NCBI GenBank assembly: GCA_017432885.1
Contig: JAFRIE010000018.1
Coordinates: 1 to 64,000 of the forward strand
Source: Erysipelotrichaceae bacterium
GTDB taxonomy: Bacteria; Bacillota_I; Bacilli_A; Erysipelotrichales; Erysipelotrichaceae
Reading direction: 5' to 3'
Length of the DNA stretch: 64,000 bases
In this document: piece by piece, positions 1 to 64,000 of the stretch
How the letters are laid out: each line of letters opens with the position of its first letter
How positions within the stretch are numbered: the stretch's first letter is position 1
Program-made: the position numbers and the translations under genes
The notes under the pieces: generated by a model
Database searches by the model: none
Seen by the model: only the letters and a program-made list of their open reading frames with translations
What the model was told of the DNA's origin: nothing

Positions 1-564
1 CTTTTTTCCGAATGCGTAGCAGGTATTAGCTACGGCTGCCCCTTCCATCTCTCCCGCTAAAGCTTCCGGAAAGAACTTTTTAATCGTCTGAAGCTGATTC
101 TTTTCATAAATGAATTCGTTCGCCGAAACGATAGGACCGATAAAGACATTCCGCATATTCGATACGATTTCCAGAACTCTTTCATCACATGCAAAGGAAA
201 AATGTACAGAATCAATATTCCTATCCCACCCAGGAACATCCATTCTCCAGTCGGCTGCACGATTCGCAACCACTATATCGCCAACATGAATGTTTTTATC
301 TAATGATCCGGCTACGCCACAGTTTATCATCAGTTCGGGATCAAACTTCTGAATCATTAGAAGAGTATTGATCGTCGCATAGATCTCACCTACACCGCAT
401 CTGCCTAACACAACATCTTTGTTCGCAATCTTTCCGACATAATATTCGTTGTCCAGCATTTCTCCATGATAATGAATCTGTTCGCTTTTCATCTCTCTGA
501 CATCTTCCATCCGATTCAGAAATGCATCTCGTTCTTCTTTCATTGCACATAAAACCGCTATCAT
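1..564 (-). CDS. mtnN: 5'-methylthioadenosine/S-adenosylhomocysteine nucleosidase, 3'-partial
   Basis: Hydrolyses the glycosidic bond of MTA and SAH, recycling by-products of SAM-dependent reactions in the cytosol. I translated the open frame that runs off the left edge: 188 residues begin MIAVLCAMKEE and include NCGVAGSL, the family's nucleoside-binding loop, and GEMEGAAVA, which contains the Glu that contacts the ribose in this family. The catalytic Asp near the C-terminus lies outside the window. The ATG at 562-564 overlaps the stop of the methyltransferase gene by four bases (ATGA), so it is the last visible gene of the long parE-to-mtnN operon. A purine nucleoside phosphorylase is the main alternative, but the Met-Glu-Gly-Ala-Ala stretch favours MtnN. 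Confidence 0.87.
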   Translation of the reverse strand, partial: MIAVLCAMKEERDAFLNRMEDVREMKSEQIHYHGEMLDNEYYVGKIANKDVVLGRCGVGEIYATINTLLMIQKFDPELMINCGVAGSLDKNIHVGDIVVANRAADWRMDVPGWDRNIDSVHFSFACDERVLEIVSNMRNVFIGPIVSANEFIYEKNQLQTIKKFFPEALAGEMEGAAVANTCYAFGKK

Positions 565-1262
565 TTTCTGTACCCCACTATCAATACTTTTTCATCCTCA
601 ATAAAATCTTCGATGTATCTAACACGGAACATATCATCCATATGCTTTACGACATCCTTTATTTCAAATACATTCTGATTGTGATTCTCCTGAATCATGC
701 CTTCATCTGTATAGAAGGTAAAATGTTCACTGATCTCTCTTTCTTCCGGCTCAGACTGTATCGTCCATTGATACGGAATACCGCAGACATAACCCTCCTC
801 AATATACTGATCCTTAAATTCTTCCAGTCTTTTTATATGGTGCATATCAAACAAGAGTCTGCCGTTTTTATTTAAGTGTTCATATGCGCAACGGAAAAAA
901 TCATCAAGTTCTTCTTCATATAGATAATTGATCGAATCGCAGATACACAGGATCAGATCAAATTTCCTGTTTAAATGATAGTTGGTCATATTCAACAGAA
1001 GATATTCGCCATCGTAGTTTTTGAAAGACGCTTCTTTCATTTTCGGTGAAATATCCGAAGCAGTAATATCATAACCTTTTTTCTTCAATATTCCTGCCAT
1101 TACTCCGGAACCGGATGCCAGTTCAAGAACCGACAAAAAAGGTTCTTCTTCAATATATCTAAGCCATAGTGACAAAGCTTCTTCATCCTGAAGAAGCGCA
1201 TCATAATATTCCGCTAGCATTTCGTAGTTTTCTACATTTCTACTGTTGGCAGATCTTTCCAT
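561..1262 (-). CDS. yqeM: Class I SAM-dependent methyltransferase, YqeM-like
   Basis: A 233-residue Rossmann-fold methyltransferase. The SAM-binding motif I is VLELASGSGVMAG near residues 45-57, followed by an acidic residue after the next strand (ITASDIS). The substrate is unknown for this family. Gene position directly after rsfS matches yqeM of Bacillus. The start at 1262 is supported by GGAAGG five bases upstream even though it overlaps rsfS by 31 bases, so translation is probably coupled. Fold assignment is firm; the name rests on synteny. Confidence 0.82.
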   Translation of the reverse strand: MERSANSRNVENYEMLAEYYDALLQDEEALSLWLRYIEEEPFLSVLELASGSGVMAGILKKKGYDITASDISPKMKEASFKNYDGEYLLLNMTNYHLNRKFDLILCICDSINYLYEEELDDFFRCAYEHLNKNGRLLFDMHHIKRLEEFKDQYIEEGYVCGIPYQWTIQSEPEEREISEHFTFYTDEGMIQENHNQNVFEIKDVVKHMDDMFRVRYIEDFIEDEKVLIVGYRK

Positions 1263-1564
1263 AATCCTTCCAAGTTGTATAGTTCTCTTTCTCCTTCATA
1301 GAAAACATGACACAAAATCGACCCGAGATCGATCAGAAACCATTTTGTCGTACTTTCCGCATAAATGTGTTTAATACTGTATCCTGCTTCCAGAACCTTT
1401 TCTTCAACATTATCGATGATCGACCTGGCCATTCGGGCATTTCTCGCTGTTCCGATTATAAAATAATCGATATACGGAGACTGTTCTCTAAAATCAATCA
1501 CCGTCAGCTCAGATGCCTGTTTTTCATCCATTGCATCAAATGCGATTTTCAATAAATCTTTCAT
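1232..1564 (-). CDS. rsfS: Ribosomal silencing factor RsfS
   Basis: Binds ribosomal protein uL14 on the 50S subunit and blocks subunit joining when nutrients are short. The 110-residue product has the usual length and the family signature near its end: WFLIDLGSILCHVFYEGERE followed by YNLEGLW. It overlaps yqeK by 29 bases upstream and the methyltransferase gene by 31 bases downstream, so three genes are packed without spacers. A GAGAAG-like ribosome site precedes the start. Confidence 0.93.
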   Translation of the reverse strand: MKDLLKIAFDAMDEKQASELTVIDFREQSPYIDYFIIGTARNARMARSIIDNVEEKVLEAGYSIKHIYAESTTKWFLIDLGSILCHVFYEGERELYNLEGLWKDLPTVEM

Positions 1565-2132
1565 TCTTTACTTCTCTTATGTACTTCTCAACATCCCACG
1601 ATAAAATCTTAAATGCTTGATAAAGATCTTTTCGGGCTATTTTTATGATATCATCCTTTATTCCTCTTAAAGGTTCTCTTTTATCTGCAATATAAAGAAT
1701 AAGCGACAGTTTATCTCTGGAATTGCATATCGTATGGTTATAGATCGCATTCAGAATGTCTTTATCATGAAAATTCAGCATTTCTTTTAGATAATAACGT
1801 GCCGACCAGGCATGATATGCACCGTATATCCCATTAAGTTTATCATGATCATAGTATCTCAGATAATCTTCAAGAAATGTGATATTGGTCTTTTCGAGTC
1901 CTTTGCATACATCATGAAGCAAACCGGCAAGATAGGCTTTTTCCGGATCAACATGATGACAAACGGCCAGTTCGCGGCAAAGGGAAGCAACAGAAAGCGA
2001 ATGGCTGTATCTGGATGGATTCAGTTTTTTCTTTACAAGTAATTTCAGAAGATCCGGATCATTCAGAATTCTTTTTCTTTCTCCCGAGGGTAAAGACATG
2101 AAGTCTTCGAATGTTACTTCTTCATAATTCAT
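1536..2132 (-). CDS. yqeK: HD-domain hydrolase YqeK (symmetrical Ap4A hydrolase family)
   Basis: Family members split diadenosine tetraphosphate into two ADP using a di-iron HD site. Visible ligands are the His in RYSHSLSVA near residue 43, the HD pair in LLHDVCK near residue 73, and later NHTICN and IADKREP. About 40 residues precede the HD core. In Bacillus nadD lies between yhbY and yqeK; here yhbY and yqeK overlap by four bases, so nadD is absent from this locus and is not fused to this protein either. Confidence 0.88.
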   Translation of the reverse strand: MNYEEVTFEDFMSLPSGERKRILNDPDLLKLLVKKKLNPSRYSHSLSVASLCRELAVCHHVDPEKAYLAGLLHDVCKGLEKTNITFLEDYLRYYDHDKLNGIYGAYHAWSARYYLKEMLNFHDKDILNAIYNHTICNSRDKLSLILYIADKREPLRGIKDDIIKIARKDLYQAFKILSWDVEKYIREVKNERFIENRI

Positions 2133-2416
2133 GGCAGAATGATTTTTCTTTCTTTGGAAGCTTTATAGAGAACCAAGGTCTTTCCGATTTTCTGCACAAG
2201 CTCTGCACTCGTATTGGCACATAGATCGACTGCGATTTCATTCATGGAAAGTTCACAGGTTTTTAAGATAGAGATCTTAACTAATTCTCTCGCTTTTAAA
2301 GCTTCTTTCACAGAACGAAAAAGATTCTGTGACAGGCCATCCTTGCCGATTTGAAAAAGAGCTTTTTCATTTACCGCCATACTTCTTAAATAACGCTTCT
2401 GTTTCCCATTCAGCAT
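2129..2416 (-). CDS. yhbY: YhbY/CRM-domain RNA-binding protein
   Basis: A single CRM domain of 95 residues, a KH-like fold that binds pre-50S ribosomes. The family loop GxxG appears as IGKDGLS near residues 22-28, and the product starts with the usual helix containing KQKRYLRSMA. The start overlaps the yqeH stop by one base and its end overlaps yqeK by four, so it is translated within the ribosome-assembly operon. Confidence 0.9.
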   Translation of the reverse strand: MLNGKQKRYLRSMAVNEKALFQIGKDGLSQNLFRSVKEALKARELVKISILKTCELSMNEIAVDLCANTSAELVQKIGKTLVLYKASKERKIILP

Positions 2417-3459
2417 TAGATATCGACCTCACTTTCAAATATCTTTACTTTGTTTAATGAATGAACTCGGATTCGACACCTGCCATTGACCTTAAACATG
2501 CCCAATCCTTTAATAATAAACAATTGTTTATTCTTTATTTTATATTCAGTTATACCTAAAGGCTTAATACGCAGGATGAATTCACAGTAATGCATCTGAT
2601 AATAATCATCCCCATTTTCATATTTCGTGCGGTGAATCTTATTCTGACTGTTGATATAGAAAGATACTGACGCTTTCTTTTCAGGAATTATGTCTACTCT
2701 AAGAAGACCGTCATAGAAATAACTCTGGGGATCACTCAACTGAAATATCTGTGGCTTAATTGTTTTGTCGATTTTGGATAAACGGTATTTCTCCAGATTC
2801 AAATAGGTTGTGTAGTTATTCACATCCACTAATCCCGGTGTATCAATGAACTGATAATCTTTATAGTTGATCTGTATTTCTTCCAGCGTTGTACCAGGAT
2901 ACATTGATGCGGTTAAGGATGACATATGCAGAAGTTTATTGATCAGCGAAGATTTACCGGCATTCGCCCAGCCACAGAAAACAACTCTTTTCGCTTTCAT
3001 TTCAGAAAGAATCAGGAAGAACTGCTCATTGAAGGCCTTCTCGAATTTATTTGTCATGATCGCTGCCTTTATATTCGGGTATTTTCTGTTCAAGTCAAAC
3101 AGTATCCTTGTCAGAATAGCATTGATCTTTTTATCCGATATGTTTTCCGGAAGAATATCCGTCTTGTTTATCAGAAGCAAAACATTCTTATCCCGGAACA
3201 TCTCCAGCAGATCGTCATCTTTCAAACAGAAAACATCAAGAATATCGATAATCAGTACAAATAACTCATTGCTGTATTTCCGGAAGATATTCAAGATCTT
3301 TTCATTCGTTACATAATTCGTCTTAAAGTGTGTTGTGTCACCGTAATGAAGCAGCCTAAAACATCTCTGACAGTAATCTTGTTCCATATTGGAAACATAG
3401 CCTATACCTTCTCTGTCCTTCTGCTGCAGTTCGATACCGCACCCTTTACACTTCTTCAT
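2416..3459 (-). CDS. yqeH: Ribosome biogenesis GTPase YqeH
   Basis: A circularly permuted GTPase needed for 30S assembly in Bacillus. It opens with a zinc finger (CKGCG near residue 4, then YCQRCFR), followed by G4 (NKTD near residue 98), then the P-loop GWANAGKSS near residue 163 and G3 DTPG near residue 207, i.e. the permuted order G4-G5-G1-G2-G3. A C-terminal domain of about 130 residues follows. GAGG seven bases before the ATG supports the start, which overlaps yqeG by 14 bases. Length 347 is typical. Confidence 0.94.
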   Translation of the reverse strand: MKKCKGCGIELQQKDREGIGYVSNMEQDYCQRCFRLLHYGDTTHFKTNYVTNEKILNIFRKYSNELFVLIIDILDVFCLKDDDLLEMFRDKNVLLLINKTDILPENISDKKINAILTRILFDLNRKYPNIKAAIMTNKFEKAFNEQFFLILSEMKAKRVVFCGWANAGKSSLINKLLHMSSLTASMYPGTTLEEIQINYKDYQFIDTPGLVDVNNYTTYLNLEKYRLSKIDKTIKPQIFQLSDPQSYFYDGLLRVDIIPEKKASVSFYINSQNKIHRTKYENGDDYYQMHYCEFILRIKPLGITEYKIKNKQLFIIKGLGMFKVNGRCRIRVHSLNKVKIFESEVDI

Positions 3460-3943
3460 GTAGTATCCTCTTCCAGATCATTCTTTCGATCTTTCTATTC
3501 CTTGCCGTGGTTGGTGTATCCTGTTCCTGCAGCTGTTTACAGTAAATGCCGTAACAGCCGCTTAAGTTTGCACCAAGTATATCCGTTAAAAGCTGGTCTC
3601 CCATTACTATCGTTCTTGAAGGCCTTGTTTTCATTTTCAGACAAGCCAGCCAGTAGGCAAAAGGCAAAGGTTTTCCTGCCCAAAACCAGATTTCAGCATC
3701 GATATCGCGAAGAAACATTCTTACTCTTTTCCGATTGTTATTCGAAAAAATCAGAACCTGAAATCCGCATTTTCTTAAATCTTTTATAAACTTCTCCGCT
3801 CTTTCATCACAAGTTCCGGTATCAGGGATGGCAATCGTATTATCAATATCCAGAAATACCGTATCAAATCCCTGTTTCTTATAATTCACTGCATCAAAAT
3901 CAGTAAAGATCGGCAGTATCTGTTTTGGTCTAAATAGATTCAT
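3446..3943 (-). CDS. yqeG: HAD-family phosphatase YqeG
   Basis: HAD phosphatase of the YqeG family; in yeast the homologue Gep4 acts on phosphatidylglycerol phosphate, and the bacterial role is less certain. Visible motifs are FLDIDNT (nucleophile Asp), FSNNN (motif II) and MGDQLLTDILGAN (motif IV). The frame is open for 26 more codons upstream, but those overlap parC and family alignment puts the N-terminus at MNLFRPKQILP, so I chose the ATG at 3941-3943, one base after the parC stop. No strong ribosome site precedes it; coupling to parC is likely. Confidence 0.88.
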   Translation of the reverse strand: MNLFRPKQILPIFTDFDAVNYKKQGFDTVFLDIDNTIAIPDTGTCDERAEKFIKDLRKCGFQVLIFSNNNRKRVRMFLRDIDAEIWFWAGKPLPFAYWLACLKMKTRPSRTIVMGDQLLTDILGANLSGCYGIYCKQLQEQDTPTTARNRKIERMIWKRILHEEV

Positions 3944-3944
3944 T

Positions 3945-6449
3945 TCAGTTAAACAGAGAAGTCTGTTCCTCTTCTTTCTCGCTTTCATAATATCCTTCCG
4001 GAAGATCAATAATCTCGACATCAGAAATATCCGACATATCCTTCTTTACGATATAATATCCGCTTTTCAGTTTTAAAGGAATCGAGAAAGACTGTTCCAG
4101 ATCCATAAACGGAACATTGGAAACAGGCATCTCATTGATATTTCCATCGTTACAGATATATAGATTGCTGTAAGCGGAAACCATCATCGATCGGTAGATA
4201 AAATGCGGATTAGATTTGATCTGCTTGAATACACGAAAGCCTTTCGTATTTCTGGAAGTCAGTTCCAGATTTTCTTTATGGATCCTCTTAAATCCTCCCT
4301 TATTGGAACATAAAAGAAGTTCCTCGTTTCCATGTCTATCCACAACAACAGAAGCAAGTTCATCGTTTCTGACATTGATTGCGATTACACCCAGAGCTTT
4401 TGCTGCCACATCAGAAAGAATATCGGAAGAGTAACGGTTGCAGAAACCGTCTCTGGTGATCAGAATCAGATCATCGCCCGGATAACAGACACAGACGGAA
4501 ATCATCTCATCGTCTTCTCTAAGCTTCATGCAGGTTAATGCCTTAGATGTTCTTTCCATTTTCAGCTTCGGGAATGAGGTCTTTTTGATCATACCGTTTT
4601 TTGTCGCCGTAATCAGGAAAGCAAACGTATCGAAATTCTTGACAATTACGGCACCGACGATCTTTTCCATTCCTTCCATTCTGACATAATGTGAAACATG
4701 TTTGCCTAGATCCTTAAAACGACATTCTTCAATCTTATAAACAGGAACATAGGCATAGTTTCCCTTGTTTGTGAATAGAAGTAATGTATCAAGAGTATCG
4801 CAGGATTTCATGCCGATCAAGGCATCTCCTTCTTTCACAAAAGGAAACTGATTCTCGTTAGCGTTAAACGCTCTTTCGGAAAATCTTTTCAGATATCCGT
4901 CTCTGCTCACACAGATGTAGCACGCCTCATTGGAAATCATAGCCAGTTTATCAACGAATACTTCTTCGATTTCTTCTTCAATAGTCGTTTTACGCGGAAT
5001 GATAAATCTGTCATTGATCTCTTTCAGTTCATTTACCAGTACAGAGTCCAGTACATCAGAAGAAGAAATGATCGCATTCAGTTCACTGATCTCTTTTATC
5101 AGAGTATTGTTTTCTTCTTTAAGAATCGTAATATCGGTAGAAGAGAGACGGTACAGTCTTAATGAAACAATGGCCTCTGCCTGTTCTTCCGAGAATAAGA
5201 AGGCGGCTTTCAGTTTCTCCTTGGCATCCTTCTTGTCTTGTGATCTACGGATCAAAGCGATTACATCATCCAGGATTGAAACAGCCTTGATAAGACCTTC
5301 CACAATATGAAGTCTCGCCTGTTTTTTGTCTCTAAGATAAATGGAACGGTTTAAAACGACACTTCTGCGATGGGCAATAAAAGCGTCCAACGCATCCCCC
5401 AAAGACATCAGCACCGGCTTATGATTTACGATCGCTACATTATTATAGGAATAATTAACCTGAAGATCAGTATTCTTATAAAGATAATTCAAGATCTGAC
5501 GGCAATTGGCATCTTTCTTACATTCAACGACGATCCGCAGGCCGTTCCTGCCGGATTCATCACGGACATCAACGACTCCTTCAATATCTTTAGAAAGATA
5601 AATATCCGTAATTTTCTTAACCAGCTGTGATTTTACAACTTCGTAAGGAATCTCACTGATTATGATCTGAGATGATGTCTTTCCTTCTTCGATCTCGCAT
5701 CGGCTTCTAACGACAACTTTTCCTTTACCGGTCTTAAATACTTCCGCAATCTGCTTTCTTCCCTGAACGATGCCGCCGGTCGGGAAATCCGGCCCTTTTA
5801 TGTACTGCATCAGTTCTTCGACGAAACAGTCCGGATGTTTCATCCGGTAAATGCAGGCGTTTATAACTTCATTCAGATTATGCGGGGCGATGTTTGTTGC
5901 ATAGCCAGAAGCAATACCGGTAGATCCGTTTACCAGCAAAACCGGATATCTTGCCGGAAGAACAGTCGGTTCAAGATGCGTGTCGTCATAGTTGTTGGTC
6001 ATGGCTACGGCATCATAATCGATATCATCCAGTAAGAGATGTGCGCTTTTCCCTAATCTTGCTTCCGTATAACGCATCGCCGCCGGCGGATCATCATCGA
6101 TGGATCCATTGTTTCCATGCATATCAATCAATGGAACATTGATTTTCCAATCCTGAGACATTCTGACCATAGCTTCATAGATGGAACTGTCACCATGAGG
6201 ATGGAAAGTTCCCATAACGCTTCCTACGGTCTTTGCAGACTTTCTGTGCGGTTTTTCATAGGTATTCCCATCGATATACATCGAATATAAAATGCGCCTC
6301 TGAACAGGCTTTAAACCGTCTCTGGCATCAGGAAGAGCTCTTTCCTGAATAATATATTTTGAATAACTGCCAAAACGGTCGGACATAATATCATCCAACG
6401 TTTCGTTGACAAAGTTTTCAATAATTTCTTCTTTCTTCTTCCTAGCCAT
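3945..6449 (-). CDS. parC: DNA topoisomerase IV subunit A
   Basis: Cleavage subunit of topoisomerase IV, which decatenates daughter chromosomes. Active-site Tyr127 lies in AAMRYTEARL. The quinolone-resistance region reads HPHGDSSIYEAMV, with Ser88 and Glu92 in the drug-sensitive state seen in wild-type ParC. The C-terminal half contains the beta-pinwheel repeats. Length 834. The parE stop overlaps this start by eight bases, and the plsY-parE-parC arrangement, as in staphylococci and streptococci, separates it from GyrA. Confidence 0.95.
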   Translation of the reverse strand: MARKKKEEIIENFVNETLDDIMSDRFGSYSKYIIQERALPDARDGLKPVQRRILYSMYIDGNTYEKPHRKSAKTVGSVMGTFHPHGDSSIYEAMVRMSQDWKINVPLIDMHGNNGSIDDDPPAAMRYTEARLGKSAHLLLDDIDYDAVAMTNNYDDTHLEPTVLPARYPVLLVNGSTGIASGYATNIAPHNLNEVINACIYRMKHPDCFVEELMQYIKGPDFPTGGIVQGRKQIAEVFKTGKGKVVVRSRCEIEEGKTSSQIIISEIPYEVVKSQLVKKITDIYLSKDIEGVVDVRDESGRNGLRIVVECKKDANCRQILNYLYKNTDLQVNYSYNNVAIVNHKPVLMSLGDALDAFIAHRRSVVLNRSIYLRDKKQARLHIVEGLIKAVSILDDVIALIRRSQDKKDAKEKLKAAFLFSEEQAEAIVSLRLYRLSSTDITILKEENNTLIKEISELNAIISSSDVLDSVLVNELKEINDRFIIPRKTTIEEEIEEVFVDKLAMISNEACYICVSRDGYLKRFSERAFNANENQFPFVKEGDALIGMKSCDTLDTLLLFTNKGNYAYVPVYKIEECRFKDLGKHVSHYVRMEGMEKIVGAVIVKNFDTFAFLITATKNGMIKKTSFPKLKMERTSKALTCMKLREDDEMISVCVCYPGDDLILITRDGFCNRYSSDILSDVAAKALGVIAINVRNDELASVVVDRHGNEELLLCSNKGGFKRIHKENLELTSRNTKGFRVFKQIKSNPHFIYRSMMVSAYSNLYICNDGNINEMPVSNVPFMDLEQSFSIPLKLKSGYYIVKKDMSDISDVEIIDLPEGYYESEKEEEQTSLFN

Positions 6450-8367
6450 TTCTTGTTACTCTATAGTCTTCTTCCAAAGTAAAGTCGATATTGTCATCGA
6501 TCCATTTTCTTCTGATTTCCGCATTATTTCCCATCAGCACCGAAATCTTTCTTTCACATAATGCCGCATCCTCGATAGAAACCTGAATCAGTGTCCTTCT
6601 TTCCGGATCCATTGTCGTATCCCAAAGCTGATCCGCATCCATTTCTCCCAAACCTTTGTAACGCTGGATATCGGCCCGGTCGCCAAGCTCCTTCTTCATC
6701 TCATTGAGCTCTTCATCCGAATACAGATAAATACGTTCCTTGTTTTTCATAACCCCGTATAAAGGAGGCATTGCAATATATACATGTCCTGTCTCAATCA
6801 GTTCTCTCATGAAACGATAGAAAAATGTCAGTAAAAGAACCTGGATATGAGCGCCATCGGTATCAGCATCCGTCATAATGACAACTTTGTTGTAATGAAT
6901 ATCATCGATATTGAAATGCGGGCCGACACCGGCACCGATGCAATGTACGATCGTATTCAGTTCTTCGTTTTTCTCGATTTCACTGATAGAAGCTCTCTCT
7001 GTATTAAGAACCTTTCCCCTTAAAGGGAGTATTGCCTGAAAAGACGAGTCTCGGCACTTTTTGGCACTTCCGCCTGCGGAATCACCCTCTACGAGAAATA
7101 ATTCCAGTTTAGAGGAATCTCTTGTCTGTGCCGGAGCGAGTTTACCGCTGAGAATCTCCTTGCTTTTTAAAGATGATTTCTTGCCCGATCTAGCTTCATC
7201 CTTGGCTTTCCTTGCCGCTTCTCTTGCCAATGAAGCTCTCTGTATTTTCTTTATCAGCTGTAGAGCAGTCTCCTTGTTTTCATGTAAAAAATATGTCAGC
7301 TGTTCACTTACGATACTGTCAATAACCGTTTTGGCTTCCGGTGTTCCGAGTTTCCCTTTTGTCTGTCCTTCAAACTGCAGGATCGATTCCGGGATAGAAC
7401 AGGAAATGATAGAAGTCAAACCTTCTCTGACATCGCTTCCTTCAAAGTTTTTATCTTTTTCTTTTAACAAAGCGTTTTCTCTGGCAAATTCATTAATTAC
7501 TTTTGTAAATGCGCTTTTATAGCCTATCTCATGTGTACCGCCATCGGATGTTCTTACAAGATTAACATAAGAGAAAGTGTTTTCCTGATATCCATCGGTA
7601 TACTGAAAAGCGATATCGGCAGCGATCCCCTCTTTTTCTCCATGAAAACATACCGTATCATGCATGACATCCTTGTCTTCATGAAGGTAGTCCATAAATG
7701 CCTTTAATCCATCGTTATAAAGAAAGGACTGTTCCTCATTGTTTCTTAAGTCTTTCACAGTCAGTTTAACGTTTTTAAGCAGAAATGCTTCTTCCTGAGC
7801 GCGTTCCAGAATTGTCTGATAATTGAATATAGTCGACTGGAAAATCCGTTTATCAGGCATAAAAGTGACCTTAGAACCGGTCCGGTTCGTCGTCCCGAGC
7901 TCCTGCAGTTTCGATACTTTCTTTCCGCCGTTCTCAAAACGCATCAAATAACGTTTCTTATCTCTGCATACTTCTACTTCTAGCCACTCCGAAAGAGCGT
8001 TGACAACGGAAGCACCGACACCATGCAGACCGCCTGCCGTTTTATAACCGCCCTGGTCAGAGAATTTTCCGCCGGCATGCAGAACGGTGAAAATGACTTG
8101 TAATGTATTTTTTCCGGATTTATGGATTCCGACCGGCATACCTCTTCCGTAGTCTGTTACACTGCAGGAACCATCCTTGTTTATTTCGATAATGATCTCA
8201 TTGCCAAAACCGTTTAATGCTTCATCGATCGCATTATCAACGATCTCCCATACCAGATGGTGAAGTCCTCTGGAATCAACCGAACCGATATACATACCCG
8301 GTCTTTTTCTGACTGCTTCCAGACCTTCCAGAATCTCTATACTGCTGTCATCATACTTCTGCGTCAT
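6442..8367 (-). CDS. parE: DNA topoisomerase IV subunit B
   Basis: ATPase subunit of topoisomerase IV, 641 residues. N-terminal GHKL ATPase: LVWEIVDNAIDEAL (Mg-binding Asn), YGRGMPVG and GGLHGVGASVVNALS. TOPRIM domain: LVEGDSAGGSA near residue 430 and DADTDGAHI near 505; then RYKGLGEM. The ATG is preceded by AAAGG, but a TATAAT box lies only ten bases upstream of the ATG, giving a predicted 5' leader of about four bases. It heads the operon that continues to mtnN. Confidence 0.95.
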   Translation of the reverse strand: MTQKYDDSSIEILEGLEAVRKRPGMYIGSVDSRGLHHLVWEIVDNAIDEALNGFGNEIIIEINKDGSCSVTDYGRGMPVGIHKSGKNTLQVIFTVLHAGGKFSDQGGYKTAGGLHGVGASVVNALSEWLEVEVCRDKKRYLMRFENGGKKVSKLQELGTTNRTGSKVTFMPDKRIFQSTIFNYQTILERAQEEAFLLKNVKLTVKDLRNNEEQSFLYNDGLKAFMDYLHEDKDVMHDTVCFHGEKEGIAADIAFQYTDGYQENTFSYVNLVRTSDGGTHEIGYKSAFTKVINEFARENALLKEKDKNFEGSDVREGLTSIISCSIPESILQFEGQTKGKLGTPEAKTVIDSIVSEQLTYFLHENKETALQLIKKIQRASLAREAARKAKDEARSGKKSSLKSKEILSGKLAPAQTRDSSKLELFLVEGDSAGGSAKKCRDSSFQAILPLRGKVLNTERASISEIEKNEELNTIVHCIGAGVGPHFNIDDIHYNKVVIMTDADTDGAHIQVLLLTFFYRFMRELIETGHVYIAMPPLYGVMKNKERIYLYSDEELNEMKKELGDRADIQRYKGLGEMDADQLWDTTMDPERRTLIQVSIEDAALCERKISVLMGNNAEIRRKWIDDNIDFTLEEDYRVTRNG

Positions 8368-8377
8368 AACCTTTAAA

Positions 8378-8406
8378 ATTATATCATAAGATAGATACTG
8401 TGTTAT
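8378..8406 (-). promoter_or_regulatory. parE promoter with very short leader
   Basis: TATAAT at 8378-8383 with ATAACA (4 of 6 to consensus) 17 bases upstream at 8401-8406. Initiation seven bases past the -10 would fall at 8371, four bases before the parE ATG. It overlaps the divergent plsY promoter. Confidence 0.55.
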
Positions 8407-8409
8407 AAT
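8401..8409 (+). promoter_or_regulatory. plsY promoter, extended -10
   Basis: TGTTATAAT, an extended -10 box with no good -35, about 31 bases before the plsY start. Together with the parE promoter it makes a compact divergent control region. Confidence 0.5.
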
Positions 8410-8440
8410 CCAGATATAAAATCGAGGCTATGAAAGAACG

Positions 8441-9043
8441 ATGTTTGATAAGTTGATTTGGATTGTATTAGGATATCTGATTGGTTCAATTCCCTGGGGT
8501 CTGGTAATTGGAAAGACATTCTTTCAAACAGATATCAGAGAATACGGTTCCGGAAATCTAGGAGGTACAAACGCGGGCAGAGTCTTAGGGCTTCACGTCG
8601 GTTATCTGGTTATTTTATTGGATGGACTGAAAGCTTTTTTGATGATGTTCTTATGTCATCTATTAAGAAATGAATATGAATTGCTGTGCGGTGTTTCTGT
8701 CTGTATCGGACATTGTTTCCCTGTGTTTGCGCAATTCAAGGGGGGGAAAGCAGTTGCCTGTTCCTACGGTTTTCTTCTGGGTCTGGCCTGTTTTATCCAT
8801 CACGAGTTCATAATAACGTTCTTATTGCCGATCCTGGTATTCTTTACAGTCCTTTATTTGAGTAAATATGTTTCGCTTTCTTCTATGTGCGGTGTCTTAT
8901 CCGGTGGAATCATGATCTTCCTGTTTGTCAACAGGAAAACAGGCTTGATCGTTTTGGCGCTTGCCTTGTTTGTTATTTACCGTCACCGATCCAATATACA
9001 GCGTATTTTACAGGGAAAGGAATCGAGAATTGGTCAAAAATAA
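8441..9043 (+). CDS. plsY: Glycerol-3-phosphate acyltransferase PlsY
   Basis: Integral membrane enzyme that transfers the acyl group of acyl-phosphate to glycerol-3-phosphate, the first step of phosphatidic acid synthesis. All three family motifs are present: GSIPWGLVIGK near residue 16, GSGNLGGTNAGRVLG near residue 37 and HCFPVFAQFKGGKAVA near residue 91. About five to seven hydrophobic segments, 200 residues. A GAAAG lies just before the ATG. Placement divergent from parE is a common Bacillota arrangement. One of only two plus-strand genes here. Confidence 0.95.
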   Translation: MFDKLIWIVLGYLIGSIPWGLVIGKTFFQTDIREYGSGNLGGTNAGRVLGLHVGYLVILLDGLKAFLMMFLCHLLRNEYELLCGVSVCIGHCFPVFAQFKGGKAVACSYGFLLGLACFIHHEFIITFLLPILVFFTVLYLSKYVSLSSMCGVLSGGIMIFLFVNRKTGLIVLALALFVIYRHRSNIQRILQGKESRIGQK

Positions 9044-9066
9044 AACCTTCGATCAGAAGGTTTTTT
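9044..9066. terminator. Intrinsic terminator after plsY (bidirectional)
   Basis: Stem AACCTTC (9044-9050) with GAAGGTT (9056-9062), five-base loop, then six T. A-rich sequence on the other flank lets it also serve yneF, which ends at 9093 on the opposite strand. Confidence 0.85.
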
Positions 9067-9092
9067 AAATAGAAAAGCTATTTACATAGCTT

Positions 9093-9305
9093 TTACTGTC
9101 CCATGGATTTCATGATTGCACGAATCTGTGCTTCTGATGGTTTTCTTCCCATCTGGGCATACATTGCACGGATCATTTTCTCATTGATAGGAGGATTCTC
9201 TTTTAACTGTTTCTCAAACTGCTTTCTGGTAACAAAGTAAGCGATAACGGCACCAATGATGCCTCCTCCGACAAAATATAGAATTGAACTAACAAATGGA
9301 TTCAT
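9093..9305 (-). CDS. yneF: YneF family membrane protein (UPF0154)
   Basis: A 70-residue protein of unknown function with one N-terminal membrane helix (about residues 5-26) and a short cytosolic tail. The tail carries the family signature: ENPPINEKMIRAMYAQMGRK, then PSEAQIRAIMKSM. A GAGGAAGG site precedes the ATG. It lies just downstream of the 6S-like RNA on the same strand and might be read through from that promoter. Confidence 0.9.
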   Translation of the reverse strand: MNPFVSSILYFVGGGIIGAVIAYFVTRKQFEKQLKENPPINEKMIRAMYAQMGRKPSEAQIRAIMKSMGQ

Positions 9306-9336
9306 AACACACCTTCCTCATCAATCAATTTTATAT

Positions 9337-9507
9337 AAAAAACTGATATTTGTCTATTCAGGCCTAATGGGTGAGAAATTTCCCTTTTCTCAAAAGGTGG
9401 TCCGTCTATAGCTGCTTTCAGGATCCCTGATTAAGGTCTTCAACAAGGGCAGCTAATTTTCAACAGTCCGTAAATATCATGTAGGAATTTCAATGTTCCC
9501 ATTAGGT
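9337..9507 (-). ncRNA. ssrS: Structured RNA, candidate 6S RNA (ssrS)
   Basis: About 171 bases on the minus strand with no coding potential. Closing stem: CCTAATGGG at the 5' end pairs perfectly with CCCATTAGG (plus positions 9498-9506 and 9363-9371). A second stem of about eight pairs with a bulge (GAAATTCC with GGAAATTTC) follows, then a wide internal bubble, then an apical stem TAGCTGC/GCAGCTA (9449-9455 and 9409-9415). The 3' side of the bubble holds a perfect small hairpin (9383-9397, six pairs, three-base loop). Closing stem, central bubble with a 3'-side hairpin, and apical arm are the 6S RNA architecture, which sequesters sigma-A RNA polymerase. It starts seven bases after a perfect TATAAT and ends near a six-T run at 9342-9337. 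The fold was read by eye; other structured RNAs remain possible. Confidence 0.62.
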
Positions 9508-9513
9508 AATTTC

Positions 9514-9519
9514 ATTATA
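9514..9519 (-). promoter_or_regulatory. -10 box for the 6S-like RNA
   Basis: Perfect TATAAT on the minus strand. A start seven bases downstream falls on A at 9507, exactly one base before the closing stem of the RNA. The -35 region is weak (TAGTAA, 3 of 6). Confidence 0.6.
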
Positions 9520-9553
9520 AATGGAATCATGACGATTTACTAGTCTTGACTTT

Positions 9554-9592
9554 CCGTTTAAGAAATGATAATTACTCCTTGCTTTTAAACGG
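9554..9592. repeat. Perfect 8-bp inverted repeat across the lipoprotein stop
   Basis: CCGTTTAA at 9554-9561 and TTAAACGG at 9585-9592, 23-base loop, straddling the lipoprotein stop codon. No T-run follows on either strand, so it is not a canonical terminator; it could be a 3' mRNA stabiliser. Confidence 0.5.
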
Positions 9593-10153
9593 TTCCAGCA
9601 TCTCCAGATATCTGGCTTTTAACTTTGCCGCTTTCGTATCTGGATCATTACCTTCTACTTTCATATGATCATAACAGACTTGGGAATCGCCGAAATGGCC
9701 GTTGATAACCGTAAAGAAATGTGGAGTCATCAGATCCTTTTCCCCTTCTTCGTTCGGATCAAGTATTTCATATAAGTATTCCATCGTTTTCTTACGCATT
9801 TCACCGTCTGAAACTAAATCGAATTCTTCATCATACGGATCGATATAATAGACATTTACATCCGCTTCCATTGCCGCTTCATTCAATACTTTCGTCACTT
9901 CCTGACAGCACCCGCAGTTAGTTCTTCCAAGAAAGAACACGCCGGAGGAACTTTCGTCGATGGTACGGAATACTTCCGAAAGCTTTACCAGTCTGAACTT
10001 ATGTTTTGTTGAAGTGACACCATCATAGCCGGACATGTCGATCGTCGTCGATTGAATCACAAAAGTATATTCCGGAATCTCCGTTTCTTTCTTTTCCGTA
10101 TTGCAGGAACATAGAAGCAGCAATGTTATAAACAAAAGCACTATCTTTTTCAT
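9572..10153 (-). CDS. Thioredoxin-like lipoprotein with CGCC motif
   Basis: 193 residues, unnamed. A lipoprotein signal is clear: MKKIVLLFITLLLLCSC, with lipobox LCSC and acylated Cys17, so it should sit on the outer face of the membrane. Near residues 71-83, FFLGRTNCGCCQE has the position and surroundings of a thioredoxin-fold dithiol, though with three cysteines (CGCC). YYIDPYDEEF follows as the next strand. I chose the ATG at 10151-10153, with GGAG upstream, which overlaps the kinase stop. It ends the pheST operon. A bacteriocin-transport accessory-type thiol protein is one possible relative; the function is not known. Confidence 0.68.
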   Translation of the reverse strand: MKKIVLLFITLLLLCSCNTEKKETEIPEYTFVIQSTTIDMSGYDGVTSTKHKFRLVKLSEVFRTIDESSSGVFFLGRTNCGCCQEVTKVLNEAAMEADVNVYYIDPYDEEFDLVSDGEMRKKTMEYLYEILDPNEEGEKDLMTPHFFTVINGHFGDSQVCYDHMKVEGNDPDTKAAKLKARYLEMLEPFKSKE

Positions 10154-11040
10154 CAGCAATCTCCGATCTCAATCGTTTTATACACTTCTTCGATCTTCTC
10201 TTTTGAACCAAGATCATTACTCATACAGGTAGCCAGAGAGGCCGCATTGGCATAGCGGAAACATTCCCCACAGTCCGCGCCGCGGATAATGCCGTACAGG
10301 AATCCGGCAACCATTGAATCGGCTGAACCTGTTGTATTGACCAGTGAATCTTTCAAATTCTTACATTTATAGGAAGCGTCTTTTGTAAAAATATAAGATG
10401 ACTTGTGCGGTGCGCTGTAAAGAACATATCCGACATTCTGATCGATCATCTTTTTTGCACATTCTTTTAAATCATCGCCTGCAAGATTATTCTTATTCAG
10501 TTTAACCGCAAATAGCTTCGTATCCAGACACCTGTCAAGAATATCCCGGTCTGTATCCAGAACGATTTTTACGTCTTCCTTGCTCAATTCATGAACAAGT
10601 TCGATCATCCTGTCTTTAATTTCATCTTCTATATTTCCGGAAAGAACAAAAATATCATCTGAAAAGATATTACTCAGTCTCGATTTAAACTTTATGAATT
10701 CATCATCCGTGATATGAGGTCCTTTTGCGTTAATACTGGTCTCATACTGTTCATCCATGATCTTGATATTGATTCTGGTATTGTCTTTGATTGACGTAAA
10801 CAAAGGCTGTATATTTGGATAGTTTCTGATAAAACTTAGGAAATAGTCCTTTGTAAATCCGCCCAAAAAACCTAGACAAACCGAAGGAATACGAAAATTG
10901 TTCAAGACAATAGAAACATTGACACCTTTCCCGCCTGCATCAAACATCTCCATGTCACAGCGATTGTTTTTACCGCGTTCTATCGATGGAATCGTAATAA
11001 AGTAATCTAGAGAAGGATTTGTCGTACAAGTATAAATCAT
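10153..11040 (-). CDS. fruK: PfkB-family sugar kinase, probable 1-phosphofructokinase
   Basis: Ribokinase-fold kinase of 295 residues. N-terminal MIYTCTTNPSLDYF and FDAGGKGVNVSIVLN are the FruK/LacC-type signatures; the C-terminal motif NTTGSADSMVAGFLYG contains the catalytic Asp. The second Gly of the usual GxGD anion-hole motif is Ala here. FruK phosphorylates fructose-1-phosphate to the 1,6-bisphosphate; tagatose-6-phosphate kinase is an alternative. No PTS transporter or DeoR regulator is adjacent. Instead it sits 16 bases behind pheT. Start chosen at MIYTC, with GAGG nine bases before; the frame extends 12 codons further without support. Confidence 0.75.
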   Translation of the reverse strand: MIYTCTTNPSLDYFITIPSIERGKNNRCDMEMFDAGGKGVNVSIVLNNFRIPSVCLGFLGGFTKDYFLSFIRNYPNIQPLFTSIKDNTRINIKIMDEQYETSINAKGPHITDDEFIKFKSRLSNIFSDDIFVLSGNIEDEIKDRMIELVHELSKEDVKIVLDTDRDILDRCLDTKLFAVKLNKNNLAGDDLKECAKKMIDQNVGYVLYSAPHKSSYIFTKDASYKCKNLKDSLVNTTGSADSMVAGFLYGIIRGADCGECFRYANAASLATCMSNDLGSKEKIEEVYKTIEIGDC

Positions 11041-11056
11041 GTTTCTTTTCCTCAAT

Positions 11057-13453
11057 TCAGCGCTGAACCGCCTCAAAATGCGTTAGAAGATCATTCAGAA
11101 GTCTTTCATGGATCTCATTCACTTCTTCGGTTTTTAATGTCTTATCTTTATCTTCATAAACAATATTCAAAGACACGGACTTATAGCCTTGTTCAATGTG
11201 CTCGCCCTGATAAACATCAAAGACCTCTGCTTTCTTAACAAGTTTACCGCCTGCTTTTCTGATTTCATCAAGAAGATCGGCTGCTTTGATATCTTCGTTT
11301 AACAGCAATGAAATATCTCTGGATACAGAAGGATATCTGCTTAATACAGGTGCTTTTACTTTAGAAGGATTTGCTTCATCCAGCACGCTCAGAATCATTT
11401 CGGCATAGCAGACATCATCTAGTTTTAATGTTTTTAAATATACCGGATGCAGCTTGCCAAAAATACATAATACCTGATCGCCCATGTATAGTACCGCTGA
11501 CTGATATGGATGAAAATGTATCGTATCCAGTTTATTTTCTCTTAAGCTGATCCTACCCATTTCAAAACCAAGCTTAGAAAGAATCTGCAGCAGAATTCCC
11601 TTTAAGACATAGAAATCCGATTTGACACTGATGTGCTTCACCTTGTTGTCAATAAGATCGCCCTGCATGACAATGCCAAGTCTTTCTTCTTCATAGTCTT
11701 TCGCATAAACCTTTGAAATCTCAAATAAAGAAACGTTCTCATTATAATGCGCAAGATTATAAGACAAAGTTTCCAGCAGTGAATTCATCAGCGAAGTTCT
11801 GACATATCTTCTGGCATCGGATAACGGGGAGATCAGTTCTACTGCTTCTCCTTTCGGCAGGATCGCTTCTTTTATATAGCGGTCAGATACCAGAGTATAG
11901 TTGACGGTATCAAACATGCCGTGATCATTCAGCGTTTCTCTGATGATTCTGCGCATCTTCTGCATCTTGCTTAATTTACCAACTGTCTGCGGCATTAAAG
12001 GTAAAGTCGAAACAAGGTCATCGAAATCAGTCAGTCTTACGATTTCTTCATCGATATCCTCTGGTATCTTCAAATCTGTAGAACGATATGACGGTATATC
12101 AACAACAAAACTTTCTTTTTCTACCGCATATGTCAGATCAAGACGATCCAAGACATCCGTCGCTTCTTTCATATTGTAATTCTTGCCAATCAAAGAATTC
12201 AGATGTTTTAAAGTCTCTCTAATCTGATAAGGTTCATAGTCAGGTTTACCATATTCGACTGTTTCTTCAAAATCATCGGCATCCGCCAGTTCGATCAGCA
12301 GCTGGACAGCTCTGTCCATGGCTTTATTCTGGCAGAGAGGTTCCAGTCCTTTAGAGAATCTGGCTGCAGCTTCCGTTTGTAGGCCCAGACGGTTTGCTGT
12401 TCTTCTGATCTGGGCATGGTCAAACAATGCCGCTTCAATAATCAAGGAAGAAGTATCATTCAAGATCTTGGTATTGTCACCGCCCATGATTCCGGCAATA
12501 CCGATCGGTTTTCCTTCCGAAGTAATCATCAGATCGCCTTTTTCTATCGGATAGTCAATTCCATCCAAAGCGGTATAGGTACCTTCATAATCATCCCTTA
12601 CTGTAATCTCCATTGCCGGATTCGATCTTAAATCATAGAAATGCAGCGGCTGTCCTGTTTCCAGCATGACGTAGTTGGAAATATCAACAAGATTATTAAT
12701 GCATTTTACACCGTTGGCACGAAGATGCTGTTTCATCCATTCCGGAGAATCTTTGATTACTACATGATTGACTACTTTCGCCAGAAAATGCGGACAGTTA
12801 TTGGATTCTGATTTTAATACAAAAGAAGTAGCCTTTCCAACCGCTGATTTTTCATCAAATTCAGGAAGAACAGCTTTCCGGTTAAGAATTGCACCCATTT
12901 CTTTTGCCATCGCAAACATGGATAGGCAGTCCGGTCTATTGGCATAAATGGAAACATCCAGGATCGTATCATCGTATCCCAGTTTTTCCAGTATATCGGT
13001 ATCTCCTACTTCAAATCTGTCATCAAGTTCTTCAATTCCGTTGTGGCTGTAAGATTCTTCCGGTAGAAGATTTTCATCTACACCAAGTTCTTTCAGGGAA
13101 CAAAGCATACCGTCAGAAGCAACGCCTCGTATCGTACTAGCCTTGATTTCCCCGCCAGGCAGTTCTGCTCCAACTTTAGCAACAATGACTTTCAGTCCTT
13201 CTCTACAGTTCGGAGCGCCACAGACGATGTTCAGAATTTCTGATCCGATATCCACTTTTGTTACATGAAGATGATCGGAATTCGGATGATCTTTGCACTC
13301 AATCACCTTACCGACAACCAGATTTGTTCCTTGAGAAAGATGAACGATCTCTTCTACTTCAAAACCGCATTTAACCATCTTATCAACGATTTCGTTTACC
13401 GATAAGTCGCTGATATCCATAAATGTACTAAGCCATTTTAAACTTAATTTCAT
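11057..13453 (-). CDS. pheT: Phenylalanyl-tRNA synthetase beta subunit
   Basis: 798 residues, the long bacterial form, partner of PheS in the (alpha-beta)2 enzyme that charges tRNA-Phe. Domain order: N-terminal tRNA-binding OB domain (about 40-150, containing VVGKVIECKDHPNSDHLHV), B3/B4 editing domain, B5 domain, catalytic-like core, and C-terminal anticodon-binding FDX-ACB domain (from about 705, RYPSVSRDISLLL). GGAGG precedes the ATG, eight bases after pheS. Expression should follow the pheS T-box. Confidence 0.96.
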   Translation of the reverse strand: MKLSLKWLSTFMDISDLSVNEIVDKMVKCGFEVEEIVHLSQGTNLVVGKVIECKDHPNSDHLHVTKVDIGSEILNIVCGAPNCREGLKVIVAKVGAELPGGEIKASTIRGVASDGMLCSLKELGVDENLLPEESYSHNGIEELDDRFEVGDTDILEKLGYDDTILDVSIYANRPDCLSMFAMAKEMGAILNRKAVLPEFDEKSAVGKATSFVLKSESNNCPHFLAKVVNHVVIKDSPEWMKQHLRANGVKCINNLVDISNYVMLETGQPLHFYDLRSNPAMEITVRDDYEGTYTALDGIDYPIEKGDLMITSEGKPIGIAGIMGGDNTKILNDTSSLIIEAALFDHAQIRRTANRLGLQTEAAARFSKGLEPLCQNKAMDRAVQLLIELADADDFEETVEYGKPDYEPYQIRETLKHLNSLIGKNYNMKEATDVLDRLDLTYAVEKESFVVDIPSYRSTDLKIPEDIDEEIVRLTDFDDLVSTLPLMPQTVGKLSKMQKMRRIIRETLNDHGMFDTVNYTLVSDRYIKEAILPKGEAVELISPLSDARRYVRTSLMNSLLETLSYNLAHYNENVSLFEISKVYAKDYEEERLGIVMQGDLIDNKVKHISVKSDFYVLKGILLQILSKLGFEMGRISLRENKLDTIHFHPYQSAVLYMGDQVLCIFGKLHPVYLKTLKLDDVCYAEMILSVLDEANPSKVKAPVLSRYPSVSRDISLLLNEDIKAADLLDEIRKAGGKLVKKAEVFDVYQGEHIEQGYKSVSLNIVYEDKDKTLKTEEVNEIHERLLNDLLTHFEAVQR

Positions 13454-13461
13454 AAGGCCTC

Positions 13462-14487
13462 CTATCTCTTGAACCCTTCAAGAAATCTGATATCATTCGT
13501 GAACAGATCTCTAATATCCGCTATTCCATATTTCAACATCGCAATTCTTTCGATTCCGGCGCCAAAAGCAAATCCGGTATATTTCTTAGAATCAATGCCG
13601 GCCATCTCCAGAACATTCGGGTGAACCATTCCGGAGCCAAGAATCTCGATCCATCCGGTTCCTTTGCAGGTTGGGCAGCCTTTCCCGCCGCAGATATGAC
13701 ATGTCATATCGACTTCAAAAGAAGGTTCCGTAAATGGGAAGTACGAAGGTCTGAAACGGATATGCGCGTCTTTTGAGAAAAGCTCACGGATCATCAGTTC
13801 CAGCGTTCCTTTTAGGTCGGCAACCGTAATACTTTCACCGATCACCAGACCTTCGCATTGCATAAACTGGTGGGAGTGTGTTGCATCATCGTCATCTCGG
13901 CGGTAGACCTTTCCCGGACAGATCACTTTGATCGGTAAATGATTCGCTTCCTTTTCCAGAACACGCATCTGTATAGCAGTTGTCTGTGAACGTAACAGAT
14001 GTGTCGGATCTACATAGAAAGTATCCTGCATATCTCTGGCAGGATGACCCTCCGGTGTATTTGCGCGGGTAAAATTATAGAGATCTGTTTCTACTTCCGG
14101 ACCTTCTGCAACATTGTATCCCATGCCGATAAAGACATCTTCAAGTTCTTTCTGAACCAGTGTTAAAGGATGCATCGTTCCTGTCTTAGGCACATAGGCA
14201 TCTAATGTAACATCGATCTTCTCTGCTTTTAGTCTGGCATTTAGAATTTCTTTTTCAAGCATTTCTTTTTTCTGGTCAATCGCTGTAGAGACAGCATTTT
14301 TCAAATCATTAACCAGTTGTCCGAACTTCGGTTTCTCTTCTGCTGAAAGATCTCTCATCTGAGCCATAAGCCCCTGTATCTTTCCTTTTTTGGAAAGATA
14401 TTCGATTCTTAGATCTTCCAGTTTTTTACTGTCGGCTTCAGAGATGGCCTTTAAAGCCTCATTTTTAAGTAATTCGAGATCAAGCAT
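13462..14487 (-). CDS. pheS: Phenylalanyl-tRNA synthetase alpha subunit
   Basis: Catalytic class II subunit of 341 residues. N-terminal coiled coil (about 1-90), then [20 protein letters not shown], motif 2 around [12 protein letters not shown], and motif 3 in [16 protein letters not shown] near residue 308. A GGGGGG ribosome site lies right before the ATG, directly after the terminator stem of its T-box leader. Confidence 0.97.
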
Positions 14488-14507
14488 AATTTCCCCCCTT
14501 TAAAATA

Positions 14508-14695
14508 AAAAGGTGGCACTAAGGGCGCCAAAAGCGCGTTACCACCTTTATTTCTAACTCTTATTCTTAACGCGAACGACACGTGGAGTATTAATCCAGC
14601 TAAGAAGTGAATTCCCTGATCATCCTGTTAGAACATCTCAGCATATAGTTCATTCTCTTGAACATTCAGGATCAGTTACTAGTCTTCTTTATGCG
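14508..14695 (-). promoter_or_regulatory. T-box leader of pheST, specifier UUC (Phe)
   Basis: The T-box sequence AAGGTGGTAACGCG is at 14536-14549. The terminator pairs AAGGTGG (14543-14549) with CCACCTT (14510-14516), followed by T-rich sequence. Stem I lies upstream; on its 3' side the specifier loop reads GGGAA-TTC-ACTTC with TTC at 14609-14611, matching Phe. Uncharged tRNA-Phe should favour the antiterminator and switch on pheS-pheT and the two genes behind them. The leader begins at the very end of rplA and no separate promoter was found. Confidence 0.9.
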
Positions 14696-14699
14696 ATTC

Positions 14700-15380
14700 T
14701 TAAGCGATATCGATCTTGATACCAGGACCCATGTTGCTGGAAATGGTGCAGGACTTAATGTATGTACCTTTTACAGCAGCCGGTTTTGCTTTGTTTATGA
14801 CTCCCAGTAAAGCATCAAAGTTTTCAGCAAGTTTTTCTGTCTCAAAAGAAGACTTTCCGATCAGACAGTTGATATTGCCTTCCTTGTCAACACGGTACTG
14901 AACTTTACCTTTTTTGATTTCTTCAACAGCTTGTGCAATGTTCGGTGTAACAGTTCCGGTTTTAGGGTTTGGCATCAGACCTCTAGGGCCTAAAAGCTTA
15001 CCTAACTTACCAAGTTCACCCATCATGTCAGGTGTAGCGACGATGATATCGAAATCAAACCATCCACCTTTGATTTTTTCCAGGATCTCTTTATCACCGA
15101 CATAATCTGCACCGGCATTCTTTGCGACTTCCATATTCGCACCCTGTGTAACGACCAGGATCTTCTGGGATCTGCCGGTTCCGTTTGGAAGAACGGTAGC
15201 GCCACGGATCTGCTGATCAGCCTGACGAGGGTCGACATTCAGATTGAATGATACTCGAATAGAAGCATCATACTTTACGGTAGTAGTTTTCTTTGCCAGT
15301 TCACATGCTTCAACAGGAGAATACTTCTTTCCCTGTTCGATCAAGGCTTTTGAGCTGTTATAATTCTTTGAACGTTTCAT
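14700..15380 (-). CDS. rplA: Ribosomal protein L1 (uL1)
   Basis: 226 residues. Forms the L1 stalk and is the expected translational repressor of the rplK-rplA transcript. Signature GPRGLMPNPKTGTVTP near residue 130 and the N-terminal KALIEQGKKYSPVEAC. The start overlaps the rplK stop by one base, so the two are translationally coupled. Confidence 0.97.
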   Translation of the reverse strand: MKRSKNYNSSKALIEQGKKYSPVEACELAKKTTTVKYDASIRVSFNLNVDPRQADQQIRGATVLPNGTGRSQKILVVTQGANMEVAKNAGADYVGDKEILEKIKGGWFDFDIIVATPDMMGELGKLGKLLGPRGLMPNPKTGTVTPNIAQAVEEIKKGKVQYRVDKEGNINCLIGKSSFETEKLAENFDALLGVINKAKPAAVKGTYIKSCTISSNMGPGIKIDIA

Positions 15381-15796
15381 TACTCTACTACCTCGATTCC
15401 CATGTTTCTAGCAGTACCTGCGATAATGTTCATCGCAGCTTCCACATCGTTGGCATTCAGGTCAGGCATCTTATATTCAGCGATTTCCTTTAACTGAGCC
15501 TTCGTGATCTTTCCGGCTTTCACCTTATTCGGTGTTCCGGATGCCTTTTCAACGCCGGCAGCTTTCTTTAACAGGAATGCAGCCGGAGTTGTCTTTAATA
15601 CGAAATCAAAAGATTTGTCCTCGTATGCCGTAATAACTACAGGAACGATGTCACCTTTTCTGTCTTTGGTCTGATCATTGAACTGAGTACAGAACTGAGG
15701 CATGTTGATTCCTGCAGAAGCCAGAGCTGGACCCGGTTTTGCTTCACCGGCTCTGAAGTTTAATTTGCAGACTTTTGCAACTTTCTTTCTTGCCAT
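15380..15796 (-). CDS. rplK: Ribosomal protein L11 (uL11)
   Basis: 138 residues. Part of the GTPase-associated centre and required for RelA activation on stalled ribosomes. N-terminal [19 protein letters not shown] is the conserved RNA-proximal region, and [10 protein letters not shown] is near the C-terminus. GGAGG lies before the ATG. An L1-type leader precedes it. Confidence 0.97.
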
Positions 15797-15814
15797 ATTT
15801 TCCTCCTTATGGTT

Positions 15815-15846
15815 GTGGGAATAACGGAGCGTTGCTCTCCTTCCAC
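15815..15846 (-). promoter_or_regulatory. L1-binding-type leader of rplK
   Basis: On the minus strand GTGGAA and GGAG pair with CTCC and TCCCAC around a short loop, an asymmetric stem like the L1-binding site of 23S rRNA. It lies 19 bases before the rplK ATG. Excess L1 should bind and repress rplK-rplA. Confidence 0.7.
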
Positions 15847-15856
15847 ATGCTTCAAT

Positions 15857-15886
15857 ATTTTACAATAAATAAAAGCCTTATTTCAA
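15857..15886 (-). promoter_or_regulatory. rplK promoter overlapping the yhaM terminator
   Basis: TTGAAA at 15881-15886, 18-base spacer, TAAAAT at 15857-15862. The -35 box is formed by the loop and 3' arm of the terminator of the preceding gene. Confidence 0.6.
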
Positions 15887-15892
15887 GGCTTT
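15872..15892 (-). terminator. Intrinsic terminator of yhaM
   Basis: AAAGCCTT with AAGGCTTT (15872-15879 and 15885-15892), five-base loop, followed on the minus strand by a T-rich run. It lies six bases after the yhaM stop. Confidence 0.85.
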
Positions 15893-15897
15893 TTTAC

Positions 15898-16830
15898 TTA
15901 TTTGTGTTTGTAGAAACAGCGGTTATCCAAGGCGAACACTTTCTGTGTGAATTCTCTTTCTTTTACTTCTGCAAGAGCTTTTTCAATAATATTTACTCTG
16001 GCGTCAATGTTATCGATCAGATTAAGCATTTCGGCTTCGATAGTTTCCGGTCTGATCGGCGAACCGAACTCCTGCTGTCCATGATGTGAAAGAACCATAT
16101 GTCTTAAAATCAGCAGTTCTTCGCTTTCTTCAAGATTCAGCTGCCTGCCGATTTCCAGCAGTCTGGCATCCATGATTGAAATATGACCCAAAAGTTTTCC
16201 CTTAGTAGAGTACTCTGTGACAACAGGAGATGTTAGCTCTTCGATCTTTCCCAAATCGTGAAGGATAACGCCGGCAAGAAGATAATCCCTGTTTATGGAA
16301 GGATATATGCTGCAAAGTGAAATCGCCACCTTGATCATGCCTGAAGTGTGTGTAGCAAGACCACCGATGAAATTGTGATGGATCTTGGCTGCTGCCGGAT
16401 ATTCGTAGACATCGTTTTCATAATAATTTAGGGCGCTGGAAACGATCTTTGCAATGTTTTCATTATTAATAAGATTGATTCCTTCTTGAATGCTGGCTCT
16501 AAGGGAATCTTTAGAAATCGGTGATTTAAATACGAATTCTTCCATATTCAGCTCAGCTTGAGGAATAGGAAGGACTTTGAGAACTTTAGCTTGCAGGTTG
16601 TTACGGTATTTGATCACTTCCAGATCAAATTCGTAGATCTTCCCGACTTCAAGCTCTTTTTCCAGTTCCGGTTTTACATCCCAGAGTTTGGCATCGATCG
16701 ATTTCGTTGCATCCTGAAGTGTCAGTGTCAGATACGGAGCGCCTGAATTTGTCGTACCTCTTAAGATCTGCGAGATCAAAAGATTTGTCGTTATTCTTTC
16801 ACCTTCGTTAAAATCCTTTACTTGTTTCAC
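15898..16830 (-). CDS. yhaM: 3'-5' exoribonuclease YhaM family
   Basis: 310 residues: N-terminal OB-fold (about 15-95, LTLQDATKSIDAKLWDV) that binds nucleic acid, then an HD phosphohydrolase domain with HHNFIGGLATHTSGM near 155-170 and ILHDLGKIEEL near 190. Known members trim RNA (and DNA) 3' ends with Mn2+ or Co2+. The start is GTG, with GGAGG about nine bases upstream; it overlaps recX by 23 bases. Confidence 0.9.
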   Translation of the reverse strand: MKQVKDFNEGERITTNLLISQILRGTTNSGAPYLTLTLQDATKSIDAKLWDVKPELEKELEVGKIYEFDLEVIKYRNNLQAKVLKVLPIPQAELNMEEFVFKSPISKDSLRASIQEGINLINNENIAKIVSSALNYYENDVYEYPAAAKIHHNFIGGLATHTSGMIKVAISLCSIYPSINRDYLLAGVILHDLGKIEELTSPVVTEYSTKGKLLGHISIMDARLLEIGRQLNLEESEELLILRHMVLSHHGQQEFGSPIRPETIEAEMLNLIDNIDARVNIIEKALAEVKEREFTQKVFALDNRCFYKHK

Positions 16831-17557
16831 GATCGTTTTCCTCCATTACACGTTTAATGTCTTCACTGCCAAAACCTTTATTCAGTAATGATCCGTAGAT
16901 TCTTTGCCTTAATTCATAACCTTCATACTTTTTTGCGTATTTCTTTAGGCTTTTTAAAAATTCCTTCTGTAATAATTCTATCTCATTGTTCTCTTCTATT
17001 TCTAATGTATTAACGACATTCTTCGACATTTCATAACTATAACCTGCATTCAGCAGTTTATTTACGATAGATTGTTTCTTACTGATCAGTGATTTATTCT
17101 TTATAGATTTTGCGTATTTTTCCGCCACAAGTAACGCTTTTTCTTTTTCTCGCATCTCATCTTCCCGGATATATCGGCTGATAATTCTTTCTGAGATACC
17201 ATCTTTTTTCAATCGGTTTTTGATTTCCCGTACCGACAAATTAGACCGGTCATAAAAGGCAATTTTATTTTCGGCATATTTTTCATCATCCAGCATTCCA
17301 TAGGCGGTCAGTTTATCGATTATTTCCTTTTTTTGTTTTTCATTGAGCTCTGTTCTGCATAGATGATCGCTGATCTGTCTGACTGTATGATCTTTAACAG
17401 ACAGTTTCCTTAGGCAGGAACGATATGCTTTCAAATACCTTTCATCGTCCTTAAGTTTTTTTATTAATTCTTCATCGATTTCTTTTCGATCTTTTAATCG
17501 ATAAGAAAAATAGGCTTCGATCGGTATCATGATCTTGTCTTCTTCCAGAATGATCAT
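16808..17557 (-). CDS. recX: Regulatory protein RecX
   Basis: Modulates RecA filaments. Built of three-helix repeats: LSVKDHTVRQISDHL, then DDEKYAENKIAFYDRSN with LSVREIKNRLKKDGI, then a C-terminal repeat ending in LLNKGFGSEDIKRVM. I chose the ATG at 17555-17557 because GGGAGG lies eight bases before it; this gives 249 residues, near the usual Bacillota length. An in-frame ATG at 17648-17650 would add 31 residues and has a TATACT box placed for leaderless initiation, so a longer form is possible. Confidence 0.86.
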   Translation of the reverse strand: MIILEEDKIMIPIEAYFSYRLKDRKEIDEELIKKLKDDERYLKAYRSCLRKLSVKDHTVRQISDHLCRTELNEKQKKEIIDKLTAYGMLDDEKYAENKIAFYDRSNLSVREIKNRLKKDGISERIISRYIREDEMREKEKALLVAEKYAKSIKNKSLISKKQSIVNKLLNAGYSYEMSKNVVNTLEIEENNEIELLQKEFLKSLKKYAKKYEGYELRQRIYGSLLNKGFGSEDIKRVMEENDRETSKGF

Positions 17558-17724
17558 GACATAATCCTCCCGTATCCTAAGATTTTTAATTAAAGATGTT
17601 GTCCTGTTTGATTCTGTCGGTTTTTTATTGAATGAATTGTCGCTTTTCATATATCAAGTATATCTTCTTTCTTGTAAAGATAAATCATGGAAATACAGTC
17701 AAAAATTATTAGTTTTTTATCTTT

Positions 17725-18404
17725 TTACAGTTTATCAGCGAAGTGTTTCTCGCCTTTCTTGCGATATTCGATATTGTTGTAATCAAGCAACCGGTAAGAA
17801 CCGTTATAGGAAATGATAGAAATCGAAGCGTTTTCTACCAGACGAGGCTGTTTAAAATCCGGGAAAAGCTTATGGATTACAGTAGCTATCGTAAAACTGG
17901 AAGTAGAAATCAGAATGTTACCTTCATCATGTTCCTTTAAAATCGCATCGATCCCCTGTGAGACCCTTTTCCAAACGCGTTCCAGACCTTCAAATCTTCC
18001 TGTTTCATCTCTTTTCAACAGCTGTTCAACAATTTCAAAATCATCATAATAACGATATAATCCATCATATCCATGATATTTTTCCTGAAATGCTTCGAAC
18101 AATGGTCCCAGCATCGCTTCATATGAACCTTCTTCATATTTTCCGTAACACATTTCACGAAAATGATAATCACAGATGATCTCTGCCGGATTTAAGTTTT
18201 CGTTCATAAAATTAACGGCAGAATCGATCTGTCTTGATGCATCTCCGGAATATGCTTTCACAAAAGAAATATTACGAAGTCCATAGCCGGTGCATTTGGC
18301 CTGTAATACTCCCAGTTTAGACAATGGAGAATCATTCCATCCTTGAACGATTTCCTGAATGTTATATGTTGTTTCGCCATGACGTAAAAATAAAGATTCA
18401 GCAT
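17725..18404 (-). pseudogene. Histidine phosphatase family protein, apparent frameshift near the start
   Basis: Phosphoglycerate-mutase-like fold: LRHGETTYN at the N-terminus and REMCYGKYEE with the family's catalytic acidic region. In the frame that carries RHGE the only available start is a TTG lying inside a TATAAT box. The ATG at 18402-18404 sits exactly seven bases after that box but is in another frame. One extra T in the five-T run at 18386-18390 would join them into MLNLYFLRHGETTYN, a canonical N-terminus. This suggests a one-base deletion, a sequencing error in a homopolymer, or slippage. In addition the second catalytic His (usually SHGG) is replaced by STSS near residue 188, so activity is doubtful even when in frame. 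Confidence 0.72.
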
Positions 18405-18410
18405 AGTTCA

Positions 18411-18416
18411 ATTATA
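18411..18416 (-). promoter_or_regulatory. -10 box of the histidine phosphatase gene
   Basis: Perfect TATAAT on the minus strand; a start seven bases downstream is the A of the ATG at 18404, predicting a leaderless transcript. No good -35. Confidence 0.5.
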
Positions 18417-18471
18417 AGGGAATCACTTTCATAAATCATTTAAATTTCTCTATTCTTTATAATTCTGAAAT

Positions 18472-18498
18472 AAAAAAACCGGATTTCTAATCCGGTTT
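18472..18498 (-). terminator. Intrinsic terminator of yjbQ
   Basis: AAACCGGATT (18476-18485) and AATCCGGTTT (18489-18498), ten pairs with a three-base loop, followed by a run of seven T on the minus strand. Confidence 0.92.
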
Positions 18499-18522
18499 CA
18501 TTCGAAAGAAGATAGCTATATA

Positions 18523-19047
18523 TTATTCGCCGATCACTACGACCTTACATCTGCGTTCCCGTGCGTGTGTTCGATCAAAGTCGACAAAATAAATATATCC
18601 GGTTTTTCCTACGCCAAGTTCTGAGTTGTCAACTTCAAAAGTGGCCGAATTTCCCAGTATTGTAGCCTTCAAATGGGCATCTGCATTAAATAGTTCTTCC
18701 CTGGTTCCGCTAGGAAGGTATTTCGGATATTCCGGCCAGGTTTCAACTTCCTCAAAATGCTTCAATCCCGGATAAAAATACTGTCCCCAGGCCGTCTGGT
18801 CCGGTATAATTTTTGCCAAGGCATTATCGAGATCCTGCTGAATGAATTCTTTCCCGTTTGGTAATGTGTCGTGAACATATTCTTCAAAAAACAACGAACA
18901 AGTCGTATGTGGTGAAATGACATGTACAACGCCATCTTTAATGCCGCTTCGATGAATGATTCCGCGTACTTCATCGGTAATGTTTGTGTAAGTAGGAGAA
19001 ACTCCTTTTGACATGATTCCATTTATTGTTTCTTTATAAACAGCCAT
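18523..19047 (-). CDS. yjbQ: YjbQ family protein (UPF0047), extended form
   Basis: Family members show weak thiamine-phosphate synthase activity in vitro; the true role is unsettled. Core motifs are present: SPHTTCSLFFEE near residue 45, DAHLKATILGNS near 123, and the terminal strand with DRTHARERRCKVVVIGE. At 174 residues it is about 35-40 longer than the usual 130-140; the extra part lies between the two core halves (about residues 75-120). AAAGGGGG is right before the ATG. Single-gene unit with its own promoter and terminator. Confidence 0.87.
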   Translation of the reverse strand: MAVYKETINGIMSKGVSPTYTNITDEVRGIIHRSGIKDGVVHVISPHTTCSLFFEEYVHDTLPNGKEFIQQDLDNALAKIIPDQTAWGQYFYPGLKHFEEVETWPEYPKYLPSGTREELFNADAHLKATILGNSATFEVDNSELGVGKTGYIYFVDFDRTHARERRCKVVVIGE

Positions 19048-19092
19048 ATTATCCCCCTTTATATTTAGCTATTTAATGAATTATTTTAATTT

Positions 19093-19137
19093 ACACGAAT
19101 GATATGATTATTCATGTGAATTCCTGATTTCATTATA
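19093..19137 (-). promoter_or_regulatory. yjbQ promoter and imperfect palindrome in the leader
   Basis: TATAAT at 19132-19137; predicted start near 19125 gives a 78-base leader. Just inside the leader CACATGAAT is mirrored by ATTCGTG with a two-base gap, spacing seven; it could be an operator. Confidence 0.4.
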
Positions 19138-19171
19138 TAATACTTTACAAATTTCAATAAATAGACAAACA

Positions 19172-19205
19172 AAAAAACGCTCCGTTTTCACGGAAGCGTT
19201 TTTTT
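19172..19205 (-). terminator. Intrinsic terminator of nifJ
   Basis: Stem ACGCT-CCG with CGG-A-AGCGT, one bulged base, six-base loop, flanked by T-runs on both strands. Confidence 0.87.
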
Positions 19206-19219
19206 GACACGTTCAGTTA

Positions 19220-22200
19220 TTATTTAACTCTAGCCTGAAGATTTTCAAATCTTCTCTTTGCATCGCTTCTGGCTTTGTCATAGAGTTCCTGAGCCTTTTC
19301 CGGATTGACCTTAACAAGGTTGTTGTATCTTGCTTCGTCCATCAGGAAATCCTGGAACTTGTCGAAGTCAGGTGTCTTATAATCGATCGTCAGAGGAGAT
19401 TCGTTTCGCGGATCATATCTGTATAATGTGACATAACCGCATTCGACTGCCTGCTTCTGAACCAGCTGCTGTTTTGACAGACCGCCCTTGATTCCGTGTA
19501 GTTCACATGGACAGTAGGCAATGATCAGAGAAGGACCATTGTAGCTTTCAGCTTCTTTCAGAGCTTTGATGGCCTGCATTCTGTTTGCACCCATACATAC
19601 AGATGCAACATAGACATGGCCATAACTCATAGCGATCTGGCCTAAGTCTTTCTTGGCGACTGCCTTACCGCCGGCAGCAAACTGAGCGATCGAAGCAGCC
19701 TGAGAAGACTTGGATGACTGTCCACCCGTGTTAGAGTAAACTTCAGTATCCAAAACCAGAATATTGACATTCAGATTGTTGGCAATGACATGATCCAGTC
19801 CGCCGTAACCGATATCGTAAGCCCATCCGTCACCGCCGACGATCCATACAGAGTTGGAAACCAGATCTCTTACTTCTTCAGCCAGAACATGTACATCAGC
19901 ACAAGCGGATTTAGCAGCAAGATCACCAATCTTTCCGGCGAGTTTCTTTTCTTCTACTCTGTTTCCGTTGATCTTCAGATATTCTTCGAAGAGTCCTTTC
20001 AGTTCCGGTTCGACTTTATCAAGGTTGTCTTCCATGACTTTGAGCAGAACGGCTTTCTTATAGTTCTTCGCTAACGCCATACCGTAACCGTATTCTGCGT
20101 TATCTTCAAACAATGAGTTCGCCCAGGCGATACCGTTGCCATTCTTATCTGTTACAAACGGAGTAGATGGTGTAGAACCGCAATAGATGGAAGAACATCC
20201 TGTTGCGTTTGCGACCAGCATATCCGGACCGAACAGCTGTGACACAAGTCTGTAATATGGAGCTTCACCACATCCAGGACATGATCCAGGAACTTCAAAA
20301 TAAGGTTTTAAGAACTGTGTTCCCTTTGGTGTATCGTTGACGAGTTCACTCTTGTATTCTGTTTCATTGAACAGATAATCTGCCAGCGGAGCTTCATTCA
20401 TAAGACTATGAACATCTACCATTTCAAGAGCCTTGTTTCCGCCCTTACCCGGACATTCTGCAGCACACAGACCGCAGCCTACACAGTTATCAGGAGAAAC
20501 CTGGATCCTGAACTTATAGTTTTCAGCGCCCTTGCCCATTGCCTGAATCGTTTCAAAGGCCATAGGAGCATTCTTGATTTCTTCTTCCGTTAACGCAAAC
20601 TGTCTGATTGTAGCATGCGGACAGACGAAAGAACAGAATCCGCACTGGATACAGTTTTCAGGATTCCATTTTGGAACATAAGACGCGATATTTCTGTGCT
20701 CGGCATAAGATACATTGTTTCTCATAGTTCCATCAAGTACACCATATTTCGTGAAGGCGGAAACCGGCATATCATATCCGGATAATGTATCGAAGCCCTG
20801 TACGAATTCATCAAAGTAATCGTCACCGGTCTTTTCAACGATAAATTTGGAAGGAAGCTGAGCCCACTCCGGTTTTACTTCTATTTCAACCAGACCTGCT
20901 TTACCGGCATCAATAGCCTTCCAGTTCATCTCAACAACATCATCGCCCTTCTTGCCGTAAGATTTCTTAGCAGCAGCCTTCATCAGATCCAATGCCTTGT
21001 CGTATGGCATAATCTGTTCATTTAAGGCGAAGAATGCAGACTGTAAAGTCGTGTTGGTTCTTCTGCCCATACCGATTTCGGTACAGATCTTAGTAGCGTT
21101 AATGATATAGAACTTTGCATGTTTCTTAGCCAGCTGGACTTTCATTCTGTTTGGCAGATAGTCTTCGATCTTTTCCGGTTCAATGGTCGTGTTCAGAAGG
21201 AAAGTGCCGCCGTCTTTTAATCCGGAAAGCATGTCATACTTCAGAACATACGAATCCAGCGAGCAGGATACGAAATCAGCGTTGTTTACATAATAAGTAC
21301 TTCTGATTGGATCAGGTCCGAATCTCAGGTGCGATCTAGTAACGCCGCCGGCTTTTCTTGAGTCATATTGGAAATAAGCCTGAGCATACTGGTCTGTATT
21401 ATCGCCAATGATCTTTACAGAGTTCTTGTTGGCACCGACCGTACCGTCCGAGCCTAAGCCCCAGAACAGGCAGGATGTATAAGTTCCATCGATCTTGAAA
21501 TCCGGATCAACATCCAGTGAAAGATGTGTAACATCATCGTTAATACCAATCGTGAATTCTTCTTTCGGAGCATCCTTCGCAAGTTCGTCATATACAGCCT
21601 TGATCTGGTTTGGAGCGGTATCCTTAGAAGCAATTCCGTATCTGCCTCCGATCAGTTTGATATCGGTATCTTTCAGTACGCTTAATACATCCAGATATAA
21701 CGGTTCTCTTGTTCCGATTTCTTTTGTCCGGTCAAGAACAGCGATCTTTTTAGCTGATTTAGGAAGGACATTGAACAGATACTTCGCGGAGAACGGTCTG
21801 TACAGATGTACGGAAATAACGCCGATCTTCTCGCCTTTTGCTGTTAATGCATCAACAACTTCTTTGATTGTTTCAACAACAGAACCCATAGCAACAATGA
21901 TTCTTTCGGCATCCGGAGCACCGTAGTAAGTAAACGGTTTATAGTCTCTTCCGGTATGTTCCGAAATCTTTTCCATGTAAGATGCAACAACATCAGGAAC
22001 CTTTGCAAAATGTTCGTTCTGTGCTTCTCTGGTCTGGAATACAACGTCGTCGTTCTCGGCTCCGCCTCTTGTAACGGCATTACCATGCGGATTTAAAGCA
22101 TTTGCCTTGAATCTCTTGACAGCATCCATATCCAGTAATGATTTCAGATAGTCATAATCCATGACTTCAATTTTCTGAATTTCATGAGAAGTTCTGAAAC

Positions 22201-22717
22201 CGTCAAAGAAATGCAGGAATGGAACACTGGCCTTAATTGCCGCTAAATGAGCGACTCCAGCAAGATCCATCGCTTCCTGTACGGAATTTGAACAAAGCAT
22301 GCAGATGCCTGTCTGACGGGCTGCATAAATGTCTTCATGGTCACCAAAAATGGATAATGCAGACGTTGCAAGCGCTCTTGCGGCTACATGTACAACACCT
22401 GGAAGCAGTTCGCCTGCCCATTTGTACATGTTCGGAATCATCAGTAAAAGACCCTGAGAAGCCGTAAATGTAGTTGCTAAAGCACCACCCTGTAGAGTAC
22501 CGTGAACGGCACCGGCAGCACCGGCTTCTGATTGCATTTCTGCAACTTTTACGATATTGCCGAATACATTGGTTCTTTTTGCAGTTGCCCAAGCATCGAC
22601 AACTTCTGCCATTGTTGATGACGGAGTGATCGGATAGATTGCAGCAACATCAGTGAAAGCATACGCGCAATGGGCGGCAGCTGTATTGCCATCCATTGAC
22701 TGGAAAATTTTTCCCAT
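19220..22717 (-). CDS. nifJ: Pyruvate:ferredoxin (flavodoxin) oxidoreductase
   Basis: 1165-residue single-chain PFOR that converts pyruvate and CoA to acetyl-CoA and CO2 with reduction of ferredoxin; oxygen-sensitive. Domain order: pyruvate-binding domain I (YPITPSSTMAE near 30), domain II, CoA-binding part, two [4Fe-4S] sites (CIQCGFCSFVCP near 685 and CVGCGLCAAECPG near 742), then the TPP domain with GDGWAYDIGYGG near 965 and NTGGQSSKSS. It implies anaerobic pyruvate metabolism. The electron partner is probably the small ferredoxin at 59578-59751. An SD-masking hairpin precedes it (see the separate entry). Confidence 0.97.
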   Translation of the reverse strand: MGKIFQSMDGNTAAAHCAYAFTDVAAIYPITPSSTMAEVVDAWATAKRTNVFGNIVKVAEMQSEAGAAGAVHGTLQGGALATTFTASQGLLLMIPNMYKWAGELLPGVVHVAARALATSALSIFGDHEDIYAARQTGICMLCSNSVQEAMDLAGVAHLAAIKASVPFLHFFDGFRTSHEIQKIEVMDYDYLKSLLDMDAVKRFKANALNPHGNAVTRGGAENDDVVFQTREAQNEHFAKVPDVVASYMEKISEHTGRDYKPFTYYGAPDAERIIVAMGSVVETIKEVVDALTAKGEKIGVISVHLYRPFSAKYLFNVLPKSAKKIAVLDRTKEIGTREPLYLDVLSVLKDTDIKLIGGRYGIASKDTAPNQIKAVYDELAKDAPKEEFTIGINDDVTHLSLDVDPDFKIDGTYTSCLFWGLGSDGTVGANKNSVKIIGDNTDQYAQAYFQYDSRKAGGVTRSHLRFGPDPIRSTYYVNNADFVSCSLDSYVLKYDMLSGLKDGGTFLLNTTIEPEKIEDYLPNRMKVQLAKKHAKFYIINATKICTEIGMGRRTNTTLQSAFFALNEQIMPYDKALDLMKAAAKKSYGKKGDDVVEMNWKAIDAGKAGLVEIEVKPEWAQLPSKFIVEKTGDDYFDEFVQGFDTLSGYDMPVSAFTKYGVLDGTMRNNVSYAEHRNIASYVPKWNPENCIQCGFCSFVCPHATIRQFALTEEEIKNAPMAFETIQAMGKGAENYKFRIQVSPDNCVGCGLCAAECPGKGGNKALEMVDVHSLMNEAPLADYLFNETEYKSELVNDTPKGTQFLKPYFEVPGSCPGCGEAPYYRLVSQLFGPDMLVANATGCSSIYCGSTPSTPFVTDKNGNGIAWANSLFEDNAEYGYGMALAKNYKKAVLLKVMEDNLDKVEPELKGLFEEYLKINGNRVEEKKLAGKIGDLAAKSACADVHVLAEEVRDLVSNSVWIVGGDGWAYDIGYGGLDHVIANNLNVNILVLDTEVYSNTGGQSSKSSQAASIAQFAAGGKAVAKKDLGQIAMSYGHVYVASVCMGANRMQAIKALKEAESYNGPSLIIAYCPCELHGIKGGLSKQQLVQKQAVECGYVTLYRYDPRNESPLTIDYKTPDFDKFQDFLMDEARYNNLVKVNPEKAQELYDKARSDAKRRFENLQARVK

Positions 22718-22724
22718 AATAAAA

Positions 22725-22773
22725 GTCTCCTCCTATGCGCTTTCATTATCTCACAAAGGAGGAAACTTGTGTA
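22725..22773 (-). promoter_or_regulatory. nifJ promoter nested inside a hairpin that masks its own SD
   Basis: On the minus strand GTTTCCTCC (22758-22766) can pair with GGAGGAGAC (22725-22733), nine pairs with one G-U; the second arm is the nifJ SD. Between the arms lies GATAAT (22745-22750) with TACACA (22768-22773) 17 bases upstream. Transcripts begun here (near 22738) lack the anti-SD arm; read-through from the PASTA gene would carry it. Confidence 0.5.
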
Positions 22774-22785
22774 TATTGATTTTGA

Positions 22786-24633
22786 TCAGTTTGTCTGTTT
22801 GCTGACGATATAAACTTTTATCGGAGTAGATATCGGATAGTTGCCTGCCGTATAGGATTCATTGCCATTCACTGTGATCTTCACGATCATCCCTACTCTT
22901 AGATCTGAAGTTGTTTCAACAAAAGTCAAATCTGTAAATGCAGAAAGATAGTTTTGAATCTTTTCTTTTGTCTGCTGAAATGTTTCGCCTGCTTCATAAT
23001 AATTCGGTCTCATAATGTAGGCAGTCGCTTCTTCCTGATTTGCGCCAAGCGAAAGTCCGTAACGGATTTTTTCATTTGTTTCATATTCTCCCGAACCGTG
23101 CCAGACGATCTTGCCTTGCGGAACAGTATCAGAATATTCGTCTTTCGATGGATCATGATATGGATCCAGCGTCAGTGCTTTAACAGAACTTTCGAATTCA
23201 TCAACCGATTTACCGACATATTGTCCTTTCGTAATCGTTATTGTCTGTTCTTGCGCGTCTTTTTTTCCTAATGAAAGCTTATATGATACCGAATTTCCTT
23301 GATTATATTCACCCGATATATAGGAAATGATCGTTCCTTTTGGATAACTATCCGAGTATTCTTCTTCCGCCTTATTCGGAACCAAGCCTAAACTGATAAT
23401 ATACTGTCTGAATTCAGATTCACTCTTTCCTTCATAACCGCTGCTGACCATCACTTTACCGTCTGTACTCTTTTTTCCTAAAGACAGTCCATACCTTATT
23501 CTTTCATTCGTTTCATACGTTCCCGAACCGTGCCAGACAATATTTCCTAGCTCAACGCTATCGGAATACTCATCTTTTGTCGGATCGTGATAAGGATCCA
23601 GCGAAAGAGCTTTAACGACATTTTCAAATTCTTTTACGGTCTTACCGACATATTGTCCTTTTGTGATAACGATTTCTTCATCGCCATCGCTTTCCTGAGA
23701 ATTCTTTTTTCCTAAAGATAAACCATAGTTAAATGTCTCATCTTTTTCATAAGTTCCCGAACCGTGCCAAACAATTCTTCCTTTTGTTACGGTATCGGAA
23801 TAATCATCTCTTTCTTTGTTATGATTCGGATTGAGTCCCAGGTTACCGGCAATTGTTATAAATTCATTTTCTGTTTTGCCAATATAATCGCCTGCTTGCA
23901 CAATGATACGATCCGCTTTGTTTCCTAAAGAAATACCGTAATTGAATGTTTCACCTTCTTCATAAGTGCCCGAACCGTGCCAGACGATTTTTCCTTCTGC
24001 TATAGAACTGCTGAAATCATCTCTTGCGGTATTGTGGTTCGCTCTTAATCCAAGTTCTTTTGCTTTTGTTTCAAACTGACTTACGGTTAAATTGACATAT
24101 TCTCCGGATTTTACTTCTATACTTCTTTTTTCATCTTCTGTTCCTTTTGAAACATAGACAATGATTTCAGTATCTTTCTTTATTTCTTCTGGCGCTTCAA
24201 TCCGGATGACATTGCCTTTCTTTACAGATTCACTCTTTTCTTCGACAAAAGTTACAGCTGTAAGGCCATTATCTGTTATCCATTTTTCAATCGCTGTTTT
24301 ACTTGTATTTTCATTCAGTACAGGTAATTGAATCAATTCTACGATACCATTTGAAATTTTAATAGTAAGCTGATCTTTTAACTTCATTCCGCTGTTGACA
24401 GACTGATAAAAAACATAATCTTTCTCGATCGAAGTACTTTCTTCGTATTCGATCACACAGGAATACTTCGGATCAAGAGATCCGCACCAATTGAATACTT
24501 CTTGTTTATTTTTACCTAAAAAATCCGGCACTGTAACAGAGCCGTTATCCTTTATGACACGATATGTAACAAATGTGCCAAGGCCAATAACAGCAGCTAA
24601 AAGTATTCCAAGTAATATATTTATCTTTTTCAT
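22786..24633 (-). CDS. Membrane-anchored PASTA-like repeat protein
   Basis: 615 residues. An N-terminal membrane helix (about 5-24) is followed only by extracellular repeats. Residues 33-96 (VTVPDFLGKNKQEV) and 98-164 resemble ordinary PASTA domains, which bind peptidoglycan fragments or lipid II in Ser/Thr kinases and PBPs. Five related units follow (177-237, 247-308, 326-386, 397-456, 469-530), four of them sharing IVWHGSG-Y and ending in YG-SLG. A final PASTA-like unit spans 541-612. There is no kinase or transpeptidase domain. AGGAGGT precedes the ATG, and the gene follows the glucosaminidase by 13 bases, so it likely serves as a wall-sensing or wall-binding partner. Function is inferred. 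Confidence 0.78.
   Translation of the reverse strand: MKKINILLGILLAAVIGLGTFVTYRVIKDNGSVTVPDFLGKNKQEVFNWCGSLDPKYSCVIEYEESTSIEKDYVFYQSVNSGMKLKDQLTIKISNGIVELIQLPVLNENTSKTAIEKWITDNGLTAVTFVEEKSESVKKGNVIRIEAPEEIKKDTEIIVYVSKGTEDEKRSIEVKSGEYVNLTVSQFETKAKELGLRANHNTARDDFSSSIAEGKIVWHGSGTYEEGETFNYGISLGNKADRIIVQAGDYIGKTENEFITIAGNLGLNPNHNKERDDYSDTVTKGRIVWHGSGTYEKDETFNYGLSLGKKNSQESDGDEEIVITKGQYVGKTVKEFENVVKALSLDPYHDPTKDEYSDSVELGNIVWHGSGTYETNERIRYGLSLGKKSTDGKVMVSSGYEGKSESEFRQYIISLGLVPNKAEEEYSDSYPKGTIISYISGEYNQGNSVSYKLSLGKKDAQEQTITITKGQYVGKSVDEFESSVKALTLDPYHDPSKDEYSDTVPQGKIVWHGSGEYETNEKIRYGLSLGANQEEATAYIMRPNYYEAGETFQQTKEKIQNYLSAFTDLTFVETTSDLRVGMIVKITVNGNESYTAGNYPISTPIKVYIVSKQTN
23044..24105 (-). repeat. Five tandem PASTA-like coding repeats
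   Basis: Units of about 60-70 codons. The 14-mer CCCGAACCGTGCCA (plus strand) occurs in four of them, near 23089, 23521, 23757 and 23968. Units 3 and 5 are the closest pair (about three quarters identical in protein), pointing to internal duplication. Confidence 0.85.
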
Positions 24634-24646
24634 GAGTTACCTCCTG

Positions 24647-27256
24647 TCAATTCGACGTATTGACTTTCATCAACAAACGATATCGTATAGAATCCGTTAG
24701 AAATGAAATGTTTCTGTTGTTATATTCATGGGATTCGTATTGCGTATTGAAGCGGTTATCGATTTCAAGCAGATCAGAATAAGAACCGTTTCTTATCTTC
24801 AACATGATCCGATATTCGCCTTCCAGTCCGCTCAGGTCCGCTTTCGCACTATAACAGATATGATCCATATTGTAACTTGAATCATAGAAAGATGAATAAT
24901 CGAAAGAACAAGGCTTTGTTTCTGTCGGTACCGGAATTGTTTCATTCCGATTGACGAGATAAAGCTGGTGCATATTGTCTTCTGAATCATAGTTTAGATA
25001 GTAGATCATTCCCACACCATCGAACAGTGCGTATTCTTTCCCGTCATCATTTTGATATGTAACATTATCTATCGTTGCCAAGGAAGATCGCATGGATGGT
25101 TTATTTACAGCGGTATAATCAAGCTCTGCTGAATCAATATCCAGTTCGATACGATATCCATATATTTCATTTAACGCTATTTTATATACTTTATTTTCGT
25201 TTTGATTGGTAAGCAGACTGAATTCAGACTGGTTGCATTTCAGCAAGGATTGCGCATATGCCGTATTTTCAATCCTTGTTTCAATTCTGAAAATATAAGA
25301 ACCCTCATCCAAGTTTGAAATATCGTAGGATCCTCTGAAACCAGCCCAGGTATAATTATGCCCGTCATTCAGGTTGTACCAGGCGGTATCGATATTCTCA
25401 CAAATAAACGAATCAACCAGTTCCTGATTGGAAAGATCATAAATATTTATTTTGTGAGAAACGGAATCTTTTTCTTTAAAATCGTAGGAGGAGAGTCCGC
25501 CGATGCCGGAAATCGTTAGAATCTGATCATCCATTTTGATTGAATCAACAATCGTAAAACTCTCTGCTTCGACCGGATTCGTCAAAATCTGCTGCACTGA
25601 TTTGTTATTGAGGAGAATTACATCTTCCGTATCAATATATCCAACCGATTTATCCCAGTCATATGTCAAAATACCGTCTTCCGTATTGATCGATCCGTTT
25701 TTAACCGGATTTGTCGATTGGATTTTATATCTTCCATCGGTCTGGTTTATTACCAGAACTGTCAGATCTTTCTGATAATGTTTCCCGAATCGACCAGTAT
25801 AAAGCACCTGATTGCCGTCATTGCTTTTGTAGATGTTCGGATCCCATTTAATATTTGAATCGTATAAAACATCATTGTAATTATTTTTTACAAAACCAAT
25901 AGTATATGCATTGTAATCGCTCAGATTGCCGTTTTTATTATTGGCATATTTATCGATCTGATAAGCAATTGAGGCGATCTTTACGCCCCAATAAGGATCG
26001 GAAGCGTAGGAAACATTAAATCCGGAACCTTTGTTTCCAACACAGGTTCCAAAATACCTGCGGTTGGTATAATCCATGAACCAGGCCAGGTTTCTTCCCA
26101 TTTGTTCTTTAACGCATGCGGATACTGATGAAAAATATGTGGCATTGTTTGGCGAATCATCATATGCAGCCCAGCCAAAGAGGTTATTACGGTTTACGGC
26201 ATATCCGGATGTACCGTATGCCGACTCCAGGCAGGCCATCGCATAAATCATCAGCGCATTGCAGCCATACTTGTTCTGTGAATTGATAAAGGCATCCGCC
26301 TGATTATACATAACACTCGAGCTTCCCTTAGTTTCTTTCATGAATTGGTTTAAAGTAGCGGCCGAAATGTTGGTTTTACTGCGGATCGGCAAGAACTGGT
26401 AGTAGTTGTAGCATTCCGCAACAAAACTGCTTAATGACGGATCAGCATAGAAACGGATCCCATCGTTAGAATAGTATTTTTTACCGGTTTGCATTCCGGC
26501 ATTTAGATAATTCTCGGCATTATCGGCATTTATTGTATATTCTAATGCTTCATTGCCGTTTTTCCCACTTTTTGGGTATGCTCTGAAATAGTGAAAGACC
26601 AGATCGTAGTATTTGCCGTTTTTTACGATTTCATAGTAGTTCTGTTTTACTTTTACCAGAAACGGTTCTTCATCTTCATAGGTATTGTTTCCACCGAGCC
26701 AGATAGGAATCTGGTTACGGATATATTTTTCCGGAACAAGATCGATATATTCCAGATCGGCATAACCTTCGAAACCGTTCATAACGATCCGGATATAGCC
26801 TTTTCCTGCAGGCGCGATATCATAAATGTCCGGACCGAGTGTTTCAATATAAGTCATCTCATAGTGATTTGAAATATATGTGCTTTTGTAGGCACTGCTG
26901 TTTCTTTCTAACGGATTCTGGAATAAATACATGGTGGAGGAATTTCTTCTTCCTGGGTAAGAATATGCCAGTCCGGAATTCATCGCAACGATTCTTGTTG
27001 GAGAATAAGATTTTCCATAACGAACAACATAATCGTCGTTTTTCTTCATGGCTTTTATTGCGTCATTGAAATTTGCATGACATGAGATCTTGGTAAAGGA
27101 GCCGTCATCATTGATCGAAGATACTTCAAATTGTCCGGTTGAGCATGCCATCGGATAATAGGAATCGGCCGATACGGAAAAACTGCCGGAGACCGGTATC
27201 AGTATACAGATGAGCAGCGCACATAGCACAATATTTATCAGTCGAAATTTTTTCAT
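24647..27256 (-). CDS. Secreted glucosaminidase-domain autolysin, large
   Basis: 869 residues. Signal peptide (about 1-30, ending SVSA-DS), then a 290-residue N-terminal region containing SH3-like or beta-rich sequence, then a GH73-type glucosaminidase domain about 320-440: ALMIYAMACLESAYGTSGYA with probable catalytic Glu344, NNLFGWAAYDDSP, and SDPYWGVKIASIAYQID. This fold cleaves between GlcNAc and MurNAc. The last 430 residues are beta-rich and unassigned; they may bind wall polymer. The ATG at 27254-27256 overlaps the preceding stop (TAATG), so translation is probably coupled. A TTG ten codons upstream is less likely. Confidence 0.82.
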   Translation of the reverse strand: MKKFRLINIVLCALLICILIPVSGSFSVSADSYYPMACSTGQFEVSSINDDGSFTKISCHANFNDAIKAMKKNDDYVVRYGKSYSPTRIVAMNSGLAYSYPGRRNSSTMYLFQNPLERNSSAYKSTYISNHYEMTYIETLGPDIYDIAPAGKGYIRIVMNGFEGYADLEYIDLVPEKYIRNQIPIWLGGNNTYEDEEPFLVKVKQNYYEIVKNGKYYDLVFHYFRAYPKSGKNGNEALEYTINADNAENYLNAGMQTGKKYYSNDGIRFYADPSLSSFVAECYNYYQFLPIRSKTNISAATLNQFMKETKGSSSVMYNQADAFINSQNKYGCNALMIYAMACLESAYGTSGYAVNRNNLFGWAAYDDSPNNATYFSSVSACVKEQMGRNLAWFMDYTNRRYFGTCVGNKGSGFNVSYASDPYWGVKIASIAYQIDKYANNKNGNLSDYNAYTIGFVKNNYNDVLYDSNIKWDPNIYKSNDGNQVLYTGRFGKHYQKDLTVLVINQTDGRYKIQSTNPVKNGSINTEDGILTYDWDKSVGYIDTEDVILLNNKSVQQILTNPVEAESFTIVDSIKMDDQILTISGIGGLSSYDFKEKDSVSHKINIYDLSNQELVDSFICENIDTAWYNLNDGHNYTWAGFRGSYDISNLDEGSYIFRIETRIENTAYAQSLLKCNQSEFSLLTNQNENKVYKIALNEIYGYRIELDIDSAELDYTAVNKPSMRSSLATIDNVTYQNDDGKEYALFDGVGMIYYLNYDSEDNMHQLYLVNRNETIPVPTETKPCSFDYSSFYDSSYNMDHICYSAKADLSGLEGEYRIMLKIRNGSYSDLLEIDNRFNTQYESHEYNNRNISFLTDSIRYRLLMKVNTSN

Positions 27257-28206
27257 TATTCTAATGTCGTTGATATTTTCACCCAATTGTTGCTACTTGA
27301 AAACTTCAGCATTAAACATCCCTTGTAATCAGGATCGGAATTCCCGGAAGATGTTTCAAAAAACAAAGCGCCGTTATCGCCCGAAACAAGTTTTTTATGC
27401 AAACAATTGCCGACTTTTACCGATTCGTATTCTTCTGACAGACATTCTATAACTTCGTCATTATTATCACGAACAAAACGGGCATCTTCTATGATCAGAT
27501 TTTCTTCGGCATTGTTTACATGGATCCGGAACGTATAAACACTTAAAGTAGAAGGTATCTGATATTCTTCACCGTTATGAAGCATCATCGTAGAGATAGA
27601 ACAGGAAGAAACCGTTACATTGGAGTTTCCGATTTCAATATTCTGCTCCGTATCGAACTTGAGGACTGATAAATCATTTGCATTTTTGTCAAGATCAAAT
27701 TCCATCCAGGATGCATCGATTCCGTTCATAATTCTTAAGGTATCACTATCGGTTTTATATGGGATAAATATATTGCATGTGTAAGGGCTGTTATTTGAGA
27801 CAACGACATTTACAATGTTCATCCTGCCTGTCTTATAGCCTTTTTCTTCCAGCTGGTTGATATATTTGGAAACGTTGTTCAGTTTGATTTTTTCAGAGGT
27901 CTGTAGATTTCCTAAATCAAATGAAATGCCGGTTTCTCCAGCAGAATCGAATTTCATTACTGCAATGATAAAACTGAACCCAAGTTCATCTTCGTCATCT
28001 TTATAAACGCTATAATCTTCCAGCTGTATCTGAACATTCTCATCTGTTTTTACAGGCAATGGATCTGCAGCGTTATCATCAGCAGGTCTGTTTTTCCAGA
28101 TGTTATAGATTTTTGAGATCCCAAAAACAAAAAGTCCGATCAATGAAACGGATATTAAGAGCAGTAGAAGAATGCGGTCAATTCTTACTTTACGTATTTT
28201 TGCCAT
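27256..28206 (-). CDS. Uncharacterised single-pass membrane protein
   Basis: 316 residues, not recognised. A basic N-terminus (MAKIRKVRIDR) and one hydrophobic helix (about 12-31) predict an extracellular domain of 280 residues rich in beta strands and Asn/Asp/Ser. Only two cysteines flank the middle strands (SSCSIS and VGNCLHKK), with others near the end. Sandwiched with one-base overlaps between the Phd-like gene and the autolysin, it is likely part of the same surface function. No catalytic motif seen. Confidence 0.7.
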   Translation of the reverse strand: MAKIRKVRIDRILLLLLISVSLIGLFVFGISKIYNIWKNRPADDNAADPLPVKTDENVQIQLEDYSVYKDDEDELGFSFIIAVMKFDSAGETGISFDLGNLQTSEKIKLNNVSKYINQLEEKGYKTGRMNIVNVVVSNNSPYTCNIFIPYKTDSDTLRIMNGIDASWMEFDLDKNANDLSVLKFDTEQNIEIGNSNVTVSSCSISTMMLHNGEEYQIPSTLSVYTFRIHVNNAEENLIIEDARFVRDNNDEVIECLSEEYESVKVGNCLHKKLVSGDNGALFFETSSGNSDPDYKGCLMLKFSSSNNWVKISTTLE

Positions 28207-28418
28207 CAGATCTTTCCTTCCAGTATTTCTTCTTTTTCAATCAGTTCAGAAAATCTGGCGATTGGAATGATTGCCGCCATTGGTTCATTGTTTTTAACGA
28301 TGATCTTTACGTCATCAGGACCAAGCTGTGAAATAATCTTTGCTGCTTTTCCCTGATTCAAATATGAAATAGGAAGAAGAGAATTTAAAGTGACTCTTAG
28401 ATCAGACTTGTATTTCAT
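28206..28418 (-). CDS. Phd/YefM-type DNA-binding protein, no toxin partner
   Basis: 70 residues with the Phd/YefM antitoxin pattern: an N-terminal strand and helix, then KIIVKNNEPMAAIIP and ARFSELIEKEE. Such proteins bind palindromic operators through the N-terminal fold and neutralise toxins with the tail. The next gene encodes a membrane/extracellular protein, not a RelE, Doc or YoeB toxin, so a role as stand-alone regulator of the surface operon is more plausible. No SD; the promoter predicts transcription starting on the A of the ATG. Confidence 0.7.
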   Translation of the reverse strand: MKYKSDLRVTLNSLLPISYLNQGKAAKIISQLGPDDVKIIVKNNEPMAAIIPIARFSELIEKEEILEGKI

Positions 28419-28422
28419 AATT

Positions 28423-28453
28423 AAATATTAAAACATGGCATAATATTTGTCAA
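28423..28453 (-). promoter_or_regulatory. Promoter and palindrome of the Phd-led surface operon
   Basis: TTGACA (28448-28453), 17 bases, TAATAT (28425-28430); initiation seven bases on is 28418, the A of the ATG. Perfect inverted repeat AAATATTA/TAATATTT (28441-28448 and 28423-28430, ten-base spacer) covers the spacer edge and the -10 box, a natural operator position for an autorepressor. Confidence 0.68.
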
Positions 28454-28489
28454 TATATTTATCGATGTATTTATATATCTATTATCTAT

Positions 28490-29512
28490 TTATTTATCGT
28501 TATTTTTATCTATTTCTGTACTAACCATGAAGCGGTAGGAGTCTTCACACATGCGGTCAATATCGAACTGTGCCTTAAAGCCCAGCAGTTTTTCCGCTTT
28601 TTCCGTATCGGCATAACATACCGCGATATCTCCCGGCCTTCTTTCCATGATCTGGTATGGGATCGGCTTCCCGCAGGCTTTCTCATAAGCTTTTAATACT
28701 TCCATGACGGAATAACCTTTTCCTGTGCCGATATTGATTACCTCTGAACCCTTATGATTAAAAGCGTATTCGATGGCTTTCACATGTGCTTTCGCCAGAT
28801 CGACAACGTGAATATAGTCCCTGACTCCTGTTCCATCAGGCGTATCATAATCATTCCCCCAGACGCGCAAATAATCCCGCTGTCCTGTTACTACCTGTGC
28901 AATATACGGTACCAGATTATTCGGAATGCCGTTAGGAATTTCCCCGATCAGTCCTGATTCATGAGCACCTATCGGATTAAAATAACGCAGTAAAACACAA
29001 GAAAGTTCATTATTTGCCTTGCTCATGTCAGTGATAATCATTTCGTTCATTTTCTTGGTCGTACCATAAGGATTTGTCGTCGTTCCTAAGCCGTATTCTT
29101 CTTTAAATGGAACTTCAAAATCATCACCATAGACCGTTGCACTTGATGAGAATACCAGATTATTTACCTGGTATTTCTGCATCAGCTGGTAAAGGTTAAT
29201 GGATCCCGAGATATTGTTTTCATAATATGTCAAAGGAATTCTGACGGATTCCCCTACAGCCTTATAACCGGCAAAATGAATCACGGCATCCAGTTTATTT
29301 TCTGTAAATACCTTTTCAAGCTCTTTTTTGTCAAGAATATCCGTCTGATAAAAAACGGGTTTTTTTCCTGTGATCTGATCTATTTTGTCTAATACTTCAA
29401 TTGAAGAATTATAAAGATTGTCAACGATCACGACATCATAACCGCTGTTGATCAGTTCGACACAAGTATGAGAACCGATATAGCCGGTGCCTCCTGTAAC
29501 AAGGATCTTCAT
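28490..29512 (-). CDS. galE: UDP-glucose 4-epimerase
   Basis: 340 residues. NAD-dependent interconversion of UDP-glucose and UDP-galactose (or the N-acetyl forms). Short-chain dehydrogenase fold with GGTGYIGSHT at the N-terminus, FSSSATVYG (Ser) and NPYGTTKKMNE (catalytic Tyr and Lys), and YFNPIGAHESG typical of GalE. GGAGG before the ATG, three bases after rseP, so it is co-transcribed. It may supply galactose for surface polymers; no other gal gene is nearby. Confidence 0.95.
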   Translation of the reverse strand: MKILVTGGTGYIGSHTCVELINSGYDVVIVDNLYNSSIEVLDKIDQITGKKPVFYQTDILDKKELEKVFTENKLDAVIHFAGYKAVGESVRIPLTYYENNISGSINLYQLMQKYQVNNLVFSSSATVYGDDFEVPFKEEYGLGTTTNPYGTTKKMNEMIITDMSKANNELSCVLLRYFNPIGAHESGLIGEIPNGIPNNLVPYIAQVVTGQRDYLRVWGNDYDTPDGTGVRDYIHVVDLAKAHVKAIEYAFNHKGSEVINIGTGKGYSVMEVLKAYEKACGKPIPYQIMERRPGDIAVCYADTEKAEKLLGFKAQFDIDRMCEDSYRFMVSTEIDKNNDK

Positions 29513-29515
29513 GTT

Positions 29516-30607
29516 TTAACCTCCGATCAGTTTTGAAATGTCATTATATGTAACGAAAAAGAATAAAAGCATAAGCAGGATTACGGAAGCAGTCATAATC
29601 ATGTTTTGCATTTTCTCGTTTAGTGGTTTGCGGATTATCAGTTCAATTAAAGCCAGCAGGACTCTGCCGCCGTCAAAAATCGGCAGCGGTAAGGCATTGA
29701 CGATACCGACGTTGATCGAGATCATAGCGATAAGCTGTATATAGTAGTCTATTCCCAGCGATGCCGCTTCTGAAACCGTAGAGTAGATACCAATCGGTCC
29801 AGAAACGCTGTTTAGATTCATTCCTCTAAACAGGGACAAGAAAGATGACCAAGTCAGTTTGAGAATAAATATCGCATACTCAAAACCGTATTTCCAGCAG
29901 TTGACGAGATTTACATCAACAATCTGAACTGCTTTGTCTGAAAAAGCGATGCCTATCAGATAACGTTGTTCGTCCTCGTAGTATTCCGGAACGATTTCAA
30001 ATTGAAGCGTTTCTCCGTTACGGTCAACGGTAAGCTGCCAGGATCCGTTTCCATCATATGTTCCGGTAAAGGATATCAGTTCGCGATAAGAATCCGGAGC
30101 TAATGATAAACCGTTTGAAAAGCCGATACGGGTCACTATGTCCCCTTCTTGTAGTCCGGATATCGCTGCCGGAGAGTCTTCGACAATAGAAGTAATCTGC
30201 GGCTTGCTGGAAGCGACATACTGTCCATTGTAAAGAATAAGCATCGAATAAATCAGAATAGCAAGTATCAGGTTCATAAAAATCCCTGCCATCATTACGA
30301 TGATTCTCTTCCATACGGCAATTCCGGGTAAAGTTCTTTCAAAAGGAATATTCTCTGTGTCAACTGATGTTTCCAGCTGGTTGTCTGCATCACCGGCCAT
30401 TGCGACAAATCCTCCAACCGGGATTGCACGTAAACAGTATTCTGTTTCTTTGCCTTTCTTGGAAAAAATCTTCGGACCCATTCCGATCGAGTATTCTTTG
30501 CAATAAACACCAAAAAGTTTTGCTGCAACTAAATGTCCAAATTCATGGACCGATACAATAATAGAAAGCAATATAACAAATAAAAGTATGTTTTTTATCA
30601 TAACCAT
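29516..30607 (-). CDS. rseP: Site-2 zinc metalloprotease RseP family
   Basis: Intramembrane protease, about 363 residues. HEFGH near residue 21 in the first helix binds zinc with the Asp of PLPIFDGGRV near residue 315. A PDZ domain lies between (about 130-215, SPAAISGLQEGDIVTRIG). Likely substrates are anti-sigma factors or signal-peptide remnants. Two ATGs (30607 and 30601) are possible; there is no SD and the TATAAT box predicts a leader of only one base for the first. Last member of the rpsB-cdsA-dxr cluster, but with its own promoter. Confidence 0.93.
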   Translation of the reverse strand: MVMIKNILLFVILLSIIVSVHEFGHLVAAKLFGVYCKEYSIGMGPKIFSKKGKETEYCLRAIPVGGFVAMAGDADNQLETSVDTENIPFERTLPGIAVWKRIIVMMAGIFMNLILAILIYSMLILYNGQYVASSKPQITSIVEDSPAAISGLQEGDIVTRIGFSNGLSLAPDSYRELISFTGTYDGNGSWQLTVDRNGETLQFEIVPEYYEDEQRYLIGIAFSDKAVQIVDVNLVNCWKYGFEYAIFILKLTWSSFLSLFRGMNLNSVSGPIGIYSTVSEAASLGIDYYIQLIAMISINVGIVNALPLPIFDGGRVLLALIELIIRKPLNEKMQNMIMTASVILLMLLFFFVTYNDISKLIGG

Positions 30608-30614
30608 CTCTACA

Positions 30615-30623
30615 ATTATAGCA
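30615..30623 (-). promoter_or_regulatory. rseP extended -10 promoter, near-leaderless
   Basis: TGCTATAAT on the minus strand; predicted start 30608, one base before the ATG at 30607. The -10-to-start sequence TATAATTGTAGAGATG nearly equals that of lepB. Confidence 0.6.
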
Positions 30624-30636
30624 CCAAGTCATAAGA

Positions 30637-30656
30637 AAACTCCTGTTTAGGAGTTT
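30637..30656 (-). terminator. Weak hairpin terminator spanning the dxr stop
   Basis: AAACTCC (30650-30656 read on minus) pairs with GGAGTTT (30637-30643); the dxr stop codon lies in the loop, and a short T-run (TTTTCTT) follows. It occupies the -35 region of rseP. Confidence 0.5.
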
Positions 30657-31792
30657 GCCCATAAGTTATCGACATATTCTTTTGCCCATTTATGGGATTC
30701 AATCAGCTGATCTGCCGTCGGATCTTTGATAAAATGAGCGGCCTTCAAAGTATCAAATATATATGTCTCGATGTCAATAAATGAAATTCTTTCTTTTAAG
30801 AACAAAGAGACCGCCTCATCGTTTGCGCCTATCAGTATGGCTCCGAAATTACCGCCGAAACTGCCGATCTTTTTTGCCAGTTTTACCAGCGGGTAGCGCT
30901 GATAATCCATGTTTTTGAAACTTAACGAAGTAATGACATCGAAGTCGACATAATGTGTCAGTCGGTCGGCTTTATGATCCGGATAAAGCAAGGCATATTT
31001 GATGATCGTACGCATATCCGGATTTCCCATCTGTGCAATGATGGATCCGTCTTTGTATTCAACCATCGAATGTACGACAGCTTCTTTATGTAAAACGACA
31101 TCGATCTGATTATAAGGAACATCAAACAGATAATGCGCCTCGATTACTTCAAATCCCTTGTTCATCATCGTCGCTGAATCGATCGTGATCTTTTCACCCA
31201 TACTCCATACAGGATGCCTAAGTGCCTGAGCCAAAGTAACATCTTTAAGTTCTTCCCGGTTCATATCCCGGAAAGCACCGCCGGATCCGGTAATGATCAG
31301 TCTTCTGACATCATCTTTTTTATGTCCTTGCAGACATTGCCAGATTGCTACATGTTCCGAATCGATCGGATACAGCGATACATTGTTTTCTGTTAATGCG
31401 TCGTTAATGATTTTGCCGCCGGCAACAAGTGTTTCTTTGTTTGCCAGAGCGACGTTTTTGTGATTCTGGATCGCAGCAATTGTTGGTTTAAATCCCGTAA
31501 AGCCTAGTAATGCATTTACAAGCAGATCATATTCCTGCAGTTTTGCCATTTTTGTCAGACCATCATCGCCATAGAAAAACTCGGTTTCGGGGAATTTTTC
31601 CTCAAGTACAGTATTCCTTTCAATCGTACAGGCGTATTTCAGTTTAAAATCGTTTAAAAGTACGATCAGATAATCGATATTGTAACCGACAGATGCGCCG
31701 ATCAGATCCAATTCATCCTGATGTTCTCTGATCACATCAACGGTCTGCGTGCCAATAGAGCCTGAAGCTCCTAATAAAATCAGTTTTTTCAT
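30647..31792 (-). CDS. dxr: 1-deoxy-D-xylulose 5-phosphate reductoisomerase
   Basis: Second enzyme of the MEP isoprenoid pathway, NADPH- and metal-dependent, target of fosmidomycin. 381 residues from the ATG at 31790-31792. LGASGSIGTQT is the nucleotide-binding site; IDSEHVAIWQ supplies metal and substrate ligands; PVWSMGEKITIDSATMMNKG is the family core. It overlaps cdsA by four bases (ATGA). It shows that this organism makes isoprenoids by the MEP route, feeding UppS next to it. Confidence 0.96.
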   Translation of the reverse strand: MKKLILLGASGSIGTQTVDVIREHQDELDLIGASVGYNIDYLIVLLNDFKLKYACTIERNTVLEEKFPETEFFYGDDGLTKMAKLQEYDLLVNALLGFTGFKPTIAAIQNHKNVALANKETLVAGGKIINDALTENNVSLYPIDSEHVAIWQCLQGHKKDDVRRLIITGSGGAFRDMNREELKDVTLAQALRHPVWSMGEKITIDSATMMNKGFEVIEAHYLFDVPYNQIDVVLHKEAVVHSMVEYKDGSIIAQMGNPDMRTIIKYALLYPDHKADRLTHYVDFDVITSLSFKNMDYQRYPLVKLAKKIGSFGGNFGAILIGANDEAVSLFLKERISFIDIETYIFDTLKAAHFIKDPTADQLIESHKWAKEYVDNLWANS

Positions 31793-32553
31793 AAGAATAG
31801 ATTCATTAATGTACCAAATAATATTATACAAATAAGATTTGAATCCAGACGATCAAGAATTCCTCCATGGCCGGGAATCAGATTTGAAAAGTCCTTAACG
31901 CCGTAATAACGTTTTATCAGACTGAAAATAAGATCACCGATTTCGCTGACAAACGGCAGACAGAAAGATGCAGTAAGCATCAGCATCGGGCTTAAATCAA
32001 AGAAATGAAAGAGTGCCGCCCAAAGATAGGATGTCAGGAAACCAAAGAACCAGCCTCCCAGGGAACCTTCGATCGTCTTTTTCGGCGATACTCTGGCATT
32101 CATCTTGTGTTTGCCGAATTTTCTGCCCACAAAGAAAGCGAATGTGTCTGTCAGATAAGAAATGATGATTACATAAGCCAGAAGCCACTTGTTATAGTTT
32201 TCCAGATAATCGATATAGTAAGCTGCATAACCCAGCAGTACAGACATCAGAAATAGTGCAGAAACATCCGTAAAGCTTTCCTTTTCCTGAAAGACGGCAA
32301 CGCTGAGTAACAGCAGCATTTCCAGTAGCATGAATTCCTGAGCGTGCCGGTGAAAGAGATAAATCAGTAAAGAAGTGATTAAGAGAATAAAATAAAGCGG
32401 ATAGCTGAAACTTTCTTTTCTGATTTTAACGAATTCATAGGAACCCCAGCCAAGAATAAATAGAAGCAGTCCTTTCATGAAAAAAGAACCGAATAAAACG
32501 GCAATTACGGTTACAGCTAGAACAATAGCACCGCTAATGACTCTCTGTTTCAT
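31789..32553 (-). CDS. cdsA: Phosphatidate cytidylyltransferase
   Basis: Makes CDP-diacylglycerol from phosphatidic acid and CTP. 254 residues with about seven membrane helices. The signature near the C-terminus is complete: SEIGDLIFSLIKRYYGVKD then LIPGHGGILDRLDS. I start it at MKQRVISGAI (GGAGGT four bases upstream), overlapping uppS by 20 bases; 30 further codons upstream would lie inside uppS. Acts on the product chain begun by PlsY. Confidence 0.94.
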   Translation of the reverse strand: MKQRVISGAIVLAVTVIAVLFGSFFMKGLLLFILGWGSYEFVKIRKESFSYPLYFILLITSLLIYLFHRHAQEFMLLEMLLLLSVAVFQEKESFTDVSALFLMSVLLGYAAYYIDYLENYNKWLLAYVIIISYLTDTFAFFVGRKFGKHKMNARVSPKKTIEGSLGGWFFGFLTSYLWAALFHFFDLSPMLMLTASFCLPFVSEIGDLIFSLIKRYYGVKDFSNLIPGHGGILDRLDSNLICIILFGTLMNLFL

Positions 32554-33244
32554 TACGACCTCCAAAATTACGTTTCCGCTTCTGATATTCGGCAATGCAC
32601 TGATCCAGAACATTGCTGTTAAAGTCCGGCCAAAGCGTATCAATAACGATCAGTTCGGAATAAGCCAGCTGGTAAAGGAGAAAATTAGATAGTCTCATCT
32701 CTGAACCGGTTCTGATCAGAAGATCGACCTCAGGAAGATCTTTTGTATACAAATACTCTTTAAAACTATCTTCATCCAATTCCGTCCGGATGCCTTCAAC
32801 ATAATCTTTGGCAAATGCTTTTGCGGCATGAACGATCTCATCTCTGCCGCCGTAATTAAAAGCAAAATTCAGGATCAGACCGGTATTGTTTTTCGTAGTC
32901 TCTATCGCATCGTTAATGACTCTCATTGTTTCGGATGGAATCTTATCCCGATCGCCGATAATCATGACTTTTACATTATTCTCCATCAGTTCCTTAATAT
33001 AGGAAGCAAAGAAGATTTTCGGCAAAGACATAATGTAATTTACTTCATCTTCCGATCTTTTCCAGTTTTCCGTAGAAAAAGCATAAACAGTCAGACAACG
33101 GATACCCAAACTGTTTGCGTAGATCGTAATACTTCTTAAGACTTCTACGCCCTTATAATGTCCTGCAGTACGCGGAAGTTTATTTGTTTTAGCCCAGCGA
33201 CCATTTCCGTCCATGATGATCGCCAAATGATTTAATGTATTCAT
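32534..33244 (-). CDS. uppS: Undecaprenyl diphosphate synthase
   Basis: Cis-prenyltransferase, 236 residues, making the C55 carrier for wall precursors. HLAIIMDGNGRWAK at the N-terminus (catalytic Asp), GHYKGVEVL, YAFSTENWKRS, and RTGSEMRLSNFLLYQLAYSE near 190. Start overlaps the frr stop by one base. Confidence 0.96.
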   Translation of the reverse strand: MNTLNHLAIIMDGNGRWAKTNKLPRTAGHYKGVEVLRSITIYANSLGIRCLTVYAFSTENWKRSEDEVNYIMSLPKIFFASYIKELMENNVKVMIIGDRDKIPSETMRVINDAIETTKNNTGLILNFAFNYGGRDEIVHAAKAFAKDYVEGIRTELDEDSFKEYLYTKDLPEVDLLIRTGSEMRLSNFLLYQLAYSELIVIDTLWPDFNSNVLDQCIAEYQKRKRNFGGRNETESH

Positions 33245-33792
33245 TAGATCGTCATGATCTCTTTTTGTTTTGCTTTGGCCATTTCTTCGATTTTGCCGAT
33301 AAATTTATCGGTTTCTTTCTGGATGTCTTCCAGATAGTTCTTAGAGAAATCTTCCGGGATGCTTTTATCTTTCTTGATTTCTTCATTGACTTCTCTACGA
33401 ATGTTACGGATCTGGACTTTTGCTTCTTCAGCCATCTTATCGACATCCTTGCAATAGCCTTTTCTGGTTTCTTCGGTCAATGCCGGTACTGTTATTCTTA
33501 AAATATCTCCACCGTTCTGTGGCGGAAGATTCAGATCTGAAGTATTGATCGCTCTCTCGATATCCTTTACAGAGTTACGGTCAAATGGTTTAATGCAGAT
33601 CGTTTTGCCTTCCTGAATCGAAACAGATGCGATCTGATTGATCGGAGTCGGAGATCCATAATAATCAACCATAATGCCATCCAGCATATTCGGATTGGCT
33701 CTTCCGGTCCTTACCTTGCTTAAGCAGTTCTGAAAAGAACTGATTGCAGCTTCCATTTTCTCATTTGCGATTTCTACAAATAAATTATCCAT
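33244..33792 (-). CDS. frr: Ribosome recycling factor
   Basis: 182 residues, the usual RRF length, splitting post-termination ribosomes with EF-G. Three-helix-bundle signatures: KVRTGRANPNMLDGIMVDYY near 30 and LTEETRKGYCKDVDKMAEEA near 130. GGAGGTTTT precedes the chosen ATG (33790-33792). Confidence 0.97.
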   Translation of the reverse strand: MDNLFVEIANEKMEAAISSFQNCLSKVRTGRANPNMLDGIMVDYYGSPTPINQIASVSIQEGKTICIKPFDRNSVKDIERAINTSDLNLPPQNGGDILRITVPALTEETRKGYCKDVDKMAEEAKVQIRNIRREVNEEIKKDKSIPEDFSKNYLEDIQKETDKFIGKIEEMAKAKQKEIMTI

Positions 33793-33803
33793 AAAACCTC
33801 CTT

Positions 33804-34505
33804 CTAGCACTTGATTACAGTGCCGGTCGTTTCTCCTTTTACAGCTTTTACAATATTGTCTTCACCGGACATATTGAATACAAAAGCGCCGATACCGGCA
33901 TCTCTACAAAGCTGTGCAGCCTGCAGGTCGATGACCTTCAGTTCAAGATTCAGTATATCATCAAACGTCAGTTCATCAAAACGCTTCGCATCCGGATTTG
34001 TATCAGGATCGCTGTCATAAACACCGTCAACGCCGCTCTTTGCCATTAAAATAACATCGGCATTGATATCGATCGCTCTCTGAGCGCTTCCAGTATCGGT
34101 AGAATGATAAGGTTTTCCTACACCGCCGCCGAATACCAGAACTTCTCCTTCTTCCAGCAGACGATTGGCTTCTTCTTTATCGAACATCAAGACGCTCTCG
34201 GCTTTTACGGCAGACATGACTGTTGCCTTGATACCGATCTGATTCAGTTTGGCACATAACATCAAAGCATTGATAACTGTTCCAAGCATTCCGGCGTAAT
34301 CAGCCTGAACCCGCTCAAATCCCAGCTTTTCAAATAGTTTTCCTCTACAGATATTTCCTCCGCCGATGACAATGCCGATTTCAACACCCATTTCTTTGAT
34401 CTTTCTGATTTGTTCGGCAAGATCATCCAATTTTTCCGCAGAATAAGGGAAATCATCAGCAGAAATCGATTCACCTGAAAGTTTTAGTAAGATCCTTTTA
34501 TACAT
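33804..34505 (-). CDS. pyrH: Uridylate kinase
   Basis: Hexameric UMP kinase, 233 residues. YKRILLKLSGESI, IGIVIGGGNICRG and ADVILMAKSGVDGVYDSDP mark the amino-acid-kinase fold. Of two ATGs (34511 and 34505) the second has GAGG eight bases upstream and matches family N-termini. It follows the tsf terminator. Confidence 0.96.
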   Translation of the reverse strand: MYKRILLKLSGESISADDFPYSAEKLDDLAEQIRKIKEMGVEIGIVIGGGNICRGKLFEKLGFERVQADYAGMLGTVINALMLCAKLNQIGIKATVMSAVKAESVLMFDKEEANRLLEEGEVLVFGGGVGKPYHSTDTGSAQRAIDINADVILMAKSGVDGVYDSDPDTNPDAKRFDELTFDDILNLELKVIDLQAAQLCRDAGIGAFVFNMSGEDNIVKAVKGETTGTVIKC

Positions 34506-34544
34506 TTTCATTACCTCTTTATTATTCTAACAGACTTTTAGACA

Positions 34545-34577
34545 TAAAAAAATGTCTCTAAATATTTAGAGACATTT
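34545..34577 (-). terminator. Intrinsic terminator of tsf
   Basis: AAATGTCTCTAAA pairs with TTTAGAGACATTT (13 pairs, minimal loop), followed by a seven-T run on the minus strand. Confidence 0.92.
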
Positions 34578-34580
34578 CTT

Positions 34581-35468
34581 TTAGACGTTCATCTGTTTTG
34601 CTACTTCTTCCGCGAAGTTTTCTTCTCTCTTCTCAAGACCTTCGCCTACCGCATATCTTGCGAATGTCTTAACTTCAGCATTGTTTTCTTTCAGAACAGC
34701 GGATACTTTTTTCGCTGTATCCATGAAGTATTCCTGGTCAACGAGACACATTTCTTTTAACGCTTTAGAAACTTTGCCTTCGATTGCTCCATTTATGACA
34801 TTCTCCGGTTTTCCGGCGAATTTCTCATCGTTCTTTACGATTTCAGTCTGGACTTTTCTTTCGCGCTCTACGATATCAGCAGGCATATCCGCTGCGCTGA
34901 CATAAGATGGAGACATGGAAGCAACCTGCATCGCCATATAGTGAGCGAGTTCAGGATTTCCGCCCTTCAAGACAACAAGAGCAGTTTTCGCACCGCCCAT
35001 GTGCGTATAATCGCCAAAGAGTTCATCATCGTTTTTTGTTAAAACTTCAAATCTTCTTAAAACGATCTTTTCACCGATCGTAGCCGTTGCATTGATGAAT
35101 TCGTCATTCAATGTTCCGCCGTTAACCGCTAATGCGAGAGCATCCTCGTTGTTTGCAGGAGAAGCTTCAAGTATGCATTCAGCAGCAGTATCCAGAAGTT
35201 TCAGGAACTGTTCATTCTTGGCGACAAAGTCCGTTTCGGAGTTGATTTCAACGATACAGGCTTTGTTTCCTTTTACCAGGACTTTAGAAAGACCTTCCGC
35301 AGCGATTCTGGATGCCTTTTTAATGGATTTTGCGATACCTTTTTCTCTCAGCCAGTCAATGGCTCTTTCCATATCGCCGTCCGATGCAGTCAAGGCATTC
35401 TTGCAGTCAAGCATGCCGGCACCTGTCTTATCTCTTAACTCTTTAACCTGAGCAGCAGTTACAGCCAT
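34581..35468 (-). CDS. tsf: Translation elongation factor Ts
   Basis: 295 residues. Nucleotide exchange factor for EF-Tu. LRDKTGAGMLDCKNAL near the N-terminus and EINSETDFVAKNEQF (TDFVA contacts EF-Tu) near 75. The start overlaps the rpsB stop by one base. Confidence 0.97.
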   Translation of the reverse strand: MAVTAAQVKELRDKTGAGMLDCKNALTASDGDMERAIDWLREKGIAKSIKKASRIAAEGLSKVLVKGNKACIVEINSETDFVAKNEQFLKLLDTAAECILEASPANNEDALALAVNGGTLNDEFINATATIGEKIVLRRFEVLTKNDDELFGDYTHMGGAKTALVVLKGGNPELAHYMAMQVASMSPSYVSAADMPADIVERERKVQTEIVKNDEKFAGKPENVINGAIEGKVSKALKEMCLVDQEYFMDTAKKVSAVLKENNAEVKTFARYAVGEGLEKREENFAEEVAKQMNV

Positions 35469-36442
35469 TATTCAGCAGCCTCCTTTACTTCTGTTTCTAC
35501 CTGAGCTACGGTTTCCTCAGCCGGAGCTTCTTTTACATCACTCTTGTTTTCTTCTGCAGGAGTTTCTTCTTTCTTTCCAATATATCTCTTTTCAGAGTTG
35601 TATTTACGAGGGTTTCTGTTATTGAAACGGTTGTTTCTTTCTTCGTTTCTTGCTTTTCTTCTCTTTTCCTGTTCTTCGGCGTGCTTTTCAACGTTGATGA
35701 TTACATCTTCCATTGTGATATCATTTTCGATTTCACCTTCCTGATAAGCGTCCTGAAGAATACCGCCCTTGGTCTCAACAATGGCATCAGCCAGCAGAGA
35801 CATTAGAAGTTTGATCGACTTGATCGCATCATCGTTTGCAGGAATTGCATAATCGACGATCGCAGGATTGCAGTTGGTATCGGCAAGACCAAATACAGGG
35901 ATACCCAGTTTTTTCGCTTCTGCTACCGCATTATGGTCTTCTTTCGGATCTACGACAACAACGGCATCAGGCAGTTTCTTCATTTCCTTGATACCGCCTA
36001 AGAAGTTCTCCAGACGAACCGCTTCCTTATGGATCAGAATCTGTTCTTTCTTTGGATAAACAGAAATCGTGCCGTCCGCTTCCATCTGTTCGATTTCAAT
36101 CAGACGTTTAATTCTCTTCTGGATTGTACGGAAGTTTGTCAGTGTACCGCCAAGCCATCTCTGATTGATGTAGAAGCTTCCTGATCTGGTTGCTTCATCC
36201 AGGATGATCTGCTGTGCCTGTTTCTTTGTTCCGACAAACAGAACTTTTCCACCCTGTTCGGAAATCTCTTTCATCTTCGCATAAGCGACATCCAGAGCTT
36301 CCTGTGTCTTGTTCAGGTCGATAATGTAGATACCGTTCTTCGCTGTATAGATGAACGGCTTGCATTTCGGATCCCATCTTCTGGTCTGATGTCCGAAGTG
36401 AGCGCCGTTTTCCAGCAGCTTTCTCATTGAAACTAATTGCAT
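35468..36442 (-). CDS. rpsB: Ribosomal protein S2 (uS2) with long charged C-terminal tail
   Basis: Residues 1-235 are ordinary S2: [31 protein letters not shown], and [15 protein letters not shown]-type sequence (here [15 protein letters not shown]). From about 250 to 324 there is a tail rich in Glu, Lys, Arg and Asn ([20 protein letters not shown], then Glu/Ala-rich repeats), about 75 residues beyond the usual end. The basic-then-acidic split looks like a disordered appendage. SD AGAGGA precedes the ATG; an S2-type leader lies upstream. Confidence 0.95.
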
Positions 36443-36471
36443 TTAAAATTCCTCTCTTTCCGTTACTCCTC

Positions 36472-36524
36472 CACTATTTCCGGCGCCACTAACTATTTCA
36501 GCACGGAGTGGCGAATCCATAGTG
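36472..36524 (-). promoter_or_regulatory. Structured rpsB leader (S2 autoregulation candidate)
   Basis: Two nested perfect stems on the minus strand: outer CACTAT/ATAGTG (36519-36524 with 36472-36477) and inner CGCCACT/AGTGGCG (36507-36513 with 36484-36490), separated by asymmetric internal loops. r-protein S2 leaders regulate rpsB-tsf in many bacteria; binding here is inferred. Confidence 0.65.
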
Positions 36525-36547
36525 TGTGTATGCATAAATGCTTAAAT

Positions 36548-36577
36548 ATTTTATCACTAATAAATAAAAAAAGGCAA
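36548..36577 (-). promoter_or_regulatory. rpsB promoter overlapping the murE terminator
   Basis: TTGCCT (36572-36577), 18-base spacer, TAAAAT (36548-36553). The -35 lies in the 3' arm of the terminator hairpin of murE, as at rplK. Confidence 0.5.
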
Positions 36578-36590
36578 TGTAAATTGCCTT
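36566..36590 (-). terminator. Intrinsic terminator of murE
   Basis: AAGGCAAT (36571-36578) with ATTGCCTT (36583-36590), four-base loop, seven T on the minus strand; it touches the murE stop codon. Confidence 0.9.
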
Positions 36591-38043
36591 AAATAATTTT
36601 CTTTTTTTTCAGTTCAATTGCTTTTTCCGCTGCTTTCTTGTCAGACATGTACGGAATTCTGCCGTTTTTATCTAAGATGAACTCATCGCTGCCCTTTCCT
36701 AACAGGAGGATCGTATCGCCTGGTCCTGCCAGAGAAACAGCCTTTTTGATTGCTTCGAAGCGGTCAAGGATGATTTCCGGATCCAGTCTCTGGAAGTATG
36801 ATTTCAGATCACACAGAATCTCCAGCATGTCTTCCGTTGACGGATCATCATAAGTCAGAATCACGATATCCGCTTCCCTGTCGGCAACAGCAGCAGTACC
36901 CGGTCTTCTAAGATGATCCCTGTCTCCCGAAGCGCCGAATACGGCGATGATCTTTTTATCATCTGCCGTTATAGATCTGGCAAAAGCAAAAACTTTTTCA
37001 AATGAATTCGGTGTAAACGCATAATCAATAACGACATTAAAATCCTGTCCAACTTCAACCATTTCACAACGGCCGGGAGTCGTTTCCAGTTTTGTGATAT
37101 ATGGCAATACTCTTTCTATCTCATAGCCGTTTTCATTCAGTACTGCGATTACCGCCAGAAGATTGTAGATGTTAAATCGCGCAAGCAGATTTGTGCAGAT
37201 GTGATAACTCTTTTCTTTATAGATCAGATCGAATTCGCTGCGATCATTATGAAGAGAGATGTTTTGCGCCTGATAATCGGCTGCATTCTCTATACCGTAT
37301 GTAACATTCACTGCCTTCGATTGTTTGAGTAATCTAACACCGTAAGGATCATCAATATTAATGATCGCCTTTCCATCCGTTCCAAGCATTTTAAATAGAA
37401 GACATTTGGCCTGAAAGTAGCTTTCCATGTCATGATGAATATCCATGTGGTCACTTGTAAGATTGTTGAATACAGCAGTGGAAAACTTTACCTGATCAAG
37501 ACGATGAGTCAAAAGCCCTTCTGAAGAAGCTTCCAGTACCAGTGTCTTGCATCCGTGATCCAGCATTTCTTTCCCGATTCGAAAGAGTTCATCTGATTTA
37601 GGAGTAGTCAGATTCATCTTTGAATCAATGATTTTATCGTCATAGCAATAGCCCATCGTTCCGATATAGCCGCATCTGTTGAAATTGGCGATCAGCGAAC
37701 GGATGATCCAGGCAATGGTCGTCTTTCCATTGGTTCCGGTAATTCCAATGGTATTCATTTTTTCTGTCGGATAATCGTAGAATGCATTACAGAAAGAAAC
37801 GTAGGCATCCGTAGCATCTTTTACCTTGATATAAGCGATATGATCTCTTTTATGAGCGATTTCATCCGTATAGACAACAGCGACAGCTCCGTTGTCGATC
37901 GCCTGTTCGATAAAACGGTGACCGTCGTTGATCTTGCCTTTCATGGCAAAAAAGATCGAATCAGGATTCTTCTTCCTCGAATCAAACATGATCGATCGAA
38001 TTTCTTTATCGTCATCCGTCTCAAATATTTTTTTTAAATTCAT
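36589..38043 (-). CDS. murE: UDP-MurNAc-L-Ala-D-Glu ligase MurE, probably adding a residue other than meso-DAP
   Basis: 484 residues, adds the third amino acid to the peptidoglycan stem peptide. ITGTNGKTTIAW is the P-loop; EASSEGLLTHR and VVIDYAFTPNSFEKV mark central and C-terminal domains. The specificity motif, DNPR in enzymes that add meso-diaminopimelate, reads DDPS near residue 404. Loss of the Arg is typical of L-Lys-type enzymes, so a lysine-type wall is the best guess. Lies 33 bases after the LtaS-like gene. Confidence 0.9.
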   Translation of the reverse strand: MNLKKIFETDDDKEIRSIMFDSRKKNPDSIFFAMKGKINDGHRFIEQAIDNGAVAVVYTDEIAHKRDHIAYIKVKDATDAYVSFCNAFYDYPTEKMNTIGITGTNGKTTIAWIIRSLIANFNRCGYIGTMGYCYDDKIIDSKMNLTTPKSDELFRIGKEMLDHGCKTLVLEASSEGLLTHRLDQVKFSTAVFNNLTSDHMDIHHDMESYFQAKCLLFKMLGTDGKAIINIDDPYGVRLLKQSKAVNVTYGIENAADYQAQNISLHNDRSEFDLIYKEKSYHICTNLLARFNIYNLLAVIAVLNENGYEIERVLPYITKLETTPGRCEMVEVGQDFNVVIDYAFTPNSFEKVFAFARSITADDKKIIAVFGASGDRDHLRRPGTAAVADREADIVILTYDDPSTEDMLEILCDLKSYFQRLDPEIILDRFEAIKKAVSLAGPGDTILLLGKGSDEFILDKNGRIPYMSDKKAAEKAIELKKKKII

Positions 38044-38076
38044 AAATACCGCTGTTCCTAAAGGGAAAAATACAGT

Positions 38077-40053
38077 CTATTTCGGATTGCATATACTTCT
38101 TCTCTTGGCAAAATAGTCCTCATCAAAAATCAGATAAGAGATCTTGATGGTATTCTGTACGTATGTATTCGTCTTCATGATCTGCGACTGATCCGGTGCA
38201 TTGTTTGGATCGGCAGGCGTAAATTTTTCGGTCGTTGCATCATAAACGCCGGTCTCATTCAGCCAGTTGCCGCTAGGAAAGATGATCGTGTTGCTTCCAC
38301 TGTAAGCGTCAATGCCCATATACAGTCTTGGATCATAGTTTAAATCGAAAAGATTGGCGATTGTCGGTACATGATCTAAAGTCGAACAGTAGTTGTAATT
38401 GACATTCTTCTGTGTTGCGGGGTTATAGATCACAAACGGAGAACGATACTGTCCGTATTCTCCTGAACGGTCCGGATTCAGCCATCGGCTGTATTCCATG
38501 ATCAGATCATACGGCGTTTCCTTATAACTGATCCAGTATGGCCGATGGTCACAGTAGAAACAGATGACAGTGTTATCGGCAATGCCTTTTTCTTCCAGGT
38601 AATCCAGCAGTACTTTCATCCCGTTGTCAAAATCCATACACTTGGACATGTACCGCTTGTAATCGATACGCCAGTCCGGATGCACTTCATTGATCTCGTC
38701 GAGATAATAGTCTCCCCAGTAGGAAGATTCATCATACGGGAAATGCATGACGGATGTAATAATGTCGCAGAAAAACTTTCCTTTGCTCTCTTCGATGTGT
38801 TTGATCGCCTGTTCGATCAGCATCGTATCGGATTGCCAGCCGTTGGTATGTACGATAGATTTGTCTTCCCAGATATCGTCGATATCATAAAATTCATCCA
38901 CACCCAAAGCAGGCAGAATGGTTTTACGCTCATAAAATTCGTCTCTCCAGTTATGCAGGCCAAACGTCTTGTATCCTTTGTTCTTGAACAAATAAGGCAA
39001 AGCTTCATAAAACTCAATGCCGGCAACGTAATTCGGTGTACACACATTTACATATGGGAAGATAGATGTGTAAGATACAAATTCGGATTCACCGGTAGCA
39101 CAGGAATATACCGGCGTATAGTGATTATAGAAAGTCAGACCTTCATTGTACATTTTATACAAAGTCGGAGTCAGTTCCTTGTCGATCATCATATAGTCAC
39201 CGGCTTCTACCATGAAATAAATAAAGTTATATCCTTCAAACAAACCGGTCATTTCATTCGGCTGGGTGATTTGCTTGCTCATGAGGTATTTATCGATCAT
39301 CTGCATATTGGAATTCTCTTCGCTTTCAGCGATCTTCTTCCACTCTGTATCATTGATCGTTCTTTTCTTGGCCGGTATTTCTGCAGGTTCCGGTTCATCC
39401 GTTTCATCCGGAATATCGATAACGATCTGTTCAGGGGCCTTATATACTAGCGCACTGATATCCCTGAAAAAGAAATGTTCAATTCCGGTTTTATCAATAA
39501 GAATATCTTTATTGGAGAAAGTATCGTAAACCGTTGACAAAGGAGTCAAACCGCTTCCCAGATTGAAAATCGGGATCATCAGCAGAAAAGACAGAATACA
39601 GAGAATCAGCGGAAGCTGAAATGGTCCTTTTCCGTTGAATTTCACAAAACGGAATAAAAGAATATAAATCACGATCGTCAACAGGCAGAGATAGAATACA
39701 GGCTTGGCATTAGACAGGAAAATCAAAGCATACTGCGCAATTCTCGCGGCACCGTCCGATACGGTTCCAAAAGAATAGAAATCGCCCATGAAGTTTTTGA
39801 AAATCAGTTCGACAAAAGTATAAAAACTGAACCAGAAGACGATGATCAGGCCGATAACAAAGTATACTTTACGGCTTTTGAATCTTGTACAGATGAAGCT
39901 GACCAGAAAGGAAAAAAAGGAAACAAAAAACAAAACCCTTAGGAAACTGAAAATCTCAAAACTCTTAAACTGGATAAGATGAAAAACGATCTCCAGATAA
40001 AGCAGCGGAATAAATAAATATAGAAATCTTAAATCTAACTTGTATTTCTTCAT
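38077..40053 (-). CDS. LTA synthase family membrane sulfatase-like enzyme
   Basis: 658 residues. Five or so N-terminal membrane helices (to about 165), a linker, then an extracellular alkaline-phosphatase-fold domain. Likely metal and catalytic residues: Glu283 (FMVEAGDY), nucleophile Thr320 (SCATGESEF), His437 (MHFPY), Asp502-His503 (YCDHRPY). LtaS polymerises glycerol-phosphate from phosphatidylglycerol; a phosphoglycerol transferase decorating another glycan is an alternative. The start overlaps the xerC stop by four bases. Confidence 0.86.
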   Translation of the reverse strand: MKKYKLDLRFLYLFIPLLYLEIVFHLIQFKSFEIFSFLRVLFFVSFFSFLVSFICTRFKSRKVYFVIGLIIVFWFSFYTFVELIFKNFMGDFYSFGTVSDGAARIAQYALIFLSNAKPVFYLCLLTIVIYILLFRFVKFNGKGPFQLPLILCILSFLLMIPIFNLGSGLTPLSTVYDTFSNKDILIDKTGIEHFFFRDISALVYKAPEQIVIDIPDETDEPEPAEIPAKKRTINDTEWKKIAESEENSNMQMIDKYLMSKQITQPNEMTGLFEGYNFIYFMVEAGDYMMIDKELTPTLYKMYNEGLTFYNHYTPVYSCATGESEFVSYTSIFPYVNVCTPNYVAGIEFYEALPYLFKNKGYKTFGLHNWRDEFYERKTILPALGVDEFYDIDDIWEDKSIVHTNGWQSDTMLIEQAIKHIEESKGKFFCDIITSVMHFPYDESSYWGDYYLDEINEVHPDWRIDYKRYMSKCMDFDNGMKVLLDYLEEKGIADNTVICFYCDHRPYWISYKETPYDLIMEYSRWLNPDRSGEYGQYRSPFVIYNPATQKNVNYNYCSTLDHVPTIANLFDLNYDPRLYMGIDAYSGSNTIIFPSGNWLNETGVYDATTEKFTPADPNNAPDQSQIMKTNTYVQNTIKISYLIFDEDYFAKRRSICNPK

Positions 40054-40952
40054 TTTGCATGTGGATGCGCCTTTTTTACCGCATTTTTCAACCGGTCGAA
40101 AGTCAGATGGGTATAAAGCTGCGTCGTTGACAGGTTTTCATGACCCAGCAGTTCCTGCACTGTTCTAAGATCGGCGCCGTTGTCCAGCAGGTGCGTAGCA
40201 AAGGAATGCCTTAACATGTGCGGATGAATATCGATCTCTAAACCGGCTTTTTTTCTGACTTCTTCCAACAGGAGTTGAACACTCCTAGGTGATATTCTAC
40301 CACGACGGGTAGAAACAAACAAATAATCGAAACCGTAATCTGCATACTTACTGCGGTATTCTTTGAGATATAAAGACAGAATGTCATTCAACGCCGGATA
40401 ATATGGAACGAGTCTTTCTTTGTTTCCTTTTCCAAGTACTCTTACCAGCATCTGCTGTCTGTCAAGATTGCTCAGCTTCAAATTGCAGCACTCCGAAATA
40501 CGCAAGCCACAGGCGTAGATTATCTCCACAATGCATCTGTTTCGGATTTCTATCGGATCTTCCATATTAAAAACATCCAGGATTCTTCGGATCTGATCAA
40601 TCGTTAGTACATCCGGAAGATGTTTTTCGACATGGATCTTCTTAAAACTTAAAAAAGGGTTCTTGCCACAGATCTTTCTTTCACATAGAAAACGATAGAA
40701 AGAGCGTAAAGAACTCATGTTTCTGGCATAGGTAGAATTTGTGATCTTTCCCCGTGTAATTCTTCCGGTTCTTAATTCACTGATGTAATCAAATACAGTA
40801 TCTTTTTCAACTTTTGAGAAATCATCAATTCCCTTTTCATCAAGATACTCGATAAAACGGCGGATGTCTCTGCCGTAAGAATCGGCAGTCGCTTCTGAAC
40901 CGCTCCCTTTATCTTTGATATATGTTATGAATTCATCTAGAAGTTCATACAT
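40050..40952 (-). CDS. xerC: Tyrosine recombinase XerC/CodV type
   Basis: 300 residues. N-terminal SAM-like core-binding domain (about 1-90), C-terminal catalytic domain with all active-site residues: Arg151 (CGLRISE), Lys175 (GKGNK), His245 and Arg248 (HPHMLRHS), His271 (LGHENL) and nucleophile Tyr280 (QLYTH). Resolves chromosome dimers at dif. The position after trmFO equals codV of Bacillus, which favours XerC over XerD or an integrase. Confidence 0.92.
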   Translation of the reverse strand: MYELLDEFITYIKDKGSGSEATADSYGRDIRRFIEYLDEKGIDDFSKVEKDTVFDYISELRTGRITRGKITNSTYARNMSSLRSFYRFLCERKICGKNPFLSFKKIHVEKHLPDVLTIDQIRRILDVFNMEDPIEIRNRCIVEIIYACGLRISECCNLKLSNLDRQQMLVRVLGKGNKERLVPYYPALNDILSLYLKEYRSKYADYGFDYLFVSTRRGRISPRSVQLLLEEVRKKAGLEIDIHPHMLRHSFATHLLDNGADLRTVQELLGHENLSTTQLYTHLTFDRLKNAVKKAHPHAK

Positions 40953-42237
40953 ATTGCGCGAACTCCCTGACGGCTTCTAATGCGTGTTTTACGTAGAATG
41001 CCCTTTTATCTTTTTTTGAACCGCCATAATCGCAGCGGAATATGCCGAAGTTGGCGTTCATCGGTTCCAGCTTGTTGATGTTTGAATCCGAAATATAAGC
41101 CGCCATGGCACCGATCATTGTATCCGGACCCAGGCAGAGATCTTTCTCACCTTTCAGGAATCTGCTTAACTGTATGGCGGCATAAAGGCCGCTGGCAGCG
41201 GACTCTACATAGCCCTCTACCCCGGATATCTGACCGCTGATAAACAGTTTCGGGTAAGCAATAAACTGATACCTGTCGTTAATGATACCCGGCGAATTGA
41301 TATAGGTGTTTCGATGCATAACGCCATATCTGACGATATGAACATCATGTAAAGCCGGGATTTTCTTGAGAACTTCCTCCTGTGCCTTGAAAGTAAGATG
41401 AGTCTGGAAACCTACTACATTATATAAAGTATCGATGGCATTGTCTTTTCTTAACTGCACAACGGCATAAGGACGTACTCCGTCGTGTTCTAGACCTACC
41501 GGTTTCATCGGTCCGAATAGAAGCGTTTTGATGCCTCTTTTGGCCATTTCTTCAAAAGGCATGCAGCCTTCGAAGTATTTCTCATCGTCGATTTCATGTA
41601 CATCGATCTTTTTTGCTTCAATAATTGTCTGATAAAAGTCTTCAAATTCTTCTCTGGTCAACGGACAGTTTATGTAATCACCCGTATTTTCCTCGTCATA
41701 ACGCGATTTGTAGTAAGCATAACGGAAATCTACAGAATCCTTTTCGACGATCGGCGATACCGCGTCATAGAAATGCAGAAAACGGTTGCCGCAAAGTTCT
41801 GACAAAGACTCTGCCAGTTTCCCTTCACAAAGAGGACCTGCGGCAATTAAAGTTGGAACGGAAGGATCGATATTTGTAACTTCTTCATGAATCACATGAA
41901 TATTGCTGTTGTTGCAGATACGTTCGGTTATATAAGCCGAAAAGCCGTTCCGATCAACGGCCAATGACTTGCCTGCCGGGATACGATACTGATCCGCAGC
42001 TGACATAATCAAAGAATCCAGGATCCGCATTTCTTCTTTCAGCAGTCCTACTGCGTTGTTTAGATCATCGCTTCTTAATGAATTCGAACAGATCAGTTCC
42101 GCAAATCTGTCGGTTTTAAAAGCCGCATGCCTTTTAACAGGCTTCTGTTCATAAAGTTCAACTTCGATTCCTCTTTTTGCCAGCTGATAGGCTGCTTCAC
42201 ATCCTGCCAGACCGGCACCGATCACTTTTACTTTCAT
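40945..42237 (-). CDS. trmFO: Methylenetetrahydrofolate-tRNA (uracil-5) methyltransferase
   Basis: 430 residues, FAD- and folate-dependent enzyme forming ribothymidine 54 in tRNA. VIGAGLAGCEAAYQLAKRG is the FAD-binding fold; ELICSNSLRSD and GQISGVEGYVESAASGL are family signatures. Overlaps topA by four bases and xerC by eight. Confidence 0.96.
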   Translation of the reverse strand: MKVKVIGAGLAGCEAAYQLAKRGIEVELYEQKPVKRHAAFKTDRFAELICSNSLRSDDLNNAVGLLKEEMRILDSLIMSAADQYRIPAGKSLAVDRNGFSAYITERICNNSNIHVIHEEVTNIDPSVPTLIAAGPLCEGKLAESLSELCGNRFLHFYDAVSPIVEKDSVDFRYAYYKSRYDEENTGDYINCPLTREEFEDFYQTIIEAKKIDVHEIDDEKYFEGCMPFEEMAKRGIKTLLFGPMKPVGLEHDGVRPYAVVQLRKDNAIDTLYNVVGFQTHLTFKAQEEVLKKIPALHDVHIVRYGVMHRNTYINSPGIINDRYQFIAYPKLFISGQISGVEGYVESAASGLYAAIQLSRFLKGEKDLCLGPDTMIGAMAAYISDSNINKLEPMNANFGIFRCDYGGSKKDKRAFYVKHALEAVREFAQYV

Positions 42238-44237
42238 GATTTCTTCTTTTTCGTAGAATATCTATTCTTTTCCTGACCTTCTATCGCTTCAATATACTTA
42301 CATTTCGGATAACCCGAACAGCCGATAAAGTATGTACCGTATCTTGATTTGCGTTTTAATAAAGGCTTGCCGCACTCCGGACATGTTCTTCCTGTCTCCT
42401 CCGGTACTTCTTTCTTCGTTAAAGATTCATGCCACTTACAGGTAGGATAGTTGATACAGGATTTAAACTTTCCGAACTTTCCGTTTCGGATCACGATATC
42501 TCCTCCGCACTCCGGACAGATCTCCCCTGTTTTTTCCGGCTGAAGCTTTTCCATTGAATCATATGCCGATTCCACAAGAGGCTGAAATTCGGCATAGAAC
42601 TTATTTAATGCTTCTGTATTGTCCAATTTGTTTTCAGCGATCTCATCCAGTTCGGATTCCATCCGGGCGGTATACTTAACATTTATGACCGACTGAAAAT
42701 ACTCTCTTAGTTTTTCATCGGTTATCGTTCCCTGTTCGGTCGGAAAAAAGAATTTCGTTTTTCCGGAATCGCTGGCTTTCTTAAGCTCGACATAATTCCT
42801 TTTTACGATCGTATCGATGATCGTCGCATAGGTGGAAGGCCGGCCAACACCTTCTTCTTCCAGTGCTTTGATCAGTTTCGCTTCCGTATATCGAGCAGGT
42901 GCTTCCGTAAAGTGCTGAAGCTTTTCGATCTTCTTTGCCTGCAGGACGTCGTTAACGGAAAGTTTCGGCAGAATAACATCCTTCGATTTATCGTATTCAC
43001 TATACACTTTCAGGAAACCGTCAAATTCCATCTTGGATCCGGAAACCGTAAACAGATATTCATTATTCTCAAAAGAGTATGTAACGCCGCTGAAAACAGC
43101 ATCAGACATCAGCGATGCCAAAGATCTGATGTAGATAAACTTGTACAGACGATACTGATCGTTCGTCAGATAAGGCTTAATGGATTCCGGATCATTGTTT
43201 AGACTGGTAGGTCTGATCGCTTCATGAGCATCCTGTGAACCTTCGTCGTTCTTTACCCGGTAGAATCCTTTATACTGTTTTCCGTATTCATTTTCGATTT
43301 TATCCATTGCAGAAGCAATAAATTCATTCGAAAGTCTGGTCGAATCGGTACGCATGTAGGTAATCAGACCCTGTGCGCCATTTTTTAATTCAACACCTTC
43401 ATATAGTGTCTGGGCGATCATCATCGTCTTTTTTGAACCGAAACCGAGCTTGATCGAAGCTTCCTGCTGCAGTGTAGAAGTAATAAAAGGCAGGAATGCC
43501 GAACGTTTCTTTTTCTTTTCACTGATATCGCTTAAAGTAAAATCCTCTCCCAGAGCATTCAGGATCGCATCTGCCTGCGCTTCGTTCTTGATCTCTATCT
43601 TCTTGTTCCGATATTTGGCAAGTTCACAGTCCAGACTGTTTCCCAGCTTCGCTGTAATCGTCCAGTATTCTTCCGGTACAAAAGCGTTGATTTCCTTTTC
43701 TCTGTCACAGATCATTCTTAAGGCAATCGACTGCACTCTCCCTGCCGATTTGGAACCGATCTTTCTTTGCAGCAGTTTAGAAAGCTTAAAACCGATGATT
43801 CTATCAAGTATTCTACGCGTTTCCTGTGAACGGACAAGGGCCATATCGATCGTCCTTGGTTCCTTTAATGCATTCATAACGGCATTTTTAGTAATCTCGT
43901 TGAAAACGATCCGGTTGTTTTCATCCAGGTCAAGTCCAAGCTCTCTTGCCAGATGCCAGGATATCGCTTCCCCTTCCCTGTCCGGGTCGGTTGCCAGATA
44001 AACAAAATCGGCATTTTTGACCTGCTGTTTCAGCTGTTTTACGACACTTTTCTTATCTTCCGAGATCTCATAGGTCGGTTTAAAACCGTTTTCGATATCA
44101 ACACCGAGTCCTTCTTTTCCTTTTGTTGCCAGATCACAGATATGGCCTTTCGAAGAAGTTACAGTAAAATCCTTTCCAAGATACTTTTCTATCGTTTTTG
44201 ATTTTGATGGAGATTCCACAATTACCAGATTTTTCAT
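42234..44237 (-). CDS. topA: DNA topoisomerase I
   Basis: 667 residues from the ATG at 44235-44237 (AAAGGT upstream). TOPRIM with IVESPSKSKTIEKYLG and ATDPDREGEAISWHLA; catalytic Tyr294 in LITYMRTDSTR. Two C-terminal four-Cys zinc ribbons: CPECGGDIVIRNG...CINYPTC and CPECGKPLLKRK...CSGYPKC. Relaxes negative supercoils. dprA ends 18 bases upstream. Confidence 0.96.
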   Translation of the reverse strand: MKNLVIVESPSKSKTIEKYLGKDFTVTSSKGHICDLATKGKEGLGVDIENGFKPTYEISEDKKSVVKQLKQQVKNADFVYLATDPDREGEAISWHLARELGLDLDENNRIVFNEITKNAVMNALKEPRTIDMALVRSQETRRILDRIIGFKLSKLLQRKIGSKSAGRVQSIALRMICDREKEINAFVPEEYWTITAKLGNSLDCELAKYRNKKIEIKNEAQADAILNALGEDFTLSDISEKKKKRSAFLPFITSTLQQEASIKLGFGSKKTMMIAQTLYEGVELKNGAQGLITYMRTDSTRLSNEFIASAMDKIENEYGKQYKGFYRVKNDEGSQDAHEAIRPTSLNNDPESIKPYLTNDQYRLYKFIYIRSLASLMSDAVFSGVTYSFENNEYLFTVSGSKMEFDGFLKVYSEYDKSKDVILPKLSVNDVLQAKKIEKLQHFTEAPARYTEAKLIKALEEEGVGRPSTYATIIDTIVKRNYVELKKASDSGKTKFFFPTEQGTITDEKLREYFQSVINVKYTARMESELDEIAENKLDNTEALNKFYAEFQPLVESAYDSMEKLQPEKTGEICPECGGDIVIRNGKFGKFKSCINYPTCKWHESLTKKEVPEETGRTCPECGKPLLKRKSRYGTYFIGCSGYPKCKYIEAIEGQEKNRYSTKKKKS

Positions 44238-44255
44238 TTGTTTTACCTTTAACAA

Positions 44256-44993
44256 TTAACTATCTTTACATAATTTATTCGAAATTGCAATTTCCTCATG
44301 GGAGATCGGCTGTGCACCTTCGTAGATCAACTGATTGTTGTTTCTTCCTTTCGGATGAAAAACGTCATACGGCAGAACACCGATCTCCTTTCCCAGTTCC
44401 AATGCGGCATGTACGGTTGTCATAGTCCCGGACTTTATGTCCGATTGCATGATATAGACTTTTGTGGAGAGTGCCGCAATCAGTCTGTTACGAAAAGGAA
44501 AGTGAAAGGACAAAGGCTTTACATGATCCGGATATTCAGATAGTAGCAGACCTTCTTCTTCTATCTTAGAAAATAGACCGGAATTACATCTTGGATAAAT
44601 ATAATCGATTCCACATCCCAATATCCCAATCGTTTTAGAAGCATTCAGATGGGCACAGGCATCAATTCCTTTCGCCATTCCTGAAATTACTGTTTTATCT
44701 CGATTCGCTTTTATCAGGGCTCTGGTCGCCTCTAAAGCGTAAGCACAGGGGTTCCTGGACCCTACAACGGCGATCTTCTCGTTTTCCAGCAGTTTAAGAT
44801 CTCCTTTGTAATACAGGACAAAGGGGGGATATTTCAGATCTTTCAACGTTTCAGGATAGGCGTCATCTAGGATCGTTAGGACATTTTCCGTTTTCTTTTG
44901 TGGAACTGTCGTGTTTTCTTTGATTGCCTGATAGATCTTCTGATAGTTACCGCCATAGTATAAGGAATATGAGATCAGTTCTTCTCTTGTCAT
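44256..44993 (-). CDS. dprA: DNA-processing protein DprA, short form
   Basis: 245 residues, consisting essentially of the Rossmann-like core that loads RecA on incoming single strands: VVGSRNPCAYALEA, VISGMAKGIDACAHL, GILGCGIDYIYP, FPFRNRLIAALSTKVYIMQ, and GRNNNQLIYEGAQPI. The C-terminal winged helix is missing and the N-terminal SAM part is reduced, making it shorter than the usual 280-300. It sits in the conserved rbgA-rnhB-dprA-topA order. No clear SD before the ATG. Confidence 0.9.
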   Translation of the reverse strand: MTREELISYSLYYGGNYQKIYQAIKENTTVPQKKTENVLTILDDAYPETLKDLKYPPFVLYYKGDLKLLENEKIAVVGSRNPCAYALEATRALIKANRDKTVISGMAKGIDACAHLNASKTIGILGCGIDYIYPRCNSGLFSKIEEEGLLLSEYPDHVKPLSFHFPFRNRLIAALSTKVYIMQSDIKSGTMTTVHAALELGKEIGVLPYDVFHPKGRNNNQLIYEGAQPISHEEIAISNKLCKDS

Positions 44994-45036
44994 TCAATAC
45001 ATTATTCACAAAAAAACAACGGAATTCCTAAATGAA

Positions 45037-45639
45037 TTAGAACAGTTTCAGCTGTCTGTCTCTGCAGGGTTTAAAGGAATAACGGTAGATATCGTTTAAA
45101 CCGTACTGGTCCATCAGTTCCAGATGCCTTTTTGTACCGTAGCCTTTATGATTCCTGTATTCATATTCCGGATAAAGAACATCATATCCCAGCATAATAT
45201 GATCCCGTAGTACTTTTGCCAGAATGCTTGCGGCGGCAATCGAGACCGATTTCGCATCTCCCTTAATGATGTCAATCACATCATGACGTTTCAAAGGCAT
45301 GGCATCCGTCAGGGTTACCGAATGAATGGATGTAGATCTGCTCAGTTCGTCCATCGCTTTCTGTGTCGCATGATAAATATCCAGAACATCGATCTGTTTT
45401 GGTGAAACGATACGGAATTCATAATGATGAGCATCTTTTATGATCTGTTTAAAAAGAGCCTCTCTTTTCTTTTCGCTCAGCTGTTTGGAGTCATTGATCT
45501 CTTCATTCTGATAGTTGATCGGCAAGACACAGCAGGCAACGACCAAAGGGCCGCACAAAGGCCCTCTTCCCGCTTCATCGATTCCCATGACATACCGGTC
45601 CAGTGACCAGTATTCCTTCTCATATCTATTCTCCAGCAT
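45037..45639 (-). CDS. rnhB: Ribonuclease HII
   Basis: 200 residues. Nicks RNA in RNA-DNA hybrids and at misincorporated ribonucleotides. Catalytic acids in MGIDEAGRGPLCGP near residue 19-24 and in LTDAMPL near 110. SIAAASILAKVLRDHIM is the conserved helix. Overlaps rbgA by 14 bases. Confidence 0.95.
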   Translation of the reverse strand: MLENRYEKEYWSLDRYVMGIDEAGRGPLCGPLVVACCVLPINYQNEEINDSKQLSEKKREALFKQIIKDAHHYEFRIVSPKQIDVLDIYHATQKAMDELSRSTSIHSVTLTDAMPLKRHDVIDIIKGDAKSVSIAAASILAKVLRDHIMLGYDVLYPEYEYRNHKGYGTKRHLELMDQYGLNDIYRYSFKPCRDRQLKLF

Positions 45640-46468
45640 GCTGCCAGCTTATCCTCCCGATCTTGCTGCCGCGGATATCCTTCAGGATCATCTCCATACA
45701 TCTTAATCGATTCACTGTACCATTCGGTTCAAGCAGCTGCTTGCTTCTTCCGATTTCATCGATCAGATCTTCGCTGTCTTCCTTAACCTGATATCTTTTC
45801 TCTATTGCACCCGGATATACTTTCTTTAGATATTCCAGTCCAAACAGAACAAGATCTTCCTTGTCCAGAATTTCATCTTTAATGGAACCCAGCAGTGCCA
45901 GCAGTCTGGCATCATTCTGATCCTCAAATTTCGGCCATAGAACACCCGGCGTATCCAACAGCTCCACATCTTCGTTGATCCGGATCCACTGGAGTGATTT
46001 TGTAACACCGGGCCGATTCTCTGCCTTTGCGGCTTTCTTTTTCACAATATTATTGATAAAAGTCGATTTCCCTACATTCGGAATACCGGCGACCATGGCT
46101 CTTAAGACTTTCTTTTTAATTCCTCTGGCCTTCGCTTTCTCCAACTTGTCTTTTAATATCTCCTTAACTTTCCCTACGACTTCCTTTTCGATCGATTTTC
46201 CCGTACTCTCGCAGATCAGACAATGTGTAAAACGTTCTTTCCAGAGTTGATTCTGTACAGGATCGGAAAGATCGGCTTTATTCAGTATCACCAGAACAGG
46301 TTTGTTTTTTACCAGTTCGCCGATCATTGGATTTGCCGAAGCATCCGGGATTCTGGCATCTCTCAGTTCAATGACGATATCGACGCTTTTTAGCTGTTCT
46401 TCCATCTGTCTTCTGGCTTTCGCCATATGGCCGGGAAACCAGTTTATTGTTACATTCTTCTCACTCAT
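45626..46468 (-). CDS. rbgA: Ribosome biogenesis GTPase RbgA (YlqF)
   Basis: 280 residues, late 50S assembly factor. Circularly permuted GTPase: INWFPGHMAKARRQM at the N-terminus, G4 NKAD near 63, P-loop GIPNVGKSTF near 128, G3 DTPG near 173, and an ANTAR-like C-terminal helical domain. The SD AAAGGA is close to the ATG; TATAAG with TTTAAA 17 bases upstream predicts a leader of under 12 bases. Confidence 0.94.
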   Translation of the reverse strand: MSEKNVTINWFPGHMAKARRQMEEQLKSVDIVIELRDARIPDASANPMIGELVKNKPVLVILNKADLSDPVQNQLWKERFTHCLICESTGKSIEKEVVGKVKEILKDKLEKAKARGIKKKVLRAMVAGIPNVGKSTFINNIVKKKAAKAENRPGVTKSLQWIRINEDVELLDTPGVLWPKFEDQNDARLLALLGSIKDEILDKEDLVLFGLEYLKKVYPGAIEKRYQVKEDSEDLIDEIGRSKQLLEPNGTVNRLRCMEMILKDIRGSKIGRISWQHAGE

Positions 46469-46577
46469 GGTTTTTCCTTTATCTTATATTTTAGCGAAAA
46501 AACCTTTAAAAGCTACTGCAAGTGGTTTTACATGCCGCGAAATTCTCTTTCTGATAGAAGTTTTTTCTTTGAAACAG

Positions 46578-46583
46578 TATAAT
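46578..46583 (+). promoter_or_regulatory. -10 box of the L,D-transpeptidase gene
   Basis: Perfect TATAAT. A start seven bases downstream (46590) is two bases before the ATG at 46592; no SD is present and the -35 is poor (TAGAAG). Confidence 0.52.
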
Positions 46584-46591
46584 TGTTATTG

Positions 46592-47953
46592 ATGAAAAAA
46601 ATGAATAAAAAGAAACAGATCACGCTGATCTGCATTCTATCCTTCTTTCTGCTTCTTGCCGGAACATATCTTTTTGGGCTGATTTTTTTCCAGTCACATT
46701 TTATGCCTAGGACCTATATCAATAACATCGAAGTCTCCATGATGAATAAAGAGAGTGCTGAAGAACTGACATCGATGATTCCTTCTAAGGTCTATATTAT
46801 TGAGAGAAACAGTGACGGGGTGAAAGCCTATAAAGAAATGATCGATCTTACTAATGAAGCATCCGCCGTTCTGACACATGATTTAGAACCTTTACTGGCG
46901 TCACAGGATACTTCTCTGTGGTTTCTTTCGTTATTTGAACCGCAGCAGCTGGAAAGTGTCAATGTTTACGGAGAATACAATAAAGACCAGTATCTTAAAC
47001 TTCTTGATGATCTCTACTGTTTTAAGGAAGAAAACATCGTCTATCCCGCCGATTCACATATTGAATATCTGGATCATAGACTGCAGATCGTAGAGGGAGG
47101 AGACGGTTCTTACATCAAGAAAGAAACTGCCATTGAAAAGATCCTTCAAGATACCGATGCTTTTGTCAAAGGTTCCGGAAGAAATGTTATCGATCTGCGG
47201 TCTTTATATGAGAAAGCGGAGAAACAGACCGGAAACGTTAATCTGGATGAAAAAATGTCAACACTACAGAAGATTCTGGATAAGACGATCACTATCAATG
47301 TGGATGCTTCTACTTCCTTTTCTCTGCAGGATGATGAACTGGGAGATCTGCTGATTCTAAAAGACAACGAATTTACCTATGATGATGTTAAGCTGGAAGA
47401 ATACAGCCGTAAAGTAGCGGATCAATACAATGTTTCGGATGAAGAATATATCGACAGAAGTGCTTTAAAGGCTTCGTTAAGAGAAGTTCTGCTTGACAGT
47501 GAAGATACTACTATTGATGTGGATTGGGTTTACAGTACTGCCGATTATGATGAAAAACTTATCGAAGTCTCTTACAGTAAACAGAAGCTTTATTACTATG
47601 AAAACGGTGAACTGGTCTTCAGTTGTGATGTTGTAACCGGAAATGACGATTTCGCTCCGGAATCTGAAGCGATCCCGGCGGGGACCTACCATGTGCAATA
47701 CAAAAAAAGAGGCGCAACTCTTTCCGGCGCCGATTATACGGAATATGTGGAATACTGGATCGGTTTTGGTTCAGAAAGCTATTATGATGGCGGTCATGTC
47801 ATCGGTTTCCACGACGCTTCCTGGAGGAATGAATTCGGCGGAAACATCTGGCAGAACGATCCGTCGCATGGCTGCATAAATATGCCTACCGATATGGTGG
47901 CCAGACTTTATGAACTGGCGGATATCGGCACTCCGATCAATATATATTACTGA
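46592..47953 (+). CDS. L,D-transpeptidase (YkuD domain), membrane-anchored
   Basis: 453 residues. One N-terminal membrane helix (about 9-30), a middle region resembling PG-binding_4-type domains (about 40-310), then the YkuD catalytic domain: KQKLYYYENGELVFSCDVVTGN, GFHDASWRNEFGG and NDPSHGCINMP near residue 432 with the catalytic His and Cys. It forms 3-3 cross-links between stem peptides or attaches proteins, and can bypass penicillin-binding proteins. A second ATG three codons in is possible. It stands alone on the plus strand; its stop codon directly abuts the lepB stop. Confidence 0.9.
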   Translation: MKKMNKKKQITLICILSFFLLLAGTYLFGLIFFQSHFMPRTYINNIEVSMMNKESAEELTSMIPSKVYIIERNSDGVKAYKEMIDLTNEASAVLTHDLEPLLASQDTSLWFLSLFEPQQLESVNVYGEYNKDQYLKLLDDLYCFKEENIVYPADSHIEYLDHRLQIVEGGDGSYIKKETAIEKILQDTDAFVKGSGRNVIDLRSLYEKAEKQTGNVNLDEKMSTLQKILDKTITINVDASTSFSLQDDELGDLLILKDNEFTYDDVKLEEYSRKVADQYNVSDEEYIDRSALKASLREVLLDSEDTTIDVDWVYSTADYDEKLIEVSYSKQKLYYYENGELVFSCDVVTGNDDFAPESEAIPAGTYHVQYKKRGATLSGADYTEYVEYWIGFGSESYYDGGHVIGFHDASWRNEFGGNIWQNDPSHGCINMPTDMVARLYELADIGTPINIYY

Positions 47954-48451
47954 TTATTTAAAACCAAAATCCCCAAAGGGGTAAATGACCAGTAAGTGAG
48001 TAGATAAAATAATATCTTCATGAAAAGGACCGTAGTAACGTGAATCGCGGGAGATGTTTCTGTTGTCTCCCATACAGAAATATTCGTCATCAGACAGCTT
48101 TATCGTGAAGTCCGATGTGCTGACATCTTCCTTCAGAAAAGGTTCTTCAACATAATTTCCGTTAACATAAAGCCTGTTATCGATATAGCTGATCTCCTCC
48201 CCCGGAAGACCGATCACTCTTTTTACCAGTAGCTTAGAATCCTTTACTTTGATTACCGCCACTTCAAAACGGTTTATCGAAACATTTCTGCTGATGATAA
48301 AAGAAAAACCATAATCGCCGTCATGCAGGAAAGGATACATGCTGTCGCCCTGAACAACACATGGAAGCAGAACAAAGCGCATCAGAATAAACGTGATTGC
48401 CGCTACACTAAATACAAAACGAATCAGTTCTAGGATCGAATTTTTTCTCAT
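47954..48451 (-). CDS. lepB: Type I signal peptidase
   Basis: 165 residues, Gram-positive SipS type. One membrane helix (about 6-28), catalytic Ser in VVQGDSMYPFL, catalytic Lys in LLVKRVIGLPGE, and box E MGDNRNISRDSRYYG. Cleaves Sec signal peptides outside the membrane. I start at MRKNS (48449-48451), where the promoter predicts a one-base leader; no SD. Gene order rplS-lepB-rbgA is common. Confidence 0.93.
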   Translation of the reverse strand: MRKNSILELIRFVFSVAAITFILMRFVLLPCVVQGDSMYPFLHDGDYGFSFIISRNVSINRFEVAVIKVKDSKLLVKRVIGLPGEEISYIDNRLYVNGNYVEEPFLKEDVSTSDFTIKLSDDEYFCMGDNRNISRDSRYYGPFHEDIILSTHLLVIYPFGDFGFK

Positions 48452-48458
48452 CTCTACC

Positions 48459-48464
48459 ATTATA
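48459..48464 (-). promoter_or_regulatory. lepB -10 box, near-leaderless
   Basis: TATAAT followed by GGTAGAG and the ATG; predicted start 48452. It lies within ten bases of the rplS terminator T-run. Confidence 0.55.
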
Positions 48465-48466
48465 GT

Positions 48467-48493
48467 ATAAAAAAGCTGCATATCGCAGCTTTT
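48467..48493 (-). terminator. Intrinsic terminator of rplS
   Basis: AAAAGCTGC (48471-48479) with GCAGCTTTT (48485-48493), five-base loop, T-run on the minus strand running into the lepB -10 region. Confidence 0.92.
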
Positions 48494-48497
48494 AAGA

Positions 48498-48845
48498 TTA
48501 TCTGATTTCCTTTAGTTTTGCGGACTTGCCGGAACGCTGTCTCAGATAGAACAGTTTTGCTCTTCTGACTTTACCTCTTCTAATAACGGTAATCTTGTCA
48601 ATAATCGGTGAATGAACCGGGAAAGTTCTTTCTACGCCGACACCTGAAGATATCTTTCTGACAGTAAATGTCTGACCGATACCGGAACCCTGCACCTTGA
48701 CAACGATTCCTTCGTAAGCCTGAATACGAGACTTATCGCCTTCCTTGATCTTAACGTCGACACGAACAGTCTGCCCTGGACGAAGCTCCGGAAGATCTGA
48801 TTTCATCTGCTCTTTTGTAATTTCATTTACTAAGTTTAAATTCAT
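48498..48845 (-). CDS. rplS: Ribosomal protein L19 (bL19)
   Basis: 115 residues. [29 protein letters not shown] and [19 protein letters not shown] are family signatures. GGAG five bases before the ATG at 48843-48845. Confidence 0.97.
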
Positions 48846-48865
48846 CTTTTCTCCTTTACACAATT

Positions 48866-48918
48866 TAGACATCTGTTCATAATCATTTCGAAAAGCGGAA
48901 CAGCGCTTAATTAGTCTA
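48866..48918 (-). promoter_or_regulatory. Structured rplS leader (L19 leader candidate)
   Basis: Nested perfect stems on the minus strand: TAGAC/GTCTA (48914-48918 with 48866-48870) and CTGTTC/GAACAG (48898-48903 with 48873-48878), 19-base apical loop containing a possible small hairpin. L19 leaders are known from other Bacillota; whether this one matches that family was not testable here. Confidence 0.5.
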
Positions 48919-48932
48919 TCATAAGATAAACA

Positions 48933-49751
48933 TTAAATCAAATGATTCTGTACTAAAAACGTATATATCCCTTCTTTATCGACGGAACCGGTATGCAAAG
49001 GGATTCTTTCTTTTAAACTTTCTGAAGCATTGTCCATAATAACACCGGTAGAATTCAGAAGCATAGGTAGATCATTCTCCATATCGCCAAAGGACAGAAT
49101 CTGTTTCGGATCACAATTCAGAACATCTGCCAGCTTTCTGATGCCGGCTGCCTTGTCGACACCTTTCGGTGTTATTTCATAACAGTAGGGAGAAGAAAAA
49201 ACATGATTGTAACGATCCAGATCAAGCTCTGCCACCAGTTCTTCTTCCCTTTTTCTATCAACCGGATCATTCAGTACAAGCACTTTAGAACGTTCCTGGT
49301 CGTTATTCTGATAGTCATAGAATTCCGGCTTAAGCCATCTGGCATTCATCCATTCCATAATCACCGGGTTTACCGGCAGGCGATTTACCAGAAAGCGTTC
49401 TTCTTCATAGATTCCTAATGTCAGATAATCAATGTCATGAAAAACCGTTTCAATCTTGGCAATATCGTCCTTTTTCAAAGGATTAATGAACTCAGTCACT
49501 TTTGTTTCTACATCCATGAATTCACTTCCGTTACATCCGGATACGTAGTTCAAAGGATAGTCGCCAAATACATCATAAAAAGCCTTTAAAGCGAGAAAAC
49601 AGGGTCTTCCGCTTGCCAGAGCGATCTTGTATTCCTTTTCTTTTAAACGTTCTAATGCTGTTCTGGTATATTCAGATGCCTGATAGTTAAAATCGATCAA
49701 AGTGCCATCAAAATCAAAAACGATCGCTTTAATCTCTTTGCTGTAATTCAT
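48933..49751 (-). CDS. Cof-type HAD hydrolase
   Basis: 272 residues. FDFDGTLIDFN (nucleophile Asp), IALASGRPC (motif II), a C2B cap domain, and SFGDMENDLPML (motif IV). Cof-family enzymes dephosphorylate sugar phosphates, pyridoxal phosphate or nucleotides; the substrate cannot be told from sequence. GGAG precedes the ATG, which overlaps trmD by 23 bases. Confidence 0.88.
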   Translation of the reverse strand: MNYSKEIKAIVFDFDGTLIDFNYQASEYTRTALERLKEKEYKIALASGRPCFLALKAFYDVFGDYPLNYVSGCNGSEFMDVETKVTEFINPLKKDDIAKIETVFHDIDYLTLGIYEEERFLVNRLPVNPVIMEWMNARWLKPEFYDYQNNDQERSKVLVLNDPVDRKREEELVAELDLDRYNHVFSSPYCYEITPKGVDKAAGIRKLADVLNCDPKQILSFGDMENDLPMLLNSTGVIMDNASESLKERIPLHTGSVDKEGIYTFLVQNHLI

Positions 49752-50460
49752 CTTCGATCTCCGATAACAGTTTTCTTTCCTCTTCACTCAGTTCCCTGCT
49801 TTCCAGCAGATCTTTCCGGTACAGCATAGTCTCCTTTAATGCCATCTTCAGATTATACCTTCTAATCTCGGCATGATTGCCGTTCTGCAGTACTTCAGGG
49901 ACTTTATCTCCATTATAATCAGCCGGTCTGGTGTATTGCGGGTATTCCAGCAGACCATTGTTGAAAGACTCTTCCATCAGAGAAGCCGATGAAATTCCTT
50001 CTTCCAGAAGACGCAGTATCCCATCTATCACTACCATCGACGGAAGTTCACCGCCGGTAAGAATATAGTCTCCGATGCTGATCTTTTCATCTACATATTT
50101 TTCAATACGACAGTCGATTCCTTCATAATGGCCGCAGATTATAAGGATTTCCTTTTCTTTAGAAAGACGGAGCAGATCTGCCTGCTTCAGGGGCTTTGCC
50201 TTAGGCGATGTCAGAATAACATGGGTATTTTCGTTGCTGTTGTCCAGCAGTGCCCGATGTACCACATCGACTTTCATCAGCATTCCTGCCCCTCCGCCAT
50301 ATGGCGTATCATCCACATGACGATGCTTGTCTTGTGAATAATCTCTGATATCGATTATTTTTATTTCAGCGAGGTTTTTTTCCAGAATACGATGAATGAT
50401 CGACGTATTCAGAAAACCCTCGTACATGTCTTTAAATAGCGTTAAAACAGTGATTTTCAT
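49729..50460 (-). CDS. trmD: tRNA (guanine-N1)-methyltransferase
   Basis: 243 residues. Makes m1G37, protecting against frameshifting. SPOUT knot: DDTPYGGGAGMLMKVD near 50, LICGHYEGIDCRI and YILTGGELPSMVVIDGI. ATGA overlap with rimM. Confidence 0.96.
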   Translation of the reverse strand: MKITVLTLFKDMYEGFLNTSIIHRILEKNLAEIKIIDIRDYSQDKHRHVDDTPYGGGAGMLMKVDVVHRALLDNSNENTHVILTSPKAKPLKQADLLRLSKEKEILIICGHYEGIDCRIEKYVDEKISIGDYILTGGELPSMVVIDGILRLLEEGISSASLMEESFNNGLLEYPQYTRPADYNGDKVPEVLQNGNHAEIRRYNLKMALKETMLYRKDLLESRELSEEERKLLSEIEDELQQRD

Positions 50461-50957
50461 AAAAGCCCATCCATCTTGACTACATCGATACGTTTTTCTT
50501 TCAGATCGACTTTCTCGATGAATACCGGTAGAAACGGAACGAGGCATTCCTTGCCGTCTTCTTCTTTTCGAATACGCAGATTATTGTTTCTGATTCCCTC
50601 TTCGACTTTCAGAACCCTACCTTTCAGTCTGCCTTCCACAAAGACATCCAGATCCATCAAATCGGAAAAATAGTACTCTCCTTTTTTTAATGGTTTGATA
50701 TCCTCTTTTGCCTTGTATACCGTCATGTTCTTGAATTTTTCGACTAGATTGATATCTTCATGATCCTTAAAAAGAACAAGTAGAAAGCCCTTGTGTTCTT
50801 TATACGACTTAACGGTCAAAGGAATGTATTCATCAGATACATAAACAGTAGAACCTTTTTTATAACGTTCTGCAATAAAATCCGAGTTTGAAGCGATCTT
50901 TAGTTCGCCTCTGATTCCAAATGTATTAACGATTTTGCCTATTTCAATAAATTCCAT
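50457..50957 (-). CDS. rimM: 16S rRNA processing factor RimM
   Basis: 166 residues, 30S maturation factor binding S19. IGKIVNTFGIRGELKI at the N-terminus, PRC-barrel in the C-terminal half (YYFSDLMDLDVFV). There is no SD; the -10 box predicts transcription starting exactly at the ATG. Confidence 0.93.
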   Translation of the reverse strand: MEFIEIGKIVNTFGIRGELKIASNSDFIAERYKKGSTVYVSDEYIPLTVKSYKEHKGFLLVLFKDHEDINLVEKFKNMTVYKAKEDIKPLKKGEYYFSDLMDLDVFVEGRLKGRVLKVEEGIRNNNLRIRKEEDGKECLVPFLPVFIEKVDLKEKRIDVVKMDGLL

Positions 50958-50963
50958 GCATTC

Positions 50964-50969
50964 ATTATA
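50964..50969 (-). promoter_or_regulatory. rimM -10 box, leaderless
   Basis: TATAAT, then six bases, then the ATG; predicted start 50957. The T-run of the khpA terminator merges into this box. The -35 position (GTGAAT, 3 of 6) is within the hairpin. Confidence 0.62.
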
Positions 50970-50970
50970 T

Positions 50971-50997
50971 AAAAAAAGAGATGAATATTCACCTCTT
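50971..50997 (-). terminator. Intrinsic terminator of khpA
   Basis: AAGAGGTGAAT pairs with ATTCATCTCTT (one G-U), followed by seven T on the minus strand. It overlaps the khpA stop codon. Confidence 0.87.
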
Positions 50998-51244
50998 ATA
51001 AAGCCTCAAACTTGATCGAAATATGCTTGTTTTCAATTTTCGAAGCAACCTGTAACATTTGACGAATCGAATTAGCCATTAAACCTTTTTTTCCGATCAG
51101 TCTTGCGATATCTTCGCTTGGAGCATAGACATAAAGCAGCAGCTCGTTGGCGTTAAGACTCTCCATCTGTTTTACCGTAACAGATTCGCTGTCAGAACAC
51201 AAAGGTTTAACGATATTCAGTAATACTTTTTCCAGATCGATCAT
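50996..51244 (-). CDS. khpA: KH-domain RNA-binding protein KhpA
   Basis: 82 residues: single KH domain with IARLIGKKGLMANSIRQML (GxxG as IGKKG). Partner of KhpB/Jag in RNA binding and cell elongation in streptococci. Starts on the base after the rpsP stop. Confidence 0.92.
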   Translation of the reverse strand: MIDLEKVLLNIVKPLCSDSESVTVKQMESLNANELLLYVYAPSEDIARLIGKKGLMANSIRQMLQVASKIENKHISIKFEAL

Positions 51245-51514
51245 TTATTTGTTTTTCTTTGAATCCAGATATTTCTTCATCGTGCCGTTCTTCGCTAATA
51301 AACTGCGTACAGTATCGGTAGGAACAGCGCCCTTGTTTAACCAGTTCAGTACTTTTTCTTCATCAATGTTAACGATTGCAGGCATTTTTGTCGGATCATA
51401 AGTTCCAACTGTTTCGATATCTCTGCCGTCTCTGCGGGATCTTGCATCGGCAGCAACAATACGATAGAAAGGTACTTTCTTGGCACCCATTCTCTTTAAT
51501 CTAAGCTTTACCAT
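51245..51514 (-). CDS. rpsP: Ribosomal protein S16 (bS16)
   Basis: 89 residues; [20 protein letters not shown] and [12 protein letters not shown] are unmistakable. AGGAGG precedes the ATG. Confidence 0.97.
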
Positions 51515-51563
51515 CTTCTTCCTCCTTTTATTCCTACACTATAATTGCACAGAATATAAGAAG

Positions 51564-51584
51564 AGTCAAGTATTTTTACTTGAC
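51564..51584 (-). terminator. Hairpin after the SRAP gene carrying a -35-like box
   Basis: GTCAAGTA/TACTTGAC (51565-51572 with 51577-51584), eight perfect pairs and a four-base loop, but only a weak T-run. Its 3' arm contains TTGACT (51564-51569), a good -35 for rpsP; no well-spaced -10 was found (TATAGT is 20 bases away). Confidence 0.6.
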
Positions 51585-51586
51585 AC

Positions 51587-52129
51587 TTAAAACAGACTGA
51601 TTTCTTCATTCAGATTTAAGATATTCATTTTCTTTTTCTGGAAAACAGTATCTTCGTTGTGAATGAACTTCAGCATCTCTGCCTGATTCATAACGATCGG
51701 CATGCGATCATGTATTCTTGTAAAGTTTTCATCGGCACTTCTGGTAAGAATCAGAAGTTCCCCTTTTTTATTGAAGATGCAGGCAAGATACATATAGTCT
51801 TCTTCAAAAGTGACATAGTGTTTATTTTTGTTTCTGTCCCATTCATAGAAACCGTTACAGATAACGGCACAACGATTTTTTCTGATTTCCTCATATGTCG
51901 GTCTGTCGTTAAGCGATTCTACTCTGGCGTTGATCTGCAAGATTTTGTTCTGTATCCCCCATTTCATGGAAACAAGATCGATCTTGTTTTCGGCAGGAAC
52001 GATGCACAATACTCGATCACTAGGAAAAATCTCGCCTTCCTTATAGACGAGATTCAGTTTTTCAGCTCTTTCCTTGATCTTCTTTCCTTTTTTATCGGGA
52101 AGGATCCCAAAATGATATCTTCCGCACAT
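51587..52129 (-). CDS. SRAP-domain protein (HMCES/YedK family)
   Basis: 180 residues. The family forms a covalent thiazolidine link to abasic sites in single-stranded DNA, shielding them. Cys2 is directly after the initiator Met (MCGRY); Asn67 (NARVES), Glu96 (NGFYEW) and His140 (IHDRMPIV) complete the active site. At 180 it is shorter than YedK (about 220). It is inserted between ffh and rpsP, one base after the ffh stop, so it is co-transcribed with the SRP gene. Confidence 0.93.
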   Translation of the reverse strand: MCGRYHFGILPDKKGKKIKERAEKLNLVYKEGEIFPSDRVLCIVPAENKIDLVSMKWGIQNKILQINARVESLNDRPTYEEIRKNRCAVICNGFYEWDRNKNKHYVTFEEDYMYLACIFNKKGELLILTRSADENFTRIHDRMPIVMNQAEMLKFIHNEDTVFQKKKMNILNLNEEISLF

Positions 52130-52130
52130 T

Positions 52131-53444
52131 CTACATTCTGAACATCGACTGTAATGAAGAAAGATTCCTGAACATCTTTTTCATTTTATCGTACTGATTG
52201 CATAGTTTATTTACTTGATCGACCGATGTACCCGAACCTTTTGCGATCCTTCTTTTATGAGATGAACGCATGATGGAAGGTTCTTCCCTTTCTGCCGGCG
52301 TCATTGACTGGATGATGGCACGGATCGCCTTCAGTTCCTTATCGGCATCCTGGTCGTTTATGGCATTCGCCATGTCGGACATTCCCGGCATCATTCTCAT
52401 GATTGAAGAAAGTGGCCCAAGTTTTCTGGACTGTTCAATCGAATTTAGCAAGTCATCCATTGTGAACTTGCCGTGCATAAGACGATTTGCCGTTTCTTCG
52501 GCTTTTTTCATGTCCATCTCTTCCTGTGCTTTTTCCACGAAAGATACGACATCACCCATGCCGAGTATTCTTTGTGCCAGACGATCCGGATAGAATGTCT
52601 CAAGATCAGAGATCTTCTCTCCGGTACCGGTAAATTTGATTGGTACACCGGTTACGGCCTTTACGGATAATGCAGCGCCTCCTTTGGAATCGCCGTCGAA
52701 TTTCGTCAGGATCAGACCGGTCACTTCCAACAAGTCGTTGAAAGCACTGGCAACATTGACAATATCCTGTCCTGTCAGGGCGTCAACCGTCAGAAGTATT
52801 TCTAGCGGATGCACACTGTCCTTAATGTCTTTCAGCTCGTTCATCAGAACTTCATCGATCTGCAGACGTCCTGCCGTATCGATGATCGCAGTGTCATATC
52901 CTTTCCGTTTCGCATGTGCAATTCCGTTGTTGATCTGCGTCAATGCAGGGACTTCCAGACCCTGCGAATAGACTTCAACGCCGATCTGTGACCCTAAGCT
53001 TACAAGCTGTTCTATAGCGGCAGGACGGATGATATCACCGGCAATCATAATTGGATGACGTCCCTGTTTTTTAAGCAGAGAAGCCAGTTTTGCGGCCTGT
53101 GTCGTCTTTCCTGTGCCCTGAAGACCGACGATCATGATAGTTGTTAGACCTTTCTCATCAAAATGAAGAGAGTTATCTTCGTCTCCTAGAAGTTTGACGA
53201 TCTCGTCATGAACGATCTTGACAAGAAGCTGCCCTGGCTCTACAGAATTCAGAACATCCTGTCCAATGGATTCAAGTCTGATCTTTTCCAGAAAGTTCTT
53301 GACAACTGTATAGTTCACATCCGATTCTAGCAAAGCAATACGGATCTCTTTCAGGGTGTCCTCCATGTTTCTTTCAGACAGACGTCCCTTGCCCTGAATA
53401 TTTCTTAAAGACTTTGTAAGTTTTTCTTGTAATGAATCAAACAT
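52131..53444 (-). CDS. ffh: Signal recognition particle protein Ffh
   Basis: 437 residues. N domain helices, G domain with GLQGTGKTTQAAKLA near 108, DTAGRLQ near 191 and TKFDGDSKGGAALS near 248, and a Met-rich M domain (SSIMRMMPGM, RIAKGSGTSVDQVN). No SD; the transcription start is predicted on the ATG. ylxM, which precedes ffh in Bacillus, is absent. Confidence 0.97.
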   Translation of the reverse strand: MFDSLQEKLTKSLRNIQGKGRLSERNMEDTLKEIRIALLESDVNYTVVKNFLEKIRLESIGQDVLNSVEPGQLLVKIVHDEIVKLLGDEDNSLHFDEKGLTTIMIVGLQGTGKTTQAAKLASLLKKQGRHPIMIAGDIIRPAAIEQLVSLGSQIGVEVYSQGLEVPALTQINNGIAHAKRKGYDTAIIDTAGRLQIDEVLMNELKDIKDSVHPLEILLTVDALTGQDIVNVASAFNDLLEVTGLILTKFDGDSKGGAALSVKAVTGVPIKFTGTGEKISDLETFYPDRLAQRILGMGDVVSFVEKAQEEMDMKKAEETANRLMHGKFTMDDLLNSIEQSRKLGPLSSIMRMMPGMSDMANAINDQDADKELKAIRAIIQSMTPAEREEPSIMRSSHKRRIAKGSGTSVDQVNKLCNQYDKMKKMFRNLSSLQSMFRM

Positions 53445-53450
53445 AGTTTC

Positions 53451-53456
53451 ATTATA
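53451..53456 (-). promoter_or_regulatory. ffh -10 box, leaderless
   Basis: TATAAT, then GAAACT, then ATG; predicted start is the A at 53444. The -35 region is occupied by the ssb terminator hairpin. Confidence 0.62.
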
Positions 53457-53458
53457 CT

Positions 53459-53482
53459 AAAAAACCCTGTCCTCAGACAGGG
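53459..53482 (-). terminator. Intrinsic terminator of ssb
   Basis: CCCTGTC (53465-53471) with GACAGGG (53476-53482), four-base loop, six T on the minus strand leading straight into the ffh -10 box. Confidence 0.93.
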
Positions 53483-53488
53483 AATCTT

Positions 53489-53785
53489 TTAGCTTCCAAC
53501 AAAAGCGACAGAATTAGCCAGAAGCTTGGCGTTATAGTAGTAGTTGCCGTCTTTTTCATAATTGTTTGCCTGGAGTTTTCCATTCACAGCCAGGTACTGT
53601 CCGACTTCATAATTTTCTTCGGCAAGAGACCTAAACATGACGATTTCATAGACTTCATAAGTCTCTCCGGCATCCTTTCCGTTTTTTTCTACCGCTACTC
53701 TTAATTTACAGAGTTTTATGCCGCTTGCGGTCTCCAGCTTTTCAGGCTCTTCAATAATCCTGCCGACTAAATAAAATGCATTCAT
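53489..53785 (-). CDS. ssb: Short single-stranded DNA-binding protein
   Basis: 98 residues, OB-fold only: AFYLVGRIIEEPEKLETASG, EIVMFRSLAEENYEVGQYLAVNG. The flexible linker and acidic C-terminal tip that recruits repair proteins are missing, so this is probably an accessory SSB rather than the replicative one. AAAGGA six bases before the ATG at 53783-53785. Confidence 0.83.
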   Translation of the reverse strand: MNAFYLVGRIIEEPEKLETASGIKLCKLRVAVEKNGKDAGETYEVYEIVMFRSLAEENYEVGQYLAVNGKLQANNYEKDGNYYYNAKLLANSVAFVGS

Positions 53786-53839
53786 TCTTATCCTTTCTAT
53801 TACCTGCATTTCTAATCTATCATTTCTCCATTTTTAAGA

Positions 53840-53868
53840 ATTCTCAGAAAAGGATCAAAAAAAGTCAA
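53840..53868 (-). promoter_or_regulatory. ssb promoter
   Basis: TTGACT (53863-53868), 17 bases, GAGAAT (53840-53845); leader about 50 bases. Confidence 0.45.
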
Positions 53869-53884
53869 ATTGTTATCACTCATG

Positions 53885-53907
53885 AAAAAGGGTACATTTC
53901 TGTACCC
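53885..53907 (-). terminator. Intrinsic terminator of ftsK
   Basis: GGGTACA (53890-53896) with TGTACCC (53901-53907), four-base loop, five T on the minus strand; overlaps the ftsK stop codon by one base. Confidence 0.92.
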
Positions 53908-56318
53908 TATTCTTCTTCATCTTCTTTTAGATAGACTTCTCTTGGTTTGGCACCGTTCGCCGGTCCGATGATACCGCGGTCTTCCAGCGTATCGATCAGT
54001 CTGGCTGCCCTATTGTAGCCGATCCCGAACCTTCTTTGTAGGAGCGAAGTAGAAGCCTTCTGCTGCGCTTTCACAAATTCCACGACATCATCATACAGGG
54101 AATCATTCGAGTCAGCATTCACACTTCCGGCAGCCATCACTGTCGTACCGTTCATGTTTGTTAAGAATTCATAGTAGGAATCTTCATACTCCGGTTTTGC
54201 CTGGGATTTGACATAGTCGGTAATCTTGTTGATTTCTTTGTCAGTCACATACACACCCTGCAGTCTGATCGGAGCCGTTTCTCCCTGCGGATAATACAGC
54301 ATATCGCCGTTGCCTAAAAGCCTTTCTGCACCGGTTTGGTCCAGAATCGTCCTAGAGTCAATAGAAGACGCTACAGCGAACGAAATCCTGGAAGGTATAT
54401 TTGACTTGATCAGTCCGGTAATAACATCTGTAGACGGTCTTTGTGTCGCTACGATCAAATGTATGCCGGAAGCCCGAGCAAGCTGAGTAATTCTCTGGAT
54501 GGAAAGTTCGACATCTTTCCCGGCGATTGCCATCAGATCAGCAAGCTCATCGATGATGACGACCATGTACGGCAGTCTGTTCATTGGTGAATCACCGGTT
54601 TTTAGATGAGAATTGTGTTCCTCTACAAAAGCATTGAATCCGTCTATATTCCGAACACCGGCTGCAGCAAAGGCTTCATATCTTTCTTCCATGATCACGA
54701 CGATCTTCTTCAGCATGTTTGCGGCCATCTGGGCGTCGTCGATGATCGGCCAGAGCAGATGCGGAACATCTTTGTAGGAAGTAAATTCCACCTTCTTTGG
54801 ATCGACCAGAACAAGCTTTACATTATCCGGATGCACCCGAAGCAGAAGAGATACGATAATACTGTTAATACATACGGACTTACCGGAACCGGTAGCTCCC
54901 GCTATCAGCAGATGGGGCATTTTTGTTAAATCACAGTAAACACCCTGGCCCATCAGGTCTTTGCCCAAAGTGAACAGCAGTTCATTGTTTCTCTTATCTT
55001 TCGGAATGTTCCGGATCAGATCCAGCATTCTTACCGGGATCGGTTCAACATTCGGAATTTCAATACCTACTGCGCTTCTTCCGGGAATCGGGGCTTCGAT
55101 CCGGATATCTTTAGCTGCCAGTTCCATCTTGATGTTGTCGGATATGTTCATGATCTTATTGATCTTGACGGAACTGTCCGGTTTAATCTCAAATTTCGTC
55201 ACAGAAGGACCGATATAAGTATTCAGCAGCTGTGCTCCAATGCCGAAGTTGTTCAGAATCTCTATTACCTTTTCTCCTTTAACGCCTGCTGAAGTCTTGT
55301 TGATGCTAGAAGAGCGTGAAGAAATGCTTTCCAGAAAGTCTTCATACGGCTTCGGCAGATGATAAGATCCGGCTGTTTTCTTTACTTTTAATACTTTTGG
55401 AGTATTCTCAGAAGATGAAGTAGGTATAAAGTTCTCCGTTTCCTTCCTTACTGCAGGGCTTTCTTCAGTCTTTTTCTGATTGCCATAAATCTCTTTTTCA
55501 TTCAGATTGATAAAAGTCGGTGATTTTGAAAGGATCCTTTCCCTTTCTTCTCTCTTCGCCTTCTCTTCTGCTTCCCTGGCAGCCTTCTGCTGGGCGATCT
55601 TCCGCTCATTTTCCTGCTTTTCCAGCTCTTTCTGTCTTCTTTCTTCTTCCTGTTCGTTCAGTCTGGCCATCTCTTCCGCCAGTTTCGCTCTTTTCAGTTC
55701 GGCTTCTTTCCTTGCCGCTGCTCTTTCTTCTTCGTGTTTCTTTCTACGCTCTTTGCTTTCATTCACAATCGTCGTTCTGGCAGAGCGAAGTGTATTCCTT
55801 AACACATGGGCGGGAATCATCAGGATCAAAGATAATACGATCAGAGTCGATAAAGTAATGAGTGTTCCTTTCTGTGAAACAGTCGAAAGCAGTAACAGAT
55901 AGGCCAGATTGCCGCAGATTCCTCCGCTCAAAGGAAATCTCGCTTCACTTAAAAGTTTTCCTTTAAAGTCTTGAATATAAGGTAAAAACTGGCTGAATGA
56001 ATTCAATTCTTCCGCCAGATAGGCTGAAAGCAGGATGATTGATAAATTCAGCAGGATAATACCTGTAACCGTTCTTGAGGAAAGTCCCATTTTCTTGTCA
56101 AAAAACAGAACATAGATGAAATATCCCAGGACCGTGAGGATCGGAACGATATAGAAAGAACCGAGAACAATCGTAAAAAGATTATCAAGAATGATTCCGA
56201 CCATTCCCATTCTGCTTATTGAGAAGAAAACCAGGAAAACAGCAACAATGGAACAGATTCCCTGTATCAGCTGTCTGTTTTTCTTTGCCTTTCTTGTTTT
56301 ACTGCTCTTCTTTGCCAC
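53907..56318 (-). CDS. ftsK: DNA translocase FtsK/SpoIIIE
   Basis: 803 residues. Four N-terminal membrane helices (to about 180), a long Glu/Lys/Arg-rich coiled linker (about 185-275), the motor with Walker A AGATGSGKSVCI near 475 and Walker B VVIIDELADLM near 585, and the DNA-reading gamma winged helix (LLQRRFGIGYNRAARLID). I chose GTG at 56316-56318 because GGGAG lies six bases upstream; the ATG five codons earlier overlaps that site. Adjacent RNase J2-like gene matches the Bacillus spoIIIE region. Confidence 0.94.
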   Translation of the reverse strand: MAKKSSKTRKAKKNRQLIQGICSIVAVFLVFFSISRMGMVGIILDNLFTIVLGSFYIVPILTVLGYFIYVLFFDKKMGLSSRTVTGIILLNLSIILLSAYLAEELNSFSQFLPYIQDFKGKLLSEARFPLSGGICGNLAYLLLLSTVSQKGTLITLSTLIVLSLILMIPAHVLRNTLRSARTTIVNESKERRKKHEEERAAARKEAELKRAKLAEEMARLNEQEEERRQKELEKQENERKIAQQKAAREAEEKAKREERERILSKSPTFINLNEKEIYGNQKKTEESPAVRKETENFIPTSSSENTPKVLKVKKTAGSYHLPKPYEDFLESISSRSSSINKTSAGVKGEKVIEILNNFGIGAQLLNTYIGPSVTKFEIKPDSSVKINKIMNISDNIKMELAAKDIRIEAPIPGRSAVGIEIPNVEPIPVRMLDLIRNIPKDKRNNELLFTLGKDLMGQGVYCDLTKMPHLLIAGATGSGKSVCINSIIVSLLLRVHPDNVKLVLVDPKKVEFTSYKDVPHLLWPIIDDAQMAANMLKKIVVIMEERYEAFAAAGVRNIDGFNAFVEEHNSHLKTGDSPMNRLPYMVVIIDELADLMAIAGKDVELSIQRITQLARASGIHLIVATQRPSTDVITGLIKSNIPSRISFAVASSIDSRTILDQTGAERLLGNGDMLYYPQGETAPIRLQGVYVTDKEINKITDYVKSQAKPEYEDSYYEFLTNMNGTTVMAAGSVNADSNDSLYDDVVEFVKAQQKASTSLLQRRFGIGYNRAARLIDTLEDRGIIGPANGAKPREVYLKEDEEE

Positions 56319-57987
56319 TTGTATCTCCCGCATTAATTTCTATGATTGCCGGTAGGATCATCGGTGTCTTGCCGGTCGATTTCAGTACATAACGGGATAT
56401 CAGCTCTCTTGCTTCCATCCTCGTCTGCATATTGTCATAAGAACCTTCGGCGACATTCTTTTCGATCGTTGAGACAAGAATGTTTCCGATTTCATTCAGG
56501 ATATAATCGGCATCTTTCAGATAGATGACGCCTCTGGACTGTATATCCGGTCCGCCGATTACTCTTTTGGTATTGAAATCAAGCACAACACCGCAGATGA
56601 TGGCGCCATCGGTCGACAGTTTTTCCCGATCTCGCAGCACCATACCGGATACGTCACGCATGTCCGAAGCATCAATCGCTTTATCTTCCAGTTCGATCTG
56701 GTCGGATGTAGAAGCCAGCCTGCCGTTTTCAAAAGTGGCGAACTGTCCATTGTCCAGGATTATAATTCTGTCCGGCGTATAGCCCATTTCTACGGCGATA
56801 TCGGCATTGTTGATCAGGTCGGAATACTGTCCTTTAATCGGCAGGTAGTATTTCGGACGGATCAGATAAAGCATCATCTTCAGGTCTTCCTTTGAAGCAT
56901 GCATTGAAAGAATCTCTTTTGCATTCAGTTTGACGATCGATATACCCGCCTTATAAAGATCATTCTCCATTGCGGTAGCGTCTTTTTCCGTGCCCGGAAC
57001 GACCGGAGAAGCGATGATCACAGTATCGTCCTGTCGCAGTTCGATTTTCCGATCTTCGCCAATGGCAATGTTGTTCATAAGTTTGAACACTTCATTTCCG
57101 GAACCCGATATAATACAGACAACATCATTCATATCATTGTTGAATTCTTTGGCGTCAAGAATGATGTTTCTAGGGATCTTGTAATAATCCAGAGAATCGA
57201 CATCATTCAGAAGCCTGATATGTTCCTGGTCATAGAAGTAGACTTTTTTCTTATATTTGGCCGCCAGTTCCAGAATCTCCATGATACGGAAAAGATTCTG
57301 TCTATACAGCGTAATAATCAGACGTCTGTCGTTTTCTTCAAAGTAGTGTTCGATATGATCGGTAATACGGTGTTTCGGAGCCGTATATCCGCCACGGTTG
57401 GATCCTACCGATTCCGACATCATGACCAGGACATCCTGCTGTCCCATCAGAGACAAGGCGTTGATATCCATGGAAAAAGCCTTGTTCAGGAAGTCATAGT
57501 CAAAAACGTACTCGGAAGTATAGACGATCAGACCGGAGTCTGTTTCGAAAGCAAATCCGACCCCGTCGGCAATCGACTGCATGACCGGGAAAGTATGAAC
57601 GACGTGATTATCGACTTTAAAAGTATCGTTTCTCTTGACGACATGAATATGTTTGTTTTTTAGTTTGTGTTTCTTGAATTCTTCATTCAAAAGTCTTGCG
57701 GTAAGAGCCGTGGCATAAATATCTACATCGATCTGATTCAGCAGATGTCCGATGGCTCCCATGACATCGTCATGTCCGTGAGAAATAAAGAGACCTTTAA
57801 TTCTCTGACGATGTTCCAGCAGATATGTAAAATCCGGAATGATGTATTCGATTCCCAGCTGTTCCGATTCGCTGGGATATTTCAGACCGGAATCAATGAT
57901 AAAAATATCGCCATCTATTTCAACCAGGTACATGTTTTTGCCGTCTTCATCAAGACCGCCAAGCGCCATTAATCTAATTTTCTGCAC
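56299..57987 (-). CDS. rnjB: RNase J2-like beta-lactamase-fold protein with lost metal ligands
   Basis: 562 residues with RNase J architecture: N-terminal GGLDEDGKNMYLVE, beta-CASP part, C-terminal domain. The metal site is degraded: SHGHDDVMG has Val75 where active enzymes have the last His of HxHxDH; QSI (Gln137) replaces HSI; TSEY (Glu159) replaces the GD of TGDFK; PIKGQY replaces PVHGEY. Helix HASKEDLKMML is kept. RNase J2 proteins are often weak and act as partners of J1; this one may be purely structural. GTG start with GGAGG upstream. Confidence 0.86.
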   Translation of the reverse strand: MQKIRLMALGGLDEDGKNMYLVEIDGDIFIIDSGLKYPSESEQLGIEYIIPDFTYLLEHRQRIKGLFISHGHDDVMGAIGHLLNQIDVDIYATALTARLLNEEFKKHKLKNKHIHVVKRNDTFKVDNHVVHTFPVMQSIADGVGFAFETDSGLIVYTSEYVFDYDFLNKAFSMDINALSLMGQQDVLVMMSESVGSNRGGYTAPKHRITDHIEHYFEENDRRLIITLYRQNLFRIMEILELAAKYKKKVYFYDQEHIRLLNDVDSLDYYKIPRNIILDAKEFNNDMNDVVCIISGSGNEVFKLMNNIAIGEDRKIELRQDDTVIIASPVVPGTEKDATAMENDLYKAGISIVKLNAKEILSMHASKEDLKMMLYLIRPKYYLPIKGQYSDLINNADIAVEMGYTPDRIIILDNGQFATFENGRLASTSDQIELEDKAIDASDMRDVSGMVLRDREKLSTDGAIICGVVLDFNTKRVIGGPDIQSRGVIYLKDADYILNEIGNILVSTIEKNVAEGSYDNMQTRMEARELISRYVLKSTGKTPMILPAIIEINAGDTSGKEEQ

Positions 57988-58015
57988 CTATTATATTCCT
58001 CCAAAATTCAATGTA

Positions 58016-58044
58016 ATTATATGTTAAATATGTGATATTTTCAA
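58016..58044 (-). promoter_or_regulatory. rnjB-ftsK promoter
   Basis: TTGAAA (58039-58044), 17 bases, TATAAT (58016-58021). Leader of about 22 bases with a GGAGG, an ordinary layout. Confidence 0.75.
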
Positions 58045-58098
58045 ATCGCATAAACACTTCTGAACATGATAAAAAAGTCTTAGGGAAACGGATAAAAA

Positions 58099-59529
58099 CT
58101 ATTCAACCAAAATGCCATTCAACGAAAAGGACTGCACTTCGATGATCTTTACTTTAACAAGATCGCCGGCATGAATGCCCTTTCCGGTAAAGTTCACCAG
58201 CTTGTTTTCCGGGGTATATCCCGAATAGACGGAACTGTTTCGTTTACTGAAACCGTCTACCAGAACCTCGACGATCTGGTCCTTGAAGCGCTGATTGTTT
58301 TTGTTTGCATAAAAGGCTACTCTTTCGTTGAGACGCTGCAACCTTTCTTCTTTTACTTTCCGTTCTACAGTATCTTCCATTGCGGCGGCAGGAGTTCCCT
58401 CCCTTTTTGAATAGATAAAAGTAAAGGCATTATCGTATTCGCAGTGTTCTACAGCACTTAACGTATCCTCAAAAGCCTCATCCGATTCATTCGGAAAACC
58501 AACGATAATGTCGGTTGTAAAGGCAAAACCCGGAAGTTCTCTTTTTAGTTTGTCATAGAGTTCAAAATACTCTTCTCTGGTATATCTGCGGTTCATCTTC
58601 TTTAGAATCAGCGTATTTCCTGACTGTAAAGGAAGATGAATGTATGGCATGATGTTACGGTTGTTTTTGATGGCCTCAATCATGGCATCATCAAAATCCC
58701 AAGGATGAGAAGTCATGAAACGGATCCTCGGGATCCCTGTCTGCGCGACATCCTGCAGCAGATTGGCGAATGTATATCCCTGATTTAGATCTTTTCCATA
58801 GGCATTGACATTCTGCCCCAGTAGACAGACTTCTTTATAGCCTTGTTGAATCAGGGCATTGATCTCATCAATAATGTCTACTTTCTGTCTGGATCTTTCC
58901 TTTCCTCTGGTATACGGGACAATACAGTAGGTACAGAACTTGTCGCAGCCGTACATGATGTTAACCCAAGCCTTATGTGACATGAAACGGCTGACCGGAA
59001 CCTTTTCAATGATCTCGCCCATTTTGGAGAATACTTCGACTTTTCTTTTTTTATCTGTATAGATCTCATAAAGCAGTTTCGGCAAAGAAGTAATGTTATG
59101 GGTGCCAAAAATCAAATCTACCTGACGGTATTTTTCTAAAATCAGCTGTACCGTTTTCTCTTCCTGTGCCATACAGCCGCAGATGCCGATCAGCAGATCG
59201 GGATTATAAGTCTTCAGTTTTTTTAGAGCACCGATCTCGCCTAGCACTTTCTCTTCTGCACCCTGCCTGACGGCACAGGTATTAATGAGGATCAGATCAG
59301 CATACTTCTCATCTTCACAAGGAACATAGCCCATTTCATCCAGGATCCCGGCAATTGTTTCCGAATCGCGCTGATTCGCCTGACAGCCATGCGTAACGAT
59401 ATAGTATTTCTTGTTTTTGCCTAATTCCTGATATTTTTCATCCAGTTGAAAATCCAGTTTTTCAGAAATTTCTCTGTTTCTTCTTCTGGCATCCGTTAAT
59501 GACGGCAGTACATAATCCTTTTTTGTCAT
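58099..59529 (-). CDS. miaB: tRNA-2-methylthio-N6-dimethylallyladenosine synthase MiaB
   Basis: 476 residues. Radical-SAM methylthiotransferase for A37. N-terminal UPF0004 domain with three Cys (HGCQANQRDSE, INTCAVRQ, GICGCMAQEE), the radical-SAM CxxxCxxC in YGCDKFCTYCIVPYTRG near 190, and a C-terminal TRAM domain. MiaB is favoured over MtaB/RimO by SRFMSHKAWVNIMYGC-type sequence and length. No SD; leaderless by promoter position. Confidence 0.95.
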   Translation of the reverse strand: MTKKDYVLPSLTDARRRNREISEKLDFQLDEKYQELGKNKKYYIVTHGCQANQRDSETIAGILDEMGYVPCEDEKYADLILINTCAVRQGAEEKVLGEIGALKKLKTYNPDLLIGICGCMAQEEKTVQLILEKYRQVDLIFGTHNITSLPKLLYEIYTDKKRKVEVFSKMGEIIEKVPVSRFMSHKAWVNIMYGCDKFCTYCIVPYTRGKERSRQKVDIIDEINALIQQGYKEVCLLGQNVNAYGKDLNQGYTFANLLQDVAQTGIPRIRFMTSHPWDFDDAMIEAIKNNRNIMPYIHLPLQSGNTLILKKMNRRYTREEYFELYDKLKRELPGFAFTTDIIVGFPNESDEAFEDTLSAVEHCEYDNAFTFIYSKREGTPAAAMEDTVERKVKEERLQRLNERVAFYANKNNQRFKDQIVEVLVDGFSKRNSSVYSGYTPENKLVNFTGKGIHAGDLVKVKIIEVQSFSLNGILVE

Positions 59530-59535
59530 AACACT

Positions 59536-59541
59536 ATTCTA
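59536..59541 (-). promoter_or_regulatory. miaB -10 box, leaderless
   Basis: TAGAAT, then AGTGTT, then ATG; predicted start 59529. -35-like TTGGTT at 59559-59564 is part of the ferredoxin terminator. Confidence 0.58.
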
Positions 59542-59551
59542 ATGAAAAGTA

Positions 59552-59579
59552 TAAAAAAAACCAAGTTGGACTTGGTTTT
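59552..59579 (-). terminator. Intrinsic terminator of the ferredoxin gene
   Basis: AAAACCAAG (59557-59565) with CTTGGTTTT (59571-59579), five-base loop, eight T on the minus strand; includes the ferredoxin stop codon. Confidence 0.92.
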
Positions 59580-59751
59580 ATTGTGATATAGCTTCTACCG
59601 GGCATGTAGCAACGCAGGCACCGCAGTCAATACAGGTTTCTTCGTTGCATTTTGACTTGCCTTCTTCATCCAGTTCCAGAGAACCGGTCGGGCATACACC
59701 TGTACATGCGCCACAGCCAATACATAAATCGCGATCAATCGTTACTGGCAT
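59578..59751 (-). CDS. 2[4Fe-4S] ferredoxin
   Basis: 57 residues, read directly from the sequence. Two clusters: CIGCGACTGVCP (residues 10-21) and CIDCGACVATCP (40-51), both CxxCxxCxxxCP. Clostridial-type low-potential carrier, the natural acceptor for the PFOR at 19220-22717. Perfect AGGAGGT seven bases before the ATG. Single-gene unit between aspS and miaB. Confidence 0.95.
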   Translation of the reverse strand: MPVTIDRDLCIGCGACTGVCPTGSLELDEEGKSKCNEETCIDCGACVATCPVEAISQ

Positions 59752-59778
59752 ATCTGATACCTCCTATAATACATAAAA

Positions 59779-59787
59779 ATTATATCA
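59779..59787 (-). promoter_or_regulatory. Ferredoxin promoter, extended -10
   Basis: TGATATAAT on the minus strand; start near 59772 gives a 21-base leader that contains the SD. Confidence 0.6.
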
Positions 59788-59815
59788 TAAATCATTCTTA
59801 ATAAGTAAAGAGAGA

Positions 59816-61561
59816 TCAACTACTTTTTTTTATCTCCAGAGATAGGAAATCCAACTGATCCTGATCGACCGTATTCGGTGCATCCGACATCAGACAGTAG
59901 GCTGTTGCCGTCTTCGGGAACGCGACAACATCCTTGATATTGTCTGTTCCGGAAAGGATCATGATCAGTCTTTCCAGACCAATACCGACACCGCAATGCG
60001 GAGGAGCGCCGTAATCAAAGGCTTCAATAAAGAATCCGAACTTGTTTCTGATCTGCTCTTTCGTCAGTCCTAAAGCATCAAAGACTTTTGCCTGCATTTC
60101 AGAATTATGGATCCTTACAGATCCGGATAAGAGCTCATATCCGTTTAAGACCAGATCGTAGGCTCTGGAGTAGCAGTTTGCCTGATCACTGATAAGTTTA
60201 TCAACATCTTCGTCACGCGGTGCAGTAAATGGATGATGAGCAGAGACCCATCTATTTTCTTCCTCGGAATACTCATACATCGGAAATTCGGTGATCCATT
60301 CAAAGCAGTATTTTGATTTGTTGATTAGTCCGAGTTCTTCACCCAGTTTCTTTCTGACCGCTCCCAGAGCCGTCTGGGCAACGGATTTCTTGTCGGCGAT
60401 CATCAGGACAACATCTCCATTTTCAAGACCCAGCTGATCTCTTAATGCCTGTTTCTCCTCATCTGGAAGTGCATTATTAAGGGATCCGCTAAAGGCGTCA
60501 TTCTCATATTTCAGATAAGCAAGCGCCTTTGCCTTGTATATCTTGACGAACTCCGTTAATTCATCGAACTTTTTACGTGAAAGTTTATCGGAAGCTCCTT
60601 TAAATACCAAAGCCTTAATGATGGCTCCTGCAGCAATACTGTTTTTAAATACTGCAAACCGGGAATTCTTGAACAATTCCGTGACATCACACATCGGGTT
60701 TCCAAAGCGAAGATCCGGTTTATCGGAACCGTAAAGATCCATTGCTTCGACATAAGGGATCCTCGGAAACTGAAGATTGTCGATACCCTTGGTTTCCTTG
60801 AAGATCGCTTTCATGACTTTTTCGACTTCACAGAAAATATCTTCTTCATCGGCAAATGACATCTCGATATCGATCTGTGTAAATTCGGGCTGTCTGTCGG
60901 CTCTCAGATCTTCATCTCTGAAACACCGGGCGATCTGGAAATAACGGTCCATGCCGCCGATCATCAGCAGCTGTTTATACTGCTGTGGGGACTGCGGAAG
61001 TGCATAGAACTTTCCTTTATACAGCCTGGAAGGAACCAGATAGTCACGTGCTCCTTCCGGTGTAGATTTCGACAGGATCGGCGTTTCAACTTCAACAAAG
61101 TCATCTTCGTGCAGGACTTTTCTGACGATCGTCGTCACCTTATCTCTTAACAGTAACTTTTCCTTGATCGGATTTCTTCTGATATCCAGATAACGGTATT
61201 TCAGTCTTATGTCTTCCAAGGCATCTGTTTCATCTGCAATGATCATTGGCGTCGTTTTGGCCGTAGATAATACTTTGCAGCTCTCCGCCAGCACTTCGAT
61301 CTCACCGGTCTCCAGTTTTGGGTTAGCAGTCTCTTTGATTCCTACCGTGCCTTCCACTTCAATTACATATTCGTTTCTGATATCTTTTACCAGTTCGGAA
61401 TGGCTTTCGTCAAAAGTAAGCTGCGTGATGCCGTATCTGTCCCTCAGGTCGATAAAAACGATAGATCCGAGATTTCTTCTCTTCGCGACCCATCCTGCCA
61501 GTCTGACGTGTTTTCCCGCATCGCATTTTCTTAATTCACCACATGTATGATCTCTATTCAT
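59816..61561 (-). CDS. aspS: Aspartyl-tRNA synthetase
   Basis: 581 residues, bacterial type with an N-terminal OB anticodon-binding domain (GWVAKRRNLGSIVFIDLRDR), class II core (TPEGARDYLVPSR, FRDEDLRADRQPEFTQIDIE) and a GAD insertion (about 280-420), ending with motif 3 GVGIGLERLIMILSG. Starts eight bases before the hisS stop, so it shares the T-box leader. Confidence 0.97.
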   Translation of the reverse strand: MNRDHTCGELRKCDAGKHVRLAGWVAKRRNLGSIVFIDLRDRYGITQLTFDESHSELVKDIRNEYVIEVEGTVGIKETANPKLETGEIEVLAESCKVLSTAKTTPMIIADETDALEDIRLKYRYLDIRRNPIKEKLLLRDKVTTIVRKVLHEDDFVEVETPILSKSTPEGARDYLVPSRLYKGKFYALPQSPQQYKQLLMIGGMDRYFQIARCFRDEDLRADRQPEFTQIDIEMSFADEEDIFCEVEKVMKAIFKETKGIDNLQFPRIPYVEAMDLYGSDKPDLRFGNPMCDVTELFKNSRFAVFKNSIAAGAIIKALVFKGASDKLSRKKFDELTEFVKIYKAKALAYLKYENDAFSGSLNNALPDEEKQALRDQLGLENGDVVLMIADKKSVAQTALGAVRKKLGEELGLINKSKYCFEWITEFPMYEYSEEENRWVSAHHPFTAPRDEDVDKLISDQANCYSRAYDLVLNGYELLSGSVRIHNSEMQAKVFDALGLTKEQIRNKFGFFIEAFDYGAPPHCGVGIGLERLIMILSGTDNIKDVVAFPKTATAYCLMSDAPNTVDQDQLDFLSLEIKKSS

Positions 61562-62825
61562 AATAGTCCTCCATGAGCTGCTGCAGCCTTGCAGACAGTT
61601 CTTCTTTCTTTACTGTTTCCTGAGCCTTGGTCAGTGTATCTTTTAAAGTAACCGTCTTTTCCTTGACTTCATCTTCACCGATGATCAAAACAAATCTGGC
61701 ATTCTTTCTTTCCGAAGATTTAAACTGAGCTTTTAAAGAACGTCTGTAATAGTTCATCTCAACGGTCAGCCCTTCGTTTCTTAAATCATTAACAACTTGT
61801 ATCATGTAATCAGGATCTTCATTCAGGTTGATCGCATAACAGTCAACGGATGTCTGATACGCTTCGAAGATCTCTTCCGCTTCGGCCAGGATCAGCAGTC
61901 TCTCGACGCCGATCGCAAAGCCGATTCCGCTCATCTGCGGTCCTCCCATCTCTTTGATCAGATTGTCATAGCGGCCTCCGCCAAAGATCGTTGCCTGTGA
62001 ACCGGATGCTTCATTTGTACTCACGACTTCGAATACTGTATCAGTATAGTAGTCAAGCCCCCTGACCAGTTTGTCATCGATCTCATAAGGGATCTGCATA
62101 ATGTCAAGATAGTGCTTAACTTTATCAAAATAAATCTGCGATTCTTCATTTAGAACCATTTTCGGAGCATTTGCGATGAGTTCACTGCCATGGTCGACCT
62201 TGCAGTCCAAGATGCGTAAAGGATTCTTATACAACCTGCTTCGGCAGTCGGCACAAAGCTCATCCTGATGTGGTTCGAAATACGAAATCAGTTGATCCTT
62301 GTATTTCAGTCTTGATTCATTATCCCCTAATGAATTTAACAGAACTTTAACGCCGTTAAGTCCGATTGCCTTGATATAGAAATAACCCAGGGCAATCACT
62401 TCTGCGTCGATCAGCGGATCCTTATCGCCTATGGCTTCGATACCCATCTGGGTAAACTGGCGCTGTCTGCCTTTCTGTGGTCTTTCATGACGGAACATTT
62501 CTTCCACATAAGCCAGTTTTACCGGCATTTCCGGTGAACCGTACATTTTGTTTTCAACGAAACTCCGGACAACACCTGCCGTTCCTTCCGGCCTCAAAGT
62601 AAGTGAATCTTTCCCGTTAGGAGAAAAGGTGTACATCTCTTTGGTTACCATATCGGAAGTATCGTTCTCTTTCTGAAATACACCCGTATATTCAAAAACA
62701 GGGGTCTTGATTTCCTGGTAGCCATAGAGTTCCAGAAAATGACGGAACAGATCTTCCAGTTCCCGGAATTTCAGCAATGTTTCCGGTAAAAGATCATAGG
62801 TTCCTTTAACTGTCTGATACGGCAT
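61554..62825 (-). CDS. hisS: Histidyl-tRNA synthetase
   Basis: 423 residues. GTYDLLP at the N-terminus, motif 2 FRHERPQKGRQRQFTQMGIE, HisA box LVRGLDYYTDTVFE and GGGRYDNLI. GGAGG is nine bases before the ATG at 62823-62825; an ATG at 62834 abuts the SD with zero spacing and is unlikely. Confidence 0.97.
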   Translation of the reverse strand: MPYQTVKGTYDLLPETLLKFRELEDLFRHFLELYGYQEIKTPVFEYTGVFQKENDTSDMVTKEMYTFSPNGKDSLTLRPEGTAGVVRSFVENKMYGSPEMPVKLAYVEEMFRHERPQKGRQRQFTQMGIEAIGDKDPLIDAEVIALGYFYIKAIGLNGVKVLLNSLGDNESRLKYKDQLISYFEPHQDELCADCRSRLYKNPLRILDCKVDHGSELIANAPKMVLNEESQIYFDKVKHYLDIMQIPYEIDDKLVRGLDYYTDTVFEVVSTNEASGSQATIFGGGRYDNLIKEMGGPQMSGIGFAIGVERLLILAEAEEIFEAYQTSVDCYAINLNEDPDYMIQVVNDLRNEGLTVEMNYYRRSLKAQFKSSERKNARFVLIIGEDEVKEKTVTLKDTLTKAQETVKKEELSARLQQLMEDYYE

Positions 62826-62846
62826 AGTTTTCATCCTCCTTATAAA

Positions 62847-63045
62847 ATAAAACGTCCTGTCTAAGGACGTTAATCACGCGGTACCACCTTAGTTCATATC
62901 CGAAGATATGCACTTTACGCTTTAACGCAGCTGCTGCGGCTTACTCTCATAAGCTTCAAGGAAGTGTCCCTCAGTATTCCTCATGAAGCCTCTCACCGTA
63001 TACTTCTCGCTTTGAATCGGAACAATGATTCTTTTCCTTATCGAT
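62847..63045 (-). promoter_or_regulatory. T-box leader of hisS-aspS with overlapping Asp/His specifier
   Basis: The T-box AAGGTGGTACCGCG is at 62877-62890. The terminator pairs AACGTCC with GGACGTT (62865-62871 and 62851-62857) followed by TTTATTTT. In the specifier loop on the 3' side of stem I the sequence is GGGACACTTCC: GAC (62966-62968) and CAC (62964-62966) share one base. The base pattern after GAC (ACTTC) equals that after the TTC of the pheS T-box. Confidence 0.92.
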
Positions 63046-63051
63046 AACTGA

Positions 63052-63080
63052 ATTCTAGCACTATTTGATCGCTCTTTCAA
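63052..63080 (-). promoter_or_regulatory. hisS promoter inside the end of relA
   Basis: TTGAAA (63075-63080), 17-base spacer, TGC-TAGAAT (extended -10, 63052-63057). The -35 lies in the relA coding region and the spacer covers its stop codon. Confidence 0.68.
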
Positions 63081-64000
63081 CTGAGATTACGCTTTCGACC
63101 TTCCTAAGATTTGCCATGATGTTTTCTAGATGTTCCTTATCGGTTACCATAAAAGATAGATTGGTCGTAGCCGTCAGATCTTCATTGTTCGCAACACTGT
63201 TTACAGCCGTCAGATTGGCCTTAAACTGTGCTACGACCGTAACGAGATCTGTCAAAAGATAAGAACGGTCCTTTGAGAATATTTTAACAGAGGTCTGGTA
63301 TTTGATATCCGGTTTTTCCGGATCCCAGGCTACATCGATCAGACGTCTTTCATTGATGATATTCGGGCAGTCACAGCGATGGACCTTGATGCCTTGCCCT
63401 TTGGATACAAATCCCTTGACTTCATCGCCGTAAACCGGAGAACAGCAAGGAGATAAAGCGATCTTCATCGAGTTGATTCCGGTAACGACAATGCCGGTTT
63501 TGGAAACGAACTGGTTTCGGGCGGAATTTTTCTTGGCGATCTTTTCCAGAATAGAGAGATCAACTTCTTTCTTTCCGAATTTGGTCAGTTTTTCGATGAC
63601 GGCAATCGGTGTCATCGATCTGCATCCTATAGCATAAAGAAGATCATTGGCGTTAGCCAGCTGAAAAGTACCGGCTACCTTATCCAGTTTCTTCATATCG
63701 TAGAATTCGTCCAGATCCAGATCGTGCTTTCGGATTTCTTCTTTAAGCAGATTTTCACCGTTCTTGATGAAAGTTTCTTTATCTTCCATTTCCTTCTTCA
63801 GGAAATAGGCCTTGATCTTGTTTCGGGCATGATTGGTCTTAACGATCTTCAGCCAGTCTTCCGACGGTGTGGAATTCTTGTTGGTACGAAGTTCAACGAC
63901 ATCGCCGGTCTTTAACGGTGTATTTAACGGAACAAGGACGCCGTTTACCAGCGCACCAACCGTCTGGTTTCCTACTTCTGTATGAATACGGTAGGCAAAG
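63061..64000 (-). CDS. relA: RelA/SpoT (p)ppGpp synthetase/hydrolase, C-terminal part
   Basis: The frame is open to the right edge; 313 residues of the regulatory half are visible. The TGS domain (VNGVLVPLNTPLKTGDVVEL, then RTNKNSTPSEDWL), a helical domain, the zinc-finger-like domain with SPCCSPVYGDEVKGF and HRCDCPN, and a C-terminal ACT domain (KIFSKDRSYLLTDLVTVVAQ). The hydrolase and synthetase domains lie outside, so bifunctionality cannot be checked. relA-hisS-aspS is the Bacillus order with dtd and lytH missing. Confidence 0.94.
   Translation of the reverse strand, partial: FAYRIHTEVGNQTVGALVNGVLVPLNTPLKTGDVVELRTNKNSTPSEDWLKIVKTNHARNKIKAYFLKKEMEDKETFIKNGENLLKEEIRKHDLDLDEFYDMKKLDKVAGTFQLANANDLLYAIGCRSMTPIAVIEKLTKFGKKEVDLSILEKIAKKNSARNQFVSKTGIVVTGINSMKIALSPCCSPVYGDEVKGFVSKGQGIKVHRCDCPNIINERRLIDVAWDPEKPDIKYQTSVKIFSKDRSYLLTDLVTVVAQFKANLTAVNSVANNEDLTATTNLSFMVTDKEHLENIMANLRKVESVISVERAIK

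Follow-up and report, generated by a model that had tools for sequence, protein, structure and literature searches.

T-boxes ahead of hisS-aspS operons in Firmicutes have been described as carrying a characteristic GACAC, in which an Asp codon (GAC) overlaps a His codon (CAC), and tRNA-Asp was proposed as the tRNA with which they chiefly interact (Gutierrez-Preciado 2009, cited in PMC5313534). The Asp/His overlap in hisS-aspS T-boxes is thus already known. According to TBDB, many T-boxes allow several specifier frames (PMC7778990), and in a drug-target study a leader of this operon is classed as a histidine T-box (PMC7927825).

The leader analysed here lies in a 64,000-nucleotide stretch of DNA from an Erysipelotrichaceae bacterium, hereafter the window. 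It has in common with the leaders described in PMC5313534 the operon, the GACAC in the specifier loop and the proposed tRNA-Asp partner. Very probably it is an ordinary transcription-attenuating T-box that reads tRNA-Asp alone, via GAC at 62968-62966, and controls both hisS and aspS. Judging from related leaders, the His codon CAC is most likely a by-product, appearing because the Asp specifier ends in C and is followed by the A-C that is usual in T-boxes.

Anatomy of the hisS-aspS leader

The minus strand reads GGGACACTTCC. Within it, GACAC occupies exactly 62968-62964, a site in the specifier loop of the T-box leader (62860-63053) that precedes hisS and aspS. The earlier note had placed overlapping Asp and His codons here and had assigned HisRS and AspRS to the operon; both points are borne out, by the position of the pentamer within an RF00230 match and by NCBIfam equivalogs for the two genes. 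At 77.7 bits the leader falls short of the curated gathering cut-off of RF00230 (93), and it is picked up by E-value only. The features of the locus are given below.

62860..63053, minus strand: T-box leader RNA of the hisS-aspS operon; full-length match to Rfam RF00230, 77.7 bits, E 6e-17, below the gathering score of 93
62966..62968, minus strand: specifier codon GAC (Asp), invariant in 95/95 hisS-aspS leaders
62965, minus strand: base after the specifier, A, a generic T-box purine (A in 91/95 leaders; A or G in 63/69 controls with XXC specifiers)
62964, minus strand: last C of the apparent overlapping CAC (C in 85/95 leaders; at least 10 changes on the tree), adjoining the Stem I lower helix
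62958..62963, minus strand: 3' arm of the Stem I lower helix, TTCCTT; its partner in the minimum-energy fold is AAGGAA at 63034-63039
63034..63039, minus strand: 5' arm of the Stem I lower helix, AAGGAA, in the minimum-energy fold
62877..62889, minus strand: T-box sequence AGGTGGTACCGCG, one mismatch to the consensus, in a predicted antiterminator with a 7-nt bulge
62851..62871, minus strand: intrinsic terminator hairpin followed by a T run (-9.9 kcal/mol, z -4.1)
63052..63080, minus strand: promoter-like site TTGAAA-17-TAGAAT, from a consensus scan
61554..62834, minus strand: hisS, histidyl-tRNA synthetase (NCBIfam equivalog TIGR00442, 469 bits)
59816..61561, minus strand: aspS, aspartyl-tRNA synthetase, overlapping hisS by 8 bases (NCBIfam TIGR00459 / NF001750)

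In the predicted fold, the 3' strand of the specifier loop in Stem I is GGGACAC. Relative to the usual distance of a specifier from the lower helix, GAC is too far by one base and CAC too close by one. Because the two codons flank the usual place of the specifier, the geometry of the leader alone does not decide between the frames. By fold and by conservation in all 95 leaders, the Stem I specifier that matches a downstream gene is GAC, for aspS. The conserved AGGGTGGNACCGCG with a UGGN bulge is represented in the predicted antiterminator by AGGTGGTACCGCG, where the bulge is TGGT and its variable base is T at 62883, and a competing intrinsic terminator precedes the coding region. The -35 element of the promoter-like site falls within the 3' end of a relA/spoT-like coding region. 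GACAC occurs 49 times in the window, and the bare pentamer is therefore uninformative; a chance pentamer is ruled out by its specifier-loop position and by the fact that 82 of 95 related leaders share it.

By analogy with the T-box family, uncharged tRNA-Asp would pair with GAC in Stem I, and its NCCA end would pair with the TGGT bulge by way of a G73-U wobble. This pairing would stabilize the antiterminator, such that hisS and aspS are transcribed together and HisRS expression is tied to the charging of tRNA-Asp. If tRNA-Asp alone is read, a shortage of aspartate, not of histidine, is what induces HisRS in these bacteria, and the histidine T-box label given to such leaders (for example in PMC7927825) is wrong.

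Conservation of the two codons and of A-C in control leaders

Loci for hisS were gathered across the class and the genus, leaders with a T-box core were aligned, and the five bases were read in 95 leaders, all followed by aspS. Changes were counted by a quick method on a tree of HisS proteins. Manual realignment of one leader (L150) and a possible inserted base in another (L331, GACAGC) leave the picture unchanged. The five bases are GACAC in 82 leaders, GACAA in 6, GACAG in 3, GACGC in 2, GACCC in 1 and GACGT in 1. Where a two-codon T-box would keep both codons, GAC is present in 95/95 leaders with no change on the tree, and CAC, found in 82/95, is absent from 13 and changes at least 12 times, with at least 4 changes at position 4 and at least 10 at position 5. 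Six of the 13 leaders that lack CAC belong to the window's own genus (GACAA 4, GACAG 1, GACGT 1), and all six still precede hisS-aspS. A distant hisS-aspS leader from Paenibacillus, placed by the Rfam model, reads GAA-T-GAC-TT and has no CAC; four Listeria loci, from a genome search with Listeria HisS, all read AAAAGACACTCTC. Three further loci of the window's genus (L338, L347 and L348) have hisS-aspS directly behind another coding region and without a T-box leader.

The conservation of all five bases, which the earlier note had named as a check, does not hold, given that positions 1-2, which serve GAC only, are invariant and positions 4-5, which serve CAC only, vary repeatedly. Free variation at the non-shared bases, named beforehand as speaking against dual sensing, is nearly reached: 4-5 vary, 1-2 never do. 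That note had allowed either for one leader sensing both tRNAs by a shift of register or for tRNA-Asp only. With GAC invariant and CAC repeatedly lost, the comparison favours tRNA-Asp only and speaks against dual sensing.

Other T-boxes of the same order with a specifier ending in C, other than CAC, served as controls (n=69). A-C comes next in 33/69 of them, and C is at position 5 in 47/69. The strict T-box core pattern GGTGGNANCRYG missed most pheS leaders, which were instead read by the GAA-TTC motif; GAA-TTC-AC is found in 22/30. The comparison with the pheS T-box made in the earlier note holds, with the pheS leader of the window (14518-14700) reading GAA-TTC-AC. Most of the pheS leaders L161-L190 lack the strict core, yet their Stem I reads GAA-TTC-AC. 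Because A-C is common in the controls and in pheS leaders, a spurious CAC is expected often after an XXC specifier. An overlapping second codon is thus the default expectation at such sites, and a claim of dual sensing needs evidence from both conservation and the bulge base. A-C is commoner in hisS-aspS leaders (82/95) than in the pooled XXC controls (33/69; Fisher p 1e-7, a value that ignores relatedness), and not clearly commoner than in pheS leaders (22/30; p 0.16). Given the higher conservation of A-C than in the pooled controls, there is a slight chance that in most lineages keeping GACAC the leader responds mainly to tRNA-Asp and weakly also to tRNA-His in a shifted register, which would account for the extra A-C conservation.

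Split operons, histidine leaders and the bulge base

In two genomes (G005 and G017; loci L362 and L363), hisS and aspS are several kilobases apart. Each stretch has a single T-box, which reads GAA-GAC-A-C and stands immediately in front of aspS; no T-box was found in these stretches at hisS, which lies upstream of the aspS leader. In these two genomes, then, the T-box follows aspS, and GACAC persists with no hisS downstream. The genes between hisS and aspS in G005 resemble, as judged from their sequences, a cassette for the uptake of sugar (LacI type, PTS, sucrose hydrolase type and fructokinase type). A search of the class for hisS-only leaders with GACAC found none, and where aspS does not follow hisS, no leader with the core motif was present. 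In the family f22 (genomes G139, G263, G105, G277 and G112), hisS lacks a leader, and a search at E <= 1e-60 found no AspRS similar to that of the window; a different type of AspRS may be in use there.

Leaders that do serve histidine genes differ from these. Two genomes (G161 and G291) that carry a GACAC hisS-aspS leader also have a second T-box before hisZ-hisG (L218 and L245), which reads GAA(A)-CAC-A-T and has A as its bulge base. Similarly, the leader of hisS on the Tetragenococcus plasmid pHDC, where there is no aspS, reads CAC-A-T with bulge base A. The base after the CAC frame, A in these authentic His leaders, is T in 68 of the 82 GACAC leaders.

In the 95 hisS-aspS leaders the bulge base is T in 62 and C in 33, and never A or G. 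In the window's genome, tRNA-Asp ends in G-CCA and tRNA-His in C-CCA. As predicted from these sequences, T or C in all 95 leaders can pair with G73 of tRNA-Asp and would not be compatible with C73 of tRNA-His, so that a bulge base fitting both tRNAs is not found. T is also the commonest bulge base in T-boxes with other specifiers, and a bulge T alone is therefore weak evidence; more weight falls on the 33 leaders with C and on the fact that none has A. Serine and tryptophan tRNAs generally have G73, and the leaders with these specifiers mostly have C as the bulge base. Outside the window, the same genome holds a second tRNA cluster (G000:C55:39984-42020; Ala, Gln, Pro, Asp, Met, Glu, Ile-TAT, Gln), which is separate from the chromosomal tRNAs and may derive from a mobile element or phage.

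Rival readings and known systems

A dual sensor, in which either GAC pairs with tRNA-Asp or CAC pairs with tRNA-His in a shifted register, such that a shortage of either induces both synthetases, is suggested by the presence of both synthetases in the operon, by the retention of GACAC and the enrichment of A-C over the pooled controls, and by the predicted geometry of the two frames. TBDB, moreover, allows frames -1, 0 and +1, and it exempts His from the discriminator test, since in tRNA-His this base can pair within the tRNA itself (PMC7778990). It is nonetheless an unlikely reading, given that CAC is lost repeatedly across the tree and GAC never, that GACAC stays with aspS once hisS is split off, that true His leaders in the same genomes differ both in the bulge base and in the base following CAC, and that C73 of tRNA-His cannot pair with T or C. 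That the leader is read through CAC by tRNA-His alone, as the label given to the S. aureus homologue in PMC7927825 implies, would fit with hisS as the first gene of the operon. However, the invariant codon is GAC, true His leaders differ in register as well as bulge base, and the leader of the split operon serves aspS. This reading is already contradicted by L042, L339 and L355, which lack CAC and retain GAC, and it is scarcely credible.

Compatible with a leader that reads only tRNA-Asp is the proposal that what maintains positions 4-5 is the structure or stacking of Stem I, with a C-G pair atop the lower helix, rather than a codon. In constrained folding, C at position 5 pairs with G in 46/95 leaders and the sole T variant (L355) pairs with A, making structure a plausible reason for conservation of this position. 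The Rfam consensus also has A-CC after the specifier. Against it, 39 leaders with C, that of the window included, have no confident pair for position 5, and on balance a structural constraint is somewhat favoured.

The preferred reading, a T-box specific for tRNA-Asp, can be set beside three known systems. One is the two-codon T-box of Clostridium acetobutylicum (Saad et al. 2013, cited in PMC7778990). Like the leader of the window, it offers candidate specifiers for two tRNAs in a single RNA. Both tRNAs were reportedly shown to bind it, whereas in the hisS-aspS leader the second codon is not conserved. The His T-boxes that precede hisZ-hisG and the hdc-linked hisS are alike in having CAC in the specifier loop and unlike in having A after CAC and A as the bulge base; those before hisZ place CAC behind GAA(A) with the usual spacing. 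From the Firmicutes hisS-aspS T-boxes, as described in PMC5313534, there is no essential difference. The window provides an added member, and its relatives add the leaders without CAC and the split operon.
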